Source of the DNA: Actinomycetospora succinea
GTDB taxonomy: Bacteria; Actinomycetota; Actinomycetes; Mycobacteriales; Pseudonocardiaceae
Assembly: GCF_004363095.1 (NCBI RefSeq)
Contig: NZ_SNYO01000002.1
Coordinates: 806,001-870,000 of the forward strand
Length of the DNA: 64,000 nucleotides
Direction of reading: 5' to 3'
The first letter of the stretch is position 1; the number at the start of each line of letters is the position of its first letter. A program made the translations under genes and the position numbers. The notes beneath the pieces are model-generated. The model saw only the letters and a list, made by a program, of their open reading frames with translations. It made no database searches and was not told the DNA's origin. Positions 1 through 64,000 of this stretch are shown here, piece by piece.

Positions 1-1
1 T

Positions 2-1609
2 CTCGCCGGTCTCGTCGCCACCGCCGAGCTCGCCGACGCGGGACGCCGGGTGATCCTGCTCGACCAGGAGCCCGAGGCGTCGCTCGGCGGGCAGGCCTGG
101 TGGTCGTTCGGCGGCCTGTTCCTCGTCGACAGCCCCGAGCAGCGCCGCCTCCGTGTCCGCGACTCGTTCGACCTCGCCTGGTCCGACTGGACCTCCAGCG
201 CCGGCTTCGACCGCGCCGACGAGGACCGCTGGGGCCGCGAGTGGGCCCGCGCCTACGTCGAGTGGGCGGCCGGCGAGAAGCGGCCCTGGCTGCACGCGAT
301 GGGCGTGCGCTTCTTCCCCGTGGTCGGCTGGGCCGAGCGTGGTGGCGCCTCGGCCACTGGCCACGGCAACTCGGTGCCCCGTTTCCACATCGTCTGGGGC
401 ACCGGCCCCGGCATCCTCGAGCCGTTCCTGCGCCGCGTGCACGCCGCGGTCGCCGACGGCCGCGTCACCATCCGCTGCCGCCACCGCGTCGACGCCCTCG
501 AGACCACCGCCGGCGCCGTCACCGGCGTGTCCGGCACGGTGCTCCAGCCCTCCGCGGTGACCCGCGGCGAGGCGAGCTCCCGGGAGCCCGTCGGCTCCTT
601 CACCCTGGCGGCCGGCAGCGTCGTCGTCACCTCCGGCGGCATCGGCGGCAACCACGAGGCCGTGCGCGCCGCCTGGCCGGACCGCCTCGGCCCTCCCCCG
701 CGCCAGATGATCTCCGGGGTGCCCGCCCACGTCGACGGGCGGATGATCGGGATCAGCGAGGACGCCGGCGCGCGCGTCGTCAACCGCGACCGCATGTGGC
801 ACTACACCGAGGGGATCGTCAACCACTCCCCGGTCTGGCCGCTGCACGGCATCCGCATCCTGCCCGGGCCGTCGTCGCTGTGGTTCGACGCCGAGGGGCG
901 GCGGCTGCCGCCGCCGCTGTGGCCCGGGTTCGACACGCTCGCGACGCTCGAGCACATCGGGCGCACCGGCCACGACCACACGTGGTTCGTGCTCAACCAG
1001 CGGATCCTCGAGAAGGAGTTCGCGCTCTCGGGCTCCGAGCAGAACCCCGACTTCACCGGCCGCGACATCCGCCTGACCCTCCAGCGCGTCCGCCCCGGGC
1101 CCACCGAGCCGGTGGCCGCCTTCCAGCGCTCGGGCGAGGACTTCGTGGCGGCCGACTCGCTGGGCGAGCTCGTCGGGAAGATGAACGCGCTCACCCCGGA
1201 GCCGCTGCTGGACGCGGCGAAGGTCGAGCGCGAGGTCCTCGCCCGCGACGCCGAGCTGGCCAACCCGTACGGCAAGGACGGCCAGCTCGCCGCCATCCGT
1301 ACGGCGCGCGGCTACCTCGGCGACCGCCTGGTCCGCGTCGCCCCGCCGCACCGCATCCTCGACCCCGCCGCGGGCCCGCTGGTCGGCGTGAAGCTGCACG
1401 TGCTCACGCGCAAGACGCTCGGCGGGCTCTGGACCGACCTCGACGGCCGTGTCCTGGGCGCCGACGGCTCCCCGCTGCCCGGGCTCTACGCGGCCGGCGA
1501 AGCGGCGGGCTTCGGCGGCGGCGGCGTCCACGGCTACCGCTCGCTGGAAGGCACGTTCCTCGGCGGCTGCCTGTTCTCCGGCCGCCAGGTCGGCCGCGCC
1601 CTGTCCTAG
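2..1609 (+). CDS. FAD-binding dehydrogenase, KstD/fumarate-reductase-like (5' end outside window)
   Basis: The reading frame is open from the first bases, so the true start lies before the window. The first codons read LAGLVATAELADAGRRVILLDQ, the end of an N-terminal Rossmann dinucleotide-binding fold followed by the acidic residue that binds ribose. The C-terminal segment YAAGEAAGFGGGGVHGYRSLEG is the second FAD contact typical of the succinate dehydrogenase/3-ketosteroid dehydrogenase flavoprotein superfamily. The body matches the large actinobacterial family annotated as FAD-binding dehydrogenase (relatives of mycobacterial Rv0785). It probably oxidises or reduces a C-C bond in a steroid-like or other hydrophobic substrate; the substrate cannot be read from sequence. 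The gene is followed by a palindromic repeat and no partner gene. Confidence 0.85.
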   Translation, partial: LAGLVATAELADAGRRVILLDQEPEASLGGQAWWSFGGLFLVDSPEQRRLRVRDSFDLAWSDWTSSAGFDRADEDRWGREWARAYVEWAAGEKRPWLHAMGVRFFPVVGWAERGGASATGHGNSVPRFHIVWGTGPGILEPFLRRVHAAVADGRVTIRCRHRVDALETTAGAVTGVSGTVLQPSAVTRGEASSREPVGSFTLAAGSVVVTSGGIGGNHEAVRAAWPDRLGPPPRQMISGVPAHVDGRMIGISEDAGARVVNRDRMWHYTEGIVNHSPVWPLHGIRILPGPSSLWFDAEGRRLPPPLWPGFDTLATLEHIGRTGHDHTWFVLNQRILEKEFALSGSEQNPDFTGRDIRLTLQRVRPGPTEPVAAFQRSGEDFVAADSLGELVGKMNALTPEPLLDAAKVEREVLARDAELANPYGKDGQLAAIRTARGYLGDRLVRVAPPHRILDPAAGPLVGVKLHVLTRKTLGGLWTDLDGRVLGADGSPLPGLYAAGEAAGFGGGGVHGYRSLEGTFLGGCLFSGRQVGRALS

Positions 1610-1642
1610 GTGCTCGACGCCCGGGGACGCGCACCGTCCGGT

Positions 1643-1784
1643 GCGAGCGATGCGGCTTCGCTGGCGTCTGACGCCAGGATCGCCACATGCTCGCTCGCGC
1701 GACACGCCGAGCTTGGCGACGCACGGAGTGAGTCAGCGTGGCGGCCATGCTGGCGTTCAACGTCAGGAAAGCCCCCACGATCAA
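1643..1784 (-). repeat. Mosaic palindrome repeat, copy 1 (modules A+B)
   Basis: Intergenic copy of a repeat seen at four places. On the minus strand it reads module A (palindromes related to TGACGTTSAACGTCA and CAGCGTGGCSGCCACGCTG) followed by module B (TGGCGTC-T-GACGCCA and a degenerate AGCGATGCSGCATCGCT). Each palindrome has an odd length with one unpaired central base. Here the 19-base palindrome carries one mismatch. Related copies lie at 5021-5061, 35867-36021 and 36733-36881. No coding potential was recognised. Confidence 0.7.
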
Positions 1785-1868
1785 CGCCGGTAGCTCGTCC
1801 GGGTGGTCTGCGTTCCGCAACGGTCCGGACCGCTAACGACCGGGCCGATCCGCCGCGATGCGCGGTGC

Positions 1869-2318
1869 ATGACGCAGTCGGGGGGACGCAACGCCGCGCG
1901 GTACGCGCTGGGCAGCACGATCGTCGGGGTGATGGCCGCGGCGACGGTGGTGCTGACGTCGGTGGCGCCGGCCGCGTCCGTCGCCGCCGAGCCCGCCGTC
2001 GCGGTCGTCGCCCCGGTCGCTCCGGCCCCGCTCGCCGCGGCGGCCCCGGTCACCGCACGTCCGGCGCCCACCACCGAGCCCACGACCCGCAAGCGGGTGT
2101 CCCACGACGACGACCGCCCCCGCACCCGGAGCACCCGCGCGAGCGCGTCCGGCTGCGGCCAGCGCGCCGTCGATGCCGGCCGCTTCGACGCGTCGTGCGA
2201 CGAGTACCAGGGCTACCTCGACCCCGGCACGTCCGCCGGCCGGGCACCGAGCTCCGGCGAGACCCAGACGCAGTGGGGCTGCGAGCAGGGCTACATCCCC
2301 GAGGACGAGTGCGGCTGA
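1869..2318 (+). CDS. Secreted or membrane-anchored hypothetical protein with Cys-containing C-terminus
   Basis: 149 residues from the ATG at 1869. A basic N-terminus is followed by one hydrophobic stretch (about residues 12-40, ending in Ala-rich sequence with possible AxA signal-peptidase sites), then an Ala/Pro/Thr-rich linker and a basic region. The last 50 residues form a compact polar domain with four cysteines (SGCGQ, ASCDEY, WGCEQGY and a final DECG). Export followed by disulfide formation is likely. I recognise no family. An in-frame GTG 66 bases upstream (1803) would add residues that look non-coding, so the ATG was chosen. The next gene is convergent and only seven bases away. Confidence 0.65.
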
Positions 2319-2325
2319 GTCGCCT

Positions 2326-2766
2326 CTAGACCTTCTGCTCACGACGACGCCGCTGCAGCAGCACCATCGCGGCGACGATCACGAGCAGGACCGCGGCGCC
2401 GCCGACGATGCGCCAGGTCATGTCGCCGGTGTCGGGCGCGGCGACGGTGATCGTTGCCTCCATGGGGCGTCCGCCGCAGGTCGCGGTGACGGTGACCGGG
2501 CCGGGCGCGGCGTCGGCGGCGATCGTCACCGCGGAGAACACCGCCCACGGCTGGTGACCGTCGGCGTCGCGCTCCCACGCCCCGCCGGTCACCCCGGGGC
2601 CCGTGACGGGGGTCGTCGCCGGCTCCTCGCAGCCCATCTGCGCGCGCAGCGACGTGCCGGGCGCGGCCGGCGCCCCGTCGCCGATCACCAGACCGGGGTC
2701 GGCCAGGGCCGTCCCCGCACCCAGGGCCAGCAGGGCGGCCACCAGCGTCGTCAGCAGCAGGCGCAT
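2326..2766 (-). CDS. Hypothetical cell-surface protein with signal peptide and C-terminal membrane anchor
   Basis: 146 residues. The start at 2766 gives a classic signal peptide ([22 protein letters not shown]) with an ALA cleavage site. The mature part has two cysteines (GCEEP and TATCGG) and reads as one beta-rich, Ig-like domain of about 85 residues ending [10 protein letters not shown] single transmembrane helix ([20 protein letters not shown]) and a basic tail QRRRREQ follow. This is a type I topology with no LPXTG motif. An upstream ATG at 2793 would prepend nine residues before the signal peptide and is less likely. No function can be assigned. Confidence 0.7.
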
Positions 2767-2853
2767 GGGCTCACCGTGCCACCTGCCGGTCACGGAACGG
2801 GTCAGCCCGACAGCACACGTTCAGGGCGCCTTGACCCCGGGCAGCCAGCGCCC

Positions 2854-3846
2854 ATGGAGCAACGCACTCTCGGCGGCCAGGGCCTGCGCGTGTCCGCGCT
2901 CGGCCTCGGCTGCATGGGCATGACCTTCGCCTACGGCGGCCAGGACGACACCGAGTCGCGCGCGACGATCGAGCGCGCGATCGAGCTCGGGGTCACGTTC
3001 CTCGACACCGCCGACATGTACGGACCCCACACGAACGAGGAGCTGCTCGGGTCGGTGCTCGCCGGCCGCCGCGACGAGGTCGTCCTCGCGACCAAGTTCG
3101 GCAACGAGATCGGTCCCGACGGCCAGGGCACCGGGCGCGTCAACGGGCGTCCCGACTACCTGCGCGGCCAGATCGACGGCTCCCTGGCCCGGCTCGGCAC
3201 CGACCACGTCGACCTCTACTACCAGCACCGCGTCGACCCGGACGTCCCGATCGAGGAGACGTGGGGTGCGCTCGGCGAGCTCGTCGAGGCCGGCAAGGTG
3301 CGCTACCTCGGCATCTCCGAGGCGGCGCCCGACACGATCCGCCGCGCCCACGCCACGGCGCCGATGAGCGCGGTGCAGACCGAGTACTCGCTGTTCACCC
3401 GCGACGTCGAGGACAACGGCGTGCTCGCGACGTGCCGTGAGCTGGGCATCGGCTTCGTGCCCTACAGCCCGATCGGGCGGGGCTTCCTGTCCGGCACGAT
3501 CCGGCGCACCGAGGACCTGCCCGAGGGCGACTGGCGCCGCAACTCACCGCGGTTCCAGGGCGAGGCGCTGCAGGCGAACCTGCGGGTGCTCGACGAGGTG
3601 AACGCCCTCGCCGAGCGCAAGGGCGTGACGCCGACCCAGCTCGCGCTGGCGTGGGTGCTGGCGCAGGGCTCGGACGTCGCGCCGATCCCCGGCACCAAGC
3701 GCCGCCGCTACCTCGAGGAGAACGCCGGCGCCGCCGACGTCACCCTCACCGCCGAGGAGCTCGAGGCGATCGAGAAGGTCGCCCCGGTCGGCGTCGCCAG
3801 CGGCGAGCGCTACCCGGCCGCCGCGATGCGGATGTTGCACCAGTAG
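2854..3846 (+). CDS. Aldo/keto reductase
   Basis: 330 residues, full length for the NADPH-dependent aldo/keto reductase TIM-barrel family. The N-terminal strand [19 protein letters not shown] is typical of the AKR13-like group. The catalytic tetrad can be seen as Asp and Tyr in [10 protein letters not shown], Lys in LATKFGNE and His in DLYYQHRVD. The C-terminal cofactor-binding segment [19 protein letters not shown] is present. It should reduce a small aldehyde or ketone in the cytosol; the substrate is unknown. It stands alone, with its stop seven bases before a long hairpin. A second, distinct aldo/keto reductase lies at 21445-22419. Confidence 0.92.
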
Positions 3847-3852
3847 TCGTCC

Positions 3853-3892
3853 GTGAGCGAACTTCGGTGCTATAGCCCCGAAGTTCGCTCAC
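3853..3892. repeat. GTGAGC...CTATAG...GCTCAC hairpin, copy 1
   Basis: A 40-base near-perfect palindrome. The arms GTGAGCGAACTTCGG and CCGAAGTTCGCTCAC pair exactly around a GCTATAGC core with one T/C mismatch on its flank. It lies between two convergent genes and overlaps the stop codon of the hydrolase on the minus strand. It may act as a bidirectional terminator. Four related hairpins occur in the window, with different arms but conserved ends. Confidence 0.8.
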
Positions 3893-4965
3893 GTACCCCG
3901 GACAGCCGATTCCCGCTCGGTCGTCAGGGCCAGACCGGCGCGCAGGGCCGAGGCGGCGTCGAGGACGGCGTCGCGCGCGGTCGGGACGACGCCCGCCATC
4001 CCCGCGTAGCCGTGGATCAGCCCGGGGAAGCGGCGGGCGACGACCGGGACATCGACGGCCCGCAGCGCCGCGACGAGCTCCTCGCCCTCGTCGCGCAGCG
4101 GGTCGAAGCCCGCCGTCGAGATGTAGGCGGGCGGCATGATCGCGAGGTCGTCGACCTCCAGCAGGCCGGTGGGCCGGATCGGCTCGATGCCGTCGGGCAG
4201 GTAGTAGCGCTCGAACACCTCGATGTCGACGGTGCGCAGGCCGAAGCCCTCGGCGAAGAGCTCCCGCGACCCGCCGGCCCGTCCGGCGTCGGTGACCGGG
4301 TAGAGCGCGAGCACGAACGCGGCCGTCTCGTCGCGGTGGCGGGCGAGCTGGTGCGCGGCGGTGAGGGCGAGGTTCGCGCCCGCCGAGTCGCCGCCGACCG
4401 CGACGGTCGTGGCGTGGAACTCGTCCCGGTGGGTCAGCACGTGGTGCAGCGCCGCCGCCGCGTCGGCCAGGCCGGCCGGGAACGGGTTCTCGGGCGCGAG
4501 CCGGTACTCGACCGACAGCACGCGCACGCTCGCCTGGTTCGCGAGCACCCGGCACAGCGGCTCGCTCGACGCGATGCTGCCCAGCGCGAAGCCGCCGCCG
4601 TGGAAGTGCACGAGCAGCGGCGCCGGGTGCCCGTTGACCTCGGCGGGCGTGTAGAGCCGTGCGTCGAGGGTGCCGGGCTCGTCACGTCCGGGTCCTGCCG
4701 GGACCGGCAGGCGCACCGGCAGCGTCGCCACGCCCGGCGTCGCCGACCAGGCCAGTCCGGCGGCACGGTCGGTGGCGCGGCGCTGCTCGACCAGCGACGG
4801 CTCCTCGCCGCCGGCGATCAGGCCGAGCATGCGGATCACGAGCTGGACGTCGATGTCGAGGACCTGCCCGTCCCGCGAGACGGTCGGACCGGCCAGGAGG
4901 CGCCGGAGGGGTCGGGGGAGGCCGATGAGGGCGCGCAGGATGCGCCGCAGGACTGCGAACATCAC
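3889..4965 (-). CDS. Alpha/beta hydrolase of the hormone-sensitive-lipase family
   Basis: 358 residues. The oxyanion-hole motif HFHGGGF (HGGG at 122-125) and the nucleophile elbow GGDSAGAN (Ser194) are diagnostic of the HSL (bacterial family IV) esterases. The acid and histidine are probably the Asp in STAGFDPLRDEG and the His in GLIHGY. The N-terminal 100 residues form a cap that may sit near membranes. It hydrolyses short to medium acyl esters. A Met-Met start leaves 4965 or 4962 equally possible. The stop codon falls inside the hairpin repeat shared with the convergent aldo/keto reductase. Confidence 0.9.
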   Translation of the reverse strand: MMFAVLRRILRALIGLPRPLRRLLAGPTVSRDGQVLDIDVQLVIRMLGLIAGGEEPSLVEQRRATDRAAGLAWSATPGVATLPVRLPVPAGPGRDEPGTLDARLYTPAEVNGHPAPLLVHFHGGGFALGSIASSEPLCRVLANQASVRVLSVEYRLAPENPFPAGLADAAAALHHVLTHRDEFHATTVAVGGDSAGANLALTAAHQLARHRDETAAFVLALYPVTDAGRAGGSRELFAEGFGLRTVDIEVFERYYLPDGIEPIRPTGLLEVDDLAIMPPAYISTAGFDPLRDEGEELVAALRAVDVPVVARRFPGLIHGYAGMAGVVPTARDAVLDAASALRAGLALTTERESAVRGT

Positions 4966-5020
4966 CCGGCGAGCCTAGGGGCGGGCACCGGCGACGGTCG
5001 GGACCGCTCCCCACGTGGGG

Positions 5021-5061
5021 GATTTCCTGACGTTGAACGTCAGCGTGGCCGCCACGCTGAC
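5021..5061 (+). repeat. Mosaic palindrome repeat, copy 2 (module A only)
   Basis: The cleanest copy of module A. The 15-base palindrome TGACGTTGAACGTCA overlaps the 19-base palindrome CAGCGTGGCCGCCACGCTG by two bases, and both have a single unpaired central base. It lies between the start of the hydrolase at 4965 and the end of the small gene at 5069. Module B is absent here. Confidence 0.75.
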
Positions 5062-5068
5062 ACACGCC

Positions 5069-5323
5069 TCAACCGCCCGGGTACCGCAGACGGACCGGGC
5101 CGCGGGCGGTCGCCGGGTCGACGACCTCGCCGCGCTGGGTCATCTCGATCGTCCCGTCGTCGACCAGCCCGCTCGCCACGCGGCGGGCGTCGGGCATCAG
5201 GTCGCGCCAGGCGTCCGGGTCGACGCGGCGCGCCGCCTCCGAGGGGCAGATCGTCGTGCCGGCCGCGCGGTGGTCGAGCAGGTCGACGATCGCGTCGGCG
5301 AGCGCCCGGTCCGTGTCGGCCAC
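5069..5323 (-). CDS. DUF3253 family small protein
   Basis: 84 residues from a GTG at 5323. The sequence ALADAIVDLLDHRAAGTTICPSEAARRVDPDAWRDLMPDARRVASGLVDDGTIEMTQRGEVVDP is a winged-helix-like small domain matching my recollection of DUF3253. A longer frame continues upstream to 5563 but it would overlap the divergent SRPBCC gene and its residues look non-coding, so the internal GTG was chosen. Start-to-start distance to the divergent gene is about 45 bases, so the two probably share a promoter region. Biochemical function is unknown. Confidence 0.75.
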   Translation of the reverse strand: MADTDRALADAIVDLLDHRAAGTTICPSEAARRVDPDAWRDLMPDARRVASGLVDDGTIEMTQRGEVVDPATARGPVRLRYPGG

Positions 5324-5366
5324 GACAGTCGGATACCCGTCCCTCCTCACGGGGTATCGGGTGTGC

Positions 5367-5798
5367 GTGACTGATCCGGTGGTCCGCGAGGTGACGATCG
5401 ACGCGCCCGTCGCGCGGGTGCTCGAGGTGGTCGCCGACCTCGAGAACACCGACCGGTGGGCGAACGAGGCGAAGTCGGCCAAGGTCAAGGCGCACGACGA
5501 CCAGGGCCGGCCGACGCGCATCGTCGTCACGCTGGGGGCGCTGAAGTTCACCACCGACGCCACCTACGACGTGTCCTACGGCGACAGCGCCATCACGCTG
5601 ACCTGCGTCGACGCCCGCCTCATCCGCGAGAGCACGATCGACTACCGCGCCCACCCCGAGGGCGAGCGCACGCGGCTGGTGATGTCGTCGACGATGGAGG
5701 TCACCGTCAAGGGCGTCCCGCGCTGGGGCCTCGAGCGCGCGATGGGCTCCAGTGCCGAGAAGAACCTCGCCTCGATCAAGAAGGACGCCGAGGGCTGA
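5367..5798 (+). CDS. SRPBCC family protein (polyketide cyclase/dehydrase type)
   Basis: 143 residues. The opening VREVTIDAPVARVLEVVADLENTDRWANEAKSAKV is the usual start of the START-like helix-grip fold, and the terminal long helix (RWGLERAMGSSAEKNLASIKKDAE) completes it. Such proteins bind hydrophobic ligands in a central cavity; some are cyclases, many are only binding proteins. The start GTG at 5367 was chosen because it immediately precedes the fold; a GTG two codons upstream is possible. It is divergent from the DUF3253 gene and ends in front of a long hairpin. Confidence 0.85.
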   Translation: MTDPVVREVTIDAPVARVLEVVADLENTDRWANEAKSAKVKAHDDQGRPTRIVVTLGALKFTTDATYDVSYGDSAITLTCVDARLIRESTIDYRAHPEGERTRLVMSSTMEVTVKGVPRWGLERAMGSSAEKNLASIKKDAEG

Positions 5799-5801
5799 CG
5801 C

Positions 5802-5847
5802 CACGTGAGTGGAATGGGTCGCCCTGGCGACCCGTTCCACTCACGTG
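5802..5847. repeat. GTGAG-type hairpin, copy 2 (variant core)
   Basis: Arms of 22 bases, CACGTGAGTGGAATGGGTCGCC and its near complement, separated by two bases; one T/G wobble. It keeps the GTGAGT end but has no CTATAG core. It lies four bases after the stop of the SRPBCC gene and 13 bases before the stop of the convergent CoA-transferase, a position that suits a bidirectional transcription terminator. Confidence 0.75.
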
Positions 5848-5860
5848 GGCCGCAGGCCCC

Positions 5861-7060
5861 TCAGATCACCTTCTCGTCGGCGAGCGCCGTGACGTCCGCG
5901 TCCGAGAGCCCCAGTTCCCCGTAGACCTCGGCGTTGTGGTGCCCCGGGACCGGCGGCCCGGCCCACCGCACCTCGCCCGGGGTGTCGGAGAAGACCGGGA
6001 CCACGCCGGGGCCCAGGACGTCCTCGCCGAACCGCTCGTCATAGTGCGGCGCGAGCATCCCGCGGGCGCGGAACTGCGGGTCGGCGACGACCTCGGCGGC
6101 CGTGTTGATCGGCCCGCAGATCACGCCGGCCTCGTCGAGCAGGGCCCGCACCTCGGACGCGGGCCGCGCGCCGACCCAGTCGGCGACGATCCCGTCGAGC
6201 TCGTCCTGGTGCTCGCCGCGGGCGCGGTGGTCGACGTAGCGCGGGTCGTCGGCGAGCTCCGGGCGGCCCATCGCCCCGCAGAGCCTGCGGAACACCGTGT
6301 CCTGGTTGGCCGCGACGACCAGCCACAGCTCGTCGGCCGTGCGGTAGACGTTCGACGGGGCGATGCCCTCGAGCTTCGTGCCGCCGGGCTGGCGCACGCG
6401 GCCGAGCTTGTCGTACTCCGGGATGATCGACTCGAGCACCGAGAGGCACGCCTCGGTCAGCGCGACGTCGACGACCTGGCCCACGCCCGTCACCGAGCGG
6501 TGGTGCAGCGCGGCGAGCACCCCCTGCACGGCGACCATCCCGGCCAGCGAGTCGCCCAGCGAGATCGCCTGCCGCGGCGGCGCCTCGCCCGGGTAGCCGT
6601 TGATGTATCGCAGGCCCGAGAGCGCCTCGGCGACCGACGCGTAGCCGGCCTTATCGGCGTACGGCCCGGTCTGCCCGTAGCCCGACACCCGCGCGAGCAC
6701 GAGGCGCGGGTTCACCGCCGAGAGCCGGTCCCAGCCGAGGTTCCAGCGCTCGAGCGTGCCGGGCCGGAAGTTCTCGACGATGACGTCGGCACCCTCGACG
6801 AGCTGCAGGAACACCTCCTGGCCCCGCTCGGAGCGCAGGTCGAGGGTGATGCAGCGCTTGTTGCGGGCGTGCACGGTCCACCAGAGCCGGTGCCCCTTGT
6901 AGGACTCCTGGCCCCAGTCGCGCATCGGGTCCTGCCCGCCCGGCGGCTCGATCTTGACGACGTCCGCGCCGTAGTCGGCCAGCAGACGCCCGGCGAACGG
7001 GCCGGCGACGATCGTGCCCAGCTCGATGACCCGCAGGTCCGCCAGTGGCCCAGAGCTCAC
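5861..7060 (-). CDS. CaiB/BaiF (family III) CoA-transferase
   Basis: 399 residues, close to the family length of about 400. The N-terminus PLADLRVIELGTIVAGPFAGRLLADYGADVVKIEPPGGQDPMR is the hallmark of family III CoA-transferases; further matches are NKRCITLDLRSERGQEV, VEGADVIVENFRPGTLERW and GYGQTGPYADKAGY. The enzyme moves CoA between carboxylic acids (formyl-CoA/oxalate, carnitine and succinyl-CoA types). It starts at a GTG whose GTGA overlaps the stop of the upstream flavin reductase, so the two are translationally coupled. The pairing suggests activation of an acid whose oxidation uses reduced flavin, but neither substrate is readable. Confidence 0.9.
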   Translation of the reverse strand: MSSGPLADLRVIELGTIVAGPFAGRLLADYGADVVKIEPPGGQDPMRDWGQESYKGHRLWWTVHARNKRCITLDLRSERGQEVFLQLVEGADVIVENFRPGTLERWNLGWDRLSAVNPRLVLARVSGYGQTGPYADKAGYASVAEALSGLRYINGYPGEAPPRQAISLGDSLAGMVAVQGVLAALHHRSVTGVGQVVDVALTEACLSVLESIIPEYDKLGRVRQPGGTKLEGIAPSNVYRTADELWLVVAANQDTVFRRLCGAMGRPELADDPRYVDHRARGEHQDELDGIVADWVGARPASEVRALLDEAGVICGPINTAAEVVADPQFRARGMLAPHYDERFGEDVLGPGVVPVFSDTPGEVRWAGPPVPGHHNAEVYGELGLSDADVTALADEKVI

Positions 7061-7548
7061 TCCGCGGCCGCCGGGCTGGTCCGCGCGTATCCGCCCCGGT
7101 GGAAGACGAGCGGCGGGAGACCGGGCGCGCCGAGGTCGTGCACCGCGCCCACGACGATGAGGTGGTCGCCGCCGTCGTGCACGGCGTGCAGCGTGCAGTC
7201 GATCCATGCCGTGGCCCCGCCGAGGATCGGCGAGCCGAGGCCCGACGCGTGCCACTCGACGCCCGCGAACTTGTCGCCGCCCGACACCGCGAACGTCGTC
7301 GACAGCGCTTCCTGCTCGGCGGAGAGGACGTTGACGACGAAGCGGCCGGTGGCCTCGATCTTCGGCCAGCTCGACGACGAGCGGCCGGGCAGCACGAGCA
7401 CCAGCGGCGGGTCCAGCGACAGCGAGGAGAAGGACTGACACGTGAAGCCGGCGGGCCCCTCGGGGGTGGTGCCGGTGACGATCGTGACGCCGCTGGGGAA
7501 GTGCCCCAGCACCTGGCGCATCGTCGAGGCGTCGGTGCCCTCGCTCAT
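7057..7548 (-). CDS. Flavin reductase (small component of a two-component monooxygenase)
   Basis: 163 residues. MRQVLGHFPSGVTIVTGTTPEGPAGFTCQSFSSLSLDPPLVLVLPGRSSSSWPKI is the FMN-binding split-barrel signature of the HpaC-like flavin reductases, with WHASGLGSPILGGATAWIDC following. It reduces FMN or FAD with NAD(P)H and hands the reduced flavin to a separate oxygenase. No matching oxygenase is next to it in the operon, so its partner must be elsewhere. The stop overlaps the start of the CoA-transferase by four bases. A TetR gene is divergent, 130 bases away. Confidence 0.88.
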   Translation of the reverse strand: MSEGTDASTMRQVLGHFPSGVTIVTGTTPEGPAGFTCQSFSSLSLDPPLVLVLPGRSSSSWPKIEATGRFVVNVLSAEQEALSTTFAVSGGDKFAGVEWHASGLGSPILGGATAWIDCTLHAVHDGGDHLIVVGAVHDLGAPGLPPLVFHRGGYARTSPAAAE

Positions 7549-7678
7549 TCACGGCCTCCCGAGGTGACGGCGGTACCCGAACCGTATTGCTCCCGGGCGT
7601 GCCGCGCAGACATGAGCCCGGCCACGCCCGCCGTAGTCTCGACACGTGCGGGAGACGGAGCGCAGCGGAGCTCGACCC

Positions 7679-8269
7679 ATGCACTCGGAGACGGAGCGCC
7701 GTAGCGGCCGGGGACGGCCCCGCGACCGCAGCAAGGACGCCGCCGTGCTCGACGCGACCGTGCGCCTGCTCGCCAGCGAGGGGGTCGCGCGTACCTCGAT
7801 GGACAGGGTCGCGACCGCCGCCGGGGTCTCCAAGGTCACCGTCTACACCCGCTGGGCGACCAAGAACGACCTGATCGGCGCCGCGCTGGCCCACCTGCGC
7901 CTGGGCCGGGTGCCCGAGCCCGTCGGCGTGGTGCGCGACGACCTCGTCGCCCTGCTCGAGGCGATGCGCGAGCAGTACGTCGAGGTCGGCGCGATGAGCA
8001 TCCTCGGCACGTGCCTCGCCGACGAGCCGGGCTCCGGCGAGCTGCTCGGGATCGTCCGCGAGGCGACGCTGCTGCCGCGCCGGGCGCTGTTCGCGGCCGT
8101 GCTCGAGGCCGGCGTGCGACGCGGCGAGCTGCGCGCCGACCTCGACGTCGAGGCCGCGACAAGCCTGGTCGTCGGCACCCTCTACGCCGACCACCTCGCG
8201 GGCCGGGACACGACGGCGCCGGACTGGCCCGGCGCCGTCGTCGACCTCGCCCTCACCGGACTGCGTTGA
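7679..8269 (+). CDS. TetR/AcrR family transcriptional regulator
   Basis: 196 residues from the ATG at 7679, which has a GGAG eight bases upstream; a GTG at 7646 in the same frame lacks one. The helix-turn-helix lies at about residues 20-65 (AAVLDATVRLLASEGVARTSMDRVATAAGVSKVTVYTRWATKNDLI). The C-terminal helical domain resembles TetR_C_33-like ligand domains. It is divergent from the flavin reductase/CoA-transferase pair and is the obvious candidate for controlling it. A 13-base direct repeat GGAGACGGAGCGC occurs twice around its start (7651 and 7688). Its end overlaps the convergent MetE-like gene by 17 bases. Confidence 0.9.
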   Translation: MHSETERRSGRGRPRDRSKDAAVLDATVRLLASEGVARTSMDRVATAAGVSKVTVYTRWATKNDLIGAALAHLRLGRVPEPVGVVRDDLVALLEAMREQYVEVGAMSILGTCLADEPGSGELLGIVREATLLPRRALFAAVLEAGVRRGELRADLDVEAATSLVVGTLYADHLAGRDTTAPDWPGAVVDLALTGLR

Positions 8270-9392
8270 GCCGCGACGACGCCAGCCGCGCCCCGGCCGC
8301 CATCGCGTCGAACTTCGCCCACATCACCGTCGGGTCGACCTCGGGCACGAACGAGGCCTGCGACGAGAACCCGCAGTCGGCGCCGGCCATGACGCGCTCC
8401 GGGCCGACCAGCCGCGCGAAGCGCTCCAGGCGCTCGGCGATGAGCTCGGGGTGCTCGACGATGTTGGAGGCGTGCGTGATCACGCCCGGGATCAGCACCT
8501 TGTCGTCGGGCAGGGTCACGGTCTCCCAGAGGTGGTACTCGTGCTCGTGGCGCGCGTTGGCGGCCTCAAAGGAGTAGTACCGCGCGTCGACCGCCAGCAC
8601 GAGGTCGATGACGTCGGCGAGCGGGACGTCGAAGACGCGCGGGCCCTCGTTGATCGAGTAGCAGGTGTGGAAGCGGACCTTCTCGGTCGGGATCCCGCGC
8701 AGCGCGTGGTTGATCGCCTCCACGTACATCCGCCCGCGGCGCTCGCGGGTGGGCTGGTCGTACTGGTGGAAGCTGTAGATCTCGGTGAGGAACGGGTCGT
8801 CGACCTGCAGCGTGAAGCCGGCGTCGACGATCGCGCGGTACTCGACGTTCATCGCGTCGGCGACCGCGAAGTAGTACTCCTCCTCGGAGCCGTAGTACTC
8901 GTTGACGCCGACGCCGCTCGGGGCGATCGACGGCACGAACGCCTCGGACGGATCCACCGCCGCCGCGAGGTTGTCGAGGTCCCGCTGCAGCGCCGCCTGC
9001 CCCTGGTAGACCAGCGGCCCGGTGCACACGACCGGCTCGATCGTGCCGACCGTCCCGCCCATCATCGCCTGCGCGAAGTAGCGCTCGTAGTAGTCCGGGA
9101 ACGCCTCCTGCTCGGCCGCGAAGCTGTAGACGGTCTCGGCGCCGGGGCGGCGCTCGAGCCCGCCGAGGCGCTCGGTGACGTAGCTGAAGAAGCCGAGCTT
9201 GCCCATCTCGCCGTCGGTGACGACGTCGACGCCGTGCTCGCGCTGCGCGGCGACGACGTCGGCGACGGCCGTGCGCGTGGCGTCGGCGAGGACGTCGTCG
9301 GCGACGTCGTCACCCCGCTGCCGGGCGGCGAGGAGGTCGAGCAGGGGCTTCGGGCGGGGCAGGCTGCCGACGTGGGTGGTGCGGATGGTCAC
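8253..9392 (-). CDS. Cobalamin-independent methionine synthase (MetE) family protein, C-terminal-domain type
   Basis: 379 residues, about half of full MetE, corresponding to the catalytic C-terminal barrel. The opening IRTTHVGSLPRPKPLL is the conserved start of this domain. The zinc ligands of MetE can be matched: His242 and Cys244 in FHTCYS, Glu276 in YYSFEAANA and Cys340 in AGADCGFSS. The homocysteine-binding segment DGEMGKLGFFSYV is also present. It therefore should activate a thiol and accept a methyl group, but the missing N-terminal domain means the methyl donor may not be folate. Start GTG at 9392 has GGAG at good spacing. It is divergent from the aromatic-degradation operon and could serve methyl groups released there, which is inference only. 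Confidence 0.85.
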   Translation of the reverse strand: MTIRTTHVGSLPRPKPLLDLLAARQRGDDVADDVLADATRTAVADVVAAQREHGVDVVTDGEMGKLGFFSYVTERLGGLERRPGAETVYSFAAEQEAFPDYYERYFAQAMMGGTVGTIEPVVCTGPLVYQGQAALQRDLDNLAAAVDPSEAFVPSIAPSGVGVNEYYGSEEEYYFAVADAMNVEYRAIVDAGFTLQVDDPFLTEIYSFHQYDQPTRERRGRMYVEAINHALRGIPTEKVRFHTCYSINEGPRVFDVPLADVIDLVLAVDARYYSFEAANARHEHEYHLWETVTLPDDKVLIPGVITHASNIVEHPELIAERLERFARLVGPERVMAGADCGFSSQASFVPEVDPTVMWAKFDAMAAGARLASSRLNAVR

Positions 9393-9582
9393 GGCCGCTC
9401 CTCGTATTTCCTGTACTGACGGGTTCAGGTGGAGAGTGGCCCGGTCGGTGCGGACGGTCAACCGGCTCGTCAATTGAGACTCCAGGCATCTCGATCGTTC
9501 TGTATTCGGCGCTTTCTCGTCAGGGATGGCTTGTGTCACGCTCGACCGCGGACGTTCGAGGAGGAGCGGAGGTGCACGCGAC

Positions 9583-10767
9583 ATGACCCGCGTCGTCGTC
9601 GCCGGGGCCGGCATCGGTGGCCTGACGCTCGGCATCGCCCTGGCCCGCGCCGGCGTCGCCGTCGACCTCTACGAGCGCGCCGACGAGCTGCGCGAGGTCG
9701 GCGCCGCCGTGGCGCTCTCGGCCAACGGGTCGCGCCACCTCTACCGCCTCGGGGTGGGCGAGGCCCTCGACGCCGTGTCCACCCAGCCCACCGAGCTGAT
9801 CTACCGCGACGGGCGCACCGGCGCGCGCATCGCCGCGCACACCGGCGGCGCGAGCTACCGCGAGCGCCACGGCGCGCCGTACTGGGGCGTGCACCGCGTC
9901 GACCTGCAGCAGACGCTCGCCGCCGCGTTCACGAACGCCGCGGGCGCCGAGCACCTGCACCTCGGCACCGCGGTGACCGGCGTGGACGCCGAGCGCGGTG
10001 CGCTGCTGCTCGCGGACGGCACCGAGGCGGTCGGCGACGTCGTCGTCGGCGCCGACGGGGTCCGCTCGCTGCTGCGCGACGCCGTGACCGGACCGGGCAC
10101 CGGCCCGACCTACTCGGGGACGAGCGGGTTCCGGGGTCTCGTGCCGATCGACGCCCTGCCGAGCCTGCCCGACCCGCACGCCATCCAGTTCTGGGCGGGC
10201 CCCGGCGCGCACCTGCTGCACTACGCGCTGGGCCGCGACGACGACACCATCAACTTCCTCGCCGTCCTCTGCGGCCCGGCGACCTGGGAGGGCGCGCAGC
10301 ACGAGGTCCCCGCCGGGGAGCTCCTCGACGGCTTCGCGGGCTGGCACCCGGCGGTGCGCGAGATGATCACCGCGGTGCCGCAGAGCGCGCGCTGGCCGCT
10401 GCTCGCCCAGGAGCCGATGACGCGCTGGACACGGGGCCGGATCGCCCTGCTCGGCGACGCCTGCCACGCGATGCTGCCCCACCACGGCCAGGGCGCGAAC
10501 CAGGCGATCGAGGACGCCGTCACGCTCGCCCGCCTGCTCACCGAGCACGACCCCGCCAGCGCGCTCGCCGCCTACCCGCGCGAGCGCCGCGCCCGCACCC
10601 GCGCGATCGCCGCGAGCGCCTGGGACACCGGGACGCTGCTCCACCTCGACGACGACCACCCGCGGATCGCCGAGCGCGACAAGCGCTTCGCGGGCTACCT
10701 GCCCGACCACGCCTGGGTCCACGACCACGACGCCGCCACCACCCCCAGAGGAGAAGTCCCCGCATGA
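9583..10767 (+). CDS. FAD-dependent monooxygenase, salicylate-hydroxylase-like
   Basis: 394 residues of a class A flavoprotein hydroxylase. The GxGxxG motif VVVAGAGIGGLTLGIAL starts at residue 4, the DG motif is in VVVGADGVRS, and the GD motif is in RIALLGDACHAMLPHHGQGANQAIEDA. The start at 9583 has GGAGG 11 bases upstream. It is the first gene of the catechol operon and its stop overlaps catA (ATGA). Position and similarity suggest oxidative decarboxylation of salicylate (or a related hydroxybenzoate or aniline-like compound) to catechol. Substrate specificity cannot be proven from sequence; 3-hydroxybenzoate 6-hydroxylase and 6-hydroxynicotinate hydroxylase are close relatives. Confidence 0.85.
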   Translation: MTRVVVAGAGIGGLTLGIALARAGVAVDLYERADELREVGAAVALSANGSRHLYRLGVGEALDAVSTQPTELIYRDGRTGARIAAHTGGASYRERHGAPYWGVHRVDLQQTLAAAFTNAAGAEHLHLGTAVTGVDAERGALLLADGTEAVGDVVVGADGVRSLLRDAVTGPGTGPTYSGTSGFRGLVPIDALPSLPDPHAIQFWAGPGAHLLHYALGRDDDTINFLAVLCGPATWEGAQHEVPAGELLDGFAGWHPAVREMITAVPQSARWPLLAQEPMTRWTRGRIALLGDACHAMLPHHGQGANQAIEDAVTLARLLTEHDPASALAAYPRERRARTRAIAASAWDTGTLLHLDDDHPRIAERDKRFAGYLPDHAWVHDHDAATTPRGEVPA

Positions 10768-11627
10768 CCACCACCGAAGCCGGCGCCGCCCTCGCCGGTG
10801 CCAACGCCACCGACTCCGCCCGCGCCGGGCTCTCGAACCTGCGCGGCCAGGGCACCGGGCAGGCCGACCCCGCCCGCGTGTCCGCCGTCGTCGGCGCCGC
10901 CCTCGAGGGCATCCGCGCGGCGATCCGCGACAACAAGGTCACCTACGAGGAGTTCGACGCGTTCAAGCAGTGGCTGATCGCGGTCTCCGACACCGGCGAG
11001 TGGCCGCTGTTCCTCGACGTCTACCTGGAGTTCGAGGTCGAGAAGGTCGCCGCGCAGACCCAGCAGGGCTCGGTCGGCACGATCCTCGGGCCGTTCTGGC
11101 TCGACGGGCAGGCCCAGCTCACGACCCCGGCCACGCTGCCGATGCGCGACGACGAGCCGGGCACGCCGATGATCCTGGCCGGTCAGGTCACCGACACCGA
11201 CGGCACGCCGCTGCGCGGGGCCACCGTCGACATCTGGCACACCGACGACGAGGGCTGGTACTCCGGCTTCGCCTCGAAGCCGCCGGCCGGCAACCTGCGC
11301 GGCGTCGTGGCCTGCGACGACGAGGGCCGCTTCGAGATCCACACCCGCAAGCCCGCGCCGTACACGATCCCGCTCGACGGCCCGACCGGGCAGATGACCC
11401 AGGCCGCCGGCTGGAGCCCGTGGCGCCCCGCCCACATCCACCTGCTCGTCGCCGCCCCCGGGCACCGGACGCTGACCAGCCAGCTGTTCTTCACCGGCGA
11501 CCCCTACCTCGGCAACGACGTCGCCTCGGCCGACAAGCCGGAGCTGACCCTCGACCCGCAGCCCACCGGCAACGGCGATGAGGTGCGCTCCGACCGCGAC
11601 TTCGTGCTGGAGCCGGGGCAGGACTAG
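10764..11627 (+). CDS. catA: Catechol 1,2-dioxygenase (intradiol)
   Basis: 287 residues. The four iron(III) ligands of intradiol dioxygenases are visible: Tyr166 (GWYSGF), Tyr200 (PAPYTIP), His224 and His226 (RPAHIHLLV). The helical N-terminal linker domain (residues 1-110) has the arrangement of catechol rather than protocatechuate dioxygenases and forms the dimer contact. It cleaves catechol to cis,cis-muconate. It starts in an ATGA overlap with the monooxygenase and is followed five bases later by the LysR gene. A hydroxyquinol or chlorocatechol preference is possible, but the catB and catC genes downstream favour catechol. Confidence 0.93.
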   Translation: MTTTEAGAALAGANATDSARAGLSNLRGQGTGQADPARVSAVVGAALEGIRAAIRDNKVTYEEFDAFKQWLIAVSDTGEWPLFLDVYLEFEVEKVAAQTQQGSVGTILGPFWLDGQAQLTTPATLPMRDDEPGTPMILAGQVTDTDGTPLRGATVDIWHTDDEGWYSGFASKPPAGNLRGVVACDDEGRFEIHTRKPAPYTIPLDGPTGQMTQAAGWSPWRPAHIHLLVAAPGHRTLTSQLFFTGDPYLGNDVASADKPELTLDPQPTGNGDEVRSDRDFVLEPGQD

Positions 11628-11632
11628 CACCG

Positions 11633-12547
11633 GTGGAGACGCGCCAGCTGCGCTACTTCGTCGCGGTCGCCGAGACGCGGCACTTCGGGCGGGCCGCCGA
11701 GCGGCTGCACATCGCCCAGTCGCCGCTGTCCCAGGCGATCCGGCAGCTCGAGGCGCAGCTGGGCGCTCCCCTGTTCGAGCGCACCACCCGGCGGGTCGAC
11801 CTGACCGCCGCCGGCGAGGCGCTGCTGCCCGAGGCCGTGCGCATCCTCGCCTCGCTCGACGCGGCCCGCGACCAGGTGGGCCGCGTGGCGGCGGGCGCGC
11901 TCGGGCGGCTACGCATCGGCGCGACGGGGCTGGCGACCTACCGGCACGTCCCGGAGATCGTCCGGCGCCTCACCGCCGACCTGCCCGGTCTGGCGCTGGC
12001 GTTCACCACGGAGATGCTCACCCCGTCGCTCGAGACCGCGCTCGCCGACCACCGCATCGACCTCGCGGTCCTGCGCCCGCCGGTGGGCGACGCCGGGCTC
12101 GCCCAGCACGTCCTCGCCCGCGAGCGCCTCGTGCTGGCGGTCCCGGCGGACCACTGGCTGGCACCGGCCTCGGGGCCCTCGCGCCCGGCCGACCTCGCGG
12201 AGCTCGCCGACGACGACTTCGTCGTCTACGCGGCGCCGGGCTCGGTGGTCGGCGAGGCGGCGGCGCGGGCGTGCCGGGCCGCCGGGTTCACGCCGCGGCG
12301 CACCCACGACGCCGACCAGACCTCGATCGTCCTCGCGCTCGTCGCGGCCGGCGTCGGCGTGGCGCTGCTGCCGTCGTCGGTGCTCGCCGTGGCCGTCGAG
12401 GGCGTGCGCTACGTCGAGCTCGACGAAGCCGAACCCGTGACCACCGACGTCGCCCTGGCCTGGCGGCGCGACGACCCGCAACCGGCCCTGACGCGCGCGC
12501 TCGCCGTGCTGTGCCGCCCCGACCACCCGGAGACCCGACAGGCATGA
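11633..12547 (+). CDS. LysR-type regulator inside the catechol operon (CatR-like)
   Basis: 304 residues, GTG start. The N-terminal winged helix-turn-helix is textbook LysR: METRQLRYFVAVAETRHFGRAAERLHIAQSPLSQAIRQLEAQLG followed by PLFERTTRRVDLTAAGE. The effector domain (residues 90-300) ends with FVVYAAPG and VAAGVGVALLPSS. LysR activators of cat operons usually respond to cis,cis-muconate. Unusually, it is not divergent from its target but lies in line between catA and catB, overlapping catB by four bases, so it should be co-transcribed and could autoregulate. Confidence 0.92.
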   Translation: METRQLRYFVAVAETRHFGRAAERLHIAQSPLSQAIRQLEAQLGAPLFERTTRRVDLTAAGEALLPEAVRILASLDAARDQVGRVAAGALGRLRIGATGLATYRHVPEIVRRLTADLPGLALAFTTEMLTPSLETALADHRIDLAVLRPPVGDAGLAQHVLARERLVLAVPADHWLAPASGPSRPADLAELADDDFVVYAAPGSVVGEAAARACRAAGFTPRRTHDADQTSIVLALVAAGVGVALLPSSVLAVAVEGVRYVELDEAEPVTTDVALAWRRDDPQPALTRALAVLCRPDHPETRQA

Positions 12548-13644
12548 AGATCATAGAAGTCGAGGCCATCCCCCTCGCCGTCCCGTTCAGCCGGCCGTTC
12601 GCGTTCGCGAGCGGGCAGGCCACCGCCGCCGACCACGTCCTCGTCCGGATCACCACCGACGACGGGCTGGTCGGGCACGGCGAGGCGCCGCCCCGGCCCT
12701 ACACCTACGGCGAGACGGCGGGCTCGATCGTCTCCGTGGTGCGCGACCTGTTCGCGCCAGTGCTCATCGGCGCCGACCCGTTCGCCCGCGAGCGCATCCG
12801 CGCCGACCTCGGCCGCACGGTCGCCAACAACGCCGCCAAGGGCGCCGTCGACGTCGCCCTCTGGGACCTCGTCGGCCAGGCCTGCGGGCAGCCGGTGCAC
12901 GTGCTGCTCGGGCACGCCGCCGACGACGTGGCGGCCGCCCACATGATCGGGCTCGGCACGCCGTCGGAGATGGTCGCCGACGCACTCGAGGTCAACGACC
13001 GGTACGGCGTCGAGGCGTTCAAGGTGAAGGTCGGCCGGGACCTCGCGCACGACCTCGCCGCGGTGCGCGAGCTGCGCCGCGAGCTCGGCGACTCGATCGA
13101 GCTCTACGCCGACGCCAACCGTGGGTGGGACGCCGACACCGCCGTCGTCGCCGCCCGCCGGCTCGCCGACTTCCACGTCACCATGCTCGAGGAGCCCAAC
13201 CCCGCCGACGACGTGCTCGGCCGGCGCCGGATCGTGCGCGAGAGCCCGATCCCGATCGTCGGCGACGAGTCGACGATCTCGCTGGGCGGCGTCGCCCGGT
13301 CCCTGCTCGACGGCGACTCGCAGGCGATCAGCGTCAAGGTCGCGCGGACCGGGTTCACCGACTCCGCCAAGATCGTCGGGCTGTGCGAGGGCCTCGGCGT
13401 CGCCACGACGATCGGCAACCAGATCGACGGCATGCTCGGCACCGTCGCCTCCACCGCGCTCGGCTGCGGCCTGCGCTCGCTCGCCCGCCACCCCGTCGAG
13501 GTCACCACGTTCCTGCTGATGACCGACGACGTCCTCACCGAGCCCCCGACGATCGCCGACGGCCGCATCGCCGCCCGCCAGGGTCCGGGCCTCGGTGTCA
13601 CGATCGACCCCGACAAGCTCGCCCACTACCGCGCCGATCGCTAG
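12544..13644 (+). CDS. catB: Muconate cycloisomerase
   Basis: 366 residues, enolase superfamily, mandelate-racemase/muconate-lactonising branch. The catalytic KxK is in AFKVKVGRD, the metal ligands are Asp in YADANRGWD, Glu in MLEEPNP and Asp/Glu in PIVGDESTIS, and the second Lys is in AISVKVARTG. It converts cis,cis-muconate to muconolactone in the second step after catechol ring opening. It overlaps the LysR stop by ATGA and is followed by catC nine bases later. Dipeptide epimerase is the main alternative in this superfamily but the context excludes it. Confidence 0.93.
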   Translation: MKIIEVEAIPLAVPFSRPFAFASGQATAADHVLVRITTDDGLVGHGEAPPRPYTYGETAGSIVSVVRDLFAPVLIGADPFARERIRADLGRTVANNAAKGAVDVALWDLVGQACGQPVHVLLGHAADDVAAAHMIGLGTPSEMVADALEVNDRYGVEAFKVKVGRDLAHDLAAVRELRRELGDSIELYADANRGWDADTAVVAARRLADFHVTMLEEPNPADDVLGRRRIVRESPIPIVGDESTISLGGVARSLLDGDSQAISVKVARTGFTDSAKIVGLCEGLGVATTIGNQIDGMLGTVASTALGCGLRSLARHPVEVTTFLLMTDDVLTEPPTIADGRIAARQGPGLGVTIDPDKLAHYRADR

Positions 13645-13653
13645 GAGCACCCC

Positions 13654-13935
13654 GTGCAGTTCCTCGTCCGCATGGACGTCCGTCTCCCCCACGACATGCC
13701 GCCGGACGTCGCCGACGACCTCCGCAGCCGCGAGAAGGCCCGCGCCCACGAGATCCAGCGCTCGGGCAAGTGGCCGGAGCTCTGGCGCGTGGTCGGGCAG
13801 TACGCCAACGTCAGCCGGTTCGACGTCGAGTCGGGCGACGAGCTCCACCAGCTGCTCACGAGCCTGCCGCTGTTCCCGTACATGCAGGTCGAGGTCACGG
13901 CGCTGACCGTGCACCCGTCGAAGCTCGAGTCCTGA
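13654..13935 (+). CDS. catC: Muconolactone delta-isomerase
   Basis: 93 residues, the normal length of this small decameric enzyme. The N-terminus MQFLVRMDVRLPHDMP and the conserved EKARAHEIQRSGKWPELWRVVGQYANVSRFDVES are diagnostic. It isomerises muconolactone to beta-ketoadipate enol-lactone. Translation starts at GTG 13654 with AGGAG seven bases upstream. It sits in the expected place between catB and pcaD. Confidence 0.95.
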   Translation: MQFLVRMDVRLPHDMPPDVADDLRSREKARAHEIQRSGKWPELWRVVGQYANVSRFDVESGDELHQLLTSLPLFPYMQVEVTALTVHPSKLES

Positions 13936-14001
13936 TGAGCTGCCTCCTGTCCAACGGAAGCACACGGTTCGCCACCCCCGGCCGACGGGCACGGTGAGGG
14001 C

Positions 14002-14766
14002 GTGAAGCTCCACCACGCCGCCGAGGGTCCCGCCGACGGGCCGCCGCTGGTCCTGCTGTGCTCGCTGGGCAGCACGATCGACATGTGGGCGCCGCAGCGC
14101 GCCGAGCTGGCCGACGAGTTCCGGGTGATCTCCCTCGACACCCGGGGCCACGGTGACTCGCCGGTCCCCGACGGCCCGTACACCGTCGAGGACCTCGCCC
14201 GCGACGTCCTCGAGACCCTCGACGACCTCGGCGTCGCGCGCGCCTCGTTCGCCGGCGTCTCGCTCGGCGGGGCGATCGCCCAGTGGATCGGCCTGTACGC
14301 CCCCGAGCGCGCCGCGACGCTGGCGATGCTGTGCACCGCGGCGCGCTTCCCGAACGCCGACACGTTCCGCGACCGTGCTCAGAAGGTCCGCGCGGAGGGC
14401 ACCGCGGCGATCGCCGACGCGGTCGTCGCGCGCTGGTTCACCGAGGACTTCGCCGAGGCCGAGCCCGACACCGTGGCCCGCATGCGCGACCAGATCGCCG
14501 CCACCCCGGCCGAGGGCTACGCCGGGTGCGCCGAGGCCGTCGCCGCGTGGGACGTCGTCGACGAGCTCGGCGGCATCGCCGTGCCGACGCTCGTGGTCGG
14601 CGGCGTCGAGGACCCGGCGACCCCGCCCGAGAACCAGCAGATCCTCGCCGACGGCATCCCGGGCGCGCGCCTCGAGACCGTCACCAACGCCGCGCACCTG
14701 GCCTCGTTCCAGCGACCCGACGTCGTGACGCCGCTGCTGCGCGAGCACGCGAAGGGAGCGTCATGA
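14002..14766 (+). CDS. pcaD: Beta-ketoadipate enol-lactone hydrolase
   Basis: 254 residues, alpha/beta hydrolase fold. The nucleophile Ser is in [13 protein letters not shown], the acid in [13 protein letters not shown] and the His in [12 protein letters not shown]. The start of the protein ([30 protein letters not shown]) matches PcaD closely. It hydrolyses the enol-lactone to beta-ketoadipate. The gap of 66 bases before it is the largest in the operon. Its stop overlaps pcaI by ATGA. There is no fused decarboxylase domain, unlike the PcaL proteins of some actinomycetes, as expected for a catechol-only branch. Confidence 0.92.
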
Positions 14767-15542
14767 CGATCGACAAGACCGTCGCCTCGGCCGACGAGGC
14801 CGTCGCCGACATCACCGACGGGGCGTCGCTGGCGGTCGGCGGGTTCGGCCTGTCCGGCGTGCCGATCGTGCTCATCGACGCGCTGTCGCGGGGCTCGGCG
14901 ACCGACCTGCACGTCGCGTCGAACAACTGCGGCACCGACGGCTGGGGCCTGGGCATCCTGCTCGAGCAGCACCGCATCGCCCGTGTCGTCGCGTCCTACA
15001 TCGGCGAGAACAAGGAGTTCGGCCGGCAGTACCTCGCCGGCGAGCTCGAGGTCGAGCTGACCCCGCAGGGCACGCTGGCCGAGCGCCTGCGCGCCGCCGG
15101 CTCGGGGATCCCGGCGTTCTACACCCCGGCCGGGGTCGGCACCTGGGTCGCCGACGGCGAGATGCCGTGGCGCTACGCCGCGGACGGCTCGGTCGCGGTG
15201 ACCTCGCCGCCCAAGGAGGTGCGGGAGTTCGACGTCGATGGTCAGCGCGTCCCGTTCGTCCTCGAGCTCTCCCTGGTCTGCGACTTCGGCCTGGTCCGCG
15301 CCGCGAAGGGCGACCGGCACGGCAACCTCGTCTTCCACCGCTCGGCGCGGAACTTCAACCCGCTCGCGGCGATGGCCGGGCGCACGACGATCGCCGAGGT
15401 CGAGGAGCTCGTCGAGCCCGGCGAGATCGACCCCGACGACGTCCACGTGCCCGGCATCTTCGTGCACCGCGTCGTCGAGCTGACCGGCGAGCAGATCACC
15501 ACCAAGCACATCGAGAAGCGCACGACACGGGAGAACTCGTGA
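14763..15542 (+). CDS. pcaI: 3-oxoadipate CoA-transferase, alpha subunit
   Basis: 259 residues, family I CoA-transferase subunit A. The signature [25 protein letters not shown] and [19 protein letters not shown] are clear, as is the C-terminal [42 protein letters not shown]. With the beta subunit it transfers CoA from succinyl-CoA to beta-ketoadipate. The genes overlap by GTGA, which fits equimolar synthesis. Succinyl-CoA:acetoacetate transferase is the nearest alternative; the operon supports oxoadipate. Confidence 0.9.
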
Positions 15543-16195
15543 GCCTCACCCGCGAGCAGATGGCCGCCCGCGCCGCGCGCGAGCTGACCCACGGCACCTA
15601 CGTCAACCTCGGCATCGGGCTCCCGACGCTGATCCCGAACCACCTGCCCGAGGGCGTCGACGTGCTGCTGCACTCGGAGAACGGGCTGCTCGGCGTCGGC
15701 CCGTACCCGACCGAGGACGAGGTCGACCCCGACCTCATCAACGCCGGCAAGGAGACCGTCACCGTCCGCGACGGCGCCTCGTTCTTCGACTCTGCGCTGT
15801 CGTTCGGGATGATCCGCGGCGGCAAGGTCGACACCGCGGTGCTGGGCGCCATGCAGGTCGCCGTCACCGGCGACATCGCCAACTGGGCGGTGCCCGGCGC
15901 GATGGTCAAGGGCATGGGCGGCGCGATGGACCTGGTCCACGGCGCCCGCCGCGTCCTCGTGGTGATGGAGCACGTGACCAAGAAGGGCGCGGCCAAGCTC
16001 GTCGAGTCCTGCTCGCTGCCCCTGACCGGGCGCGGCGTCGTCTCGCGCGTCATCACCGACCTCGCCGTGGTCGACGTGACGCCCAGCGGCTTCGTCCTGC
16101 GCGAGCTCGCGCCGGGCGTCACCGCCGAGGAGGTGCGCGAGCAGACGGGCGCCCCGCTGGCCGACGCCGACGACCTGACCGAGATCGCCGCCTGA
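15539..16195 (+). CDS. pcaJ: 3-oxoadipate CoA-transferase, beta subunit
   Basis: 218 residues from a GTG overlapping the pcaI stop. The catalytic glutamate that forms the glutamyl-CoA thioester lies in [15 protein letters not shown]. Other family blocks are [21 protein letters not shown] and [25 protein letters not shown]. It completes the operon: the product beta-ketoadipyl-CoA still needs the thiolase PcaF, which is not encoded nearby. No clear terminator stem was found directly after the stop. Confidence 0.92.
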
Positions 16196-16333
16196 GACTG
16201 GCCGTCAACCGAGCGCGACGGACCCACAACGCACGGTTCGTGGCCTCGGCTTGTCGTCCCTGGTGCTCCGCGCGATCGTTGCCGTCTTCCGTCGGGAGAC
16301 CACCACCACCGATCCGGTCCGCCGAGGAGACCG

Positions 16334-16987
16334 ATGATCACCAACCGCGATCTCGCCGTCATCCCCGGACACGTCGCCCGCGCCGCTCTCGACGCCGCCC
16401 GCGCGGAGATGAGCGAACGCCTGGCCCACCGGCTCATGGCCGGCTCGCTCGACCGCGTCCAGCGGGTGCTGCTGCGGCTCCTGGCGCGCGCGAGCCTGTC
16501 CGACCGCGCGACGCGCGTCGCGCTGCGGGCGGAGGCCGACGAGCTCGACGCCGCCGTCCGGGCCGCGCGCGACATCATCTTCTCGTGCTCGGGGCCGCCC
16601 CCGGCGCCCGCCGACCCGCCCGTCGAGACGGCGCTGCTCGACGCCGACGGCGTGATCGTCTGGGTGGACGAGACGTGGGAGGAGTTCTGCCTGGCCAACG
16701 GCGGCGACCCGGCCCGCACCGGGGTCGGCCGGTCGTTCCTCGCGCTGTGTGACGAGGCGGCGGCCACCGACGACCACAGCGGCGTCGTCGCCGCGGCCAT
16801 CCGGGCGGCGCTCGAGGGTGACCTGCCCGCCCCGACGCGGGTCGAGGTGCCGTGCCACGCCCCGACCCGCCCGCGCTTCTTCGACGTCCTGATCTCGTCG
16901 CGCCGCGACGACCACGGCCGCGTGCTCGGCGCGACCGTGACGCTCTCGGAGGCCGTCGCCGCGCCGGTCCAGCCCCGGCCCGTCTAG
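16334..16987 (+). CDS. PAS-domain protein
   Basis: 217 residues with GAGGAG seven bases before the ATG. The N-terminal 85 residues are helical and Ala/Arg/Leu-rich. Residues 95-210 form one PAS domain (TALLDADGVIVWVDETWEEFCLANGGDPARTGVGRSFLALCDEA, then a strand pair ending RFFDVLISSRRDDHGRVLGATVTLSEA). There is no kinase, GGDEF, HTH or other output domain, so it may act by protein-protein contact. Its stop codon shares bases with the stop of the convergent acetoacetyl-CoA synthetase. It is not obviously part of the catechol operon, from which it is separated by 138 bases. Confidence 0.75.
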   Translation: MITNRDLAVIPGHVARAALDAARAEMSERLAHRLMAGSLDRVQRVLLRLLARASLSDRATRVALRAEADELDAAVRAARDIIFSCSGPPPAPADPPVETALLDADGVIVWVDETWEEFCLANGGDPARTGVGRSFLALCDEAAATDDHSGVVAAAIRAALEGDLPAPTRVEVPCHAPTRPRFFDVLISSRRDDHGRVLGATVTLSEAVAAPVQPRPV

Positions 16988-18960
16988 CCCCGGGCCCGCG
17001 ACACCACGTTCTCGAGCGCCTCGGGGTTGCGCAGCGCGTCCTTGCTGACGGCCTTCTCGGCGGGGGTGCCGGCGAGGATGCGCTTGACCGGGACCTCGGA
17101 CTTCTTCCCGTTCAGCGTGCGCGGGACGTCGTCGACGACGAGGAACCGGTCGGGCACGTGGCGCGGGGAGAGCTGGGCGCGCAGGGCCTTCTTGAGCTGC
17201 GACTCGACGTCGGAGAACGCCACGCCCTCGGCGAGCACCACGAAGCACAGCAGCTCGCCGCCGTCGCGGGCGCCCTCGAGGCCCGTGGTGTCGATGACCA
17301 GCGAGTCGAGCACCTCGTCGAACGACTCGACGACCTCGTAGAACTCGGCGGTGCCCATCCGCACCCCGCCGCGGTTGAGCGTCGAGTCGCTGCGGCCGCG
17401 GATGACGCACGAGCCGCGCGGGGTGATGCTGATCCAGTCGCCGTGGCGCCAGATGCCGGGGAAGTCCTCGAAGTACGACTCCCGCATGCGGCTGCCGTCG
17501 GCGTCGTTCCACAGCGTCACGGGCATCGACGGCGTCGGCCGGGTGATCACCAGCTCGCCGACCTCGTCGATCAGCGGGTTGCCCTGCGGGTCGTAGGCCT
17601 CGACCGACGCCCCGAGCGCGCGGCAGGAGATCTCGCCGCGCCACACCGGCACGGTGGGGGCGACGCCCACGAACGCGGCGCAGACGTCGGTGCCGCCGGA
17701 GACCGAGGCGATCTGCACGGGGCCGATCGCGTCGAGGATCCAGTCGAAGCCCTCCGGCGAGAGGGGCGAGCCCGTGGAGCCGACCGCCCGGATCGCCGAC
17801 AGGTCGAACGCGTCCTTGGGCCGCAGGCCGGCCTTGAGGCACGACTGCACGAACGACGCCGACGTCCCGAACAGCGTCACGCCCTCGTCGGCGGCCATCT
17901 TCCAGAGGACGTCGAGGTCGGGGTGGCCCGGGCTGCCGTCGTAGGCGATCACCGTCGAGCCCACGAGGAGCCCGGAGATCAGCAGGTTCCACATCATCCA
18001 GCCGGTGGTGGTGAACCACGTGAACCGGTCGCCGGGACCGAGGTCGTGCTGGAGGGCCAGGGACTTGAGGTGCTCGACGACGATCCCGCCGTGCGAGTGC
18101 ACGATTCCCTTCGGGAGCCCGGTGGTGCCCGAGGAGTAGAGGATCCACAGCGGGTGCTCGAAGGGCACCGGGTCGACCGCGAGCGGGGCGTCGCCGTCCT
18201 GCGTGAACTCCGACCACCGCAGCACGTCGTCGCCGTCGGACCACGCGCCGTCGCCGACGTAGTCGACGCCGACGACCGCGCGCAGGGTCGGCAGCTGCTC
18301 GCGCAGCTCGGCGACGTTCCTGCGGATGTCGTAGGACTTGCCGTTGTAGAGGTAGCCGTCGACGGCCACGAGCACCGACGGCTCGATCTGCGCGAAGCGG
18401 TCGACGACGGCGCGCGCCCCGAAGTCCGGCGAGCACGACGACCACGTCGCGCCGAGCGAGGCGGCGGCGAGGAACGCGACGAGGGTCTCCACGGTGTTCG
18501 GGGACAGCGCCACGACCCGGTCGCCGCGGCCCACGCCGAGCGCGACGAGGCCGGCCCGCGCGCGGGCGACGTCGGCGCGCAGCTCGCCGTAGGTCCGCGC
18601 GACCCGGCGCCCGTCCTCGCGCACCGCGACGATGGCCGGGTCGGCGTCGGCGCCGCCCTCGGACGGCCACAGAGCGTGCTCGGCGTAGTTGAGCGTGGAG
18701 CCCGGGAACCATTCCGCGCCCGGCATGGTCTCGGCGCCGAGGACCTCGCGCGGGGCGTCGTGGAAGCGCACGCCGAGGAAGTCGACGGCGGTCCCCCAGA
18801 AGGCGCGCGGATCGGACGTCGACCATGCCCAGAGCTGCTCGTACGTGTCGACCGTCACCCCGTGCTCCGAGGCCGCCCGCTGCGCGAACGCCGTGATCCG
18901 CGCGTCCCGCACCGTCGTCTCGTCGGGTCGCCAGAGGATCTCGGGCTCGTCGTTGGTCAT
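16984..18960 (-). CDS. Acetoacetyl-CoA synthetase
   Basis: 658 residues, the usual length. This is an ANL-superfamily adenylate-forming enzyme: ATP-binding loop ILYSSGTTGLPKGIVHSHGG, GGTDVC in the adenylate site, hinge GRSDSTLNRGGVRMG, and the C-terminal catalytic Lys segment RTLNGKKSEVPVKRIL. The N-terminus (WRPDETTVRDARITAFAQRA) and the FWGTAVDFLGVRFHDAPREV region distinguish acetoacetyl-CoA synthetase from acetyl-CoA synthetase. It activates acetoacetate for re-use. The start ATG at 18960 lies 17 bases after the end of the upstream methyltransferase gene, so the two are probably one transcript. Confidence 0.9.
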   Translation of the reverse strand: MTNDEPEILWRPDETTVRDARITAFAQRAASEHGVTVDTYEQLWAWSTSDPRAFWGTAVDFLGVRFHDAPREVLGAETMPGAEWFPGSTLNYAEHALWPSEGGADADPAIVAVREDGRRVARTYGELRADVARARAGLVALGVGRGDRVVALSPNTVETLVAFLAAASLGATWSSCSPDFGARAVVDRFAQIEPSVLVAVDGYLYNGKSYDIRRNVAELREQLPTLRAVVGVDYVGDGAWSDGDDVLRWSEFTQDGDAPLAVDPVPFEHPLWILYSSGTTGLPKGIVHSHGGIVVEHLKSLALQHDLGPGDRFTWFTTTGWMMWNLLISGLLVGSTVIAYDGSPGHPDLDVLWKMAADEGVTLFGTSASFVQSCLKAGLRPKDAFDLSAIRAVGSTGSPLSPEGFDWILDAIGPVQIASVSGGTDVCAAFVGVAPTVPVWRGEISCRALGASVEAYDPQGNPLIDEVGELVITRPTPSMPVTLWNDADGSRMRESYFEDFPGIWRHGDWISITPRGSCVIRGRSDSTLNRGGVRMGTAEFYEVVESFDEVLDSLVIDTTGLEGARDGGELLCFVVLAEGVAFSDVESQLKKALRAQLSPRHVPDRFLVVDDVPRTLNGKKSEVPVKRILAGTPAEKAVSKDALRNPEALENVVSRARG

Positions 18961-18976
18961 GGCCCCGTTCTATCCC

Positions 18977-19618
18977 TCAGCGGGCGGTGAGCACCAGCAT
19001 CCGCGCCTCGACGCCGACCCCGCTGCGGTAGGGCGCGAGCTCCGCCGACACGAACGCCACGGTGCCCGCGTCGACGAGGCGGTCGACCTCGGCGCGGTAG
19101 CCGCCGGACTCCCAGACGTCGTCGAGCACCGTGGCGACGATCCACCCCTCGGGCCGGGTGACGCGCGCGAACTCGGCGAGCACCGCCGGGCCGACGTGAC
19201 CGTGCGTGAGCGTGCCCACGCAGACGACGACGTCGTAGACGTCCGCGTCCGTGGGCAGCGCCTGCGTGAGGTCGACGGGCTCCAGCGAGCGGTACGCACC
19301 GGTCGCGCGGGCCTGCTCGAGCATGCCCTCGGAGACGTCCATCCCGTCGATCACCCGGACCCCGCGCTCGGCGAGCGCCGCCCCGACCAGACCCGTGCCG
19401 CAGCCGGCGTCGAGCACGGTGACGTCGGGGCCGGCGACGCGCACGACGGTCTCGGCGGCGAGGACCGGGGCGACGTAGCCCTGGCTCTCCCCGGCGAGGT
19501 CGGCGTCGTACTCGCTCGCCCACTCGTCGTACAGCGCGCGGGCGTCGTCCGGGCTGCCGAGGCGGTAGGCCCGCTCGACGTAGGGGTTGTCGCCGGACGG
19601 GGTGGTGGGTTCGGTCAT
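18977..19618 (-). CDS. Class I SAM-dependent methyltransferase
   Basis: 213 residues. Motif I is VTVLDAGCGTGLVGAALAERG; the post-I acidic residue is in VIDGMDVSEGML, and motif IV is DVVVCVGTLTHGHV. The N-terminal ERAYRLGSPDDARALYDEWASEYD resembles the Williams-Beuren-like small-molecule methyltransferase group. Substrate unknown. It precedes the acetoacetyl-CoA synthetase on the same strand by 16 bases. Confidence 0.85.
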   Translation of the reverse strand: MTEPTTPSGDNPYVERAYRLGSPDDARALYDEWASEYDADLAGESQGYVAPVLAAETVVRVAGPDVTVLDAGCGTGLVGAALAERGVRVIDGMDVSEGMLEQARATGAYRSLEPVDLTQALPTDADVYDVVVCVGTLTHGHVGPAVLAEFARVTRPEGWIVATVLDDVWESGGYRAEVDRLVDAGTVAFVSAELAPYRSGVGVEARMLVLTAR

Positions 19619-19636
19619 GGCTCGGCAGTCTTCTAC

Positions 19637-19676
19637 GTGAGCGAAATTCCCGGCTATACCCGGGAATTTCGCTCAC
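19637..19676. repeat. GTGAGC...CTATAC...GCTCAC hairpin, copy 3
   Basis: Perfect 17-base arms (GTGAGCGAAATTCCCGG and its complement) with a six-base CTATAC loop. Unlike the other copies it lies between two divergent genes, upstream of the methyltransferase and the MFS gene, so a terminator role is less obvious here. Confidence 0.8.
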
Positions 19677-19795
19677 ATAGAGTCGGGGACGTGCAGAACC
19701 TCTTCCGCCGCCGCTGACCGGGGACCCCGCGCCCGACGCGGGTCCCTCGCGGGTTCGGTGCCCGGGTCGTCGCCGTCGAGGCGCTCGGCCAGTTC

Positions 19796-20899
19796 GTGCC
19801 GCTCTACCCGCTCTACGCCCTGCTCTTCGCCGACCACGGCCTGTCCGACGCGGCGATCTCGGCGCTGTTCGCGCTGTGGTCGGTGACCACGCTGCTCCTC
19901 GAGGTGCCCTCGGGCGCCTGGGCCGACGTCAGCTCGCGGGCCCGGATGCTCGCGGCCTCGGGCGCCCTGTCGGCCGCGGCGTTCGCGCTGTGGGTCCTGG
20001 TCCCGAGCACGCCGGTGTTCGCGGTCGGCTTCGTGCTCTGGGGCGTGGCGGGCGCGATGAGCTCCGGCACCCTCGAGGCGCTGACGTACGACGCGCTCGC
20101 CCGGTGGGACGCGACCGGGCGGTACGCGACGCTCATGGGCCGCGCCCGCGCCGGCTACCTCGCCGCCACGCTCGGGGCGACCGCGCTCGCCGCGCCGCTG
20201 GTCCCGGTCGGGGGCTACGTGCTGCCCGGTCTCGTCGGGGCCGGCGCCTCGCTGGCCGGCGCGGCCCTCGCGCTGACGCTGCCCGAGGAGGAGCGCCCGC
20301 GACGGGTCCGCGGCACGGCCCGGCACGCGCTCGCCGACTGGTGGGCGACGCTGCGCGAGGGCGTCGGCGAGGTCTCGCGGACCGCCCTGCTGCGCCGGGC
20401 CGTGATCACCACGGCCCTGCTCACCGGCCTCATGGCGCTCGACGAGTACCTGCCCCTGCTCGCCGCCGCGCACGGGGCGACGCCGGCGGTGGCCGCGCTC
20501 GCGCTGACCGGCGTCGGCATCGCCGAGTCGGTGTGCGCCGCCCTCGCGGGGCGGGTCGCCCGGGCGCGCGGGCCGGTGCTGGGCGGGCTCCTGGGGCTCG
20601 CGGCCGTCGCGGTCGGCGCCGGGGCCCTGCTGCCGCTGGGTCCGGGGTTCGCGCTGATCGCCGTCGGCTGGGGCGTGCTCCAGATGCTCCTGGTCGTCGT
20701 CGAGACCCGGGTGCAGGACGCCGTCGAGGGCGACGCGCGCGCCACCGTGACGTCGGTGGCCGGGCTCGGCTCGGAGGCCGTCGCGCTCGGGGTGCTCGCC
20801 GCGATCGCCGCGGGATCGGTCGGATTCGCGCTCCCGGTGCTGGTCGCCGCCCTGACCGTCCCCCTTCTGGTGGTCGCGGTGCTCGTGGGGCGACAGTGA
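19796..20899 (+). CDS. MFS transporter, 5' end probably disrupted
   Basis: 367 residues from the only usable in-frame start. The first intramolecular MFS loop signature is visible (SVTTLLLEVPSGAWADVSSRARML), followed by about ten hydrophobic helices. Homology-like sequence (GFGARVVAVEALGQFVPLYPLYALL) continues upstream of the GTG at 19796 without a start codon, and the frame meets a stop at 19715. A GTG at 19691 (VQNLFRRR, then stop) would be a sensible original start. So either the gene has suffered frameshifts between about 19712 and 19755 or the assembly has an error. Substrate unknown. Confidence 0.7.
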   Translation: MPLYPLYALLFADHGLSDAAISALFALWSVTTLLLEVPSGAWADVSSRARMLAASGALSAAAFALWVLVPSTPVFAVGFVLWGVAGAMSSGTLEALTYDALARWDATGRYATLMGRARAGYLAATLGATALAAPLVPVGGYVLPGLVGAGASLAGAALALTLPEEERPRRVRGTARHALADWWATLREGVGEVSRTALLRRAVITTALLTGLMALDEYLPLLAAAHGATPAVAALALTGVGIAESVCAALAGRVARARGPVLGGLLGLAAVAVGAGALLPLGPGFALIAVGWGVLQMLLVVVETRVQDAVEGDARATVTSVAGLGSEAVALGVLAAIAAGSVGFALPVLVAALTVPLLVVAVLVGRQ

Positions 20900-20928
20900 C
20901 CGTCCGGGTCTGGCCGAACCCGGACGGT
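20899..20928 (+). terminator. Terminator-like stem-loop after the MFS gene
   Basis: Perfect 11-base inverted repeat ACCGTCCGGGT / ACCCGGACGGT with an eight-base loop, beginning at the last base of the MFS stop codon. No T-run follows, which is normal for high-GC actinomycetes. Confidence 0.6.
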
Positions 20929-20973
20929 GCCTGTCATATTCGTCACGATCCGAACCCGACGAAGGGGGCCGGC

Positions 20974-21402
20974 ATGCGCATCGCGGACCTGCTCGCACGG
21001 AAGGGCACGGCGGTGCTCACCGTCCCGCCCGACGCCCCGATCTCGCAGCTGCTCTCGGTGCTCGCCGAGCGCAACGTCGGCGCCGCCGTCGTCGTCGAGG
21101 GCGACCGGATCGCCGGGATCGTCTCGGAGCGCGACGTGGTGCGCCACCTGCACTCCCGCGGCGCCGAGCTCCTCGGGGTGCCGATCGCGGAGATCATGAC
21201 GACGGTGGTGGCGACGTGCCGCCGCGGCGACGAGCTCCAGGCGCTGAGCCGCACCATGACCGAGCGGCGCATCCGGCACATCCCGGTGGTCGACGACCAG
21301 GACCGCCTGGCCGGGATCGTCAGCATCGGCGACGTGGTCAAGAGCCGGATCGACCAGCTCGAGGAGCACCGCGACCAGCTCGAGGCCTACATCTCGGGCT
21401 AG
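20974..21402 (+). CDS. CBS-domain pair protein
   Basis: 142 residues consisting of two CBS motifs (about 10-65 and 72-130), a complete Bateman module. The first contains ISQLLSVLAERNVGAAVVVEGDRIAGIVSERDVVRHL, the second MTERRIRHIPVVDDQDRLAGIVSIGDVVKSRI. Such stand-alone modules bind adenine nucleotides (AMP, ATP, NADH). The C-terminal helix (DQLEEHRDQLEAYISG) is a short coiled coil also found in related proteins. AGGGGG lies eight bases before the ATG. A CATATT at 20936, just upstream, could be part of a -10 box. Confidence 0.88.
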   Translation: MRIADLLARKGTAVLTVPPDAPISQLLSVLAERNVGAAVVVEGDRIAGIVSERDVVRHLHSRGAELLGVPIAEIMTTVVATCRRGDELQALSRTMTERRIRHIPVVDDQDRLAGIVSIGDVVKSRIDQLEEHRDQLEAYISG

Positions 21403-21444
21403 CGGCGGCCGGTTCGCCGCGGGCGCACCGGGTACGCGACCCGT

Positions 21445-22419
21445 ATGGAGACCACGAGGCTGGGCAAGACGGATCTGCAGGTGTCGCGCATCGCGTTCGG
21501 GACGTGGCAGGTCTCGGGCGAGTGGGGTTCCTACGACGCCGACCAGGCCCAGCGCGCCATCCGCCACGCGCTGGACCTGGGCGTGAACTTCTTCGACACC
21601 GCGCAGGCCTACGGGTTCGGGCAGGCCGAGGAGGTCCTCGCCAACGCGCTGCGCGGCGAGCTGGACCGCGACCGGGACTCGGTCGTCATCGCCACCAAGG
21701 GCGGCATCAACCCCGGGACCGACCGCCCCCGCGACTCGCGGCGCGAATGGCTGCGCAGCGGCGTCGAGTCCTCGCTCAAGGCCATGAAGATCGACCACAT
21801 CGACCTCTACCAGGTGCACTGGCCCGACACGGACACGCCGTTCGCCGACACCGCCGGCTACCTCCAGGAGCTGGTCGACGAGGGCAAGATCCGCCACGTC
21901 GGGGTGTCGAACTACGACGCCGACCAGATGGCCGCCTTCGACACGAAGCGGCCGGTGGAGACGCTGCAGCCGCCGTACCACCTGTTCCGCCGGGGCATCG
22001 AGGACGACGTCCTGCCCTACGTGCGCCGGAACGACATCGGCACGCTGGTCTACAGCCCGCTCGGCTCGGGGCTGCTCACCGGCACCCTGACCACCGACTC
22101 CACCTTCGAGGACGACGACTGGCGCTCCCAGTCCTCGGCGTTCCGCGGGGAGGACCTCCGCACGAACCTCGAGGTCGTCGAGCGGCTGAAGTCGTTCGCG
22201 GCCGACAAGGGCTGCGAGGTCTCCCAGCTCGCGATCGCCTGGGTCCTCGCGCAGGAGGGCATCGACGTCGCGATCGTCGGCGCCCGCTCGGAGCGCAACA
22301 TCGAGCGCTCGCTGGCCGCGGTCGACGTGCGGCTGACCAGCGACGACCTCGCCGAGATCGAGAAGATCACCGCCGACGGCGTGCAGGTCGGGGGCGCCGC
22401 CCCCGAGGGCGTGGCCTGA
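21445..22419 (+). CDS. Aldo/keto reductase
   Basis: 324 residues. Catalytic residues: Asp and Tyr in FFDTAQAYGFG, Lys in VIATKGGI, His in DLYQVHWPDTDTPF. C-terminal cofactor segment: DVAIVGARSERNIERSLAAV. It belongs to the YhdN/AKR11-like group, distinct from the enzyme at 2854-3846. It should reduce or oxidise small carbonyl substrates with NADP(H). It stands as a monocistronic gene after the CBS protein. Confidence 0.9.
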   Translation: METTRLGKTDLQVSRIAFGTWQVSGEWGSYDADQAQRAIRHALDLGVNFFDTAQAYGFGQAEEVLANALRGELDRDRDSVVIATKGGINPGTDRPRDSRREWLRSGVESSLKAMKIDHIDLYQVHWPDTDTPFADTAGYLQELVDEGKIRHVGVSNYDADQMAAFDTKRPVETLQPPYHLFRRGIEDDVLPYVRRNDIGTLVYSPLGSGLLTGTLTTDSTFEDDDWRSQSSAFRGEDLRTNLEVVERLKSFAADKGCEVSQLAIAWVLAQEGIDVAIVGARSERNIERSLAAVDVRLTSDDLAEIEKITADGVQVGGAAPEGVA

Positions 22420-22524
22420 GGGTCGGTGGCGACGGCGCGGAGCCGGACGAGCACCCAACGTAGTCCTTGTTCAGGATCACGTGGTCGCTCTACCGTACGA
22501 CGGGTCCCGACGAAGGAGCACCCG

Positions 22525-22908
22525 ATGACCGCGTCCACCGCCACCACCGTCACCAACATCGGCGTCGCCATGTTCACCGTCGCCGACCAGGACGCCGCCA
22601 TCGCCTTCTACACCGACACCCTCGGGTGGGAGCTGCGCGGCGACACCCGCTTCGGCGAGGACCAGGCCGACCGCTGGGTCGAGGTCGCCCCGCCGGGCTC
22701 CGCCGCGCGGCTCGCGCTCAACCCGCCCATGGGCAACGAGCCCGGCGGTGGCGGCATCGGCGTCGAGACCCCGGACGTGCGCGCCGAGCACGCGCGCCTG
22801 CTGGCCGCCGGGGTCGACGTCGACGACGTCATGGACGCGCCGGGCGCCCCGACGCTGTTCATGATGCGCGACCCCGACGGCAACCACCTCGCCGTCGTCC
22901 AGATGTGA
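22525..22908 (+). CDS. VOC (glyoxalase/bleomycin-resistance) superfamily protein
   Basis: 127 residues, two beta-alpha-beta-beta-beta modules. Typical elements are FTVADQDAAIAFYTDTLGWELRGDTRFGEDQADRWVEVAPP and the end FMMRDPDGNHLAVVQM. The final Asn-His/Glu-type position is degenerate, so metal use is uncertain. Many homologues are annotated only as glyoxalase-like. AAGGAG is nine bases before the ATG at 22525, which decides the start. A strong terminator follows. Confidence 0.85.
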   Translation: MTASTATTVTNIGVAMFTVADQDAAIAFYTDTLGWELRGDTRFGEDQADRWVEVAPPGSAARLALNPPMGNEPGGGGIGVETPDVRAEHARLLAAGVDVDDVMDAPGAPTLFMMRDPDGNHLAVVQM

Positions 22909-22911
22909 GGA

Positions 22912-22944
22912 GCGGGGTGGCCCGCGCGTGACGGGCCACCCCGC
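22912..22944. terminator. Bidirectional terminator
   Basis: Perfect 13-base stem GCGGGGTGGCCCG / CGGGCCACCCCGC with a seven-base loop, placed between the convergent VOC gene (ends 22908) and glycosyltransferase gene (ends 22951). Confidence 0.75.
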
Positions 22945-22950
22945 CGGCCC

Positions 22951-24114
22951 TCACGCCAGCTCGGCCTCCACGACGTCGGCGGCTCGCGACGCCCCGCCCG
23001 CGCGACGGATCGCGTCGCGCTGCTCGGCGAGGCGCGCCGCGACGTCGTCGGACGAGGTGAGCGCGAGGAGGGCCTCGCGCAGCGCCGCGGGCGTGGCGTC
23101 CTCGGTCGCGATCGTGCGGGCGACGCCGAGCTGCTCGAGCAGCGCGGCGTTGCCGAACTGGTCGACGCCCTGCGGGATCGCGATCATCGGGACGCCCTGG
23201 TAGAGCCCCTCGGAGCACCCGCCCATGCCGGCGTGGGTGACGAACGCGCTCGCGCGCCCGAGCACGCCGAGCTGGGGCACCCAGCGGTGCGCGGTGACGG
23301 TCGCCGGCAGCTCGCCGAGGTCCGCGAGGTCGATGTGCGGGCCGATCGCCAGCACCACCTCCCAGCCCAGCGGCGCGAACGCCTCGACGCAGGCGCGGAA
23401 CGTGTCGGGCCGGTCGTGGTACGCCGACCCGAACGACACGAGGACGAGCGGGCGCTCCGAGGCCGGCCACTCCTCCTGCGCCGCGCGCCGCGCGAGGTCC
23501 GGGCCGACGAACGTGTAGATCGTCTCGTCGACCTTGTCCGCGAACGGCTGTAGCGCCCGCGGGATCTCGACGATCGAGCGCCGCGGTCGCCCGACGAACT
23601 GCTCGGGCTCGTCGTCGATCCCGAGCCCCGCGAGCCACGTGCCGAACCGCGCGAGGTACGCCCGGTACTCGGCGGTGTCCCGGAACGCGAGGTCGTCGGC
23701 GAGGTCGGTCTCGAAGCCGTCCCAGGCGACCAGCGCCGGGGAGAGCTGCACGGCGGGGATGCCGAAGCGGCGCGCGATGACGATCGCCGGGTAGCCGCCG
23801 ATGTCGTAGAGCGCGACGTCGGGGACGTCGTCACCCAGCGCCTCGGCGATCTGCGGCAGGGACTGCACCGCCTCGTCGAGGAAGAGCGCGGTGCCGGCGA
23901 CCGGGTCGGTCGGCCACTGCTCGCCCCGACTCTGGTCGGGCAGGACCGACGTGTGGACCAGCGGCGTCGCGCCGGTGGCCGCGACCGTGTCGGCGAACGT
24001 GGCGGGGATCGCGTAGCTGACCCGGTGGCCGCGCCGGACGAGCTCGGCGATCACGGGCAGGTGGGGGTTGGTGTGGCCGTGCGCGGCGACGCCGACCATG
24101 AGGACGTGGGCCAT
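22951..24114 (-). CDS. UDP-glycosyltransferase, macrolide-glycosyltransferase (MGT) type
   Basis: 387 residues, GT1 family, GT-B fold. The N-terminal half begins HVLMVGVAAHGHTNPHLPVIAELVRRGHRVSYAIP, with the catalytic His in the AAHGH segment. The C-terminal donor-binding motif is WVPQLGVLGRASAFVTHAGMGGCSEGLYQGVPMIAIPQGVDQFGNA. It is close to the macrolide glycosyltransferases (OleD-type) that inactivate antibiotics by glucosylation, so self-protection, resistance or natural-product tailoring are possible roles. No biosynthetic cluster is visible beside it. Start ATG at 24114 follows GGAG by six bases. Confidence 0.88.
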   Translation of the reverse strand: MAHVLMVGVAAHGHTNPHLPVIAELVRRGHRVSYAIPATFADTVAATGATPLVHTSVLPDQSRGEQWPTDPVAGTALFLDEAVQSLPQIAEALGDDVPDVALYDIGGYPAIVIARRFGIPAVQLSPALVAWDGFETDLADDLAFRDTAEYRAYLARFGTWLAGLGIDDEPEQFVGRPRRSIVEIPRALQPFADKVDETIYTFVGPDLARRAAQEEWPASERPLVLVSFGSAYHDRPDTFRACVEAFAPLGWEVVLAIGPHIDLADLGELPATVTAHRWVPQLGVLGRASAFVTHAGMGGCSEGLYQGVPMIAIPQGVDQFGNAALLEQLGVARTIATEDATPAALREALLALTSSDDVAARLAEQRDAIRRAGGASRAADVVEAELA

Positions 24115-24224
24115 CGAGGACTCCAGGAGCAAAGAGGGTGGACGAGGACGGGCGGAGCCGGGGCTCGTCAGCCGTAGAGCTGCTGGATCACGGTGGGGAC
24201 GTTATCGCCCCCGACGACCGGTTT

Positions 24225-24524
24225 TCATCGGTCCGGCAGCGCGAACTGGATGCGGTCGATCGACTCCGCGATCGGGGCGAAGAGCTCGCGCCGGATGCGG
24301 TTGTGCTCCGGGTCGGCGTCGTAGATCCGGTAGGCCTCCTCGGAGACGAAGTCCGCGGTCAGCGCGAAGTGCGCGTTGCCCTCGCGCAGACCCCGGTCCC
24401 GGCCCCCGACGAGGCGGAAGTCGACGCCCTCGACGGTCAGGTCGCGCAGCGCCTGGATCGCGGCCTCCACCTGCTCGGCCGGCACACCCTCGCGGACACG
24501 GCCCACCACCACGTTGCGGATCAT
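24225..24524 (-). CDS. Dabb (stress-responsive A/B barrel) family protein
   Basis: 99 residues, one dimeric alpha-beta barrel domain: MIRNVVVGRVREGVPAEQVEAAIQALRDL, then FRLVGGRDRGLREGNAHFALTADFVSEEAYRIYDADPEHNRI. Small proteins of this type include olivetolic-acid-cyclase-like enzymes, but many have no known activity. Its ATG overlaps the stop of the upstream GntR-TetR regulator gene (ATGA), so it is co-translated with that regulator. Confidence 0.85.
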   Translation of the reverse strand: MIRNVVVGRVREGVPAEQVEAAIQALRDLTVEGVDFRLVGGRDRGLREGNAHFALTADFVSEEAYRIYDADPEHNRIRRELFAPIAESIDRIQFALPDR

Positions 24525-25405
24525 CGCCCGATCCTCTCGAACCCGTCGAGCAGGGTGGTGAGGCCCGTGTCGAAGATGCGCTGCAGGTCGTAGGGGTAGT
24601 CGCCGACGCGGCGCAGCGCCGGGCCGCCGTGGCGGCGCAGGGCCTCGCGCAGCGCGGGGTCGCGGTCGGCCCACGTGTCGGCGTCGAGCCCGGTGTCGGC
24701 CGCGGCGTCGAGCTCGGCGGCGAGGTCGACGGCCATGCCGCGCACGAAGCTGGTCAGGACGACGTGCAGGTCGAAGCGCGTCACGGGGTCGTCGACGATC
24801 TCCTCGAGCGCCGCCAGCTCGGCGTCGGCGAGGCGCAGCAGGGCGGGCGAGGCCTGCGGGCGGCTCAGCGACAGGGCGCGCGCGAGCCACGGGTGCCGGC
24901 CGTGGATCCGCCACTGCCGCCGCGCGAGCGCCTCCAGCCGCGCCCGCCAGGGCCCCGGCGCCGACGGCAGCGCGGCGGCGGCGAACACCGCGTCGATCAT
25001 GCGGACCAGCAGGTCGTCCTTGCCGCGCACCAGCCGGTACAGCGACATCGTCGGCACCCCGAGCGTCGCCGCCACGCGCCGCATCGAGAGCACCGCGAGC
25101 CCCTCGGCGTCGGCGAGCGCGATCGCGACCGCCACGACGTCCTCGGTGGTCGCGTCGGGGCCCATCCGGTGAGGCGCCGTCGGCGACGTCGGCTCGGCCA
25201 CCACCGACCCCACGCGCGACACCGTCCGTGTCCAGCCGTGGTCGCGCAGCAGCGTCAGGGCGCGCGCCGCGGTGGACGGCGCCACCCGGTGCTCGGTGGC
25301 CAGCGCGCGCGTCGAGGGCAGGCGGTCGCCCGGGGCGAGGTCGCCGTCGACGATCCGGGAGCGCAGCTCCGCGGCGATCCGCGCGGACGGGAGGTCGTCG
25401 TCCAC
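24521..25405 (-). CDS. Hybrid regulator: GntR-type DNA-binding domain fused to a TetR-type module
   Basis: 294 residues from a GTG at 25405 with GGGAGG seven bases upstream. Residues 1-70 are a winged helix of the GntR family (ARIAAELRSRIVDGDLAPGDRLPSTRALATEHRVAPSTAARALTLLRDHGWTRT). From about residue 80 a second, TetR-like helix-turn-helix follows (TEDVVAVAIALADAEGLAVLSMRRVAATLGVPTMSLYRLVRGKDDLLVRMIDAVF) with a TetR C-terminal ligand domain. The protein thus has two DNA-binding units. It is divergent from the flavin monooxygenase at 25506 across 100 bases and is probably its regulator. Confidence 0.85.
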   Translation of the reverse strand: MDDDLPSARIAAELRSRIVDGDLAPGDRLPSTRALATEHRVAPSTAARALTLLRDHGWTRTVSRVGSVVAEPTSPTAPHRMGPDATTEDVVAVAIALADAEGLAVLSMRRVAATLGVPTMSLYRLVRGKDDLLVRMIDAVFAAAALPSAPGPWRARLEALARRQWRIHGRHPWLARALSLSRPQASPALLRLADAELAALEEIVDDPVTRFDLHVVLTSFVRGMAVDLAAELDAAADTGLDADTWADRDPALREALRRHGGPALRRVGDYPYDLQRIFDTGLTTLLDGFERIGR

Positions 25406-25505
25406 CGTGCCCTCCCTGTGCTGCCTGTGCCGGGACAGATCGGTAGGGACCCTGATCTCGGAGGCAGATTCCCTGCTCGTACACCGTATCCGAGGAGGAG
25501 CCCCC

Positions 25506-26639
25506 ATGACCGACGTCCTGGTGTCCGGCGGCGGCGTCGCCGGTGCGACGACCGCCTACTGGCTGCGCCACCACGGCTTCACGCCCGTCGTCGTGGAGTC
25601 CTCGCCGAGGCCACGGCACGGCGGTCAGGCCGTCGACGTCCGCGGCCCGGCCCTGACCGTCGCCGAGCGCATGGGGGTCGCCGACGAGCTGCGCGCCGCG
25701 CGCACCGACATGCGCGGCATGTCCGTCGTCGACGAGGACGGCACCGAGCTGATGCGCACCACCGAGCTGACGCTGACCGGCGGGCCGGTCGACGGTCCGG
25801 ACGTCGAGATCCTGCGCGACGACCTCGTCGACGTCCTGCTCCGCGCGACCCGCGACGTGGAGTACCTCTACGGCGAGCGGGTCGTCGGCATCGACGACAC
25901 CGGGGCGCGGGTGCGCGTCGAGCTCGCGAGCGGCGCCCGCCGCGACGTCGACCTCGTCGTCGGCGCCGACGGCCAGTTCTCCACCGTGCGCCGGCTGGCG
26001 TTCGGCCCGGACGACGACGGCCGGCTGTACCCGCTCGGCCAGCACATGGCGGTGTTCACGCTGCCGAACACCTTCGGGCTCGACCGCTGGCAGGTGTTCC
26101 TCCAGCGTCCGGAGGCGATGGTCGGGCTGTACACGGCGCGGCGGAACACCGAGGTCCGGGCCGTCATGGGCTGGGCCGACGCGGAGGTGCGCTACGACCA
26201 CCGTGACCTCGAGCAGCAGCGCCGGCTCGTCACCGAGGCCTTCGCGGCGGGCGGGTGGCGCATCCCCGAGATCCTCGCGGGCATGGCGGGCGCCGACGAC
26301 TTCTACCTGACGCCCATGACCCAGATCCGGATGCCGTCGTGGTCACGCAGGCGCGTCGCCCTCGTCGGCGACGCCGCCTACTGCGCGACCGCCGTGTCCG
26401 GGCAGGGCACGAGCCTCGCGATGGTCGGCGCCTACGTCCTGGCCGGCGAGCTCGCCCGCGGTACGGGCGCGGGTGCCTACCAGCAGCGCATGCAGGGCTT
26501 CGTCGACGCCAACCAGCACCTCGCGCTCGTCAACGCCGAGAAGACCCGCCAGCTGACGGGCGCCGAGGAGGCCGTCGAGGGCTTCGACGCGCACTGGGTC
26601 GCCTCGGCGGCCACGGCGATCGACCTGCCCGAGTACTGA
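25506..26639 (+). CDS. FAD-dependent monooxygenase (TetX/aromatic hydroxylase type)
   Basis: 377 residues. GxGxxG in VLVSGGGVAGATTAYWLRHHG, DG motif in LVVGADGQFSTVRR, GD motif in RVALVGDAAYCATAVSGQGTSLAMVGAYVLAGEL. The replacement of the usual PxxGxG by AVSGQGTSLAMVGA and the HGGQAVDVRGPA segment place it with TetX-like and rifampicin/natural-product monooxygenases rather than with salicylate hydroxylases. The regulator gene is divergent. Function could be antibiotic inactivation or tailoring; the substrate is not known. GAGGAGG lies eight bases before the ATG. Confidence 0.88.
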   Translation: MTDVLVSGGGVAGATTAYWLRHHGFTPVVVESSPRPRHGGQAVDVRGPALTVAERMGVADELRAARTDMRGMSVVDEDGTELMRTTELTLTGGPVDGPDVEILRDDLVDVLLRATRDVEYLYGERVVGIDDTGARVRVELASGARRDVDLVVGADGQFSTVRRLAFGPDDDGRLYPLGQHMAVFTLPNTFGLDRWQVFLQRPEAMVGLYTARRNTEVRAVMGWADAEVRYDHRDLEQQRRLVTEAFAAGGWRIPEILAGMAGADDFYLTPMTQIRMPSWSRRRVALVGDAAYCATAVSGQGTSLAMVGAYVLAGELARGTGAGAYQQRMQGFVDANQHLALVNAEKTRQLTGAEEAVEGFDAHWVASAATAIDLPEY

Positions 26640-26645
26640 GCCCCG

Positions 26646-27737
26646 CTACGGCAGCCGCTCGCCCGTCTCGGCGTCGAAGACGTGCAGGGCGTCCGGGTTG
26701 GGGCGCACGGCGATCGGGTCGCCGAAGCGCACCTTCACCCGGCCCGGGCCGCGCACGACGACCGAGGTCGACGTGTCGTCGGCGAGGTGGGCGTAGAGGT
26801 AGGACTCGCTGCCCAGCTCCTCGACGACGTCGACGACGGCCTTGACCACCGTGCTCGAGTCGGCGTCGGTGCTCTCGAGCACCCAGTCCTCGGGCCGGAT
26901 GCCGATCGTCAGCTTGTCGCGCGAGCCGGCGGCGTCCGAGACGTCGCGCGGCAGCGGGATCTCGACCCCGCCGAGCGTCACCCCGCTCGACGAGCGCGGC
27001 AGGTCGAGCAGGTTCATCGCGGGCGAGCCGATGAAGCCGGCGACGAACGCGTTCTTCGGCCGGTCGTAGAGCTCCGGCGGCGTCGCGTACTGCTGCAGCT
27101 GCCCGTTCGCGAGCACGGCGACCTTGTCGCCCATCGTCATCGCCTCGACCTGGTCGTGGGTGACGTAGACGGTCGACACCTCGAGCCGGTTCTGCATCTC
27201 GGCGATCTGGGCGCGGGTCTGCACGCGCATCTTCGCGTCGAGGTTCGACAGCGGCTCGTCCATGAGGAAGACCTGCGGCTCGCGCACGATCGCGCGGCCC
27301 ATGGCGACGCGCTGGCGCTGACCGCCGGAGAGCGCCTTGGGCTTGCGGTCGAGGTACTCGGTGAGCCCCAGCATCTCGGCGGCCTGGCGCACCCGCTGGG
27401 CGCGCTCGTCCTTGTCCATCCCGCGCATCTTGAGCGGGAACGCCATGTTCTCCGCGACCGTCTTCGACGGGTAGAGCGCGTAGTTCTGGAACACCATCGC
27501 GATGTCCCGGTCCTTCGACGGCACGTCGACGACGTCGCGCCCGTCGATGCGCACCGAGCCCGCGTCGATCGGCTCGAGCCCGGCCAGCATCCGCAGCGCC
27601 GTCGACTTCCCCGAGCCCGAGGGCCCGACGAGGACGACGAGGTCGCCGTCGGCGACGGTCAGGTCCAGTCTGTCGACGGCCGGCTTCGCGCCCGGGGTGT
27701 AGATGCGCGAGGCCTGGTCGAACACCACTTCGGCCAC
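26646..27737 (-). CDS. Carbohydrate ABC importer ATPase (UgpC/MsiK/MalK type)
   Basis: 363 residues. Walker A GPSGSGKST (about 38-46), Q-loop MVFQNYALYPSKTV, signature LSGGQRQRVAMGRAI, Walker B QVFLMDEPLSNLD and H-loop VYVTHDQVEAM are all intact. The C-terminal OB-fold (TOBE) region from about 240 includes KLTIGIRPEDW. It energises uptake of a sugar or polyol together with the two permeases and the lipoprotein in the same operon. It is the last gene, 18 bases after the permease. Confidence 0.95.
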   Translation of the reverse strand: MAEVVFDQASRIYTPGAKPAVDRLDLTVADGDLVVLVGPSGSGKSTALRMLAGLEPIDAGSVRIDGRDVVDVPSKDRDIAMVFQNYALYPSKTVAENMAFPLKMRGMDKDERAQRVRQAAEMLGLTEYLDRKPKALSGGQRQRVAMGRAIVREPQVFLMDEPLSNLDAKMRVQTRAQIAEMQNRLEVSTVYVTHDQVEAMTMGDKVAVLANGQLQQYATPPELYDRPKNAFVAGFIGSPAMNLLDLPRSSSGVTLGGVEIPLPRDVSDAAGSRDKLTIGIRPEDWVLESTDADSSTVVKAVVDVVEELGSESYLYAHLADDTSTSVVVRGPGRVKVRFGDPIAVRPNPDALHVFDAETGERLP

Positions 27738-27755
27738 TGTTCTGCTCCCCTTGTC

Positions 27756-28637
27756 CTACTTGACCGCACCGAACGACAGGCCCTGCACCAGCTTGTTCTG
27801 CGCCACCCAGCCGGCGATGACCACCGGCAGCGCGGCCATCGTGGCCGCCGCGGAGAGCTGGGCCCAGTACAGGCCCTCCGAGGTGATGAACCCGACCAGG
27901 AAGACCGGCACGGTGCCGGCGTTGGCCGCGGTCAGGTTGACCGCGAAGAAGAACTCGTTCCACGCGAAGATCACGCAGATCAGCGCCGTGGCGAAGATGC
28001 CCGGCGAGATGATCGGCAGCACGATCTCGCGCAGCGTGCGCCACAGCGGCGCGCCGTCGATGCTGGCCTGCTCGAGCAGCTCCCCGGGGACCTCGAGGAA
28101 GAACGAGCGCATCATCCACACCGCGATCGGCAGGTTCATGCCCGTGTAGAGGACGACCAGGGTCCAGATGTTGTCGAGCATGCCGATCTGGTTGACCACG
28201 ACGTAGATCGGCACGATCACCGCGACCACCGGCAGCATCTTGGTCGAGATGAAGAAGAACAGGACGTCCTGCGTCTTCTTCACCGGGCGCAGCGACACGG
28301 CGAACGCCGCCGGGATCCCCAGCAGCAGCACGAGCAGCGTCGAGAACACCGTCGCGATCACCGAGTTCACGAGGTACGGCCCGACGCCGGCCGAGAAGAC
28401 GCCCTCGTACTGCTCCAGCGTCGGCTCGAAGATGATCTTCGGTGTCGTGGTGTAGGCGTCGGTCTCCTGCTTGAAGGAGGTCAGCACCATCCAGAACACC
28501 GGGAAGAAGAACGCGATGCCCACGATCCAGGCGACGACGCCCAGCCACACGTTGGCGGCGCTGCGCTTCTGGCGCCGGGGCTCGGGCGGCGCCGCCGGCT
28601 CCTGCGTGTCGGGTGGAGTGCTCGTCGTGACCGCCAT
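27756..28637 (-). CDS. Carbohydrate ABC transporter permease (MalG type)
   Basis: 293 residues with six transmembrane helices after a polar N-terminus of about 35 residues. The cytoplasmic EAA loop that docks onto the ATPase is LLEQASIDGAPLWRTLREIVLPIISPG. It starts in a one-base TGATG overlap with the other permease, so the two subunits are translationally coupled. The family feeds sugars, polyols or glycerophosphate into the cell. Confidence 0.93.
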   Translation of the reverse strand: MAVTTSTPPDTQEPAAPPEPRRQKRSAANVWLGVVAWIVGIAFFFPVFWMVLTSFKQETDAYTTTPKIIFEPTLEQYEGVFSAGVGPYLVNSVIATVFSTLLVLLLGIPAAFAVSLRPVKKTQDVLFFFISTKMLPVVAVIVPIYVVVNQIGMLDNIWTLVVLYTGMNLPIAVWMMRSFFLEVPGELLEQASIDGAPLWRTLREIVLPIISPGIFATALICVIFAWNEFFFAVNLTAANAGTVPVFLVGFITSEGLYWAQLSAAATMAALPVVIAGWVAQNKLVQGLSFGAVK

Positions 28638-29581
28638 CAGGCCGCCTCCTGCTCTCCACTGAACGACCGGAAGATCAGGCGCAGGGCGAAGTTCGCCGCG
28701 ATCAAGGTCAGGATCACCACGACCACGCCCATCGCCGCCGACTGCCCGATGTCGAAGCCCAGGAACGCCCGCTGGTAGATGTAGAACGGCAGGTTCGCGC
28801 TGGCCACGCCCGGTCCGCCCTGGGTCATCATGTAGACCTGGTCGAAGATGTTGACCAGGTAGATCGTGCCGAGCACGACGCCCAGCTCGATGAACCGCCG
28901 CAGGTGCGGCAGCGTCAGTTCCCGGAACGTCGACCAGGCGCTCGCGCCGTCGACGCGCGCCGCCTCCAGCTGGTCGGTCGGCATGCTCTGCAGGCCCGCG
29001 AGCAGCAGCAGCATCATGAACGGCGTCCACTGCCAGATCAGCGCGGCCATCACCGACGCCAGGGGGAACTGGCTGATCCACTCCGTGCCCGACCCCCCGA
29101 ACGGCGTCAGCACGAAGTTGATCAGACCGAGCGTCGGGTCGAGCAGCACCGTCTTCCACAGCAGCGCCGCCGCCACCGGGGTGATGAGGAACGGCGTGAT
29201 GAGCAGCGTGCGCACGATCCCGCGGCCGGCGAACTGCCGGTTGAGCAGCAGCGCCAGCAGGAGGCCGAGGACCACCGCGATCAGCACCGAGCCGAGCGTC
29301 ATGATCACGGTGTTGAGCGCGACCGTCCGGAACTGGCTGTCGGCGAAGACGTCGCCGTAGTTCGAGAACCAGACGAACTCCTGCGAGCCCGGCCGGACCA
29401 GGTTCCACGACTGCAGCGAGTAGTAGAGCGTCAGGATGAACGGGATCTGCGTGACGATGATCGTGAAGATCAGCGCCGGGAGCAGCGGACCGCGCCGCCG
29501 CCACCCCTCGGCCTTGTCGATCGCCGGCTTGCCGCCCGCGTTCTCCGGCGCGGCGGGGCGTTCTTCCAGGGTTGCTGTCAT
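28637..29581 (-). CDS. Carbohydrate ABC transporter permease (MalF type)
   Basis: 314 residues, six or seven helices. The EAA loop is QLEAARVDGASAWSTFRELTLPHLRRFIELG. The N-terminus has a first helix LLPALIFTIIVTQIPFILTLYYSLQSWNLV, and the region LLITPFLITPVAAALLWKTVLLDPTLGLIN is typical of sorbitol/mannitol-type permeases. It pairs with the MalG-type permease downstream. Confidence 0.93.
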   Translation of the reverse strand: MTATLEERPAAPENAGGKPAIDKAEGWRRRGPLLPALIFTIIVTQIPFILTLYYSLQSWNLVRPGSQEFVWFSNYGDVFADSQFRTVALNTVIMTLGSVLIAVVLGLLLALLLNRQFAGRGIVRTLLITPFLITPVAAALLWKTVLLDPTLGLINFVLTPFGGSGTEWISQFPLASVMAALIWQWTPFMMLLLLAGLQSMPTDQLEAARVDGASAWSTFRELTLPHLRRFIELGVVLGTIYLVNIFDQVYMMTQGGPGVASANLPFYIYQRAFLGFDIGQSAAMGVVVVILTLIAANFALRLIFRSFSGEQEAA

Positions 29582-29615
29582 CGGTGGGCTCCAGCTCCGC
29601 TTCGCTTCGTGTCGC

Positions 29616-30992
29616 TCATCGCTGGTAGCTCTCCCCCACCGTCTCCGCGTAGTTCTGGGACTGCTCGAGGGCCTCGTCGACGGTGATCTGTCCGGCGATC
29701 GCGGCGCTGACCTGCTGGCTGACCCGGGTGCCGAGGTCCTGGAACTCCGGGATGCGCACGAACTGCACGCCCTGGTACGGGACCGGCTGCACGGTCGGCT
29801 GCTGCGGGTTGGCCCGCTGCAGGCCGTCGAGGATCAGCGGCGCGTACGCGTTGGCCACCTGCTGGTACTGGGGGATCTGGTAGGTCGACTGGCGCGACCC
29901 GGGCGGGATCGACGTCCACCCGATCTCGGGGTCGTTGCCGGCCCGCTGGATGTACTCCTTGCTGGTCATCCAGGACATGAACTGCCAGGCCGCGTCCTTG
30001 CGCGGCGAGGTCTGCGGGATGCCGAGCGACCAGGTGTAGAGCCAGCCCGAGGACGGCGTCGCGACGGTCGGCGCCGGCGCGTAGCCGATCTTGCCGGCGA
30101 CCGTGGACTCCGCGGGGTCCTCGACCGTGCCCGCGGCCGACGTCGCGTCGTACCACATGGCGACCTCGCCCTGGCCGAACTGCGTGGCGCACTCCGAGAA
30201 GCCGGACTGCGAGGCACCGGGCTGGCCGTGCTCGCGCACCAGGTCGACGTAGAACTGCACCGCGCCCTTCACCTCGGGCGAGGTGAGCTGCGCCTGCCAC
30301 TGCGGGTCGTACCAGCGCCCGCCGAAGGTGTTGATGACCGTGTCGAGCGGGGCCATGACCTCGCCCCAGCCCGGCTTGCCGCGCAGGCAGATGCCGCGCT
30401 GCTGGCCGGGTCCCTTGTCGAGCTGCGCCGCGTACTGCGCGACCTGCTGCCAGGTCGGCTGCGCGGGCATCTGGATGCCGGCCTGCTCGAAGAGGTCCTT
30501 GCGGTACATGAGGAACGACGACTCGCCGTAGAACGGCACCGAGTACATCTGGCCCTCGTAGGACAGCGAGTCGCGCACGGTGGGGATGAAGTCGGCGCGG
30601 TCGTAGCCCGGGGTCGCGGCCATGTAGGGCTCGAGGTTCGTGAGCCAGCCGTTCTGCGCCCACTGCGGCGTCTCGTAGTTCGAGATCATGACGATGTCGA
30701 ACTCGCCGCCGCCCGTGGCCACCGACGCGGTGATCTTGGCGCGGGCCTCGTTCTCCGACAGCGAGACGAACCGCAGCCGGATGCCGGGATGCTCCGCCTC
30801 GAACTCCGGCGCGAGCGAGATCGCGTCCTCCATCTGCGGGTTGGACACGATCGCGACCGTGACGGTCTCGACGCCCTCCGCGCTCCCGAGCGCCCCCGCG
30901 CCGGAGCAGCCGGCGAGGAGTCCGAGGGTCGCCACCACCGCTCCGAGCACCGCCGGCAGTCGGGTCCGTCCCCGTCGCGCCGCCCCGCGCAT
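29616..30992 (-). CDS. Extracellular solute-binding lipoprotein of a carbohydrate ABC importer
   Basis: 458 residues. The signal peptide ends in a lipobox LLAGC with Cys29 as the lipidation site. The mature part is a family 1 extracellular binding protein: FEAEHPGIRLRFVSLSENEARAKITASVATGGGEFDIVMISNYE, later GYAPAPTVATPSSGWLYTWSLGIPQTSPRKDAAWQFMSWMTS. Similar proteins bind sorbitol, mannitol and other polyols. Start chosen at ATG 30992, preceded by GGGAGG; upstream codons are less convincing. It heads the operon lipoprotein, MalF, MalG, ATPase and faces a divergent LacI gene. Confidence 0.92.
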   Translation of the reverse strand: MRGAARRGRTRLPAVLGAVVATLGLLAGCSGAGALGSAEGVETVTVAIVSNPQMEDAISLAPEFEAEHPGIRLRFVSLSENEARAKITASVATGGGEFDIVMISNYETPQWAQNGWLTNLEPYMAATPGYDRADFIPTVRDSLSYEGQMYSVPFYGESSFLMYRKDLFEQAGIQMPAQPTWQQVAQYAAQLDKGPGQQRGICLRGKPGWGEVMAPLDTVINTFGGRWYDPQWQAQLTSPEVKGAVQFYVDLVREHGQPGASQSGFSECATQFGQGEVAMWYDATSAAGTVEDPAESTVAGKIGYAPAPTVATPSSGWLYTWSLGIPQTSPRKDAAWQFMSWMTSKEYIQRAGNDPEIGWTSIPPGSRQSTYQIPQYQQVANAYAPLILDGLQRANPQQPTVQPVPYQGVQFVRIPEFQDLGTRVSQQVSAAIAGQITVDEALEQSQNYAETVGESYQR

Positions 30993-31093
30993 CGCGCCTC
31001 CCGCCACGCCGTGTCCGCCCGTTCCGAGAAGTCCCGCGCGCTCGACCGTGATGTGTGCCACGTGCGGTGGGGTGACCGTAAAGCTGCGCTCCG

Positions 31094-31119
31094 TGACGTG
31101 CAAGCGCTTAACCGCGTCA
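31094..31119. promoter_or_regulatory. Candidate LacI-family operator
   Basis: TGCAAGCGCTTAAC contains the perfect octamer AAGCGCTT, the usual central CG-pair palindrome of LacI/GalR operators. It is framed by TGACG and CGTCA. It lies in the 221-base region between the lipoprotein gene and the divergent LacI gene, so binding could repress both transcripts. Confidence 0.6.
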
Positions 31120-31213
31120 GTTTCGGGAGGAGCGCCGACGGGCCGGGTGGGGGTACAAACTCCCCAGCGAACGCGCGCCGTCAGGCAGACGTCGTCGGAG
31201 GACGGGAGTCGGC

Positions 31214-32212
31214 ATGGTCACGATGGCGGACGTCGCGCGCATGGCCGGCGTCTCCACGGCCACGGTCTCGCACGTCCTCAACGGCACCCGGCCGGTGCGC
31301 GCGCGGACGCGTGAGCTGGTCCTCTCGGCCGTCGCGGCCACCCACTACACGCCGAACACGGTGGCCCGGTCGCTGGCCACGGCGCGCACCACGACGATGG
31401 GGCTGGTCCTCTCGGCCATCTCCAACCCGTACTTCGGCGAGCTGCTGTCCGCCGCCGAGAACGCGGCCGCGGCGGCCGGCTACACGCTGCTGCTGGTCGA
31501 CCCGCACGAGGACCCGGACTACGAGCTGACCGTCGTCACGCGCCTGCACCACCACCGCGTCGACGGCATGGTGCTCGCACCCTCGGCGCGGCCGGACGAG
31601 GCGCTCGCCTACCTCCGGCGCCACGAGGTGCCGACCGTGCTGCTCGACCGGCTGATCGACCCGGCGCACGACCAGGTCGGCACCGAGAACCGCGAGGCCA
31701 CCGCGGCGCTGACCGGCCACCTCGCCGACCACGGCCACACGCGGATCGCGCTGATCACCGGCCTCGACGGGCTCGCCACCACCATCGAGCGCCGCGACGG
31801 GCACCGCGACGCGCTCAGCGCGCGCGGCCTGCCGATCGACCCCGAGCTGGAGGTCAGCGGCGCGTCGGTCACCGAGACGTCCCGGGCGGCGGTGCGGCAG
31901 CTGCTGGCCCTCCGCGACCCGCCCACCGCGATCGTCGCCGGCAACAACAGCATGGCCATCGGCATGCTGCAGGCGCTGCGCGAGGCGGGCCTGGTGGTGC
32001 CGTGCGACGTCGCCGTCGCCGCGTTCGACGACTTCCCCTGGGCGGATCTCCTCTCGCCGCGCCTGACCGTCGTCGCCCAGCCCTTCGACGAGATCGCGAC
32101 GACCGCCGTGCGCCTGCTGCTGGCGCGGATCAGCGACCCCGGCACGCCGCCGAGCACCCGGCGGATCGCCCCGCAGCTGCGGATCCGGGAGTCGTGCGGC
32201 TGTCCTCCCTAA
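31214..32212 (+). CDS. LacI-family transcriptional regulator
   Basis: 332 residues. N-terminal HTH and hinge: VTMADVARMAGVSTATVSHVLNGTRPVRARTRELVLSAVAATHYTPNTVARSLAT. The periplasmic-binding-like core follows (TTMGLVLSAISNPYFGELLSAAENAAAAAGY, later TAIVAGNNSMAIGMLQALREAGLVVPCDVAVAAFDD). It is divergent from the ABC importer and most likely represses it in the absence of the imported sugar or polyol. Its stop overlaps the convergent SRPBCC gene by four bases. Confidence 0.93.
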   Translation: MVTMADVARMAGVSTATVSHVLNGTRPVRARTRELVLSAVAATHYTPNTVARSLATARTTTMGLVLSAISNPYFGELLSAAENAAAAAGYTLLLVDPHEDPDYELTVVTRLHHHRVDGMVLAPSARPDEALAYLRRHEVPTVLLDRLIDPAHDQVGTENREATAALTGHLADHGHTRIALITGLDGLATTIERRDGHRDALSARGLPIDPELEVSGASVTETSRAAVRQLLALRDPPTAIVAGNNSMAIGMLQALREAGLVVPCDVAVAAFDDFPWADLLSPRLTVVAQPFDEIATTAVRLLLARISDPGTPPSTRRIAPQLRIRESCGCPP

Positions 32213-32679
32213 CCCTCGGCGAGGCCCGCCAGGTGTGCCAGCGAGTTCTCGAGGTGCTCGTCGCCGAACGGCGGGAAGCTGATGTGCTCGCGGAGGAACG
32301 CGGGGACCGCCGACCAGTCGTAGGTCAGCGTCACACGGCTGCCGGCGCCGTCGGTCTCCAGGTCGTAGCGCCACGTCCAGCCGCCGTAGCCGATCTCGCC
32401 GTCCGGGCCGTACTGCCCGGGCTGCCAGGCCAGGGCCCGCGACGGCTCGTAGACCTCGACGCGGTTGTGCATCCGGTAGTCGCCGTCGGGGTGGTTGCTG
32501 TGGAACATGCCCATGCCGAAGACCTGGCCGACGCCCGTGATCGGCTCCTGCTCGAGGGGCTCGCGGACCCAGCCCGTGCCGTCGATCGCGGCGTGGCTCG
32601 CCGGATCGGCGAGGACCGCGAAGACCGTCCCGGCCGGCGCGTCGATGCGCCGCGTGACGCTCAGGGTCTCCGTGCTCAT
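32209..32679 (-). CDS. SRPBCC family protein
   Basis: 156 residues from the ATG at 32679. The helix-grip opening LSVTRRIDAPAGTVFAVLADPASHAAIDGTGWV and later SRVTLTYDWSAVPAFLREHISFPPFGDEHLENSLAHLAGLAEG are typical of the START/PYR-like polyketide-cyclase-2 group, with a ligand cavity but no visible catalytic set. Upstream, GTTGGT and ACCAAC form an inverted repeat at 32701-32731 that could be an operator. Confidence 0.83.
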   Translation of the reverse strand: MSTETLSVTRRIDAPAGTVFAVLADPASHAAIDGTGWVREPLEQEPITGVGQVFGMGMFHSNHPDGDYRMHNRVEVYEPSRALAWQPGQYGPDGEIGYGGWTWRYDLETDGAGSRVTLTYDWSAVPAFLREHISFPPFGDEHLENSLAHLAGLAEG

Positions 32680-32743
32680 GGTCGCTCTCCCGTCGCTCGC
32701 GGTTGGTCCTCGAACGATATCGCGCGGTACCAACGAAGGACAA

Positions 32744-34423
32744 TCACAGGGAGATGCGGGCGGCGCAGCGGGCGTGCACGTCGACGAGCCCGGTGCGGGT
32801 GGCGGCGACGACGAGGCGGTCGCCGACCTTGAGCTTGCGCTGCGGCCGGGGCGGACACTCGAACACCGCGTCCGCCCCGGAACCGCGGAACACCCCGACG
32901 ACCCGGATCTCGCCGCCGATCTCGGCGGTGGTCGCGGGCAGGCCGACGAGCAGGGCGCTGCGGCCGACCGGGACGTCGGCGAACAGGAGCACCGAGCGCC
33001 CGACGGGCACGGTGGCCACCACCTGGTGGTCGCGCATCGCCGCGGCGAAGGCCGGGGCCGCGAGGAACGAGACGCTGCGCGAGACCGCGACCTCGAGGGT
33101 GCGCTCGACGCGGCGGGCCAGGTCGTCGTCGCGCAGCCGCAGCACCACGCGCAGCCGCGAGCGCAGGGACCGGCCGACGAGGCCGGTCTCGAGGTTGGCG
33201 ACGTCGTCGCGGCCGACGGCGACGAGCGCGCGGCAGTCGTCGACCGACGCCTCGGCGAGCGTCTGGCGCCGCGTCGTGTCGCCGACGATGACGGGCAGCC
33301 CCATCCGGCGGATCTGGGTGACGCCGGCGCTCTCGTCGTCGTCGACGGCGACCACCGGCACGCCGCGCTCGTGGAGCTGCTCGACGACCCGCACGCCGAC
33401 GTTGCCCAGCCCGACCACGACGACGTGGCCCCGGCGCGGGCGGGAGCGCTGGGGCGTGCCGGCGAACCGGGCGCTGACCGCGGCGTCGACGACCACCGCG
33501 GTGACCAGCGGGATGATCGCGATGCCGACGACGGTGACCAGCGCCTGGATCACACGGGCGATCGTCGAGGTATGCGTGTCCGGGTCGGCGGCGCCGGCGG
33601 TGTCGAGCACCGTCAGGTAGATCGCGTCGCCCCACGAGAGGTCGGCGAACGTCGCGAACCCGACCGTGCCGAGCACCAGCAGCCCGACCAGCGCGAGCGT
33701 CGCGCGGGCCAGCGAGCGGGTCATGCTCGCGCGGGCCCGCCGCCACCACCGCGTCAGCACCCGGCGCCACAGGGCGCGGCGCGTGCCGACGATCCGGCCC
33801 TCGCGGTGCACGGGGACGCGGGCGAGCACGAGGTCGGCGGCGTCGTCGTCGGGCGGCAGGAGCTCGGGGACGCCGCGGTCGGGACGGCGGGCGAGACCGC
33901 AGACGACGAGCCCGGGGCGCACGCCCGCGCGGTCGGCGACGACCATCGGCTGGCCGGGCAGGTCGACCGACTGGCGCGTGCTGGTGCCGACCGCGGCCGT
34001 GACGAAGGCCGGCGCGGCGGTCGCCGACACGGAGAGCACGGTGGCCGTCGGCAGGAGCATCCGGATGCGCCCCGAGAGCGCGGGGGCGTGCAGGCGCACG
34101 ACGAGCCGGGTGGCCGGGGCGAGCTCCTGGACGCGCAGCGCGCGGTGGATGTTGACGACGTCGTCGCGGTGCACGAGCGCGACCGAGGTCGCCTCCCCGA
34201 CGGACGCGGCCTCGAAGGCCTCGTCGTCCGGCTCGGCGACCTCGACGACCTCGACCCCGCGCAGGGCGCGCAGACGCTCGACGACCGCCCCGCCCGGTGC
34301 GGTGAGCACGACGACGTCCGTCGTCCCCCGCGGTCCCTGGCTGACCAGCGCCTCGACCATGCGCAGCGACAGCATGTCCTCGCCGCAGACGACGAACCGC
34401 TCCCGGAACCCCCCGCCGATCAC
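32744..34423 (-). CDS. Two-RCK ion-channel-like membrane protein with atypical pore sequence
   Basis: 559 residues. Order: N-terminal Rossmann (RCK/TrkA-N) domain, two transmembrane helices around a pore loop (LALVGLLVLGTVGFATFADLSWGDAIYLTVLDTAGAADPDTHTS and VIQALVTVVGIAIIPLVTAVVV, about residues 235-320), then a second RCK domain (GHVVVVGLGNVGVRVVEQLHERGVPVVAVDDDE) and a TrkA-C-like tail. The pore loop lacks the TVGYG/TVGFGD potassium filter and reads LDTAGAADPD. This is the architecture of CASTOR/POLLUX-like and related bacterial channels, so cation transport is likely but K+ selectivity is not supported. The divergent xylulokinase gene starts 33 bases away. Confidence 0.82.
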   Translation of the reverse strand: MIGGGFRERFVVCGEDMLSLRMVEALVSQGPRGTTDVVVLTAPGGAVVERLRALRGVEVVEVAEPDDEAFEAASVGEATSVALVHRDDVVNIHRALRVQELAPATRLVVRLHAPALSGRIRMLLPTATVLSVSATAAPAFVTAAVGTSTRQSVDLPGQPMVVADRAGVRPGLVVCGLARRPDRGVPELLPPDDDAADLVLARVPVHREGRIVGTRRALWRRVLTRWWRRARASMTRSLARATLALVGLLVLGTVGFATFADLSWGDAIYLTVLDTAGAADPDTHTSTIARVIQALVTVVGIAIIPLVTAVVVDAAVSARFAGTPQRSRPRRGHVVVVGLGNVGVRVVEQLHERGVPVVAVDDDESAGVTQIRRMGLPVIVGDTTRRQTLAEASVDDCRALVAVGRDDVANLETGLVGRSLRSRLRVVLRLRDDDLARRVERTLEVAVSRSVSFLAAPAFAAAMRDHQVVATVPVGRSVLLFADVPVGRSALLVGLPATTAEIGGEIRVVGVFRGSGADAVFECPPRPQRKLKVGDRLVVAATRTGLVDVHARCAARISL

Positions 34424-34456
34424 GTGGGGGACCCTAATCGTGGGAATACTGCGCGC

Positions 34457-35854
34457 ATGGCGCGTTCAGCGACGTACGTCGCCGGGGTCGACTCCTCGAC
34501 CCAGGCGACCAAGGTCCTCGTCGTCGATCCCACGGACGGGAGCGTGGTCCGCGAGGCGCGGCGACCCCATCCCGACGGCACGGAGGTCGACCCGCGGGCG
34601 TGGTGGGACGCGCTCGCGGGCGCGCTCGGCGAGGTCGGCACCGACGACGTCGCGGCGATCGGCGTGGCCGGTCAGCAGCACGGGATGGTGCTGCTCGACG
34701 AGTCGGGACAGCCGGTGCGCGACGCCCTGCTCTGGAACGACACGCGCTCGGCGCCCGACGCGCGGGACCTGATCGACGAGCTCGGCGGGGCCGCGGCGTG
34801 GGCGGAGGCGGTCGGCACCGTGCCGGTCGCGAGCATCACCGCCACCAAGCTGCGCTGGACGTCGCGGGCGGAACCGGAGAACGCCGACCGGGCGCGCACG
34901 GTGATGCTGCCGCACGACTGGCTGACCTGGCGCCTCGCCGGCGCGCCCGCCGAGCCGACCACCGACCGCGGCGACGCCTCGGGCACTGGCTACTGGTCGA
35001 CGGTCACCGGCGAGTACCGCCCCGACCTGCTCGAGATGGCGTTCGGGCGGGGCCTCTCGGTGCCGCGGGTCGCCGGGCCGGGCGAGGTCGTCGGGCGCAC
35101 GCCGGACGGGCTCGCGATCTCCGCGGGGACGGGCGACAACGCCGGCGCGGCGCTGGCGATCGGGCCGGCGCCGGGCGAGGTCGTGATCTCGATCGGCACC
35201 TCGGGCGCGGTGTTCACCGGGCACGACCGGCCCTCCACCGACGCGACGGGGCTCGTCGCCGGGTTCGCCGACGCGCGCGGGGGCTACCTGCCGCTGCTCG
35301 CCACGCTCAACGCGGCGCGGGTGCTCGGCGCGGGCGCGTCCCTGCTCGGCGTGGACCCGGACGGCTTCGACGCGCTCGCCCTCGACGCGTCCCCGGGAGC
35401 GGACGGGCTGACCCTCCTGCCGTACCTCGACGGCGAGCGCACGCCCAACCGCCCGGACGCGCAGGGCCGCTACGTCGGGCTGACCACGGCCAACGCGACC
35501 CGCGAGAACCTGGCGCGCGCGACCGTCGAGGGCATGCTGTGCGGGCTCGCGGACGCGGTCGAGGCCCTCGTCGACCAGGGCGTCCCGGCCCGCCGCGCCC
35601 TGCTCATCGGCGGCGGGTCGCGCTCGCGTGCCGTCGCCGACCTCGCCCCCGACGTGCTGGGCCTGCCCGTCGAGGTGCTCTCGCCGCAGGAGTACGTGGC
35701 CCTCGGCGCCGCACGCCAGGCCGCCTGGGCGCTGCACGGCGAGGAACCGGGCTGGACCGTGGCGCGCGAGACGACCCGCGACGTCACCGACTCCTCGATC
35801 TCCGACCAGGTCCGCTCGCGCTACGCCGACGTCCGCGACGGCCGCGCTCGCTAG
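34457..35854 (+). CDS. xylB: Xylulokinase-like FGGY carbohydrate kinase
   Basis: 465 residues. N-terminal phosphate-binding segment GVDSSTQATKVLVVD, GVAGQQHGMVLLDESG, LLWNDTRSAPDA, catalytic Asp in TDRGDASGTGYW, and the C-terminal ATP-binding part SAGTGDNAGAALAIG with SIGTSGAVF are typical of D-xylulose kinase. It phosphorylates D-xylulose (or a related ketose or polyol) for the pentose phosphate pathway. Together with the ABC importer 3.5 kb away it suggests growth on a pentose or pentitol. Start ATG at 34457 is 33 bases from the divergent channel gene. Confidence 0.88.
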   Translation: MARSATYVAGVDSSTQATKVLVVDPTDGSVVREARRPHPDGTEVDPRAWWDALAGALGEVGTDDVAAIGVAGQQHGMVLLDESGQPVRDALLWNDTRSAPDARDLIDELGGAAAWAEAVGTVPVASITATKLRWTSRAEPENADRARTVMLPHDWLTWRLAGAPAEPTTDRGDASGTGYWSTVTGEYRPDLLEMAFGRGLSVPRVAGPGEVVGRTPDGLAISAGTGDNAGAALAIGPAPGEVVISIGTSGAVFTGHDRPSTDATGLVAGFADARGGYLPLLATLNAARVLGAGASLLGVDPDGFDALALDASPGADGLTLLPYLDGERTPNRPDAQGRYVGLTTANATRENLARATVEGMLCGLADAVEALVDQGVPARRALLIGGGSRSRAVADLAPDVLGLPVEVLSPQEYVALGAARQAAWALHGEEPGWTVARETTRDVTDSSISDQVRSRYADVRDGRAR

Positions 35855-35866
35855 GTCCGGCGTGTT

Positions 35867-36021
35867 CCAGCGTGGCAGCCACGCTGACACTCAACGTCAG
35901 GAAATCCGCCACGATCATGGGCTGCGAGCGCCCTGGGTGCGCGCGATCCGGGTACGAGCGATGCGGCATCGCTGGCATGTGACGCCAGGATCGCCACAGG
36001 CTCGCTCGCGCGACACGCCGA
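35867..36021 (-). repeat. Mosaic palindrome repeat, copy 3 (modules B+A)
   Basis: On the plus strand it reads the complement of module A (CCAGCGTGGCAGCCACGCTG, then a variant of the TGACGTT palindrome ending CAACGTCA) and then the complement of module B (AGCGATGCGGCATCGCT, then GACGCCAGGATCGCCAC and GCGACACGCCG). On the minus strand the order is therefore B then A, opposite to copies 1 and 4. It lies after the xylulokinase stop. Confidence 0.75.
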
Positions 36022-36049
36022 CGCCGGGCACGACGAGCCCGGACACGAC

Positions 36050-36083
36050 GACGCCCGCGGGACCGGGTGGTCCCGCGGGCGTC
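36050..36083. terminator. Bidirectional terminator between xylulokinase and hsp20
   Basis: Perfect 15-base stem GACGCCCGCGGGACC / GGTCCCGCGGGCGTC with a GGGT loop. It ends 18 bases from the hsp20 stop codon on the minus strand and could also stop transcription coming from xylulokinase. Confidence 0.75.
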
Positions 36084-36100
36084 GGTCAGGGTGTTCCGCG

Positions 36101-36604
36101 TCAGGCGGCGCGGTCCTCGGAGGCCTCGCCGGCCTCGGGGGTCGCGTCCGAGGACGCGGCGCTCTCCTCCGGCGGGGCGATGCCGTCGATGGCGATGCGC
36201 TGGGCACCGGGCTCGACGGGCTCGGCGTGGGCGCCGACGACGCGCAGGGTCAGGACCCCGGCGTCGTAGGAAGCGCTCACCGCGTCGGCGTCGACGTGCT
36301 GCGGCAGCGTGAAGCTCCGGCGGAACGAGCCGCGGCGGCTCTCACGCCAGCCCTCGCCGGACTGCTCGTCACGGCGCTCGCCCCGCACGGTCAGGCGGTG
36401 GCCGTCGACGTCGACGGTCACGTCCTTCGCGACGTCCACGCCCGGGAGCTCGAGGCGCACGACCGCGTCGTCGCCGTCGCGCACCACGTCGGTGGTCGGC
36501 GCGTAGAAGGCCTGAGGGCGGCTCGGGGCCGGGCGGCGGAACAGGGCGTCGGCGACGGCGAACGGATCGGCGAAGCGCGGGCCCCAGGGAACGAGAGTGC
36601 TCAT
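36101..36604 (-). CDS. Hsp20/alpha-crystallin small heat-shock protein
   Basis: 167 residues. The alpha-crystallin domain spans about residues 38-125: PTTDVVRDGDDAVVRLELPGVDVAKDVTVDVDGHRLTVRGERR, then RRGSFRRSFTLPQHVDADAVSASYDAGVLTLRV, including the conserved AxxxxGVLTL-type motif. It is an ATP-independent holdase that keeps unfolded proteins soluble. The C-terminal 40 residues are acidic, Ala/Glu/Ser-rich, and lack an obvious IxI motif apart from IAIDGI. GGAGGA is close to the ATG. An HspR-type operator candidate is upstream. Palindrome repeats flank the gene on both sides. Confidence 0.92.
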   Translation of the reverse strand: MSTLVPWGPRFADPFAVADALFRRPAPSRPQAFYAPTTDVVRDGDDAVVRLELPGVDVAKDVTVDVDGHRLTVRGERRDEQSGEGWRESRRGSFRRSFTLPQHVDADAVSASYDAGVLTLRVVGAHAEPVEPGAQRIAIDGIAPPEESAASSDATPEAGEASEDRAA

Positions 36605-36651
36605 GGTGGTTCCTCCTCGATGAACGAAGGCGGCCCGTCCTTGCGGGCCTT

Positions 36652-36684
36652 CGACTCACTCAACATGAGTCGAGCGCGCTCAAT
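36652..36684 (-). promoter_or_regulatory. Candidate heat-shock operator (HAIR-like) upstream of hsp20
   Basis: Two overlapping inverted repeats. CGACTC-N9-GAGTCG is perfect (36652-36672). On the minus strand ATTGAGC-N7-ACTCATG (36664-36684) matches the HspR consensus CTTGAGT-N7-ACTCAAG at 11 of 14 positions. It lies about 50-80 bases before the hsp20 start. HspR control of hsp20-type genes is known in mycobacteria; here it is inferred. Confidence 0.45.
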
Positions 36685-36732
36685 TCCATGCGCAGCAAGA
36701 TCTCCTGCCACGGCGAGTCAGCCATCGAGCTG

Positions 36733-36881
36733 GCGGACTTCCTGACGTTGAACGTGAGCGTGGCCGCCACGCTGGAACACCCCGTGCCTCGCCACCGCGG
36801 CGTGTCGCGTCAGCGAGGATGTGGCGAGCCTGGCCCTATCGGTGTGCTGAATGGGATCGCCAGCGATGCCGCATCGCTCGC
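36733..36881 (+). repeat. Mosaic palindrome repeat, copy 4 (modules A+B)
   Basis: Module A (a one-mismatch variant of the TGACGTT palindrome, then GCGTGGCCGCCACGC) is followed by module B (CGGCGTGTCGCG, TGTGGCGA and the perfect palindrome AGCGATGCCGCATCGCT). It lies in opposite orientation to copy 3 on the other side of hsp20. Its module B overlaps the last codons and stop codon of the gene at 36836-37189. Confidence 0.75.
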
Positions 36882-37189
36882 AGACCCCGGGGCAAGGCGC
36901 CGTCGGCGCGGAGGGCGGCGACGAAGGCGTCGGTGTCGGCGCGCATCGACGTGCCCTCGCGGCGGGGGTGCGCGGCGATCCACGCGTCGAGGCGCCGACC
37001 GAGGTCCTGCCCCGGAGCGTCGTGCACCTCGGCGGGCAGCAGGCGCGCCAGCACGCGGCGGCGCTTCGCGCGCAGGGCGTCGGCCTCGAGTGCCACGCGC
37101 GCCGGGTCCACCCCCGACGGCGCGGGTCCGCCGGCCACCAGCGCCGCGAGCAGCTCCGCCTGCCGCCGCGCCAGGTCCTCGCGGCTCAC
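36836..37189 (-). CDS. Small partner protein of the DUF692 oxygenase
   Basis: 117 residues from a GTG that overlaps the stop of the DUF692 gene (GTGA). The sequence VSREDLARRQAELLAALVAGGPAPSGVDPARVALEADALRAKRRRVLARLLPAEV followed by a helical region ending AWIAAHPRREGTSMRADTDAFVAALRADGALP looks like a small all-helical protein. DUF692 enzymes commonly need a small partner that presents the substrate peptide (MbnC, DUF2063 and others); this gene occupies that position and recalls the SCO6045-like proteins of Streptomyces. The final residues (AMRHRWRSHSAHR) are encoded by the intergenic repeat at 36733-36881, so the native C-terminus may have been altered. Confidence 0.7.
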   Translation of the reverse strand: MSREDLARRQAELLAALVAGGPAPSGVDPARVALEADALRAKRRRVLARLLPAEVHDAPGQDLGRRLDAWIAAHPRREGTSMRADTDAFVAALRADGALPRGLRAMRHRWRSHSAHR

Positions 37190-38010
37190 GCGCGGACCCG
37201 CGCGTGGACCGCCCGCAGCGCCGCGAGCTCGGCGGCCAGCTCGTCGTCGGGCGGGTAGCGGTCGTCGCGCTCGAGCAGCACGGCCGGCGGGCGGCGCCGC
37301 GCGCACAGCTCCTCGAGCAGCTCGAGCACCGGCGCGGTCAGCGGGTGGGCGTGGGTGTCGTGGTAGACGCCGTCGCGCTCGACCCCGCCCGCCGCGTGCA
37401 CGTACACGACGCGCTCGAGGGGCAGCTCGTCGAGCACCTGCTCCGGGTCCTGCCCGAGGTTCACGGCGCTCGCGTGCAGGTTGGCGACGTCGAGCAGCAG
37501 CCAGGCACCGGTCCGCTCGCACAGCTCGGCGAGGAACGCGCCCTCGGACATCTCGGCGTCCGGCCACGCGAGCAGCGGCGCGATGTTCTCCAGCGCCAGC
37601 GGCACGCCGAGGCCCGCCTGCGTCGCGCGGACGTTGTCGACGAGCACCCCGAGCGCCTCGCGGGTCCGCGGCACCGGCAGCAGGTGCCCCGACTCGAGCC
37701 CGCCCGCGCGGACGAACGCGACGTGGTCGCTCGCGAGCGGCGCGCCGAGGGCGTCGGCGACGGCCGCGAGGTGCTCGACGCGGTCGTGGCGCAGCGGTTC
37801 GGCGCCGCCGAGCGAGAGCGACACCGCGTGCGGCAGCACCGGCACCCCGCGGGCCCGGAGCGTCGCCAGCGACGTCGGCAGCTCGCCGGCGTGCAGGTCC
37901 TCGGCGACGGCCTCGACGAAGTCGACGCCCGCCATCCGCTCGACGGTCAGGTCGATCTCGCGGCGCCAGCCGATGCCGACACCCTCCGGGCCGCGGGGGA
38001 CGACGGTCAT
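37186..38010 (-). CDS. DUF692 multinuclear non-heme iron-dependent oxygenase (MNIO)
   Basis: 274 residues, TIM-barrel. Residues that match the metal-binding set of the MbnB family are His61 (LPHAVS), His96 (SDHVAF), Glu141 (ALENIAP), Asp174, Asn177 and His179 (LLDVANLHA), His205 (VVYVHAAGG), His220/His222 (DTHAHP) and Glu247 (LLERDD). The opening GVGIGWRREIDLTVER is also typical. MNIO enzymes use two or three iron atoms and O2 to remodel cysteine, or other residues, of ribosomal peptides (oxazolone/thioamide in methanobactin, thiooxazole in bufferins, others). The gene overlaps a Gly/Cys-tailed membrane protein upstream (ATGA) and a small partner gene downstream (GTGA), so the tail is the likely substrate. 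Confidence 0.9.
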   Translation of the reverse strand: MTVVPRGPEGVGIGWRREIDLTVERMAGVDFVEAVAEDLHAGELPTSLATLRARGVPVLPHAVSLSLGGAEPLRHDRVEHLAAVADALGAPLASDHVAFVRAGGLESGHLLPVPRTREALGVLVDNVRATQAGLGVPLALENIAPLLAWPDAEMSEGAFLAELCERTGAWLLLDVANLHASAVNLGQDPEQVLDELPLERVVYVHAAGGVERDGVYHDTHAHPLTAPVLELLEELCARRRPPAVLLERDDRYPPDDELAAELAALRAVHARVRA

Positions 38011-38927
38011 CCCCCGCACCCGCCGCCGCCACCGCCGCAGCCGCCCCCGCCGCCACCGCAGGACGAGCCGCCCCCGCACGACGAGCCGCCGTCGAACCCG
38101 CCGCCGTCGTAGCCGCCGCCCCCGCCGCCCGTCGGCGCGGCGAGCAGACCCGCGATCTCCTGGTCGGGGTACATCGACATCCCGCCGACCGCGACCATCC
38201 CCGCGATGCCGAGCGTCGCGGCGGCAGCCGGGCTCAGCGAGCGCCCGTGCGTGGCGAACACCGACTCCCACATGGTGTCCCGCGCGGCCTTCACGGTCGC
38301 CGTGCCCTTGCGGGTCGGCCGGTGCGTCGACACGACCACGACCAGGAGCGCCGCGCACGCCGCGAGCACGAGCAGCACCACGAGGAAGAACACCGAGGCA
38401 CCGCGCGCGACACCGGCGGCGAGGCGCACGAGCCCGAGCACGACGCCGGCGCCGACCACCAGGAACGCGATGTTCTTGCACCGCTGCACGGCGGCGGGGT
38501 CGTGGAGGAGGCCGCGCCGCTGCGCCGCCACCTGCAGGTCGCGCACCGACGCGGCCCCGCGCATCCGCATCGTCAGGCCCATCGGCGTGACGCCCGACGG
38601 CGAGGCGGCCACCGCGTCGACGACGTCCTCGTCGAGCTCGCCGATCGGCGGGCGTCCGGTCGCCGTCAGGTGGCGGTCGCGGCCCACCCGCAGCACCCCG
38701 CCCTCGACGAGCCGGGCGATCGCGGCCTGCACGAGGCGCGCCGGCCCGCCCGCGACGAGCGCGAGGTCCTCGACGGTGGCGTCGGTCGCCGGCGCGTCAC
38801 CCTCGGCGCGAGCGTGGCGACGGTCGAGCCGGCGGACCAGGACCGGCGCCACCACCGCGGAGGCGACGATGAGCAGGACGTAGATGCCGAGGAAGGCCGG
38901 GCCGGAGATGCCCCAGGTGTTCCCCAC
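38007..38927 (-). CDS. TIGR04222-like membrane protein with Gly/Cys-rich C-terminal tail
   Basis: 306 residues. Layout: one N-terminal membrane helix (FLGIYVLLIVASAVVAPVLV), a cytoplasmic domain of about 120 residues with winged-helix-like repeats (VEDLALVAGGPARLVQAAIARLVEGGVLRV), two further helices (about 150-200), an amphipathic segment, and a tail from about residue 265 made almost only of Gly, Ser, Asp and four Cys (Cys284, 290, 297 and 304, spaced by 5-6 residues). The architecture corresponds to what I recall of TIGR04222, a family often found beside DUF692 genes. The regular Cys-Gly spacing looks like a RiPP core fused to a membrane carrier. It is the first gene of a three-gene operon with ATGA and GTGA overlaps. 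Confidence 0.85.
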   Translation of the reverse strand: MGNTWGISGPAFLGIYVLLIVASAVVAPVLVRRLDRRHARAEGDAPATDATVEDLALVAGGPARLVQAAIARLVEGGVLRVGRDRHLTATGRPPIGELDEDVVDAVAASPSGVTPMGLTMRMRGAASVRDLQVAAQRRGLLHDPAAVQRCKNIAFLVVGAGVVLGLVRLAAGVARGASVFFLVVLLVLAACAALLVVVVSTHRPTRKGTATVKAARDTMWESVFATHGRSLSPAAAATLGIAGMVAVGGMSMYPDQEIAGLLAAPTGGGGGGYDGGGFDGGSSCGGGSSCGGGGGGCGGGGGGCGG

Positions 38928-39061
38928 GACGACCTCCGCGACGGACGAGCACGATCACGCACGGCCGTGCGTTCGCCGGAACTGTTGTCTGCGGCGACCG
39001 CAGAGAGCAAGCGCGACCACTCGTTCAGCCCAGCGATCGGCTACGCACTGTGAGAAACCGG

Positions 39062-40627
39062 TCAGCGACCGCGGCCGCGTCCCCCACCACGCCCGGCCGT
39101 CGACCGGGCCGAGTGCGCCGCCGCGGAGTGCGACGAGGTGCCGTGGCCGCCGGCGCCCGACGACGCCTGCTCGCCGCCCGAGCGCGAGCCGCCGCCGCGG
39201 CGGCGGGGACGACCGGACCCCTGCTCACCACCGGAGCCGCGCCCGGCACCGCCACCACGCCCGCCGGAACCACGCCCGCCGGACGCAGGCTGGCCGGAAC
39301 CCCGCCCACCGGACCCGCGGCCGGACCCCGACGCGCCACCCGAGCCGGACCGCCGGCCCCGGCCGGAGCCACCCGACGACCCGCCCGCGGGCTGCGGCGC
39401 CGGCTTGCGCGACGCCGACTCCGGCCCGTCCTCGGGGTCGACGCGGGGCGCCGGCTCGCCGACGAGCGCGCGGATCTCGCGCGCGCCGGACGCGACGTCG
39501 GCGGTCCTCGGCTTGATGCCGGCCTTGCGCGTCATCGAGGCGACCTCGGAGCGCTCGGCCGGTGCCACGAGCGTGACGACGTCGCCGGCGGACCCGGCGC
39601 GCGCGGTGCGCCCGGAGCGGTGCGTGTACGCCTTGTGCTCGGCGGGCGGGTCGACGTGCACGACGAGGCCGACGTCGTCGACGTGGATGCCGCGCGCCGC
39701 GATGTCGGTGGCGACGAGGACCCGCACGTCCCCGGACGCGAAGCCCGCGAGGTTCCGGTCTCGGGCCGGCTGCGAGAGGTTGCCGTGCAGCTCGGTCGCC
39801 GGGATGCCCGCCGCCGTGAGCTGGCGGGACAGCTTGCGCGCCGCGTGCTTGGTGCGGGTGAACAGCATGCTGCGCCCCTGCCCGGCGGCGAGCTCGTGCA
39901 CCACGGCGGTGCGGTCGGCGGGCGCGACCGTGAACACGTGGTGGGTCATGTCCGGCACCGGCTCCTGCGCGGTGTCGACGCTGTGGGTCACCGGATCGTG
40001 GAGGAACTCCTTCACCACGCGGTCGACCTCGCCATCGAGCGTCGCCGAGAACAGCAGCCGCTGCCCGTCCCGCGGGGTGCGGCGCAGCAGGCGGCGCACG
40101 GCGGGCAGGAAGCCGAGGTCGCTCATGTGGTCGGCCTCGTCGAGCACGGTGACCTCGACGCGGTCGAGGTCGAGCAGGCCCTGGCCGAGCAGGTCCTCGA
40201 GGCGCCCGGGGCAGGCGATGAGCAGGTCGACGCCCTGGCGCAGTGCCTCGGCCTGGCGGCCCTGGCCGACGCCGCCGTAGACGACGGTCTGGCGCAGGCC
40301 CAGGGCCTCGGCGAGCGGCGCGAGCGCGTCGCGGACCTGGCTCGCGAGCTCACGGGTGGGCAGGAGCACGAGCGCGCGCGGGCGCTTCGTGACCGTGCGC
40401 CCGCCGGCGATGCGGGAGAGCAGCGGCAGCCCGAAGGCCAGCGTCTTGCCGCTGCCGGTACGGCCCCGGCCGAGCACGTCGCGGCCGGACAGCGCGTCCG
40501 GGATCGCGGCGGCCTGGATCGGGGTGGGGTCGGTGATCCCGCGGGCGGCCAGCACCTCGACGACGGCGGCGGGGAAGCCGAGGTCGGAGAAGGGCGCAGC
40601 GGAACGGGGAGCAGACGTCGTCGGGAT
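39062..40627 (-). CDS. DEAD-box RNA helicase with Gly/Arg/Ser-rich tail; unusual start
   Basis: Conserved motifs: Q motif DPTPIQ, Walker A GRTGSGKT, PTRELA, DEAD (VTVLDEADHM), SAT (LLFSATLDGE), GRSMLFTRTKHAARK, VATDIAARGIHVDDV and HRSGRTARAG. The C-terminal 130 residues are a low-complexity RG/SG-rich tail typical of RNA-binding cold-shock helicases (RhlE type). The only standard start codon in frame is GTG at 40555, but that would remove the upstream part of the Q motif; clear coding sequence (PTTSAPRSAAPFSDLGFPAA) extends back to an ATC at 40625-40627 that has GGAGAGG eight bases before it. I chose this AUC as the probable start; otherwise the call is 39062-40555. It probably unwinds RNA in decay or ribosome assembly. 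Confidence 0.85.
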   Translation of the reverse strand: MPTTSAPRSAAPFSDLGFPAAVVEVLAARGITDPTPIQAAAIPDALSGRDVLGRGRTGSGKTLAFGLPLLSRIAGGRTVTKRPRALVLLPTRELASQVRDALAPLAEALGLRQTVVYGGVGQGRQAEALRQGVDLLIACPGRLEDLLGQGLLDLDRVEVTVLDEADHMSDLGFLPAVRRLLRRTPRDGQRLLFSATLDGEVDRVVKEFLHDPVTHSVDTAQEPVPDMTHHVFTVAPADRTAVVHELAAGQGRSMLFTRTKHAARKLSRQLTAAGIPATELHGNLSQPARDRNLAGFASGDVRVLVATDIAARGIHVDDVGLVVHVDPPAEHKAYTHRSGRTARAGSAGDVVTLVAPAERSEVASMTRKAGIKPRTADVASGAREIRALVGEPAPRVDPEDGPESASRKPAPQPAGGSSGGSGRGRRSGSGGASGSGRGSGGRGSGQPASGGRGSGGRGGGAGRGSGGEQGSGRPRRRGGGSRSGGEQASSGAGGHGTSSHSAAAHSARSTAGRGGGRGRGR

Positions 40628-40838
40628 GTCGGAGACCTCTCCAGAGGGGGAACGAGGGGGCCGCGAGCGTCGGCCCGTCCGTCGTGGAGGGGGACCGCGT
40701 CGTGCGCGGAGTGCTGACGACCCACGGGCGCCGGTGCGGCGCCCTGTGCAGCACCAGTCTCCCAGAGATCGACGGGCCCCGTACGACCCCGGGGGGTGTC
40801 GGTCGTCTCCGGCCGCACGGGCACCGGAAACTAAGACG

Positions 40839-41438
40839 ATGATCGACGATCTGTGGTGGCGCTGGGTCGACCGGCTCGACGCGCGCGGCTGGCACGCGCG
40901 GGCGGTGCTGCGCCCGCCGGCGGGCGAGGACGTGATCGCCGCGGCCGGCGAGGTCGTCGGCGGCCTCCCCGACGAGCTCGCGGCGCTCTACCGCCTGGCC
41001 GACGGGCAGATCCCGTCGCGCGAGGTGACGGGGCCCGCGACCAACCTGTTCCCCGGGCACGAGTTCCTGTCGCTCGCGGGCGCGAGCCGGGCGTGGCAGG
41101 GCTGGGCGGACATCCGCCGCGAGTACCGGCCCGAGGACTTCGACGACATGATCACCGTGCGCGGCGACGACCCCGTGCACCGCGTCTACACGCGGGCGCC
41201 GTGGTGGCCGCTGGCCGAGGACGGCGGCGGCAACCACCTCATGGTCGACCTCGACCCGCCGCCCGGCGGCACGATCGGCCAGGTGCTGGTCGCGGGCCCC
41301 GACGAGGACGAGCGCCGGGTGCTCGCGCCGACCGTCGCGGCCTACCTGCAGGCGCTGCTCGACGCCGAGCTCGACGACCCCGAGCCGGGGGCGACGGGCG
41401 AGGGCTTCGCCTGGTGGGACGCGCCGCACCTGCGCTGA
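40839..41438 (+). CDS. SMI1/KNR4 (SUKH) family protein
   Basis: 199 residues. LPDELAALYRLADGQIPSREVTGPATNLFPGHEFLSLAGASRAWQGWADIRREY, then APWWPLAEDGGGNHLMVDLDPPPGGTIGQVLVAGPDEDERRVLAPTVAAYLQALLDAE is a typical SUKH-superfamily fold. In bacteria this fold serves as immunity proteins to secreted toxins and as general binding modules. No toxin gene is adjacent, so a cell-wall or unspecific role is as likely. The gene is divergent from the helicase and convergent with the next gene, only four bases away. Confidence 0.83.
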   Translation: MIDDLWWRWVDRLDARGWHARAVLRPPAGEDVIAAAGEVVGGLPDELAALYRLADGQIPSREVTGPATNLFPGHEFLSLAGASRAWQGWADIRREYRPEDFDDMITVRGDDPVHRVYTRAPWWPLAEDGGGNHLMVDLDPPPGGTIGQVLVAGPDEDERRVLAPTVAAYLQALLDAELDDPEPGATGEGFAWWDAPHLR

Positions 41439-41442
41439 CCGG

Positions 41443-42186
41443 TCACCAGTCGCCGAACAGGCCCCCGCCGTCGAAGCCCCCGCCGTCGAAGCCGGGGTCC
41501 ATCCCCGGGTCCATGCCCGGGTCCATGCCACCGTCGAACCCGCCGCCCATGTCGGCGGCCATCGCGTCGCCGCCGACCGCCGCGGCACCGAAGCCGGAGA
41601 ACAGGGCGCTCGCGACCATCATCCCGCCGAACGCGCCGACGCCGCCGAGGAGCATCGGCTTCCACCACGGCTCGGAGTACCAGCCGGCGGGCACGGGACG
41701 GCCGCCGACCATGCCGCCCGGGTAGTAGTGGTTGTTCTGCGCCGAGGGCTGCGGCGAGCCGGTGACGCTGCGGCCCTCGACGTCGACGGACTGCTCGGCG
41801 TCCAGCGACCCGGCGCGCGACCGCTCGGCCGAGCCGGGGAGCTCCGGGCCGGGGTCCATGCCCATGGCCGTGCGGGCGGCGCGCACGTAGTAGAGGCCCT
41901 CGAGCGCGGTGTCGGAGACCAGGCGGTACTGCGGCGCGGTGCTCGCCTGCTCGAGCTGCGAGCCGGCGGCGGTGTAGCGCTCGGCGGCGTCCGCGAGCGC
42001 CTGCTTCGAGGGGTCGTCGGAGCCCGTGAGGCTGAGCACCTGGCCGCCGAGGCGCTCGTACCAGCGGCGGGCCTCGGCCTCGGCGTCGCCCAGCTGGCTC
42101 TGGGCGGACGTGGCCCGTCCCCGCCCGCGCGTGAGCACGAGGGCGAGCAGGCCGCCGATCACGAGGACGATGAGCAGGAGTTCCAC
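41443..42186 (-). CDS. Membrane-anchored protein with Gly/Asp/Pro-rich C-terminal tail
   Basis: 247 residues from a GTG at 42186. An N-terminal helix (LLLIVLVIGGLLALVL) is followed by a helical extracytoplasmic or cytoplasmic domain (QLGDAEAEARRWYERLGGQVLSLTGSDDPSKQALADAAERYTAAGSQLEQA), an Asn-His-Tyr-Tyr-containing linker, a second hydrophobic stretch (MLLGGVGAFGGMMVASALFSGFGAAAVGG) and a tail with GMDPGMDPGMDP repeats and three FDGGGF-type units. Similar proteins are widespread in actinomycetes, some annotated DUF1542. I know no function. The low-complexity tail recalls the Gly/Cys tail at 38007-38927 but lacks cysteine. Confidence 0.72.
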   Translation of the reverse strand: MELLLIVLVIGGLLALVLTRGRGRATSAQSQLGDAEAEARRWYERLGGQVLSLTGSDDPSKQALADAAERYTAAGSQLEQASTAPQYRLVSDTALEGLYYVRAARTAMGMDPGPELPGSAERSRAGSLDAEQSVDVEGRSVTGSPQPSAQNNHYYPGGMVGGRPVPAGWYSEPWWKPMLLGGVGAFGGMMVASALFSGFGAAAVGGDAMAADMGGGFDGGMDPGMDPGMDPGFDGGGFDGGGLFGDW

Positions 42187-42359
42187 GTCATCGACTCTGC
42201 GCCCGTCTCCTGAGAAGCGGCTGTGAACCACCTGGGGGTCCGGCGCCGACCCACCCCGATGATCAGGGGCGACGTGGTGCACATCGGACCGACGCCCGGG
42301 GTCGATGACGCGCTCCTGATCTTCGGAGGGGCCGGCGTGACGAGTGCGCCGCGTTCCGG

Positions 42360-42404
42360 CGAAGGGCGCCCCTCGCCCGTCTACCCGACCGAAGGTGCCC
42401 TTCG
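42360..42404 (-). terminator. Stem-loop at the end of the ilvD-GNAT pair
   Basis: GAAGGGCGCC pairs with GGTGCCCTTC (one wobble) around a 23-base loop, with one more flanking C/G pair on the outside. It overlaps the last codons of the GNAT gene on the minus strand and lies before the promoter region of the next gene. Confidence 0.45.
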
Positions 42405-42860
42405 CTCGGAATCCGGCAGCGCTCGGGAACGCCGCATGGGCACGTGCGGGATCCCGTCCTCGTCGTAGCCGGGGCCGTCGACGACGAAGCCGAGCCGCTC
42501 GTAGAACCCCTGCGCCCGCACCTGGGCCCCGAGCACGACCGGGCCGTCGATGCCCTCGAGCACCGCGCGCATCAGCGCCGCCCCGGCGCCGGTGCTGCGG
42601 TGCTCGGGCGCGGTGACGATGCGGCCCAGCCGGGTGTCGGGCCCCTCGCCGAGCACCCGCAGGTACGCCGCGATCTCCCCCGCCGGCCCGCGCGTCCACA
42701 CGTGCTCGGCCTGCGCGTCGAGGCCGTCGAGCTCCTGGAAGGCGCACTCCTGCTCGACGACGAACACGCGCACGCGCAGGGCGAGCAGGTCGTAGAGGTC
42801 GCCGACGGAGAGCTGGGAGAAGGGCGCCCGGAAGAGGTCAGTCAAAGCCGACGACGGCAC
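42381..42860 (-). CDS. GNAT acetyltransferase, ElaA type
   Basis: 159 residues from a [31 protein letters not shown] is the ElaA-specific start, and the acetyl-CoA loop is [24 protein letters not shown] with [12 protein letters not shown]-like segment [16 protein letters not shown]. The acceptor is unknown. Its start overlaps the end of ilvD by 23 bases; a TTG at 42845 would shorten the overlap. It is most likely co-transcribed with ilvD. Confidence 0.88.
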
Positions 42861-44532
42861 CCTGCGCCGCCGACCCCACGAGGCGCGCGTACTTGCCGAG
42901 CACGCCGGTGCGGTGCTTGGGCGGCGGCGTCGTCCAGCCCTCGCGCCGGGCCGCGAGCTCCTCGTCGGAGACCAGCAGGTCGAGGGTGCGGGCGGCGAGG
43001 TCGAGCCGGATGCGGTCGCCGTCGCGGACGAACGCGATCGGTCCGCCGTGGTCGGCCTCGGGCGCGACGTGGCCCACGCAGAGCCCGGTCGTGCCGCCGG
43101 AGAAGCGGCCGTCGGTGAGCAGCAGGACGTCCTTGCCGAGCCCGGCGCCCTTGATCGCGCCGGTGACCGCGAGCATCTCGCGCATCCCCGGGCCGCCGCG
43201 CGGGCCCTCGTTGCGGATGACGACGACGTCGCCGGGCTGCAGCCCGTCCGGACCGGACGACTCGACGGCGTCCATCGCGCCCTGCTCGCCGTCGAACACC
43301 CGCGCGGTGCCCTCGAACGAGGCGGTGTCGAAGCCCGCGGACTTCACCACGGCGCCGTCAGGGGCGAGCGAGCCGCGCAGGATCGTCAGCCCGCCGGTGG
43401 GGTGGATGGGGTTGGACAGCGGGCGCAGGATCTCGCCGTCGAGGCCCTCGGGGCGCAGGTCCTCGAGGTTCTCCGCGACCGTCCGGCCGGTGACCGTCAG
43501 GCAGTCGCCGTGGACCAGCCCGGCGTCGAGCAGCGCCTTCATGACCACCGGGACGCCGCCGACGCGGTCGACGGTGTTCATCATCCAGCGCCCGAACGGC
43601 TTGACGTCGGCGAGGTGGGGGACCTTGTCGCCGATGCGGTTGAAGTCGTCGAGCTCGAGCTCGACGCCGGCCTCGCGCGCGATCGCGAGCAGGTGCAGGA
43701 CGGCGTTGGTCGATCCGCCGAACGCCATGATGATCGCGATCGCGTTCTCGAACGCCTCGCGGGTCATGATGTCGCGGGCGGTGTGCCCGCGCGACAGCAT
43801 GCCGACCACGGCCTCGCCGGAGGCCCGGGCGAAGCCGTCGCGGCGGCGGTCGGCCGAGGGCGGCGACGACGACCCGGGCAGCGCCATGCCCATCGCCTCG
43901 GCGGCACAGGCCATGGTGTTGGCGGTGTACATGCCGCCGCAGGCGCCCTCGCCCGGGCAGATCGCGCGCTCGATCTCGTCGACCTTCTCGCGACTGATCA
44001 GCCCGCGGGCGCAGGCGCCGACGGCCTCGAAGGCGTCGATGATCGACACCTCCTTGCCGTCCACCGTGCCCGGCATGATCGAGCCGGCGTAGAGGAACAC
44101 CGACGCGAGGTCCAGGCGCGCCGCGGCCATGAGCATCCCGGGCAGCGACTTGTCGCAGCCGGCGAGCGTGACCGTGGCGTCGAGCCGCTCGGCGGACACG
44201 ACCGTCTCCACCGAGTCGGCGATGACCTCGCGGCTCACCAGCGAGTAGTGCATGCCGACGTGACCCATCGAGATCCCGTCGGACACCGAGATCGTCCCGA
44301 ACTCCATCGGGAACCCGCCGGCGCGGTGCACGCCCTCCTTGGCCGCGGTGGCCAGGCGGTCGAGCGACAGGTTGCACGGGGTGATCTCGTTCCACGACGA
44401 CGCGATGCCGATCTGCGGCTTGGCGAAGTCGTCGTCGCGCATCCCGACCGCGCGCAGCATGCCGCGGGCCGCGGCCCGCTCCATCCCGTCGGTGACGTCG
44501 CGGCTGCGGGGCTTGAGATCGGCCTGCTCCAT
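42838..44532 (-). CDS. ilvD: Dihydroxy-acid dehydratase
   Basis: 564 residues, normal length. Family signatures are [45 protein letters not shown] and the C-terminal [21 protein letters not shown]. Cysteines in TLAGCDKS and GEGACGGM bind the Fe-S cluster; a third ligand is expected near the N-terminal [13 protein letters not shown]. It makes the 2-keto acids of valine, isoleucine and pantothenate synthesis. The other ilv genes are not in the window. Confidence 0.96.
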
Positions 44533-44584
44533 GAGGCGAAGGTAACGCTTGTCCCTCCCCGGGGCCGGGGGCAGACTCGCGCGC

Positions 44585-44665
44585 ATGACCGGGGAGACGC
44601 TCGAGCCGTTCTGGCCGAGCCGTCGGTACGACGCCTTCGACGAGCGCTGTCGCCGGGCCACCTGA
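44585..44665 (+). CDS. Possible 26-residue small ORF
   Basis: An ATG-to-TGA frame encoding [20 protein letters not shown] and six more residues lies in the region between ilvD and the next plus-strand gene. It contains aromatic residues and looks more protein-like than chance, but there is no strong ribosome binding site. It could be a leader peptide or noise. Confidence 0.2.
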
Positions 44666-44731
44666 GCATCCCCTCCGGGTGGATGCCTTCTCGTGCGTCC
44701 GTCCGCGACCCCCGCTCTGGAGCCCAGCACC

Positions 44732-45163
44732 GTGACCCTCGCCCCGCCCCGCGTCGTCCACCTCGACCGGATCGACCACGGCCTCGTCACCCCGGCGGGC
44801 GGATCCCGCGACCTCGACGCGATGCTCGACCGAGCCCGCGCCGCCGAGGCCGACGGGGTCGCGGTCGTCGTGATCCCGTCCGGCGCGGAGGACGCCCCCG
44901 CGCGCCACCACTGGCCCGCGACCGCGCAGGCGCTCGCCGTCCTGCTCGCGACCACCTCCGTGCGCGTGGCCGTCGGCGTCGTGCCCGCGGCGTGGGAGCC
45001 CGACGCGATCGCCCGCTTCGCGCGCAGCGCCACGGGTCTGGCCGGCGACCGGCTGATCGTGCAGGTCCGCGGCGCCGGCGCGGAGGCCTTCGCCGGCGCG
45101 CTCACCGCGCGCTGGGACGGCCCGGTCGTCGTCGGCGACGGGGACCTCGGCGCCGTCGCCTGA
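44732..45163 (+). CDS. Truncated luciferase-like (LLM) domain protein
   Basis: 143 residues from a GTG with GGAG nine bases upstream; another GTG lies at 44693. [87 protein letters not shown] resembles the N-terminal strands of alkanesulfonate-monooxygenase-type flavin oxidoreductases (about 350 residues), but only about one third of the barrel is present. It may be a degenerated gene or a small domain with its own role. A doubled operator for the next gene begins 41 bases after its stop. Confidence 0.55.
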
Positions 45164-45204
45164 CGCCCGCCCACGGCGAGACCCCTGTCACACCCCTGCC
45201 CAAT

Positions 45205-45260
45205 AGTTGACGCCTCAACTGACGGTGCTACGCTCTACCTTGAAAGTTGATGCTTCAAGT
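45205..45260 (+). promoter_or_regulatory. yceI promoter with two MarR-like operators
   Basis: Two copies of TTGA-N4-TCAA occur 40 bases apart: TTGACGCCTCAA (45207-45218, inside the perfect AGTTGA-N4-TCAACT repeat) and TTGATGCTTCAA (45247-45258). The first also supplies a -35 box TTGACG, with TACGCT as -10 (45229-45234, spacer 16). A repressor bound at both sites would cover the -35 and the start site. The pattern fits a MarR-type regulator; none is encoded in the window. Confidence 0.6.
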
Positions 45261-45275
45261 CCCACGGAGGACGAC

Positions 45276-45830
45276 ATGACCGAGACCGCAGCGCCGACCC
45301 TCGAGCTCGCGGGCGACTACCAGATCGACCCCGCGCACACGCGCATCGGTTTCACCGCTCGCCACGCCATGGTCACGAAGGTCCGCGGCTCGTTCGGCGA
45401 GTTCCGCGGCACCGCCTCGATCGGCGCGGACGCCGCGCTGTCGTCGACCGAGATCATCATCGCCGCCAACAGCCTGAACACCGGTCAGGAGCAGCGCGAC
45501 GGCCACGTCCAGGGCGACGACTTCCTCGCCGTGAACGTCTACCCGGAGATCACCTTCCGTTCGACCTCGGTCGAGCAGGACGGCGACACCTTCAACATCA
45601 CCGGCGACCTGACGATCCGCGACGTCACCAAGTCCGTGACCGTCCCGTTCGAGTTCACCGGCCTCGCCAAGGACCCGTTCGGCAACGTCCGCGCCGGCTT
45701 CGAGGGCTCCACCTCGATCAACCGCAAGGACTGGGGCATCACCTTCAACGCCGCCCTCGAGACCGGCGGCGTGCTCGTCTCCGAGAAGGTCGGCCTCGAG
45801 TTCGACGTCTCGGCCATCAAGCAGGCCTGA
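45276..45830 (+). CDS. YceI family protein
   Basis: 184 residues, no signal peptide. The lipocalin-like barrel is clear: AGDYQIDPAHTRIGFTARHAMVTKVRGSFGEFRGTASI, TEIIIAANSLNTGQEQRDGHVQGDDFLAVNVYPEITFRSTSV, GDLTIRDVTKSVTVPFEF and FEGSTSINRKDWGI. Homologues bind polyisoprenoids; cytosolic actinobacterial members have no proven role. GGAGGA lies seven bases before the ATG. Control by the doubled TTGA-N4-TCAA operator suggests induction by a small molecule or stress. Confidence 0.93.
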   Translation: MTETAAPTLELAGDYQIDPAHTRIGFTARHAMVTKVRGSFGEFRGTASIGADAALSSTEIIIAANSLNTGQEQRDGHVQGDDFLAVNVYPEITFRSTSVEQDGDTFNITGDLTIRDVTKSVTVPFEFTGLAKDPFGNVRAGFEGSTSINRKDWGITFNAALETGGVLVSEKVGLEFDVSAIKQA

Positions 45831-45866
45831 CGCCCGAGCGCCGCAGCACCGGCTGACGGACCGACA

Positions 45867-45899
45867 ACGGCCCGCGCCCCCACCGGGGACGCGGGCCGT
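45867..45899. terminator. Bidirectional terminator
   Basis: Ten-base stem ACGGCCCGCG / CGCGGGCCGT with a 13-base loop, between the convergent yceI gene and the pseudokinase gene. Confidence 0.65.
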
Positions 45900-45920
45900 C
45901 GTGCGTGCGGGGTCCGGGCG

Positions 45921-47159
45921 CTACAGCACCACGTCGAGCAGGCCGCCGACCAGCCCGCGCTTCACGTCCTTCTTCTCCGCGCCGTCGTGGTCGCTGCTGT
46001 CGTCGTCCGGCTGTCCGGAGCTCTCGGACCCCGTGTCGTCGGAGTCGGAGTCGGTGGCGGAGTCAGCGGCGGAGTCGGGGTCGGCCGAGTCGTCGGCATC
46101 CGCCTCGTCGTCCGTGGCGCTCGCGTCGGACTCCGTGTCGGGCGCGGAGCGCTCGGACCGCGGCTCGCTGCGGGCCCCGGAACGGCTCTCCGACCGCACC
46201 GCGGACGTCGCCCGCGGCCCCGAGGCCGACGAGCCGCCCCCGCCGGCGCGGCTCTCGGCCGGCGCCGGGGCCACCTCGGCGGGCGCGGGGTCCGCGGGCA
46301 GCACGACGAGCGGGGCGCGGGCGGGCGCCGGGTCGAACACGACGGGCTGGCCGATCGTCCCGGCCACCACGGCCGCCGACGCGCCGCCGCCCACGCCCGC
46401 GCCGGCGCCGAACGCGCCGCCGAGGAGCACCGCACCGAGGCACGCCGCCAGGACGGTGAGCCGGGAGCGCCGGGGACGGCCCCGGCCGGTGGAGACGCGA
46501 CGGGAGTCGAGGCGCTTCGCGCGGATGCGGCCCCGGAGCGAGTGGGCCGCGAGGCCGGCGCGCAGGCGCTCGCGCGCGCCGGTGTCCCCGGCGTCGAGCA
46601 CCAGGGCGCGCACGGCGTCGACGACGACGGGGGACGGCGCGGGGACCACCGGGAGCGGGCCCGTCGCGGCGAGGACGGCGAGCTGCGCCAGCGCGGTGAC
46701 GTCGTCCTCCGGGGAGGCGTCGGCACGGTCCGGGGCGCCGTCGCCGGTCCAGCGCGGGCCGAGGGCGGGGTCGAGCAGCACGGCGTCGGCCGCCACCGCG
46801 CCGTGGGCGACACCGCGGCGGTGCAGGCAGCCCAGCCCGGCGGCGAGACGGGCGACGATCACCGAGGCGTAGGCCGGGTCGTGGGGACGCCGGGCGTCGG
46901 CGAGGCTGCCGTCGCGGGCGAGCGGCATGACGACGAACGGGCCCTCGGCGCCGTCGGGGCCGCCGTCGAGCACCTCCATCGCCCGGCCGGGCCCGAGGCG
47001 GTCGCGCAGGAGGGCGTCGCGCTCCCACCGCTCCGGGCCGTCGTCACCGGGGAACGACTTGACGACGACGTCGCGCTGCAGCAGGACGTCGCGCGCCCGG
47101 TACACCCGGCTCGCGGTCCCCCCGAGGCGCTCGAGGAGCCGGTAGCGATCAGTGGCCAC
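45921..47159 (-). CDS. Degenerate Ser/Thr protein kinase (pseudokinase) with membrane helix and acidic outer domain
   Basis: 412 residues; GTG start preceded by AAGGAG. The N-lobe is kinase-like (DRYRLLERLGGTASRVYRARDVLLQRDVVVKSF, Lys34). The catalytic loop reads RRGVAHGAVAADAVLLD, so the HRD Asp and the usual Lys and Asn are lost, and the DFG motif is replaced by GDGAP-like sequence. One membrane helix (about 245-270) leads to an extracytoplasmic part of 140 residues: Ala/Pro-rich, then strongly acidic Ser/Asp/Glu-rich. It probably lacks phosphotransfer activity and could act as a scaffold or sensor, like other actinobacterial pseudokinases. Confidence 0.8.
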   Translation of the reverse strand: MATDRYRLLERLGGTASRVYRARDVLLQRDVVVKSFPGDDGPERWERDALLRDRLGPGRAMEVLDGGPDGAEGPFVVMPLARDGSLADARRPHDPAYASVIVARLAAGLGCLHRRGVAHGAVAADAVLLDPALGPRWTGDGAPDRADASPEDDVTALAQLAVLAATGPLPVVPAPSPVVVDAVRALVLDAGDTGARERLRAGLAAHSLRGRIRAKRLDSRRVSTGRGRPRRSRLTVLAACLGAVLLGGAFGAGAGVGGGASAAVVAGTIGQPVVFDPAPARAPLVVLPADPAPAEVAPAPAESRAGGGGSSASGPRATSAVRSESRSGARSEPRSERSAPDTESDASATDDEADADDSADPDSAADSATDSDSDDTGSESSGQPDDDSSDHDGAEKKDVKRGLVGGLLDVVL

Positions 47160-47294
47160 GCGGACTCCTTCGTTCGACCGGCCAGGACGGATCGGGCCTA
47201 CCACCCGACCCGTGCCTCCACACGGGTCCCACGCGATCAGATCCGTACGCCCATCGACGTACGACGCGCCGAGGGCGTCCCCGGGTCGTCCCCG

Positions 47295-48038
47295 ATGTCC
47301 CGCGACCGCGTGATCGCGACGCTGGTCGGCGTGACCACCAAGCACTGGCGCCGGCTCCTGGTGTGGCTGCACGTCGTCAGCTCCACGGCGTGGATGAGCG
47401 GGGCGGCCGCGCTGGCGATCCTGCTCGGCCTCTCGCGCACCGACCCGGCCCTCGCCGGCGCCGCGGTCGGCGCCGCGCGCCACCTCGACGTGTTCCTGCT
47501 GGCCGTCGCCGCCAACGCCTCGACGACCACCGGGCTCGTGCTCGCGTGGACGACGTCCTGGGGGCTGGTGCACCACTGGTGGCTCGTGGCCAAGGCGGCG
47601 ATCACGCTCGTGCAGCTCGTCGTCGGGATCGCGATCCTCTCCCCGGTGCTCGACGAGCTCGCCGCGGGCGGCACCCCGGCGCCGGCCTCCCAGGTGGCGG
47701 GCGCGGCGGCGATGGCGTCGGCGGTCGCCTTCCAGGCCTGGGTCTCGGTGGCCAAGCCCTGGCCGCGAACGCCGGTGGCCCGCCGCGACCGGGAGCGGGG
47801 CCGGTCGAGGCTCCCGCAGGCCGGCGCGCCGCTCGTCGCGGCCGGGGTGCTCGCCCCGGTCGGCGACGTCGCGCTCACCGTCGCGCTCGGCTTCCCGGCG
47901 CCGCTGCTGGAGGTGATCACCCTGGCCGTGGTGGGTGTCGCTCGGCGGCGGGCCCTCGATCGGACGGCGGCGCCCACCGCGGGGACGACTGGTCCGAGCG
48001 CCGGGGCTCCGGCACCAGCGGCGGGTCGTCGAACGTGA
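47295..48038 (+). CDS. Integral membrane protein (DUF2269/CopD-like)
   Basis: 247 residues with at least four hydrophobic helices: LLVWLHVVSSTAWMSGAAALAILL, a second around VFLLAVAANASTTTGLVLAWTT, WLVAKAAITLVQLVVGIAIL and a fourth in the Ala-rich region. His in the first and second helices (WLHVV, LVHHWW) recalls haem- or copper-linked membrane proteins, but no firm family call is possible. The last 41 codons run antisense to the end of the convergent YihY gene. Confidence 0.6.
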   Translation: MSRDRVIATLVGVTTKHWRRLLVWLHVVSSTAWMSGAAALAILLGLSRTDPALAGAAVGAARHLDVFLLAVAANASTTTGLVLAWTTSWGLVHHWWLVAKAAITLVQLVVGIAILSPVLDELAAGGTPAPASQVAGAAAMASAVAFQAWVSVAKPWPRTPVARRDRERGRSRLPQAGAPLVAAGVLAPVGDVALTVALGFPAPLLEVITLAVVGVARRRALDRTAAPTAGTTGPSAGAPAPAAGRRT

Positions 48039-48990
48039 CGTCGACGGTCTGGTGGTCCTTCTGCCGCTCGGACTCGGCGTACGACGCGTAGGCGCGGCGG
48101 TCGGCGACCGTGGTGTCGCGGTCGTCGGGATACATGCTGAACAGGCTGCGCGGGAGCAGCCGGCGCGCGAGCACGGCGTCGAGCTCGGCGCAGAGCACGA
48201 ACACCGACGCCGCGAGGTAGATCCAGGCGAGCAGGCCCAGCACGATGCCGAAGAAACCGTAGGCGGCGCTGGCACCCTGCAGCCGCGTGCCGACCAGCCA
48301 GGTCCCGATCGTGAGCAGCACCTGCCAGGTCACGCCGGCCACCACGGCCCCGATCCAGCGCTCCTGCACGGGGCTCCGCTTGGCCGGCAGCAGGTGGTAG
48401 GCCATGAGGAACAGGCCGATGTTGACCACGACGCCGGCGGCGGTGGCCGTGCCGCGACCGAGGGCGCCGAGGCCGGTGGTCTCGCCGGCCGCGGTGGCCA
48501 GGGCCGAGAGGGCGGCGGTGAGCATCATCCCGAGGCCGACGAGCAGCACCACGAGCGCGCCCCGGGCGTAGGCGGCCCAGATGCTCGGGCGCTCGGCGCG
48601 CGGCACCGCCCAGACCTCGTCGAGCGCGTGCTGGGCGGCCTGGGTGACGCCGAGGGCGCCGTAGATCGCGACGACGACGCCCACGACCAGCCCGGCGGTG
48701 CTGCCGCTGAACTCGTGCACGTTGCCGCGGAGCTGGTCGCCGATCACCGGCACGTTGCGCAGCGCGGACGAGAGCACCGCCTGCTGGGCGACGGGGTCGC
48801 CGTGCAGCACGTAGCCGAGCACCGTCACGCCGAGCAGCAGCAGCGGGAACAGCGACAGGAACCCGTAGTAGGTCAGCAGCGCGGCCAGGTAGGCGCCCTG
48901 GTCGTCGACGAACTTGTAGACGACCGCGATCGGCAGCGCGAGCCACCGGTGACGGCGCTGGAAGGCGTCGAACCTCCGCGAGATGCCCAC
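47917..48990 (-). CDS. YihY/BrkB family membrane protein
   Basis: 357 residues. The core (residues 20-275) has six helices with YYGFLSLFPLLLLGVTVLGYVL, YGALGVTQAAQHALDEVWAVPRAERPS and the family signature WIYLAASVFVLCAELDAVLARR. The C-terminal 80 residues are polar and disordered. These proteins were once called ribonuclease BN by mistake; they are now regarded as membrane proteins of uncertain transport function. The convergent neighbour overlaps by 122 bases. Confidence 0.92.
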   Translation of the reverse strand: MGISRRFDAFQRRHRWLALPIAVVYKFVDDQGAYLAALLTYYGFLSLFPLLLLGVTVLGYVLHGDPVAQQAVLSSALRNVPVIGDQLRGNVHEFSGSTAGLVVGVVVAIYGALGVTQAAQHALDEVWAVPRAERPSIWAAYARGALVVLLVGLGMMLTAALSALATAAGETTGLGALGRGTATAAGVVVNIGLFLMAYHLLPAKRSPVQERWIGAVVAGVTWQVLLTIGTWLVGTRLQGASAAYGFFGIVLGLLAWIYLAASVFVLCAELDAVLARRLLPRSLFSMYPDDRDTTVADRRAYASYAESERQKDHQTVDVTFDDPPLVPEPRRSDQSSPRWAPPSDRGPAAERHPPRPG

Positions 48991-49125
48991 CGCGTCACCT
49001 CCTGATCCCCGCGGAAACCGGGTACCCCGTCGGGGTGTCCGTCATCGCGGGCCGGGGCCGTGTGGCCCGTGTTCCCGCGGAGCGCGACACTGACGGCCCC
49101 ACACGCCGAGGACCGGAGGAGCAGC

Positions 49126-49620
49126 GTGGATTTCGACGTGCTGGTCGAGGTGCCGCAGGGCAGCCGCAACAAGTACGAGATGGATCATGAGTCGGGCCGC
49201 CTGCGGCTGGACCGCACGCTGTTCACCGCGACGCGCTACCCCGCCGACTACGGGTACATCGAGAACACCCTCGGCCAGGACGACGACCCGCTCGACGCGC
49301 TCGTCCTCGTCCAGCAGCCGACGTTCCCCGGCTGCCTGGTGCGCAGCCGCGCGATCGGGATGTTCCGGATGACCGACGAGGCCGGCGGCGACGACAAGGT
49401 GCTCTGCGTGCCGAGCGACGACCCGCGCCTGGAGCACCTGCGCGACATCCACCACCTCGACGAGTACCACCGCATGGAGATCCAGCACTTCTTCGAGGTC
49501 TACAAGGCGCTCGAGCCCGACAAGAAGGTCGAGGGCCACGAGTGGGTCGGGCGGGCCGCCGCCGAGAAGGAGGTCCAGGCCTCCCTGGACCGCGCCGAGA
49601 AGGCGGGCTATCGGACGTGA
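49126..49620 (+). CDS. ppa: Inorganic pyrophosphatase (family I)
   Basis: 164 residues from GTG 49126 (GGAGGA five bases upstream). Family I features are [50 protein letters not shown] (containing the metal-binding Asp triad) and the Lys-rich end [16 protein letters not shown]. It hydrolyses pyrophosphate in the cytosol and drives biosynthetic reactions. Length agrees with the small actinobacterial enzymes. Confidence 0.97.
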
Positions 49621-49636
49621 CCCAGGAAGCGATGCC

Positions 49637-50173
49637 GTGACCGAGCCCCCGGACCCGCCGCCCACGATCGCGACCATGCGCACGATCGGCATGGTCTGGG
49701 CGATCGTGGGCGCCCTGGCGATCGTCGTCGGGGCGATCGCCACGGTGTTCGCCATCGTGATCTTCGGTGTGCTGGCGCTAGCGCTCGGCGGCGTGCTGGT
49801 CGGGGTGCAGCAGGTCCGGGCGCGCTCGGCGATCCGGGCGTCGCGGACGCTGACCAACACGCCCGCCCCGCCCGCGGCGCCGCCGTCGGCGGACCCGCCC
49901 GGGCCGCCGCCCCGGCCGTCGTCCGCGCCGCCCCGGGCCGCCGATCTCCGGGGGTCGGGCGGCGAGGCGGAGGCGCCCGTGGGCGACCCCGGGAGCAGGT
50001 CCGGGTCCGGGTCCGGCGACGACGACGACGACGAGTCCGTCGTCATCGACGCCGAGCCCGAGGACGCCGACAGCGCCGCCGAGCGCCAGCGCTCCTCGCC
50101 GTCGATCTCCGACGAGGAGGACGGCACCGGGTCGAGGACCGACGAGGACGACCCGCCGCGCCGGGACGCGTGA
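49637..50173 (+). CDS. Small membrane protein with acidic, disordered tail
   Basis: 178 residues from a GTG 17 bases after ppa. Two helices (residues about 15-58) form a hairpin (GMVWAIVGALAIVVGAIATVFAIVIFGVLALALGGVLVGVQQ), followed by 110 residues rich in Pro, Ser, Asp and Glu. No family recognised. It may be co-transcribed with ppa. Confidence 0.6.
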   Translation: MTEPPDPPPTIATMRTIGMVWAIVGALAIVVGAIATVFAIVIFGVLALALGGVLVGVQQVRARSAIRASRTLTNTPAPPAAPPSADPPGPPPRPSSAPPRAADLRGSGGEAEAPVGDPGSRSGSGSGDDDDDESVVIDAEPEDADSAAERQRSSPSISDEEDGTGSRTDEDDPPRRDA

Positions 50174-50234
50174 CCCGCACGACACGCGGGTAGGAGGCTG
50201 TCGACGCCGCTGTCGACCACTCTGGAGGCCTCGC

Positions 50235-50567
50235 GTGCCGACCCCCACCCCCACCGAGAACGACCGCACCCTGCTCACGGTCGTCGCCAGGATGACGGCG
50301 CTGCCGGGCAAGGAGCAGGAGCTGCGCGCCGAGCTCGAGCAGCTCGTGGAGCCGACGCTCGCCGAGGACGGCGTCGTCAACTACGACCTGCACGTCGCCG
50401 TCGACGACCCGGCCACGTTCGTCTTCTACGAGAACTGGCAGAGCCCCGGACACCTCGAGGCGCACCTGGGCAACAGCCACCTCGTGGAGTTCGCCGGCAA
50501 GCTCGACGAGTACCTCGTCGGTGGGTCCGACGGACTGGTCATCACCCAGCTGCAGCGCATCAAGTGA
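50235..50567 (+). CDS. Antibiotic-biosynthesis-monooxygenase (ABM) domain protein
   Basis: 110 residues; TGGAGG lies eight bases before the GTG start. A single dimeric ferredoxin-like barrel: LLTVVARMTALPGKEQELRAELEQLVEPTLAEDGVVNYDLHVAVDDPATFVFYENWQSPGHLEAHLGNSHLVEF. Members such as YgiN and ActVA-Orf6 oxidise quinols without cofactor, but many have no known substrate. Confidence 0.88.
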   Translation: MPTPTPTENDRTLLTVVARMTALPGKEQELRAELEQLVEPTLAEDGVVNYDLHVAVDDPATFVFYENWQSPGHLEAHLGNSHLVEFAGKLDEYLVGGSDGLVITQLQRIK

Positions 50568-50568
50568 C

Positions 50569-51717
50569 GTGACGTCCCCCGCGACACCCCGCACGGTCGC
50601 CTCGGCCATGGCCGAGGCGGCCGTCGCGTGGATCGACACCCTCGACGACGGGCAGCGCGCCGTCGGCGTCTGGGACTGGCCGGGCTCGAAGGCCGCCGAC
50701 GCCGAGCGGGTGCTCTGGTTCTACACGCCGACCGACCACGGCGGGCTCACCACGCACCAGCAGCGGCCCCACCAGCAGCGCGCGGCGATGCGGCTGCTCT
50801 CCACCGGGCTGTCCGAGGCCGGCTACGTCTCCGCGTCGACGATCATGGGCCTGGAGAACGTCCTCGACCGCACCGAGGGTTTCACCACCGGCTTCGCCCG
50901 CGACCGCGGCCGCGACCCGGGCATGTACTACCTGCGGGTCTTCGGCGACCCGAGCGGCGACGGCCCCTGGTCGTGGCGCTTCGGCGGGCACCACGTGTCG
51001 GTCAACCACCTGGTGATGGACGGCGAGGCGGTGGCGGGCAGCCCCTGCTTCCTCGGCGCCGACCCGATGGTCTCCCCGCTGCTCGGCGGGCGGGAGCTGC
51101 GCCCGCTCGGCGGCGTCGAGGACACCGCCCGCGAGCTGCTGCACGCCCTCGACGCCGACCAGCGCACCCGCGCGGTCCTCACCGGGACCGCGCCCGCCGA
51201 CATCATCGGGGCCAACCGCGTGCAGCCCCGCCCCGGCGACCGGCTGATCCCGCTGCCCGACCTGTGGCGCGGGCACTTCGAGCAGGGTCTCGAGGACCGC
51301 CTGTGGTCGATGCACGACGGGCTCGAGGCCCAGCTCGGCGTCACCGAGGCCGACCGCGCCGCGACCGAGCTGACCGCGCAGCCGCGCGGCATCGCGGGCG
51401 CCGATCTCGGCGCCGGGCAGAAGTCGATCCTGCGCGCGCTGCTCGACACCTACGTCGGCCGGATGCCGCCGGGGCTCGTCGAGCGCGAGCGGGCGCGGTT
51501 CGACGGGGACGCGCTCGACGCCGTGCACTTCGCCTGGGCCGGCGGCCTGCAGCGGGGCGACCCGCACTACTACCGCCTGCAGGGACCCCGCCTGCTCGCG
51601 GAGTGGGACCACACCCAGCGCGGCGTCAACCACGCGCACTCGGTCTGGCGCGACCCGGGCCACGACTTCGGCCTCGACCTGCTCGGCGAGCACCTCGTCG
51701 AGCACCACCTCGGGTGA
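50569..51717 (+). CDS. DUF3500 domain protein
   Basis: 382 residues from a GTG two bases after the ABM stop; an ATG at 50608 is an alternative. The motif YYLRVFGDPSGDGPWSWRFGGHHVSVNHLVMDGEAVAGSPCFLGADP is characteristic of DUF3500. AFAW-like end HFAWAGGLQRGDPHYYRLQGPRLLAEWDHTQRGVNHAHSVWRDPGHDFGLDLL contains many His and Asp that could bind a metal. Function unknown. It overlaps the carboxylesterase gene by GTGA. Confidence 0.85.
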   Translation: MTSPATPRTVASAMAEAAVAWIDTLDDGQRAVGVWDWPGSKAADAERVLWFYTPTDHGGLTTHQQRPHQQRAAMRLLSTGLSEAGYVSASTIMGLENVLDRTEGFTTGFARDRGRDPGMYYLRVFGDPSGDGPWSWRFGGHHVSVNHLVMDGEAVAGSPCFLGADPMVSPLLGGRELRPLGGVEDTARELLHALDADQRTRAVLTGTAPADIIGANRVQPRPGDRLIPLPDLWRGHFEQGLEDRLWSMHDGLEAQLGVTEADRAATELTAQPRGIAGADLGAGQKSILRALLDTYVGRMPPGLVERERARFDGDALDAVHFAWAGGLQRGDPHYYRLQGPRLLAEWDHTQRGVNHAHSVWRDPGHDFGLDLLGEHLVEHHLG

Positions 51718-53123
51718 GGACCGTCGAGCCGACCGTCGACCTCCCCCAGGGATCGCTGAGGGGCGTCGTGGGCGACGGGGACGTCGTGGCGTTCCGCGGC
51801 GTCCGCTACGCCACCGCCGCCCGGTTCGCGCCACCCGGCCCGCCGCCGGCGTGGGACGGGGTGCGCGACGCGGTCGAACCCGGCCCGATCTGCCCACAGC
51901 TGCCGGCGCGCGTCGCCGCGGTCACCGGCCCGTCCTCCGACGACCCGGGCTCTGGAAGTGGGGCGGTCCAGGACGAGGACTGCCTGTGCGTGGACGTGCG
52001 GGCGCCCGCGGCCGCGCTCACCGACGGCGTCCCGCGCCCGGTGCTCGTGTGGCTGCACGGCGGCGCCTACGTCATCGGGTCAGCGTCGACGTCCTGGTAC
52101 GACACGTCCCGGCTGGTCGCCGAGGGCGACGTCGTCACGGTCAGCGTCGGCTACCGGCTCGGGGTGCTGGGCTGGCTCGCCGCGCCCGGCGTCTCGGACG
52201 GCAACCTCGGCCTGCTCGACGTGCTGGCCGCCCTGCGCTGGGTGCACGAGCACATCGGGGCCTTCGGCGGCGACCCCGCGCAGGTCACCGTCGCCGGGCA
52301 GTCCGCGGGCGCGCACGCGATCGCCTGCCTGCTGACCGTGCCCGAGGCCCGCCCGCTGTTCCGGCGGGCGATCCTGCAGAGCGGCCAGCTCGGTCTCGGG
52401 CTCTCCTCGCCGCAGCGGGCGGCGCGCGTCGCCGGCTACGTCGCCGAGGGCCTCGACGGCGCCGACCCGGCGACGGCCGCCCCGGACGTCCTGTTGGCGG
52501 CCCAGCGCCACGCGATGGTGCGGGCGGCCGGGCCGGGCGGTCTCGACTCGTCGCCGGCGTTCGCCCCGGTCGACGGCGTCGCGCCCCTGTCTCCCGGCGC
52601 GACCTGGGCGCAGTCGGCGGCGGCCGGGCACGACCTGCTCGTCGGGTCGACGGCGGACGAGGCCGAGACGTTCATGGTCATCAGCCCCGCCCTGCGGCGG
52701 CTCCGCGAGCTCCCGCTGCTCGGCCGGGTGGCCGGTGTCGGCTCGGCGGTGGCGACGCGGCGCGTGTTCGGGGCGCCGGCGCTGCAGCTCGCGGACGAGG
52801 CGGCACGCGCGGGCACCCCCACGTTCAGCTACCGCTTCGACTGGCGGGCGCCCGCGTCCGGGCTCGGCGCGTGCCACTGCATCGAGCTGCCCTTCCTGTT
52901 CGGCGCCCGCGCGGCGTGGGAGGACGCACCGATGCTGCGCGGCGCCGACTGGGACGACGACGTCGAACCGCTCGGCGCCGTCGTGCGCGCCGCGTGGCTG
53001 CGGTTCGTGCGCACCGGGGACCCGTCCACCGACGCGCTGCCGTGGCCCTCGCACACCCCTGGACGCGGGCCGACGACGGTGCTGGACACGGCACTCGCCC
53101 GCAACGGGCACACTCGATGGTGA
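51714..53123 (+). CDS. Type B carboxylesterase
   Basis: 469 residues, normal length. Signatures: VAFRGVRYATAARFAPPGPPPAWDGVRDA, DEDCLCVDVRAP, LVWLHGGAYVIGS (oxyanion hole), nucleophile Ser in VTVAGQSAGAHAIACLL, Asp/Glu in LLVGSTADEAETF and His in GACHCIELPFLFG. It hydrolyses carboxylic esters in the cytosol. Start GTG overlaps the DUF3500 stop, so the two form one translational unit. Confidence 0.93.
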   Translation: MRTVEPTVDLPQGSLRGVVGDGDVVAFRGVRYATAARFAPPGPPPAWDGVRDAVEPGPICPQLPARVAAVTGPSSDDPGSGSGAVQDEDCLCVDVRAPAAALTDGVPRPVLVWLHGGAYVIGSASTSWYDTSRLVAEGDVVTVSVGYRLGVLGWLAAPGVSDGNLGLLDVLAALRWVHEHIGAFGGDPAQVTVAGQSAGAHAIACLLTVPEARPLFRRAILQSGQLGLGLSSPQRAARVAGYVAEGLDGADPATAAPDVLLAAQRHAMVRAAGPGGLDSSPAFAPVDGVAPLSPGATWAQSAAAGHDLLVGSTADEAETFMVISPALRRLRELPLLGRVAGVGSAVATRRVFGAPALQLADEAARAGTPTFSYRFDWRAPASGLGACHCIELPFLFGARAAWEDAPMLRGADWDDDVEPLGAVVRAAWLRFVRTGDPSTDALPWPSHTPGRGPTTVLDTALARNGHTRW

Positions 53124-53149
53124 AGGACCGTTCCCCCGAGGAGGAACCG

Positions 53150-53431
53150 ATGCCCCTGATGCGCAGGGTTGCGGCGCTCGGCGCCGCCGTCGCCGCCGCG
53201 CGGCGGTACGCGAAGCAGAACCCCGAGAAGGTCAACCGGTACGCCGACCAGGCGGCGCAGTTCGTCAACAGCCGGACCGGCGGGAAGTACCAGAAGCAGG
53301 TCGACTCCGCGGTGCGCCAGGTCCGCAAGCAGACCAGCGTCCCCGGCCGGACCGTGCCGTTCCCGGAGCCGCAGTACTACGGGCCGCAGTCGGCGACGCG
53401 CTACCCGAGCCAGCGCACCGACCGACCCTGA
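53150..53431 (+). CDS. MT0933-like antitoxin family protein
   Basis: 93 residues from an ATG with GAGGAGG eight bases upstream. The central part AAARRYAKQNPEKVNRYADQAAQFVNSRTGGKYQKQVDSAVRQVRKQ matches the Rv0909/MT0933-like antitoxin pattern (NPxKV, about 14 residues, TGGKY, then a DxAV helix). The C-terminal 30 residues are Pro/Tyr-rich. No toxin gene lies beside it, and many orphan members exist, so the antitoxin function is unproven. An upstream ATG at 53117 is less likely. Confidence 0.7.
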   Translation: MPLMRRVAALGAAVAAARRYAKQNPEKVNRYADQAAQFVNSRTGGKYQKQVDSAVRQVRKQTSVPGRTVPFPEPQYYGPQSATRYPSQRTDRP

Positions 53432-53446
53432 CCACGTGAGTCCCGC

Positions 53447-53496
53447 GCCGACAGCGGGCACAGACAGGACATGGGACTGAACGACCCGCTGTCGGC
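53447..53496. terminator. Long stem-loop between the antitoxin-like gene and SDR gene
   Basis: Perfect 12-base arms GCCGACAGCGGG / CCCGCTGTCGGC separated by 26 bases. It follows the antitoxin-like gene by 15 bases and ends 21 bases before the TTG start of the SDR gene. Confidence 0.45.
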
Positions 53497-53517
53497 ACGG
53501 CACCACGGAGCCACCCG

Positions 53518-54351
53518 TTGAGCGGCCCGAACCCGGCCACCGTCCTCGTCACCGGCGCCACCGACGGGCTCGGGCGCGGCCTCGCCGAGGACCTCGCGCG
53601 CCGCGGGCTCACCGTCCTCCTGCACGGGCGTGACGACGCGCGCGGCAAGGCGGCCGTCGAGGAGATCCGGGAGGCGACCGGCAACGAGGCTCTCTCCTGG
53701 TACCGGGCGGACCTCGCCGAGCTCGCGCAGGTCCGCGACCTCGCCGACCGCGTGGCCGCCGACCACCCCCGCCTCGACGTGCTCGTCAACAACGCGGGCA
53801 TCGGCGCCGACGTGCCGGGTGGCGGCGCGCGCCAGGAGAGCGCCGACGGCCACGAGCTGCGGTTCGCCGTGAACTTCCTCGCGGGCCACCTGCTCGCCCA
53901 CCGCCTGCTCGGCCCGCTGAAGGCCGCCGGCGCCGCGAGCGCCCACGGGCCGGCGCGGATCGTCATGGTGTCGTCGGCGGGCCAGGCGGCCCTCGACTTC
54001 GACGACCTGATGCTGCGCAAGGACTACTCGGGCTGGCGGGCGTACTGCCAGAGCAAGCTCGCGCAGATCCTCGACGCGTTCGACCTCGCCGACGAGCTCG
54101 ACCCGGCCGTGGTCACGGCGACCGCCCTGCACCCGGCGACCTACATGCCCACCAAGATCGTGCCGTCGCCGATCAGCACGATCGCCGAGGGCGTGGAGGC
54201 GACCGCGCGGCTCGCGGTCGACCCGGAGCTCTCGGGCGTCACCGGGAAGTACTTCAACGGGCTGCGCGAGGCCGAGCCGGAGCCCCAGGCGCTCGACGCG
54301 CTCGCCCGGGCACGGCTGCGCGCGATCGCGGACGAGCTGACCCGACCCTGA
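53518..54351 (+). CDS. Short-chain dehydrogenase/reductase
   Basis: 277 residues, apparent TTG start. Cofactor motif TVLVTGATDGLGRGLAEDLARRG, NNAG in LDVLVNNAGIGADVPG, active-site Ser in IVMVSSAGQAAL and YxxxK in WRAYCQSKLAQIL. HGRDD after the second strand favours NADP(H). It resembles the retinol-dehydrogenase-like classical SDRs. Substrate unknown. The hairpin before it separates it from the antitoxin-like gene. Confidence 0.9.
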   Translation: MSGPNPATVLVTGATDGLGRGLAEDLARRGLTVLLHGRDDARGKAAVEEIREATGNEALSWYRADLAELAQVRDLADRVAADHPRLDVLVNNAGIGADVPGGGARQESADGHELRFAVNFLAGHLLAHRLLGPLKAAGAASAHGPARIVMVSSAGQAALDFDDLMLRKDYSGWRAYCQSKLAQILDAFDLADELDPAVVTATALHPATYMPTKIVPSPISTIAEGVEATARLAVDPELSGVTGKYFNGLREAEPEPQALDALARARLRAIADELTRP

Positions 54352-54387
54352 CGGGAGATGTCAGCCATCACCCGTCAGGATGATCGG

Positions 54388-54780
54388 GTGACGCACCTCG
54401 AGAGCCCGTTCACCATCGACGCCTGGGAGCCCGCCGAGGGCGACGCGCTCGCCGAGCCGGAGGGCCGGGGCCCGGCGACCGGCCGCGCCCTGGTCCGCAA
54501 GGTGTACTCCGGGCCGCTCGTCGGCACCTCGATCGCCGAGCTGCTGACCACCCAGGGCGAGGGCGGCGCGGCCTACCTCGCGCAGGAGCGGGTGGTCGGC
54601 GAGCTCGAAGGCCGCGCCGGGAGCTTCGTCCTGCAGCACGGCGCGTCGGGCGGCGACGGCCAGGAGATGCGCCAGTGGGCGTTCGTCGTGGCCGGGTCCG
54701 GCACGGGCGACCTGGCCGGGCTCTCGGGCTCGGGGATCATCGCCCACGAGCTGCTGACCCTCGACTACGAGCTGCCCTGA
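54388..54780 (+). CDS. DUF3224 family protein
   Basis: 130 residues from GTG 54388 with AGGA eight bases upstream (an ATG at 54358 has no proper spacing). The family pattern is visible: FTIDAWEPAEGD, LVRKVYSGPLVGTSIAELLTTQGEGGAAYLAQERVVGELEGRAGSFVLQHGAS, then GSGTGDLAGLSGSG. It folds as an allene-oxide-cyclase-like barrel; function is unknown. It overlaps the OsmC gene by one base (TGATG). Confidence 0.85.
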   Translation: MTHLESPFTIDAWEPAEGDALAEPEGRGPATGRALVRKVYSGPLVGTSIAELLTTQGEGGAAYLAQERVVGELEGRAGSFVLQHGASGGDGQEMRQWAFVVAGSGTGDLAGLSGSGIIAHELLTLDYELP

Positions 54781-55262
54781 TGGCGTTCAGCACCGACCCC
54801 GACGGCACCCACCGCTACCGCGCGACGGCCACCTGGTCGGGCTCCACCGGCGTCGGCTACGACGGGTTCGAGCGAGCGCACCGCATCGAGGCGCCGCCGG
54901 CGAGCGCGGCCCTGGAGCTCTCCAACGACCCCACGCTCGGCGGGGACGCGAGCCGCCTCGACCCCGAACAGCTCGTCCTCGCCGCGGCGGCGTCGTGCCA
55001 GCTGCTGTCGTTCCTCGCGATCGCCGCCCGCGCCCGCATCGACGTCACCGACTACCGCGACGACGCCGAGGCGACGATGTCGCACGACGACGGCCCGCAC
55101 CGGATCGCGGCGATCGTGCTCCGCCCGCGGATCACCGTGGCGCCCGGCCCGGGCGTCCCCCGCGTGGAGCGGCTCGTGCACCTCGCCCACCAGGAGTGCT
55201 ACGTCGCCAACAGCCTCGCCACCCCGGTCGCGGTGGAGCCGACCATCACCTTCTCTACGTGA
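54780..55262 (+). CDS. OsmC/Ohr family peroxiredoxin-like protein
   Basis: 160 residues. GYDGFERAHRIEAPPASAALELSNDPTLGGDASRLDPEQLVLAAAASCQLLSFLAIAAR and later LVHLAHQECYVANSLATPV contain the two conserved cysteines that reduce organic hydroperoxides. The Arg in LDPEQ-type context is not obvious. It is translationally coupled to the DUF3224 gene. The stop codon lies inside the 40-base palindrome at 55259-55298. Confidence 0.9.
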   Translation: MAFSTDPDGTHRYRATATWSGSTGVGYDGFERAHRIEAPPASAALELSNDPTLGGDASRLDPEQLVLAAAASCQLLSFLAIAARARIDVTDYRDDAEATMSHDDGPHRIAAIVLRPRITVAPGPGVPRVERLVHLAHQECYVANSLATPVAVEPTITFST

Positions 55263-55298
55263 GCGGAATTCCCGGCTATAGCCGGGAATTCCGCTCAC
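55259..55298. repeat. GTGAGC...CTATAG...GCTCAC hairpin, copy 4 (perfect palindrome)
   Basis: A perfect 40-base palindrome: GTGAGCGGAATTCCCGGCTA followed directly by its complement, so the CTATAG core is the centre. It contains the OsmC stop codon and precedes the end of the convergent indolepyruvate oxidoreductase gene by ten bases. Confidence 0.85.
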
Positions 55299-55307
55299 AT
55301 GGGCCGA

Positions 55308-58300
55308 TCAGCCCAGCAGCTCCGCCAGGCGGGCGCGGTAGCGGGCGACGTTGCCGAGCTTGATGTCCTCGTAGCCCCGGACCATGTCGGGCAGGCCCGC
55401 GACCTCGACGGCGCGGTCGAGGTCGTCGAGGTCGAGCAGCGACGGGACCAGCGCCCGGTACTCGGCCACCAGCTCCCGCTCGACGCGGCGCACCTCGGCG
55501 ACGCCGAACGGGTCGAGGCGGGTGCCGCGCAGGCGGCGCATGGCGCGCAGCGTGCGGTAGCCCGGCCGGAACCAGCGGCCCAGCGTGATCTTGCGCTGCA
55601 TCCCCACGGCCCGCAGGACCGGCGGGTGCAGCTTCCACGCGTACCGCGCGCCGTCACCGAACTGCGCGCGGACCGAGGCCTCGAGCGCCGGGTCGAGCGA
55701 CAGGCGCGCGACCTCGTACTCGTCCTTGTAGGCCATCAGCTTGTACAGCCCGGTCGCGATCGCCTCGGCGAGCCGCGGGTCGGCGTCCACCGTGTCCGCG
55801 ACGACCGCCGCGTACTCCCGCGCGTAGGACGCGTCCTGGTAGGCAACCAGCTCCGGCACCCGGACGCCGACCAGGCGCTCCAGCTCGCTCCCGGCCGGCG
55901 CGCCGATCGACGCGACGATCTCGGCGGCCTCGGCCGCGCCGCGCGCCGACAGCCCGGGGACGCCGGTGTCGGGGCCGGTCCCGGTCACGAGCGCGACGAC
56001 CGTCGCGAACGCCTCGGGGTCGGCGACGGACTGGCGGCCGCGGCGGAAGGCCTGCAGGTTCTTCTCGACCGCGGCGCCGTTGAGGGTGAACGCCTCCTCG
56101 ACCGCCGTCGCCGGCAGCGGCAGCGCGCCGGCCTGGAACGCGGCGCCGAGCAGGATCGTCAGCGCGAACTGGTCGTCGCCGAACAGGGCGTCGGCCAGCG
56201 CGCGGGCGTCGAGGACGACGCCGACGTCGCGGCGGACGCGCTCGGTGATGCGCGCCAGCACGGCGTCGCTGTCGGGGAACGAGACCGTCGGGTCCACGAC
56301 CATGGCGCCCGTCGGGACCTTCGCCGACGAGATCGCCGCGACCGTGCGCCACGACGCGCACGTCGCGAGGTTCGACGGCTCGGCGGCGACGAGCAGGTCG
56401 GCACCGAGGTAGAGGTCGCACTCGCCCTCGGCGGCCCGGCCGGCGGCCTCGGTCGCGTCCCGGCTGATCTTGATGTCGGAGATGACCGCGCCGCCCTTCT
56501 GGGCCAGCCCGGTCTGGTCGAGGCCGCGCGTGTGCCGCCCGGCGACGAGCGCGGCGGTAGCGAGCACCTGCGACACCGTGGTCACCCCGGTGCCGCCGAT
56601 GCCGGCGAGCCGGACCGTGAACTCCCGGTCGTCGACGACCAGCGGCGGCGCCGGCAGCGCGCCGCCGTCCAGCGGCTCGATCCCGCGCGGGGCGGCGCCA
56701 CCGTTGTCCGACGAGGCGCCGGGCTCGACCGTGAGGAAGGCCGGGCAGTCGCCGTCGAGGCAGGAGTAGTCCTTGTTGCAGGACGCCTGGTGGATGCGGG
56801 TCTTGCGGCCGAACTCGGTGTCGACCGGGGTCACCGACAGGCAGTTCGAGGTCTGCCCGCAGTCGCCGCAGCCCTCGCAGACCCGCTCGTTGATCATCAC
56901 GCGGGTGCTCGGGTCGGGCAGCAGGCCGCGCTTGCGCTTGCGGCGCTTCTGGGCGGCGCACTCCTGGTCGTGGATGAGCACGGTGACGCCGGGGGTGTCG
57001 GCGAGGACGCGCTGGGCCTCCTCGTAGCGCGAGCGGTCCCAGACCTGCACGCCCTTGGCCAACCGCACGCCCCTGTACCGCGAGCGGTCCTCGGTGGTGA
57101 CGATGATCCGCGTGACGCCCTCGGCGGCCAGCGAGCGCGTGAGCGCCGGCATCGGCAGGGCGCCGACGGCGTCCTGCCCGCCGGTCATCGCGGCGGCGCC
57201 GTTGTGCAGCAGCCGGAACGTCAGGTGCGCGCCCGCGGCGACGGCCGCGCGCACCGCGAGCGAGCCGGAGTGGTGGAAGGTGCCGTCGCCCATGTTCTGG
57301 ACGAAGTGGTCCGCCTCGACGAACGGCGCCATGCCGAGCCAGTGCGCGCCCTCGCCGCCCATCTGCGACAGGCCGGTGACCTCGCCGACCTGCTCCTCGG
57401 GCATGAGCAGCACCATCGTGTGGCAGCCGATGCCGGCGCCGACGAGCGAGCCGTCGGGGATCGCGGTGGTCGAGGTGTTGTGCGGGCAGCCCGAGCAGTA
57501 GAACGGGGTGCGCTTGGCGCCGTCGATCGGCGTCAGCGACAGGTCGATGCGGCTGCGGCGCGCCTTCTCGTCGCGCCAGGCGCGCACGCTCGGCACGTCG
57601 TCGTGAGCGAGGAGGCGCTCCCCGAGACGGCGGGCGACGACGTCGGGGTCGAGGTCGCCGGCCTCGGGGAACATCGGCGCGCCGGTGGGTCCGCGCTTGC
57701 CGAACACCCGCGGGGCGTCCGCGCACCCGTAGAGCAGCTCCTTGATCTGGGTCTCGAGGAAGGCCCGCTTCTCCTCGACGACGACGATCTCGTCGAGGCC
57801 CTCGGCGAACTCCTCGACGATCCCGGGCTCCAGCGGCCAGGGCATACCGACGCGCAGCAGGCGCACGCCGTGGCGCTCGAGGGCGCGCTCGTCGAGGCCG
57901 AGCGTGGCGAGGGCCTGGCGCAGGTCGAGCCAGCTCTTGCCGGCGGCGACGACGCCGAGCCGCGCGGGGCCGTCGCCGACGATCCGGTTGAGCCGGTTCG
58001 CGGCGGCGTAGCGCTGCGCGAGCACGAGGCGGGCGCGGTAGAGGTCGCGCTCGATGGGGCCGAGCGCGGGCTGGAGCAGGGTGGCCGACGGGGTGTGCAC
58101 GTACGGCCGGCCGTCGATCGTCGTGTCCGGCACGACCGGGTGCAGGCGGTCGGGGTCGACGTCGACGGTGCCCGAGCCGTCGGCAACGGCGGTGACCATC
58201 TTCAGCGCGGTCCACAGCCCGCTCACCCGCGAGAGCGCGACGGCGTGGCGGCCGAGGTCGAGGACGTCCTGCGGGTCCGCCGGGTAGAGCACCGGGACCG

Positions 58301-58862
58301 CCATGTCGGCGAGCGAGGCCTCGGAGGCGCAGGGCACGCTCGAGGACTTCGCCGCCGGGTCGTCGCCGACGAACGCCACCGCTCCGCCGCGGGGGTGGGT
58401 GCCGGTGAGGTTCGCGTGGCGCAGGGCGTCGGTCGCGCGGTCGAGGCCGGGCGCCTTGCCGTACCAGTAGCCGACGACCCCGTCTCGCGTCAGACCGCCG
58501 GTGGCCGCCGCGAGCTGGGTGCCCTCGACCGCGGTGAGCGCGAGCTCCTCGTTGAGCCCGGCCGCGAAGACGACGTCGTGCTCGGTGAGCAGGTCGCGGT
58601 GGCGGGCGAGCTCGAGGTCGTAGCCGGCGAGCGGGGAGCCCTCGTAACCCGAGACGTAGCCGCCGGTGCGCAGGCCGGCGGCGAGGTCGGCGCGGTGCTG
58701 GTCGAGGGGGAGGCGGACCAGCGCCTGCACACCGGTCAGGTGGATGCGGCCACGCGTCATCGCGTAGCGGTCGCGCAGCGACACCGGGCGGCGCGGCTCC
58801 TGGCCGCCGGAGTCACCGGACGGCGGGACGTCGAAGGCGGGCGGGCGGACGTCGACGGTCAT
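55308..58862 (-). CDS. Indolepyruvate ferredoxin oxidoreductase, fused alpha/beta type
   Basis: 1184 residues; AGGAGG precedes the ATG at 58862. Order: pyruvate-oxidoreductase-like N-terminal domain with a GYEGSPLAGYD start, a thiamine-diphosphate domain (FYCSGCPHNTST, GIGCHTMV, MGDGTFHHSGSLAVRAAVAAG), a two-cluster iron-sulfur segment (CEGCGDCGQTSNC and CNKDYSCLDGDCPAF), and a C-terminal gamma-type domain (RLAGIGGTGVTTVSQVLATAA). It oxidatively decarboxylates aryl or branched 2-keto acids to acyl-CoA with ferredoxin as electron acceptor, in aromatic amino-acid breakdown. The divergent Lrp gene is its probable regulator. Its stop lies just after a perfect palindrome. Confidence 0.95.
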   Translation of the reverse strand: MTVDVRPPAFDVPPSGDSGGQEPRRPVSLRDRYAMTRGRIHLTGVQALVRLPLDQHRADLAAGLRTGGYVSGYEGSPLAGYDLELARHRDLLTEHDVVFAAGLNEELALTAVEGTQLAAATGGLTRDGVVGYWYGKAPGLDRATDALRHANLTGTHPRGGAVAFVGDDPAAKSSSVPCASEASLADMAVPVLYPADPQDVLDLGRHAVALSRVSGLWTALKMVTAVADGSGTVDVDPDRLHPVVPDTTIDGRPYVHTPSATLLQPALGPIERDLYRARLVLAQRYAAANRLNRIVGDGPARLGVVAAGKSWLDLRQALATLGLDERALERHGVRLLRVGMPWPLEPGIVEEFAEGLDEIVVVEEKRAFLETQIKELLYGCADAPRVFGKRGPTGAPMFPEAGDLDPDVVARRLGERLLAHDDVPSVRAWRDEKARRSRIDLSLTPIDGAKRTPFYCSGCPHNTSTTAIPDGSLVGAGIGCHTMVLLMPEEQVGEVTGLSQMGGEGAHWLGMAPFVEADHFVQNMGDGTFHHSGSLAVRAAVAAGAHLTFRLLHNGAAAMTGGQDAVGALPMPALTRSLAAEGVTRIIVTTEDRSRYRGVRLAKGVQVWDRSRYEEAQRVLADTPGVTVLIHDQECAAQKRRKRKRGLLPDPSTRVMINERVCEGCGDCGQTSNCLSVTPVDTEFGRKTRIHQASCNKDYSCLDGDCPAFLTVEPGASSDNGGAAPRGIEPLDGGALPAPPLVVDDREFTVRLAGIGGTGVTTVSQVLATAALVAGRHTRGLDQTGLAQKGGAVISDIKISRDATEAAGRAAEGECDLYLGADLLVAAEPSNLATCASWRTVAAISSAKVPTGAMVVDPTVSFPDSDAVLARITERVRRDVGVVLDARALADALFGDDQFALTILLGAAFQAGALPLPATAVEEAFTLNGAAVEKNLQAFRRGRQSVADPEAFATVVALVTGTGPDTGVPGLSARGAAEAAEIVASIGAPAGSELERLVGVRVPELVAYQDASYAREYAAVVADTVDADPRLAEAIATGLYKLMAYKDEYEVARLSLDPALEASVRAQFGDGARYAWKLHPPVLRAVGMQRKITLGRWFRPGYRTLRAMRRLRGTRLDPFGVAEVRRVERELVAEYRALVPSLLDLDDLDRAVEVAGLPDMVRGYEDIKLGNVARYRARLAELLG

Positions 58863-58986
58863 GACGGACCTCCTGGGTGGTCCGGCGCGCGGGGCGCGGG
58901 TGGGTCCTCGTGGGCCGGGCCACACGTCGTGGCGGTGACGCCGAAGGTAGGGAGTTACTCGCCAGTGGTCTATCGTCGTGTTCGTT

Positions 58987-59044
58987 GACTGGTCCATTGG
59001 TCCAGTCCTCGTGCCCTTCGACTGATCCGCTTCGGCCAATGGAC
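58987..59044. promoter_or_regulatory. Lrp-type operator candidates between the IOR and Lrp genes
   Basis: GACTGG and CCAGTC form an inverted repeat around TCCATTGGT (58987-59007). GTCCATTGG (58992-59000) recurs as its complement CCAATGGAC at 59036-59044, 44 bases further, only five bases before the Lrp start. This spacing of half-sites suits the cooperative binding of Lrp/AsnC octamers. Confidence 0.5.
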
Positions 59045-59049
59045 GAGCC

Positions 59050-59529
59050 ATGGACCTCGACGATCTCGACCGCGCCCTCCTGCTCGCCCTGCTCGAGCGC
59101 CCCCGGGTCGGGCTGCGCGAGCACGCCCGGGCGCTGGGGATCGCGCGCGGCACCGCGCAGGCCCGGTTCCTGCGGCTCCAGGAGCGCGGGGTGATCGTCG
59201 GCTTCGAGCCGCAGGTCGACCCCGAGGCGCTGGGCTACGACGTGCACGCCTTCGTCACCCTGCACATCACGCAGGGCCGGCTCGACGCCGTGGCCGAGCA
59301 CCTCGCGACGATCCCGGAGGTCGTGGAGGCCCACAGCATCACCGGCGACGGCGACCTCTGGGCCCGGGTGGTCGCGCGGACCAACGCCCATCTGGAGCAC
59401 GTGGTCCAGGGCATCATCGGCACCCCGGGCGTGGAGCGCACCCGCACGGAGATCGCGCTGACCGAGCGCGTGGCCCACCGTGTCCTGCCGCTCGTGCGCG
59501 CGCTGCCGCGCGGCCGCCGGGGGACGTAG
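59050..59529 (+). CDS. Lrp/AsnC family regulator
   Basis: 159 residues. N-terminal HTH LDDLDRALLLALLERPRVGLREHARALGIARGTAQARFLRLQERGVIVGFEP; C-terminal RAM domain (VHAFVTLHITQGRLDAVAEHLATIPEVVEAHSITGDGDLWARVVARTNAHLEHVVQGIIGTPGVERT). Such proteins sense amino acids. It is divergent from the indolepyruvate oxidoreductase gene and probably controls it in response to an aromatic amino acid. Confidence 0.93.
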   Translation: MDLDDLDRALLLALLERPRVGLREHARALGIARGTAQARFLRLQERGVIVGFEPQVDPEALGYDVHAFVTLHITQGRLDAVAEHLATIPEVVEAHSITGDGDLWARVVARTNAHLEHVVQGIIGTPGVERTRTEIALTERVAHRVLPLVRALPRGRRGT

Positions 59530-59546
59530 GTGGTCTACTCGCCGAC

Positions 59547-60350
59547 GTGATCGGTGAGCTGGCGCTCGACAGCGCCGCGCAGCGGGTCGGCGACGGGGTC
59601 CACGAGATCGTCCTGTCCGACCGCTGGGGTCTGCTCGACGGCCGGCTCAACGGCGGCTACCAGCTCAGCGTGGCGCTGCGCGCGCTCGCGGCGGAGATCC
59701 CGCTGCCCGACCCGGTCGTCGCCTCGGCGTCCTACCTACGCCCGGCGTGGCCCGGACCGGCCCGGGTGCTCACCGAGGTGGTGCGCGCCGGGCGTCGCCT
59801 GGCCACCGGCACCGCGCGGCTCGTGCAGGCGGGTCCGGACGGGGACGAGCGCGAGGTGCTGCGGCTCGAGGCGACGTTCGCGGACCTCGCCGCCTCGCCC
59901 GCCGACCCCGTCGACCGGACCGCGCCACCCGACCTGCCGCCGCCCGAGGAGTGCCGGACGTTCGGCGGGACGGAGGCGCCTCCGGACGGGGCGACGGTCG
60001 GGCAGCGGATCCGCTACGGCGTGCGGGAGCTGCCCGGCTGGGTGCGCGGGGAGCCGTCGGGGGATCCCGTCGCCGAGTTCCGCTTCGCCTTCGCCGACGG
60101 GTCGGACGCGACGCTGCTCGACCTGGCGTTCGTCGTCGACGGCGCGGCGCCGGTGGTGCTCGAGCTGGGCCGCGGCTCGAGCACCGCCCAGCTCACCGTG
60201 CACCTGCGCGAGCACCCGGCGCCCGGCCCGCTGGTCTGCCGGACGGTGACCAACCACCTCGCCCACGGCCTGCACGACGAGGACGTCGAGGTCTGGGACT
60301 CGCGCGGCGTCCTCGTCGCCCAGTCGCGGCAGCTGGCGCTGCTGCTGTGA
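59547..60350 (+). CDS. Acyl-CoA thioesterase family protein (double hot-dog)
   Basis: 267 residues, GTG start 17 bases after the Lrp gene. DRWGLLDGRLNGGYQLSVALRALAAEIPLPDPVVASASYLRPAWPGPARVLTEVVRAGRRLATGTARLVQAG is the first hot-dog half; the second includes LDLAFVVDGAAPVVLELGRGSSTAQLTVHLREHPAPGPLVCRTVTNHLAHGLHDEDVEVWDSRGVLVAQSRQLALL. This is the TesB-like N-terminal thioesterase type common in actinomycetes. It releases free acids from CoA thioesters. Confidence 0.87.
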   Translation: MIGELALDSAAQRVGDGVHEIVLSDRWGLLDGRLNGGYQLSVALRALAAEIPLPDPVVASASYLRPAWPGPARVLTEVVRAGRRLATGTARLVQAGPDGDEREVLRLEATFADLAASPADPVDRTAPPDLPPPEECRTFGGTEAPPDGATVGQRIRYGVRELPGWVRGEPSGDPVAEFRFAFADGSDATLLDLAFVVDGAAPVVLELGRGSSTAQLTVHLREHPAPGPLVCRTVTNHLAHGLHDEDVEVWDSRGVLVAQSRQLALLL

Positions 60351-60364
60351 GGTGCGCTCCGCGC

Positions 60365-60408
60365 AGGTGAGCAGTATGGACGGCTATAGCCGTCCATACT
60401 GCTCACCT
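60365..60408. repeat. GTGAGC...CTATAG...GCTCAC hairpin, copy 5 (perfect palindrome)
   Basis: A perfect 44-base palindrome, AGGTGAGCAGTATGGACGGC and TA then the complement. Core is again CTATAG. It lies 14 bases after the thioesterase stop and 13 before the end of the convergent radical SAM gene. Confidence 0.85.
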
Positions 60409-60421
60409 GGCCGCAGGCCAC

Positions 60422-61519
60422 CTACGTCCAGTACAGGACGCGGGCCGCGGGGAGGTGCTCGGCGAGCTCGTCCGTCACGTGCGCCCGCAGGTCGGCCATG
60501 ACGTCGTCGGGGTAGACGTGCTTCACCGCGCCGAACTTGCCGCGCTTGGTCTTCCGCTGCTCCGGGTCCATCTCGAGGCGGGTGCGCGGGTACCAGGTGT
60601 CGAGGGTCTCCTTGCTGCCCGGCGTGAAGCGGTGGGTGATGCACTCGGCGGTGAGGTCGAGGTCCTCGACACCGTCGAGCGCCGCGGCGACCCGGGCGAC
60701 GAGGTCGCTGTACGCCGTCCGCCAGTCGCCGACGGGCATGATCGGCGCGATCGTCATCCCCACCGGCCAGCCGGCGCGCGCCATCGTCGCCAGCGCCGCG
60801 ATCCGGGCGCCGACGGGGTCGGTGCCGCCCTCGAACCGGCCGACCACCGACTCGGGACCGAGCGAGAACCGCAGTCGCGTGCGCCCGGCGTGGGGCAGGT
60901 CGAGCAGGCCGGCGACGTCGGCGAACTTCGTCGTCGCGCGGAGCTGCACCCGGCCGCCGAAGTCGTGGGTGCCGACGTGGCGGATCGCGGCGGACAGGCT
61001 GCCGGTGACGTGCTCGATGCCCAGCGGGTCGGTGTAGCAGGACGCCTCGAACGTCGTGCCCTCGTCGGCGCGCGCGGCGTTGGTCGACGTGATCGTCCCG
61101 TGCCCGACGTAGGCGTCCAGGCCGGCGAGGATCTCCTCGAGGTCACCGAACACGCGCGTCACGGGCGGGCCGGTGAGCGAGCCCGCGAGGTAGCAGTACT
61201 GGCAGTGCGCCGGGCAGCCGCGGGCGAGGTCGACGCGCCAGTCGGCGCTCGGCGGGATCGGGTCGAGCCTGCGGGCCGACGCCGGGCTCGTGACGACCGC
61301 GAGGGTCGCCTTCGCGCGGGCGTAGGTCTCGCGCTCGCTCCCGCCGCGCAGGCCGGTGATGCGGTCCCCGCGCAGCAGCTCGACGTCGTCGACGCCGGCC
61401 GCCTCGCAGCGGCGCAGGATCTCGGCGGTGTGGGGGTGCTCCTGGGCGGAGCGGGTGACGAGGACGTGCGCAGGGGTCCAGAGACGGGTGCGCGGCGCGG
61501 CCGCGAGGGGTGTCGTCAT
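60422..61519 (-). CDS. Spore-photoproduct-lyase-like radical SAM protein
   Basis: 365 residues. The radical SAM cluster motif is CX3CX2C at Cys102, Cys106 and Cys109 (RGCPAHCQYCYLAG). The N-terminus RTRLWTPAHVLVTRSAQEHPHTAEILRRC and the C-terminal segments VQLRATTKFADVAGLLDLPHAGRTRLRFSLGP and FGAVKHVYPDD follow the SplB family. In non-spore-forming actinomycetes these proteins are called SPL-like; whether they repair spore photoproduct is unknown. A conserved C-terminal Cys used by SplB is not obvious. Confidence 0.88.
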   Translation of the reverse strand: MTTPLAAAPRTRLWTPAHVLVTRSAQEHPHTAEILRRCEAAGVDDVELLRGDRITGLRGGSERETYARAKATLAVVTSPASARRLDPIPPSADWRVDLARGCPAHCQYCYLAGSLTGPPVTRVFGDLEEILAGLDAYVGHGTITSTNAARADEGTTFEASCYTDPLGIEHVTGSLSAAIRHVGTHDFGGRVQLRATTKFADVAGLLDLPHAGRTRLRFSLGPESVVGRFEGGTDPVGARIAALATMARAGWPVGMTIAPIMPVGDWRTAYSDLVARVAAALDGVEDLDLTAECITHRFTPGSKETLDTWYPRTRLEMDPEQRKTKRGKFGAVKHVYPDDVMADLRAHVTDELAEHLPAARVLYWT

Positions 61520-61663
61520 CGCACCCGGATCAACACCGCGCACGTTCGGCGACTTCCGCCCGGACGGGGTGATTCGGGCGATGGAGAGCGGGATACTCGC
61601 CGACGTCCGGCGGTGTCGCCGGTCACACCACCCCGACAGCCCGACCCACTCCGGGAGGCTCCC

Positions 61664-61879
61664 GTGTCCGCTCCGTCCACCGGCCCCGACCTGCGCCCCG
61701 CCGCGCTCGACGACACCGCGCTCGACGAGCTCCACCGCCTCGAGCAGCGCCTCGGCACGCCCGTCGTGGCCTACGAGTCGACCAGCCCCTACGCGGAGCT
61801 GAGCGACGAGCAGCTCGCCGAGATCCAGCGCACCGAGTCCGCCCTCGGCGTGCGCCTGCTGGCCTACCGTCAGGCCTGA
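61664..61879 (+). CDS. Small protein with a duplicated 16-residue motif
   Basis: 71 residues from a GTG; GGGAGG is five bases upstream. Two similar units occur: ELHRLEQRLGTPVVAY (about 22-37) and EIQRTESALGVRLLAY (about 54-69), each a helix ending in LG then a hydrophobic strand and Ala-Tyr, joined by a short Ser/Asp/Glu segment. I recognise no family. It ends ten bases inside the convergent methyltransferase gene. Confidence 0.6.
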   Translation: MSAPSTGPDLRPAALDDTALDELHRLEQRLGTPVVAYESTSPYAELSDEQLAEIQRTESALGVRLLAYRQA

Positions 61880-62397
61880 TCGCCCCGCACGGCGCGCACG
61901 TGCAGCAGCTGCACCCCGCGCCGCGTCGCCACGTCGATCTCCGGGTCGAACCCGCCCGCGGCCAGGTGGTCGGCGAGCCGGTCGACGACGTCCGTGCGCG
62001 GTGCCGCGCCGCCGTCGGAGCCGTAGACGAGGTGCAGCAGCCCGCCCGGCCGTAGCGCGGTCGCGAGCACCGCGAGCTCGGCGCGCGCCGGGCCGGTCCA
62101 GAACGCGTTGACGTTCACCGCGAGCGCGAGGTCGAACGCCCCCGGGTCGGGCTCGAACGCGGCCAGCGAGGTGGCGCACACGAGACCCCGCCCGGCCAGC
62201 CGGGCCGCGGTCGCCGCGGTGGCCGTCGCGGAGCGGTCGATGCCGGTGTAGTGCCCGCGCGGCAGGCGGTCGACGAGCAGCGCTGCCGCCACCCCGCGCC
62301 CGCACCCCACCTCGAGCACGCGCGCGTCCGGCTCCGGATCGACGAGATCGACGGCGGCGAGGAGCCGGGGCGGGACCGTCATGGCTCGATCCAACAT
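61870..62397 (-). CDS. Class I SAM-dependent methyltransferase
   Basis: 175 residues if the ATG at 62397 is used; GTG 62412 and ATG 62382 are alternatives and no ribosome site decides. Motif I is ARVLEVGCGRGVAAALLVDRLPRGHYTGIDRS, motif IV DLALAVNVNAFWTG and motif VI LRPGGLLHLVYG. It resembles small-molecule methyltransferases; the substrate is unknown. Confidence 0.8.
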   Translation of the reverse strand: MLDRAMTVPPRLLAAVDLVDPEPDARVLEVGCGRGVAAALLVDRLPRGHYTGIDRSATATAATAARLAGRGLVCATSLAAFEPDPGAFDLALAVNVNAFWTGPARAELAVLATALRPGGLLHLVYGSDGGAAPRTDVVDRLADHLAAGGFDPEIDVATRRGVQLLHVRAVRGDQA

Positions 62398-62463
62398 CGA
62401 CCGCACCGTCACCCCATAGAGTGGTCCGGGTCACAGACCAACCCGGAGGCGGAGGTGCGGGGC

Positions 62464-63435
62464 ATGCCCACGGTGGAGACGGTGCGGGGACCGGTGGACG
62501 TCGGCGACCTGGGCACGACGCTGATGCACGAGCACGTCTTCGTGCTGAGCCCGGACGTCATGCAGAACTACGGCGACGAGTACTGGGACGAGGAGGTCCG
62601 GGTCGCCGACGCGATCGACAAGCTGCGCCGGCTGCGCGAGCTCGGCGTCACGACGATCGTCGACCCCACCGTCGTCGGGCTCGGGCGCTACATCCCGCGC
62701 GTGGCCCGGATCAACGCCGAGGTCGACCTCAACATCGTCGTCGCCACCGGGCTCTACACGTTCGACGAGATCCCGCACTTCCTGCACTACCGCGGACCCG
62801 GCACCGTGCTCGGCGGCGACGAGCCGATGACCGAGATGTTCCTCAAGGACATCCGCGAGGGCATCGGTGGCACGGGCGTCAAGGCCGCGTTCCTCAAGGG
62901 CGTCGTCGAGGAGCGCGGTCTCACCCCCGACCAGACCCGCATCCAGCACGCCATCGCCGCCACCCACGTCGAGACCGGTGTGCCGATCACCGTCCACACC
63001 AACGCCGCGGCCCAGACCGGGCGGCTCGCGCTCGACCTCTACGAGCAGGCGGGCGTCGACCTCACCAAGGTCGTCGTCGGGCACGCCGGCGACAGCAACG
63101 ACCTCGACTACCTGCGCGAGATCGCCGACCGTGGCGCCACGATCGGCGCCGACCGCTTCGGCATCGACGTCTTCAACCCGACCGACCAGCGGGTGGCCAC
63201 CATCGCCGCGCTGTGCGCCGAGGGCTACGCCGAGAAGATCGTGCTCGCCCACGACGCCTCCTGCTACATCGACTTCTTCTCCGGCGCGAGCCAGGCGACG
63301 AAGGAGCAGATGCTGCCGAACTGGCACTTCGAGCACATCCACCGCGACGTGCTGCCCATGCTGCGCGAGCAGGGCGTCACCGAGGACCAGCTCACGACGA
63401 TGCTGGTGGAGAACCCGCGGCGGTACTTCTCGTGA
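62464..63435 (+). CDS. Phosphotriesterase-family metal hydrolase (lactonase type)
   Basis: 323 residues. The binuclear metal site of the family is visible: His22 and His24 in TTLMHEHVF, a Lys that is normally carboxylated in AAFLKGVV, His in PITVHTNAA and VVGHAGDSN, and Asp in VLAHDASC. FGIDVFNPTDQR and the C-terminal NPRRYF are also typical. Lactones or phosphotriesters may be its substrates; no phosphate-ester context is visible. It overlaps the acyl-CoA ligase gene by GTGA, so the two probably work together. Confidence 0.9.
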   Translation: MPTVETVRGPVDVGDLGTTLMHEHVFVLSPDVMQNYGDEYWDEEVRVADAIDKLRRLRELGVTTIVDPTVVGLGRYIPRVARINAEVDLNIVVATGLYTFDEIPHFLHYRGPGTVLGGDEPMTEMFLKDIREGIGGTGVKAAFLKGVVEERGLTPDQTRIQHAIAATHVETGVPITVHTNAAAQTGRLALDLYEQAGVDLTKVVVGHAGDSNDLDYLREIADRGATIGADRFGIDVFNPTDQRVATIAALCAEGYAEKIVLAHDASCYIDFFSGASQATKEQMLPNWHFEHIHRDVLPMLREQGVTEDQLTTMLVENPRRYFS

Positions 63436-64000
63436 GCCCCACCCCGCTCGAGCGCGGGTCCGCCCCGTTCGACACCTCCGGCATCACCCGCGGCGCCGAC
63501 GGCGTCGCGCGCTACGACCACCTCGCGCCGTCGGTGGTCGCGATGGTGCGGGCGTCGGTGGAGCGCCACCCGGACGTCGAGGCCGTCGTCGAGATCGGTG
63601 GCGAGCGGGTCACCTACGCGCAGCTGTGGGACCGGGCGGCGCGGGTCGCCGGCGGCCTCGTCTCGCAGGGGGTCGGGCGCGGCGACCGGGTGGCCTCGCT
63701 GCTGCCCGCCGGCCTGGACTGGGTGGTCGGGTTCCTCGGCACCCTGCTGGCCGGGGCCGTCGCGGTGCCCGTGAACACGCGGTTCGCGCCGCCGGAGGTG
63801 TCCTACGTCCTCGAGGACAGCGCGGCAGCGGCCGTGCTGCGGCCCGGCGAGGCGCTCCCGGACGGCTACCCCGAGGCCCTCGACGACCTCGTCCCCGGCG
63901 ACCTCGCCGCGATCTTCTACACGAGCGGCACCACCGGGCGGCCCAAGGGCGCGCGGACCACCCACGGCAACTTCCTGTCCAACGTCGAGACCGCGATCCG
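63432..64000 (+). CDS. AMP-dependent acyl-CoA synthetase (3' end outside window)
   Basis: The first 189 residues are present. GTG start overlaps the hydrolase stop (GTGA). The N-terminal ANL domain opens with HLAPSVVAMVRASVERHPDVEAVVEIGGERVTYAQLWDRAARVAGGLVSQGVGRGDRVASLLP; LAGAVAVPVNTRFAPPEVSYVLEDS follows, and the phosphate-binding loop is IFYTSGTTGRPKGARTTHGN. The gap between these last two blocks is short for the family. It activates a carboxylic acid, perhaps one released by the lactonase-like enzyme. Confidence 0.9.
   Translation, partial: MSPTPLERGSAPFDTSGITRGADGVARYDHLAPSVVAMVRASVERHPDVEAVVEIGGERVTYAQLWDRAARVAGGLVSQGVGRGDRVASLLPAGLDWVVGFLGTLLAGAVAVPVNTRFAPPEVSYVLEDSAAAAVLRPGEALPDGYPEALDDLVPGDLAAIFYTSGTTGRPKGARTTHGNFLSNVETAI

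Follow-up and report, generated by a model that had tools for sequence, protein, structure and literature searches.

On the minus strand of the window, the 64,000-nucleotide stretch of Actinomycetospora succinea DNA analysed here, three overlapping genes encode, in this order, a TIGR04222 membrane protein, an MNIO (DUF692) enzyme and a helical protein of 117 residues (Table 1). The reading frames bear out both overlaps described in the first-pass annotation, an ATGA at 38010-38007 between the first two genes and a GTGA at 37189-37186 between the MNIO gene and the third, as well as a small third product. The profile search proposed there assigned the first protein to the NCBIfam profile TIGR04222 (96 bits, cut-off 43) and the second to PF05114 (268 bits, curated cut-off 25), and left the third under every Pfam and NCBIfam cut-off. 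Genome-wide, PF05114 and TIGR04222 are each matched once. Actinomycetospora lutea (locus L080) has the same operon. The window neighbours scanned comprise TrkA_N, FGGY kinase, HSP20, DEAD helicase and SMI1/KNR4 members and one frame without a family.

Table 1. Features of the three-gene locus, in window coordinates
Feature	Position	Strand	Details and basis
TIGR04222 membrane protein, proposed substrate	38927-38007	-	306 aa, GTG start; TIGR04222 96 bits
First membrane segment, residues 9-31 of helix 9-42	38835-38903	-	model with hydropathy/charge; borders read by eye
Helical domain with beta hairpin, residues 52-137, predicted cytoplasmic	38517-38774	-	model with charge/hydropathy
Second and third membrane helices, residues 144-174 and 180-198	38334-38498	-	model with hydropathy
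Gly-rich C-terminal tail, residues 266-306, ending in Cys-Gly-Gly	38010-38132	-	translation
MNIO (DUF692, PF05114) oxidative enzyme	38010-37186	-	274 aa, ATG start; profile and motif alignment
PME-type 2-like partner, helical	37189-36836	-	117 aa, GTG start; position after MNIO, family comparison
Dispersed palindromic repeat, core	36859-36880	none	inside the partner gene, at its 3' end

The MNIO is intact, as first described: H61, H96, E141, D174, N177, H205, D218, H220, E247 and D249 are invariant in 20 sequences, the ERD motif included, and the iron-site and ERD motifs align with those of 3BWW. The iron-binding roles given to these residues follow in part published work on other MNIOs (PMC13419390, PMC12668002).

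In the membrane protein, the tail noted in the first-pass annotation is confirmed. Its 41 residues are mostly Gly, interspersed with Ser, Asp, Tyr and Phe, and carry Cys at positions 284, 290, 297 and 304; it is poorly modelled, with a pLDDT under 50 for residues 268-289 and 291-303 of the predicted structure. The N-terminus before the first membrane segment is predicted to lie outside, and the order of elements in the domain of residues 52-137 suggests a winged-helix-like fold. Arg and Lys together amount to 2.5 per 100 residues before the first membrane segment, 29.0 after it, 19.4 before the second, 5.4 between the second and third, and 20.2 after the third.

The probable partner protein

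The third protein is very likely the partner of the MNIO, since its gene comes directly after that of the enzyme, Streptomyces-like genomes join its domain to the MNIO, and an orthologue in locus L100 agrees with a published partner. This orthologue, of 115 residues, agrees in strain and length with the PME-type 2 exemplar WP_033442786, a protein of 115 residues from Saccharothrix sp. NRRL B-16314 (Antoine et al. 2025, PMC12452194). The partner domain is present in 78 of 80 named MNIO-anchored loci, a sample biased to close relatives, and in 24 of these 78 it shares a single open frame with the MNIO. In genus g52, a Streptomyces-like clade, the single frame was found in all seven loci of one comparison and in 16/16 checked loci that are tail-less or lack TIGR04222. 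In Streptomyces-like genomes the domain is thus naturally fused to MNIO, as read from these frames, which supports the pairing of the two proteins. When HvfB and HvfC were engineered into one chain in the same order, the activity exceeded that of the co-expressed pair (PMC13419390).

In Pfam, the 117-residue window partner has no DUF2063 signature over the cut-off, and the combination of DUF2063 with an RRE domain that marks PME-type 1 proteins was not found in it. DUF2063 is the sole family matched by more than one partner member (12/43, best E 0.0015, the window protein not included), and hhalign relates the two at E 0.0021 with a probability of 13%. A Foldseek search of the partner against the PDB gave nothing better than E 4.8, and hence no match to a solved structure.

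The cysteine tail across genomes

Among 394 genomes of the class, TIGR04222 occurs in 102, PF05114 in 94 and both in 78, which is more than expected by chance when relatedness is ignored, as it also is in the count of adjacent genes below, and bears out the co-occurrence that the first-pass annotation had suggested looking for. The link sharpens with proximity. Thirty-six uncut TIGR04222 genes have their match at most 350 bp from an MNIO match, and 35 of them encode at least three tail Cys and 34 end in Cys-Gly-Gly; further off in the cluster, at least two tail Cys are present in 14/24 genes, and far from an MNIO, or with none on the contig, a Cys tail is found in 3/18. Taken together, the C-terminal 45 residues of these 36 products hold 164 Cys, preceded by Ser (82), Gly (79) or Thr (3) and followed by Gly (131), Ser (32) or Ala (1). 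FonB likewise prefers a small residue after Cys, and a Cys-Gly dyad (PMC12668002).

In the pooled set, Gly/Ser-rich ends (last 30 residues at least 60% Gly, Ser and Cys) carry at least two Cys in 87/92 cases from MNIO genomes versus 2/8 from MNIO-less genomes, or 87/95 versus 2/13 if Asp and Asn are counted. One MNIO-less Cys-tailed exception (G473) stops 140 bases short of where its contig breaks off, and the assembly could therefore lack an MNIO behind it; the other (G559) has no Gly tail at its end. Fisher tests that ignore relatedness give p values of 3.1e-7 for all genes and 9.9e-6 for Gly/Ser-rich ends. A tree-based pair test that corrects for relatedness gives no significant link (median p 1 and 0.25), and its pairs almost never run in the opposite direction. 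Overall, the sequence comparison supports the view that the Cys tail goes with MNIO.

Operons without tail Cys, which the first-pass annotation would have counted against the tail as substrate, do occur in part: in the Streptomyces-like clade, where the fused MNIO and partner are kept beside a TIGR04222 protein without a Cys tail, and as copies in multi-TIGR04222 operons, which are often tail-less. For 20 of the 91 genomes with an MNIO, none of the uncut TIGR04222 genes that were read has a Cys tail. Fifteen of these genomes belong to g52 and have a tail-less protein; in the remainder, the MNIO lies at a contig start with the preceding gene outside the assembly (G084), the Cys-tailed gene is cut by a contig end (G713), the tail has one Cys (G133), or the MNIO match is partial (G438, 142 bits) or far above the others (G606, 366 bits).

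Substitute substrates were sought around these exceptions. Across 20 loci of the exceptional group, some of just 5-6 kb, no better candidate was found among Cys-dense frames of 25-400 codons on one strand. DUF4142-type genes were rejected, with no Cys in three gene calls and two in a fourth, for which the start was probably called too far upstream. So was a small zinc-ribbon-like protein ending in ACSG: it also occurs close to operons that do have the Cys tail, mostly on the opposite strand, and is therefore a neighbour and no replacement. A scan of order and phylum loci for a free Cys-rich peptide (frames of at least 50 codons with a Gly/Ser-rich Cys end) gave five frames outside TIGR04222 matches. 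Three look like out-of-frame noise, and the L037 frame is a TIGR04222 gene that had fallen under the cut-off in the earlier profile search. The L058 frame (164 codons, many Cys) directly follows an MNIO, and its genome has no match to TIGR04222; the part scanned against Pfam found no match, so it may be a diverged relative or a separate precursor. SelR (msrB), chlorite-dismutase and amine-oxidase family genes, the latter two presumably hemQ and hemY, were given no role, as they appear to reflect shared chromosomal order and are absent from the scanned neighbours of the window operon.

Proposed chemistry and alternative readings

We incline, by a modest degree, to the reading that a cytosolic MNIO and its PME-type 2 partner oxidise the tail Cys of a resident membrane protein, probably to copper-binding thiooxazoles. 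Substrate, enzyme and partner would be made together; the gene overlaps are observed, and translational coupling is presumed. By analogy to HvfB/HvfC, the partner would bind the MNIO and help to set up its mixed-valent iron site, and the active site might then take Gly/Ser-Cys-Gly/Ser units in turn without fixed spacing, as suggested by tails that vary in Cys number and spacing. Each Cys would undergo a four-electron oxidation, most likely to a 5-thiooxazole as in characterised MNIOs. That assignment is carried over from systems whose partners are of PME-type 1 and whose precursors are secreted; other products also occur among the PME-type 2 clusters (PMC12452194). The outcome would be soft-metal ligands lined up on a membrane anchor, probably to bind copper and, going by charge bias and hydropathy, probably at the cytoplasmic face. 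A more tentative proposal, which we hold to be possible though rather doubtful, is that an older, DUF2207-type Gly-rich tail gained Cys and became a membrane-anchored intracellular array of metal ligands made of oxidised Cys, with MNIO chemistry acting on the cytoplasmic tail of an integral membrane protein and enzyme and partner fused in Streptomyces-like genomes.

The side of the membrane on which the tail lies separates this from an unlikely but serious alternative, in which the tail is modified in the cytosol before or during the crossing of a last segment and binds metal outside the cell, much as a bufferin tied to the membrane would. This is the published reading, in which models of selected members place the tail in the periplasm (PMC12452194), and a fourth crossing would suit the 12 of 44 members whose last segment has a hydropathy of at least 1.6. 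The window protein is borderline at 1.58 with no charge, and so may have a fourth crossing. In the other 32 members the segment lies below 1.6, some carrying three or four charges, the model has only short helices there, and the charge bias agrees with a chain that crosses three times and keeps its C-terminus inside. We therefore favour, on charge bias and hydropathy, a cytoplasmic tail.

Slightly less probable still is that the MNIO acts on another target, the tail Cys serving as plain thiols for metals or disulphides and the genes travelling together in one stress response. The g52 clade with its fused MNIO, the common tail-less operon copies and the non-significant corrected test speak for it; the near-universal tail of adjacent genes and the failure to find a better Cys-dense candidate speak against it. 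That the membrane protein is a giant leader whose modified tail is cut off and freed as a ribosomal peptide seems improbable to us. The tail is of low complexity and variable in its Cys, and 23/80 named loci have, downstream, a gene from a family of which the member scanned is a subtilase. However, all 23 fall within L080-L125 and none within L126-L159, no protease or exporter was found among the window neighbours scanned, and no conserved motif is visible by eye before the tail in the family consensus.

The first-pass proposal of the tail as MNIO substrate is thus partly supported: the Cys tail tracks MNIO and the third protein is a very likely partner, but a tail-less clade keeps the fusion. 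Oxidation of the tail Cys is a candidate reading, and the gene set itself has been published as a candidate system. The MNIO products reported in the cited literature are peptides; a protein-sized, membrane-fixed substrate would, if true, take this chemistry beyond natural products to resident parts of the cell, and many actinobacteria would have their own copper or redox device. Whether metals would be bound inside or outside the cell depends on where the tail lies, and the natural fusion offers a ready single-chain enzyme for biochemistry.

Relation to known systems

From the cytoplasmic domain to the third membrane helix, the TIGR04222 protein shows weak homology to DUF2207 (PF09972/PF20990), suggesting distant relatedness of the membrane parts. 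DUF2207_C is matched by 2/44 TIGR04222 members (best E 0.0088; hhalign E 1.4e-4, probability 53%), the window protein itself giving no Pfam match to it over the cut-off. Other matches of the TIGR04222 alignment were set aside as mostly linkers, other low-complexity stretches and very weak helix-turn-helix matches. Of six DUF2207 proteins examined, two have a Gly-rich C-terminal tail, both without Cys, and three have over the cut-off an extra N-terminal domain that is absent from the TIGR04222 protein. The tail may perhaps derive from such an older tail by addition of Cys.

The 5-thiooxazole captophorins, namely bufferins, oxazolin and fontiphorin, resemble the present system in combining an MNIO and a partner with several Cys often followed by Gly (PMC12668002, PMC13419390). 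They differ in being peptide precursors, most with signal peptides, and in having PME-type 1 partners, whereas the present system has an integral membrane protein as candidate substrate and a partner without the DUF2063 signature. The window protein has no DUF2282-type, EGKCG or Cys-Lys captophorin feature, no corresponding Pfam match and no Lys beside its tail Cys.

Closest are the TIGR04222-MNIO-PME-type 2 clusters of Antoine et al. (2025, PMC12452194), who proposed TIGR04222 proteins as MNIO substrates and named the small proteins PME-type 2, so that the first-pass view of the combination as undescribed is out of date; the product is left open there as well. All three families are common to both, and the L100 partner agrees with one of their exemplars in strain and length. 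The two accounts differ in that the tail is placed in the periplasm there and argued to be cytoplasmic here, and in that PME-type 2 proteins were predicted in at least 10% of TIGR04222 clusters there, compared with the large majority of our anchored, close-relative-biased loci.

The operon and its probable partner protein

The TIGR04222-MNIO operon is very probably a conserved set of enzyme, putative substrate and partner. Its three minus-strand genes overlap by ATGA and then by GTGA, and the reading frames bear out both this arrangement and the four tail cysteines (284, 290, 297 and 304) reported in the first-pass annotation. Profile searches clearly assign the first two products, but leave the third without a match; the whole genome holds one match to each of the two families. 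The MNIO, whose nearest named relative is from Actinomycetospora lutea (91% identity), has the intact metal-site set that had been claimed for it, as its motifs align with those of the solved MNIO 3BWW and are invariant across 20 relatives.

Features of the operon and its surroundings
Feature	Position	Strand	Profile match
TIGR04222 membrane protein gene	38927-38007	minus	clear
MNIO/DUF692 enzyme gene	38010-37186	minus	clear
117-residue helical protein gene (probable partner)	37189-36836	minus	none
Dispersed repeat, copy 1	35841-36020		
HSP20 gene	36101-36604		
Dispersed repeat, copy 2 (imperfect, inverted)	36731-36880		
Frame with membrane-protein-like C-terminal part	41443-42747	minus	no Pfam family

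Pfam scans of the operon's neighbours in the window identify proteins of the TrkA_N, FGGY kinase, HSP20, DEAD helicase and SMI1/KNR4 families. The repeat flanking the HSP20 gene has a 21-base palindromic core; allowing two mismatches at most, the genome holds 67 occurrences of it (reversed control, 0). One of the copies falls inside the partner gene, at its 3′ end, and codes for some of the partner's last residues. The frame that lacks a Pfam family, some 2.5 kb upstream of the operon, also finishes in a Gly/Asp-rich tail, this one free of Cys.

In most MNIO loci examined, either the gene after the MNIO or a stretch added to the enzyme itself resembles the third protein, and a profile search detects the domain in 78 of the 80 named loci anchored on an MNIO. 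Enzyme and partner share a single open frame in 24 of these 78, in all seven loci of the Streptomyces-like genus g52 in the first locus set, and in 16/16 checked g52 loci lacking a Cys tail. Counted from its ATG, the orthologue from Saccharothrix sp. NRRL B-16314 has 115 residues, agreeing in strain and length with the PME-type 2 exemplar described in the consulted part of PMC12452194. The only Pfam family matched by more than one partner member is DUF2063 (12/43, the window's protein not among them; best E 0.0015, none shown above cut-off), and comparison of the partner profile with three DUF2063-type proteins gave E 0.0021 at a probability of just 13%. The partner's fold model is confident (pLDDT 90.4), and Foldseek returned no PDB match for it. 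The partner is therefore placed in PME-type 2 by position, fusion and exemplar rather than by fold.

Tail cysteines and proximity of the enzyme gene

TIGR04222 and MNIO matches above cut-off were each found in 42 of the 121 genomes of the order sample, 39 having both; the 394 genomes of the class sample (E ≤ 1e-10) gave 102, 94 and 78, respectively, and the 296 of the phylum sample gave 11 TIGR04222 and 15 MNIO. In the consulted passages of PMC12452194, one third of TIGR04222-bearing genomes lack an MNIO and more than a quarter of TIGR04222 proteins lack C-proximal Cys.

Tails were first read in 82 above-cut-off genes (78 uncut) of the order and phylum samples. With an MNIO match at most 350 bp away, 35/36 genes encode at least three tail Cys and 34/36 a Cys-Gly-Gly terminus; at least two Cys occur in 14/24 at 350-4000 bp, and in 3/18 where the MNIO is further off or absent from the contig. 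A second reading covered 87 new class-sample matches, including all 25 genes from 24 MNIO-less genomes, and excluded 21 further genes, all from MNIO genomes. In the pooled set (163 uncut of 169 genes), the final 30 residues hold two or more Cys in 64/70 genes with an MNIO within 1 kb, 14/33 at 1-4 kb, 3/15 further off on the same contig, 6/18 with the MNIO on a different contig and 3/27 in MNIO-less genomes. Among ends with at least 60% Gly+Ser+Cys, the counts are 87/92 in MNIO genomes versus 2/8 in MNIO-less ones, or 87/95 versus 2/13 when Asp and Asn are included. Of the three MNIO-less exceptions, G473 has a genuine Cys tail 140 bases short of a contig end, while the Cys-bearing ends of G559 and G571 are not Gly tails. 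Cys-tailed genes of another group (G014:C169, G111:C1:4919093, G489, G497, G572, G697, G720) have a distant or other-contig MNIO, so that modification would occur in trans, barring misleading contig breaks.

Of the 80 named loci, a sample biased by selection for MNIO similarity, 69 include a TIGR04222 gene, or several, with two or more Cys beyond the domain; six of the others appear cut by contig ends (L120, L125, L140, L145, L148, L149) and five are from Streptomyces (L139, L144, L146, L147, L156). Since only 33 of their 113 Cys-tailed genes end in Cys-Gly-Gly, this terminus is typical of the MNIO-adjoining copy in the order sample rather than universal.

The proposal that the tail is the substrate has to be weighed against homologous operons without tail Cys. 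An uncut Cys-tailed TIGR04222 is missing among the genes read in 20/91 MNIO genomes, 15 of them g52 genomes with a tail-less protein and no assembly excuse; in the first reading, MNIO-adjoining genes keep the tail in all but one of 36. The MNIO-partner fusion is present in 14 of these 15 genomes (14 loci examined; G582 lies outside the set), and no replacement substrate was found in the loci searched. A FastTree built from 140 domains requires 13 or more changes of the tail. Across eight supported independent pairs, tail presence is concordant with an MNIO in the genome in 0.7 on average, and in 3.0 when the MNIO has to lie within 1 kb; 0.0 run in the opposite direction. As this relatedness-aware test is not significant, the Fisher values (3.1e-7 for all genes, 9.9e-6 for Gly/Ser-rich ends) are descriptive.

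Streptomyces-like loci also contain a DUF4142-type family (assigned from one scanned member) near the MNIO, seen by eye in L064, L065, L072 and L073 and in 16 named loci among L126-L159 (e.g. L149:5057-5866). Such loci also have, ahead of the MNIO, a gene with a PTH2 domain (L140:5094-5858, with relatives in 15 named loci), which is perhaps the adjamnio-II of PMC12452194, as described in the part consulted. In locus L058 (G073:C3:7886-8380), a Cys-rich 164-codon frame with a Gly/Ser/Cys end directly follows an MNIO; the part of the frame scanned matched no Pfam family, and its genome has no TIGR04222 match. We take SCO6045 of Streptomyces coelicolor to be an MNIO fusion. It is listed in a table of PMC4991794 among genes controlled by the redox-sensing HbpS-SenS-SenR system.

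Origin and membrane side of the tail

The weak TIGR04222 matches in the order sample supplied seven sequences; the six that were scanned are all DUF2207_C proteins above cut-off. Tail-stripped TIGR04222 domains match these in profile comparison with E 1.4e-4 and 53% probability. Because two of the six have long, Cys-free Gly tails, and some MNIO-less genomes have Cys-free Gly/Ser/Asp-rich TIGR04222 ends, the simplest order would be that the Gly tail came first and the cysteines were added afterwards.

In the TIGR04222 model (pLDDT 84.5), the chain forms three long membrane helices and finishes in a low-confidence tail; a helix-and-hairpin domain separates helix one from helix two. Charge bias across 44 relatives puts the N-terminus outside and both the domain and the region past the third helix inside. 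The three helices reach a hydropathy of at least 1.6 in 44, 38 and 43 of the 44, and the sole candidate for a fourth crossing in 12 (window's value, 1.58). Charge bias and this weak fourth segment suggest that the tail is probably cytoplasmic, contrary to the published inference of a periplasmic tail.

Comparison with known MNIO systems

The combination had been thought undescribed; yet Antoine et al. 2025 (PMC12452194), in the parts consulted, already present TIGR04222 proteins as putative MNIO substrates, chiefly in Actinomycetota and some with PME-type 2 partners, and PMC5183585 refers, in the portion consulted, to a Pseudonocardia cluster with a TIGR04222 peptide. The operon is a further example of this candidate kind. 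The same parts of PMC12452194 name no product for TIGR04222 clusters, and literature searches, with subscription papers mostly beyond their reach, found no experimental product of TIGR04222-MNIO.

Copper-binding 5-thiooxazole has been reported for PME-type 1 systems (PMC12668002, PMC13419390), FonB prefers Cys-Gly (PMC12668002), and TIGR04222 tails present Gly/Ser-Cys-Gly/Ser units. By analogy, tail Cys might be turned into thiooxazole, a guess we would put at somewhat below even chances because PME-type 2 proteins also occur in clusters that make other products (PMC12452194). In our own mapping, the HvfB site-3 ligands N175, D242 and H244 (PMC13419390) correspond to N177, D218 and H220 of the window MNIO, and the catalytic Asp249 of FonB (PMC12668002) to its ERD Asp, all four being among the residues that never vary in the 20 relatives; the position of FonB Phe250, which helps to select residues flanking Cys (PMC12668002), is Asp or Gly in 19/20 relatives. 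Manley et al. 2026 (PMC13419390) built an artificial HvfB-HvfC fusion with the enzyme-partner order of the natural one, and its activity exceeded that of the two proteins expressed together. A natural MNIO-partner fusion goes unmentioned in the consulted passages on fusions in PMC12452194 (12 of 17 places). Relative to the published description, enzyme-linked cysteines, natural fusion, membrane side and DUF2207 link are the additions that sharpen the picture.
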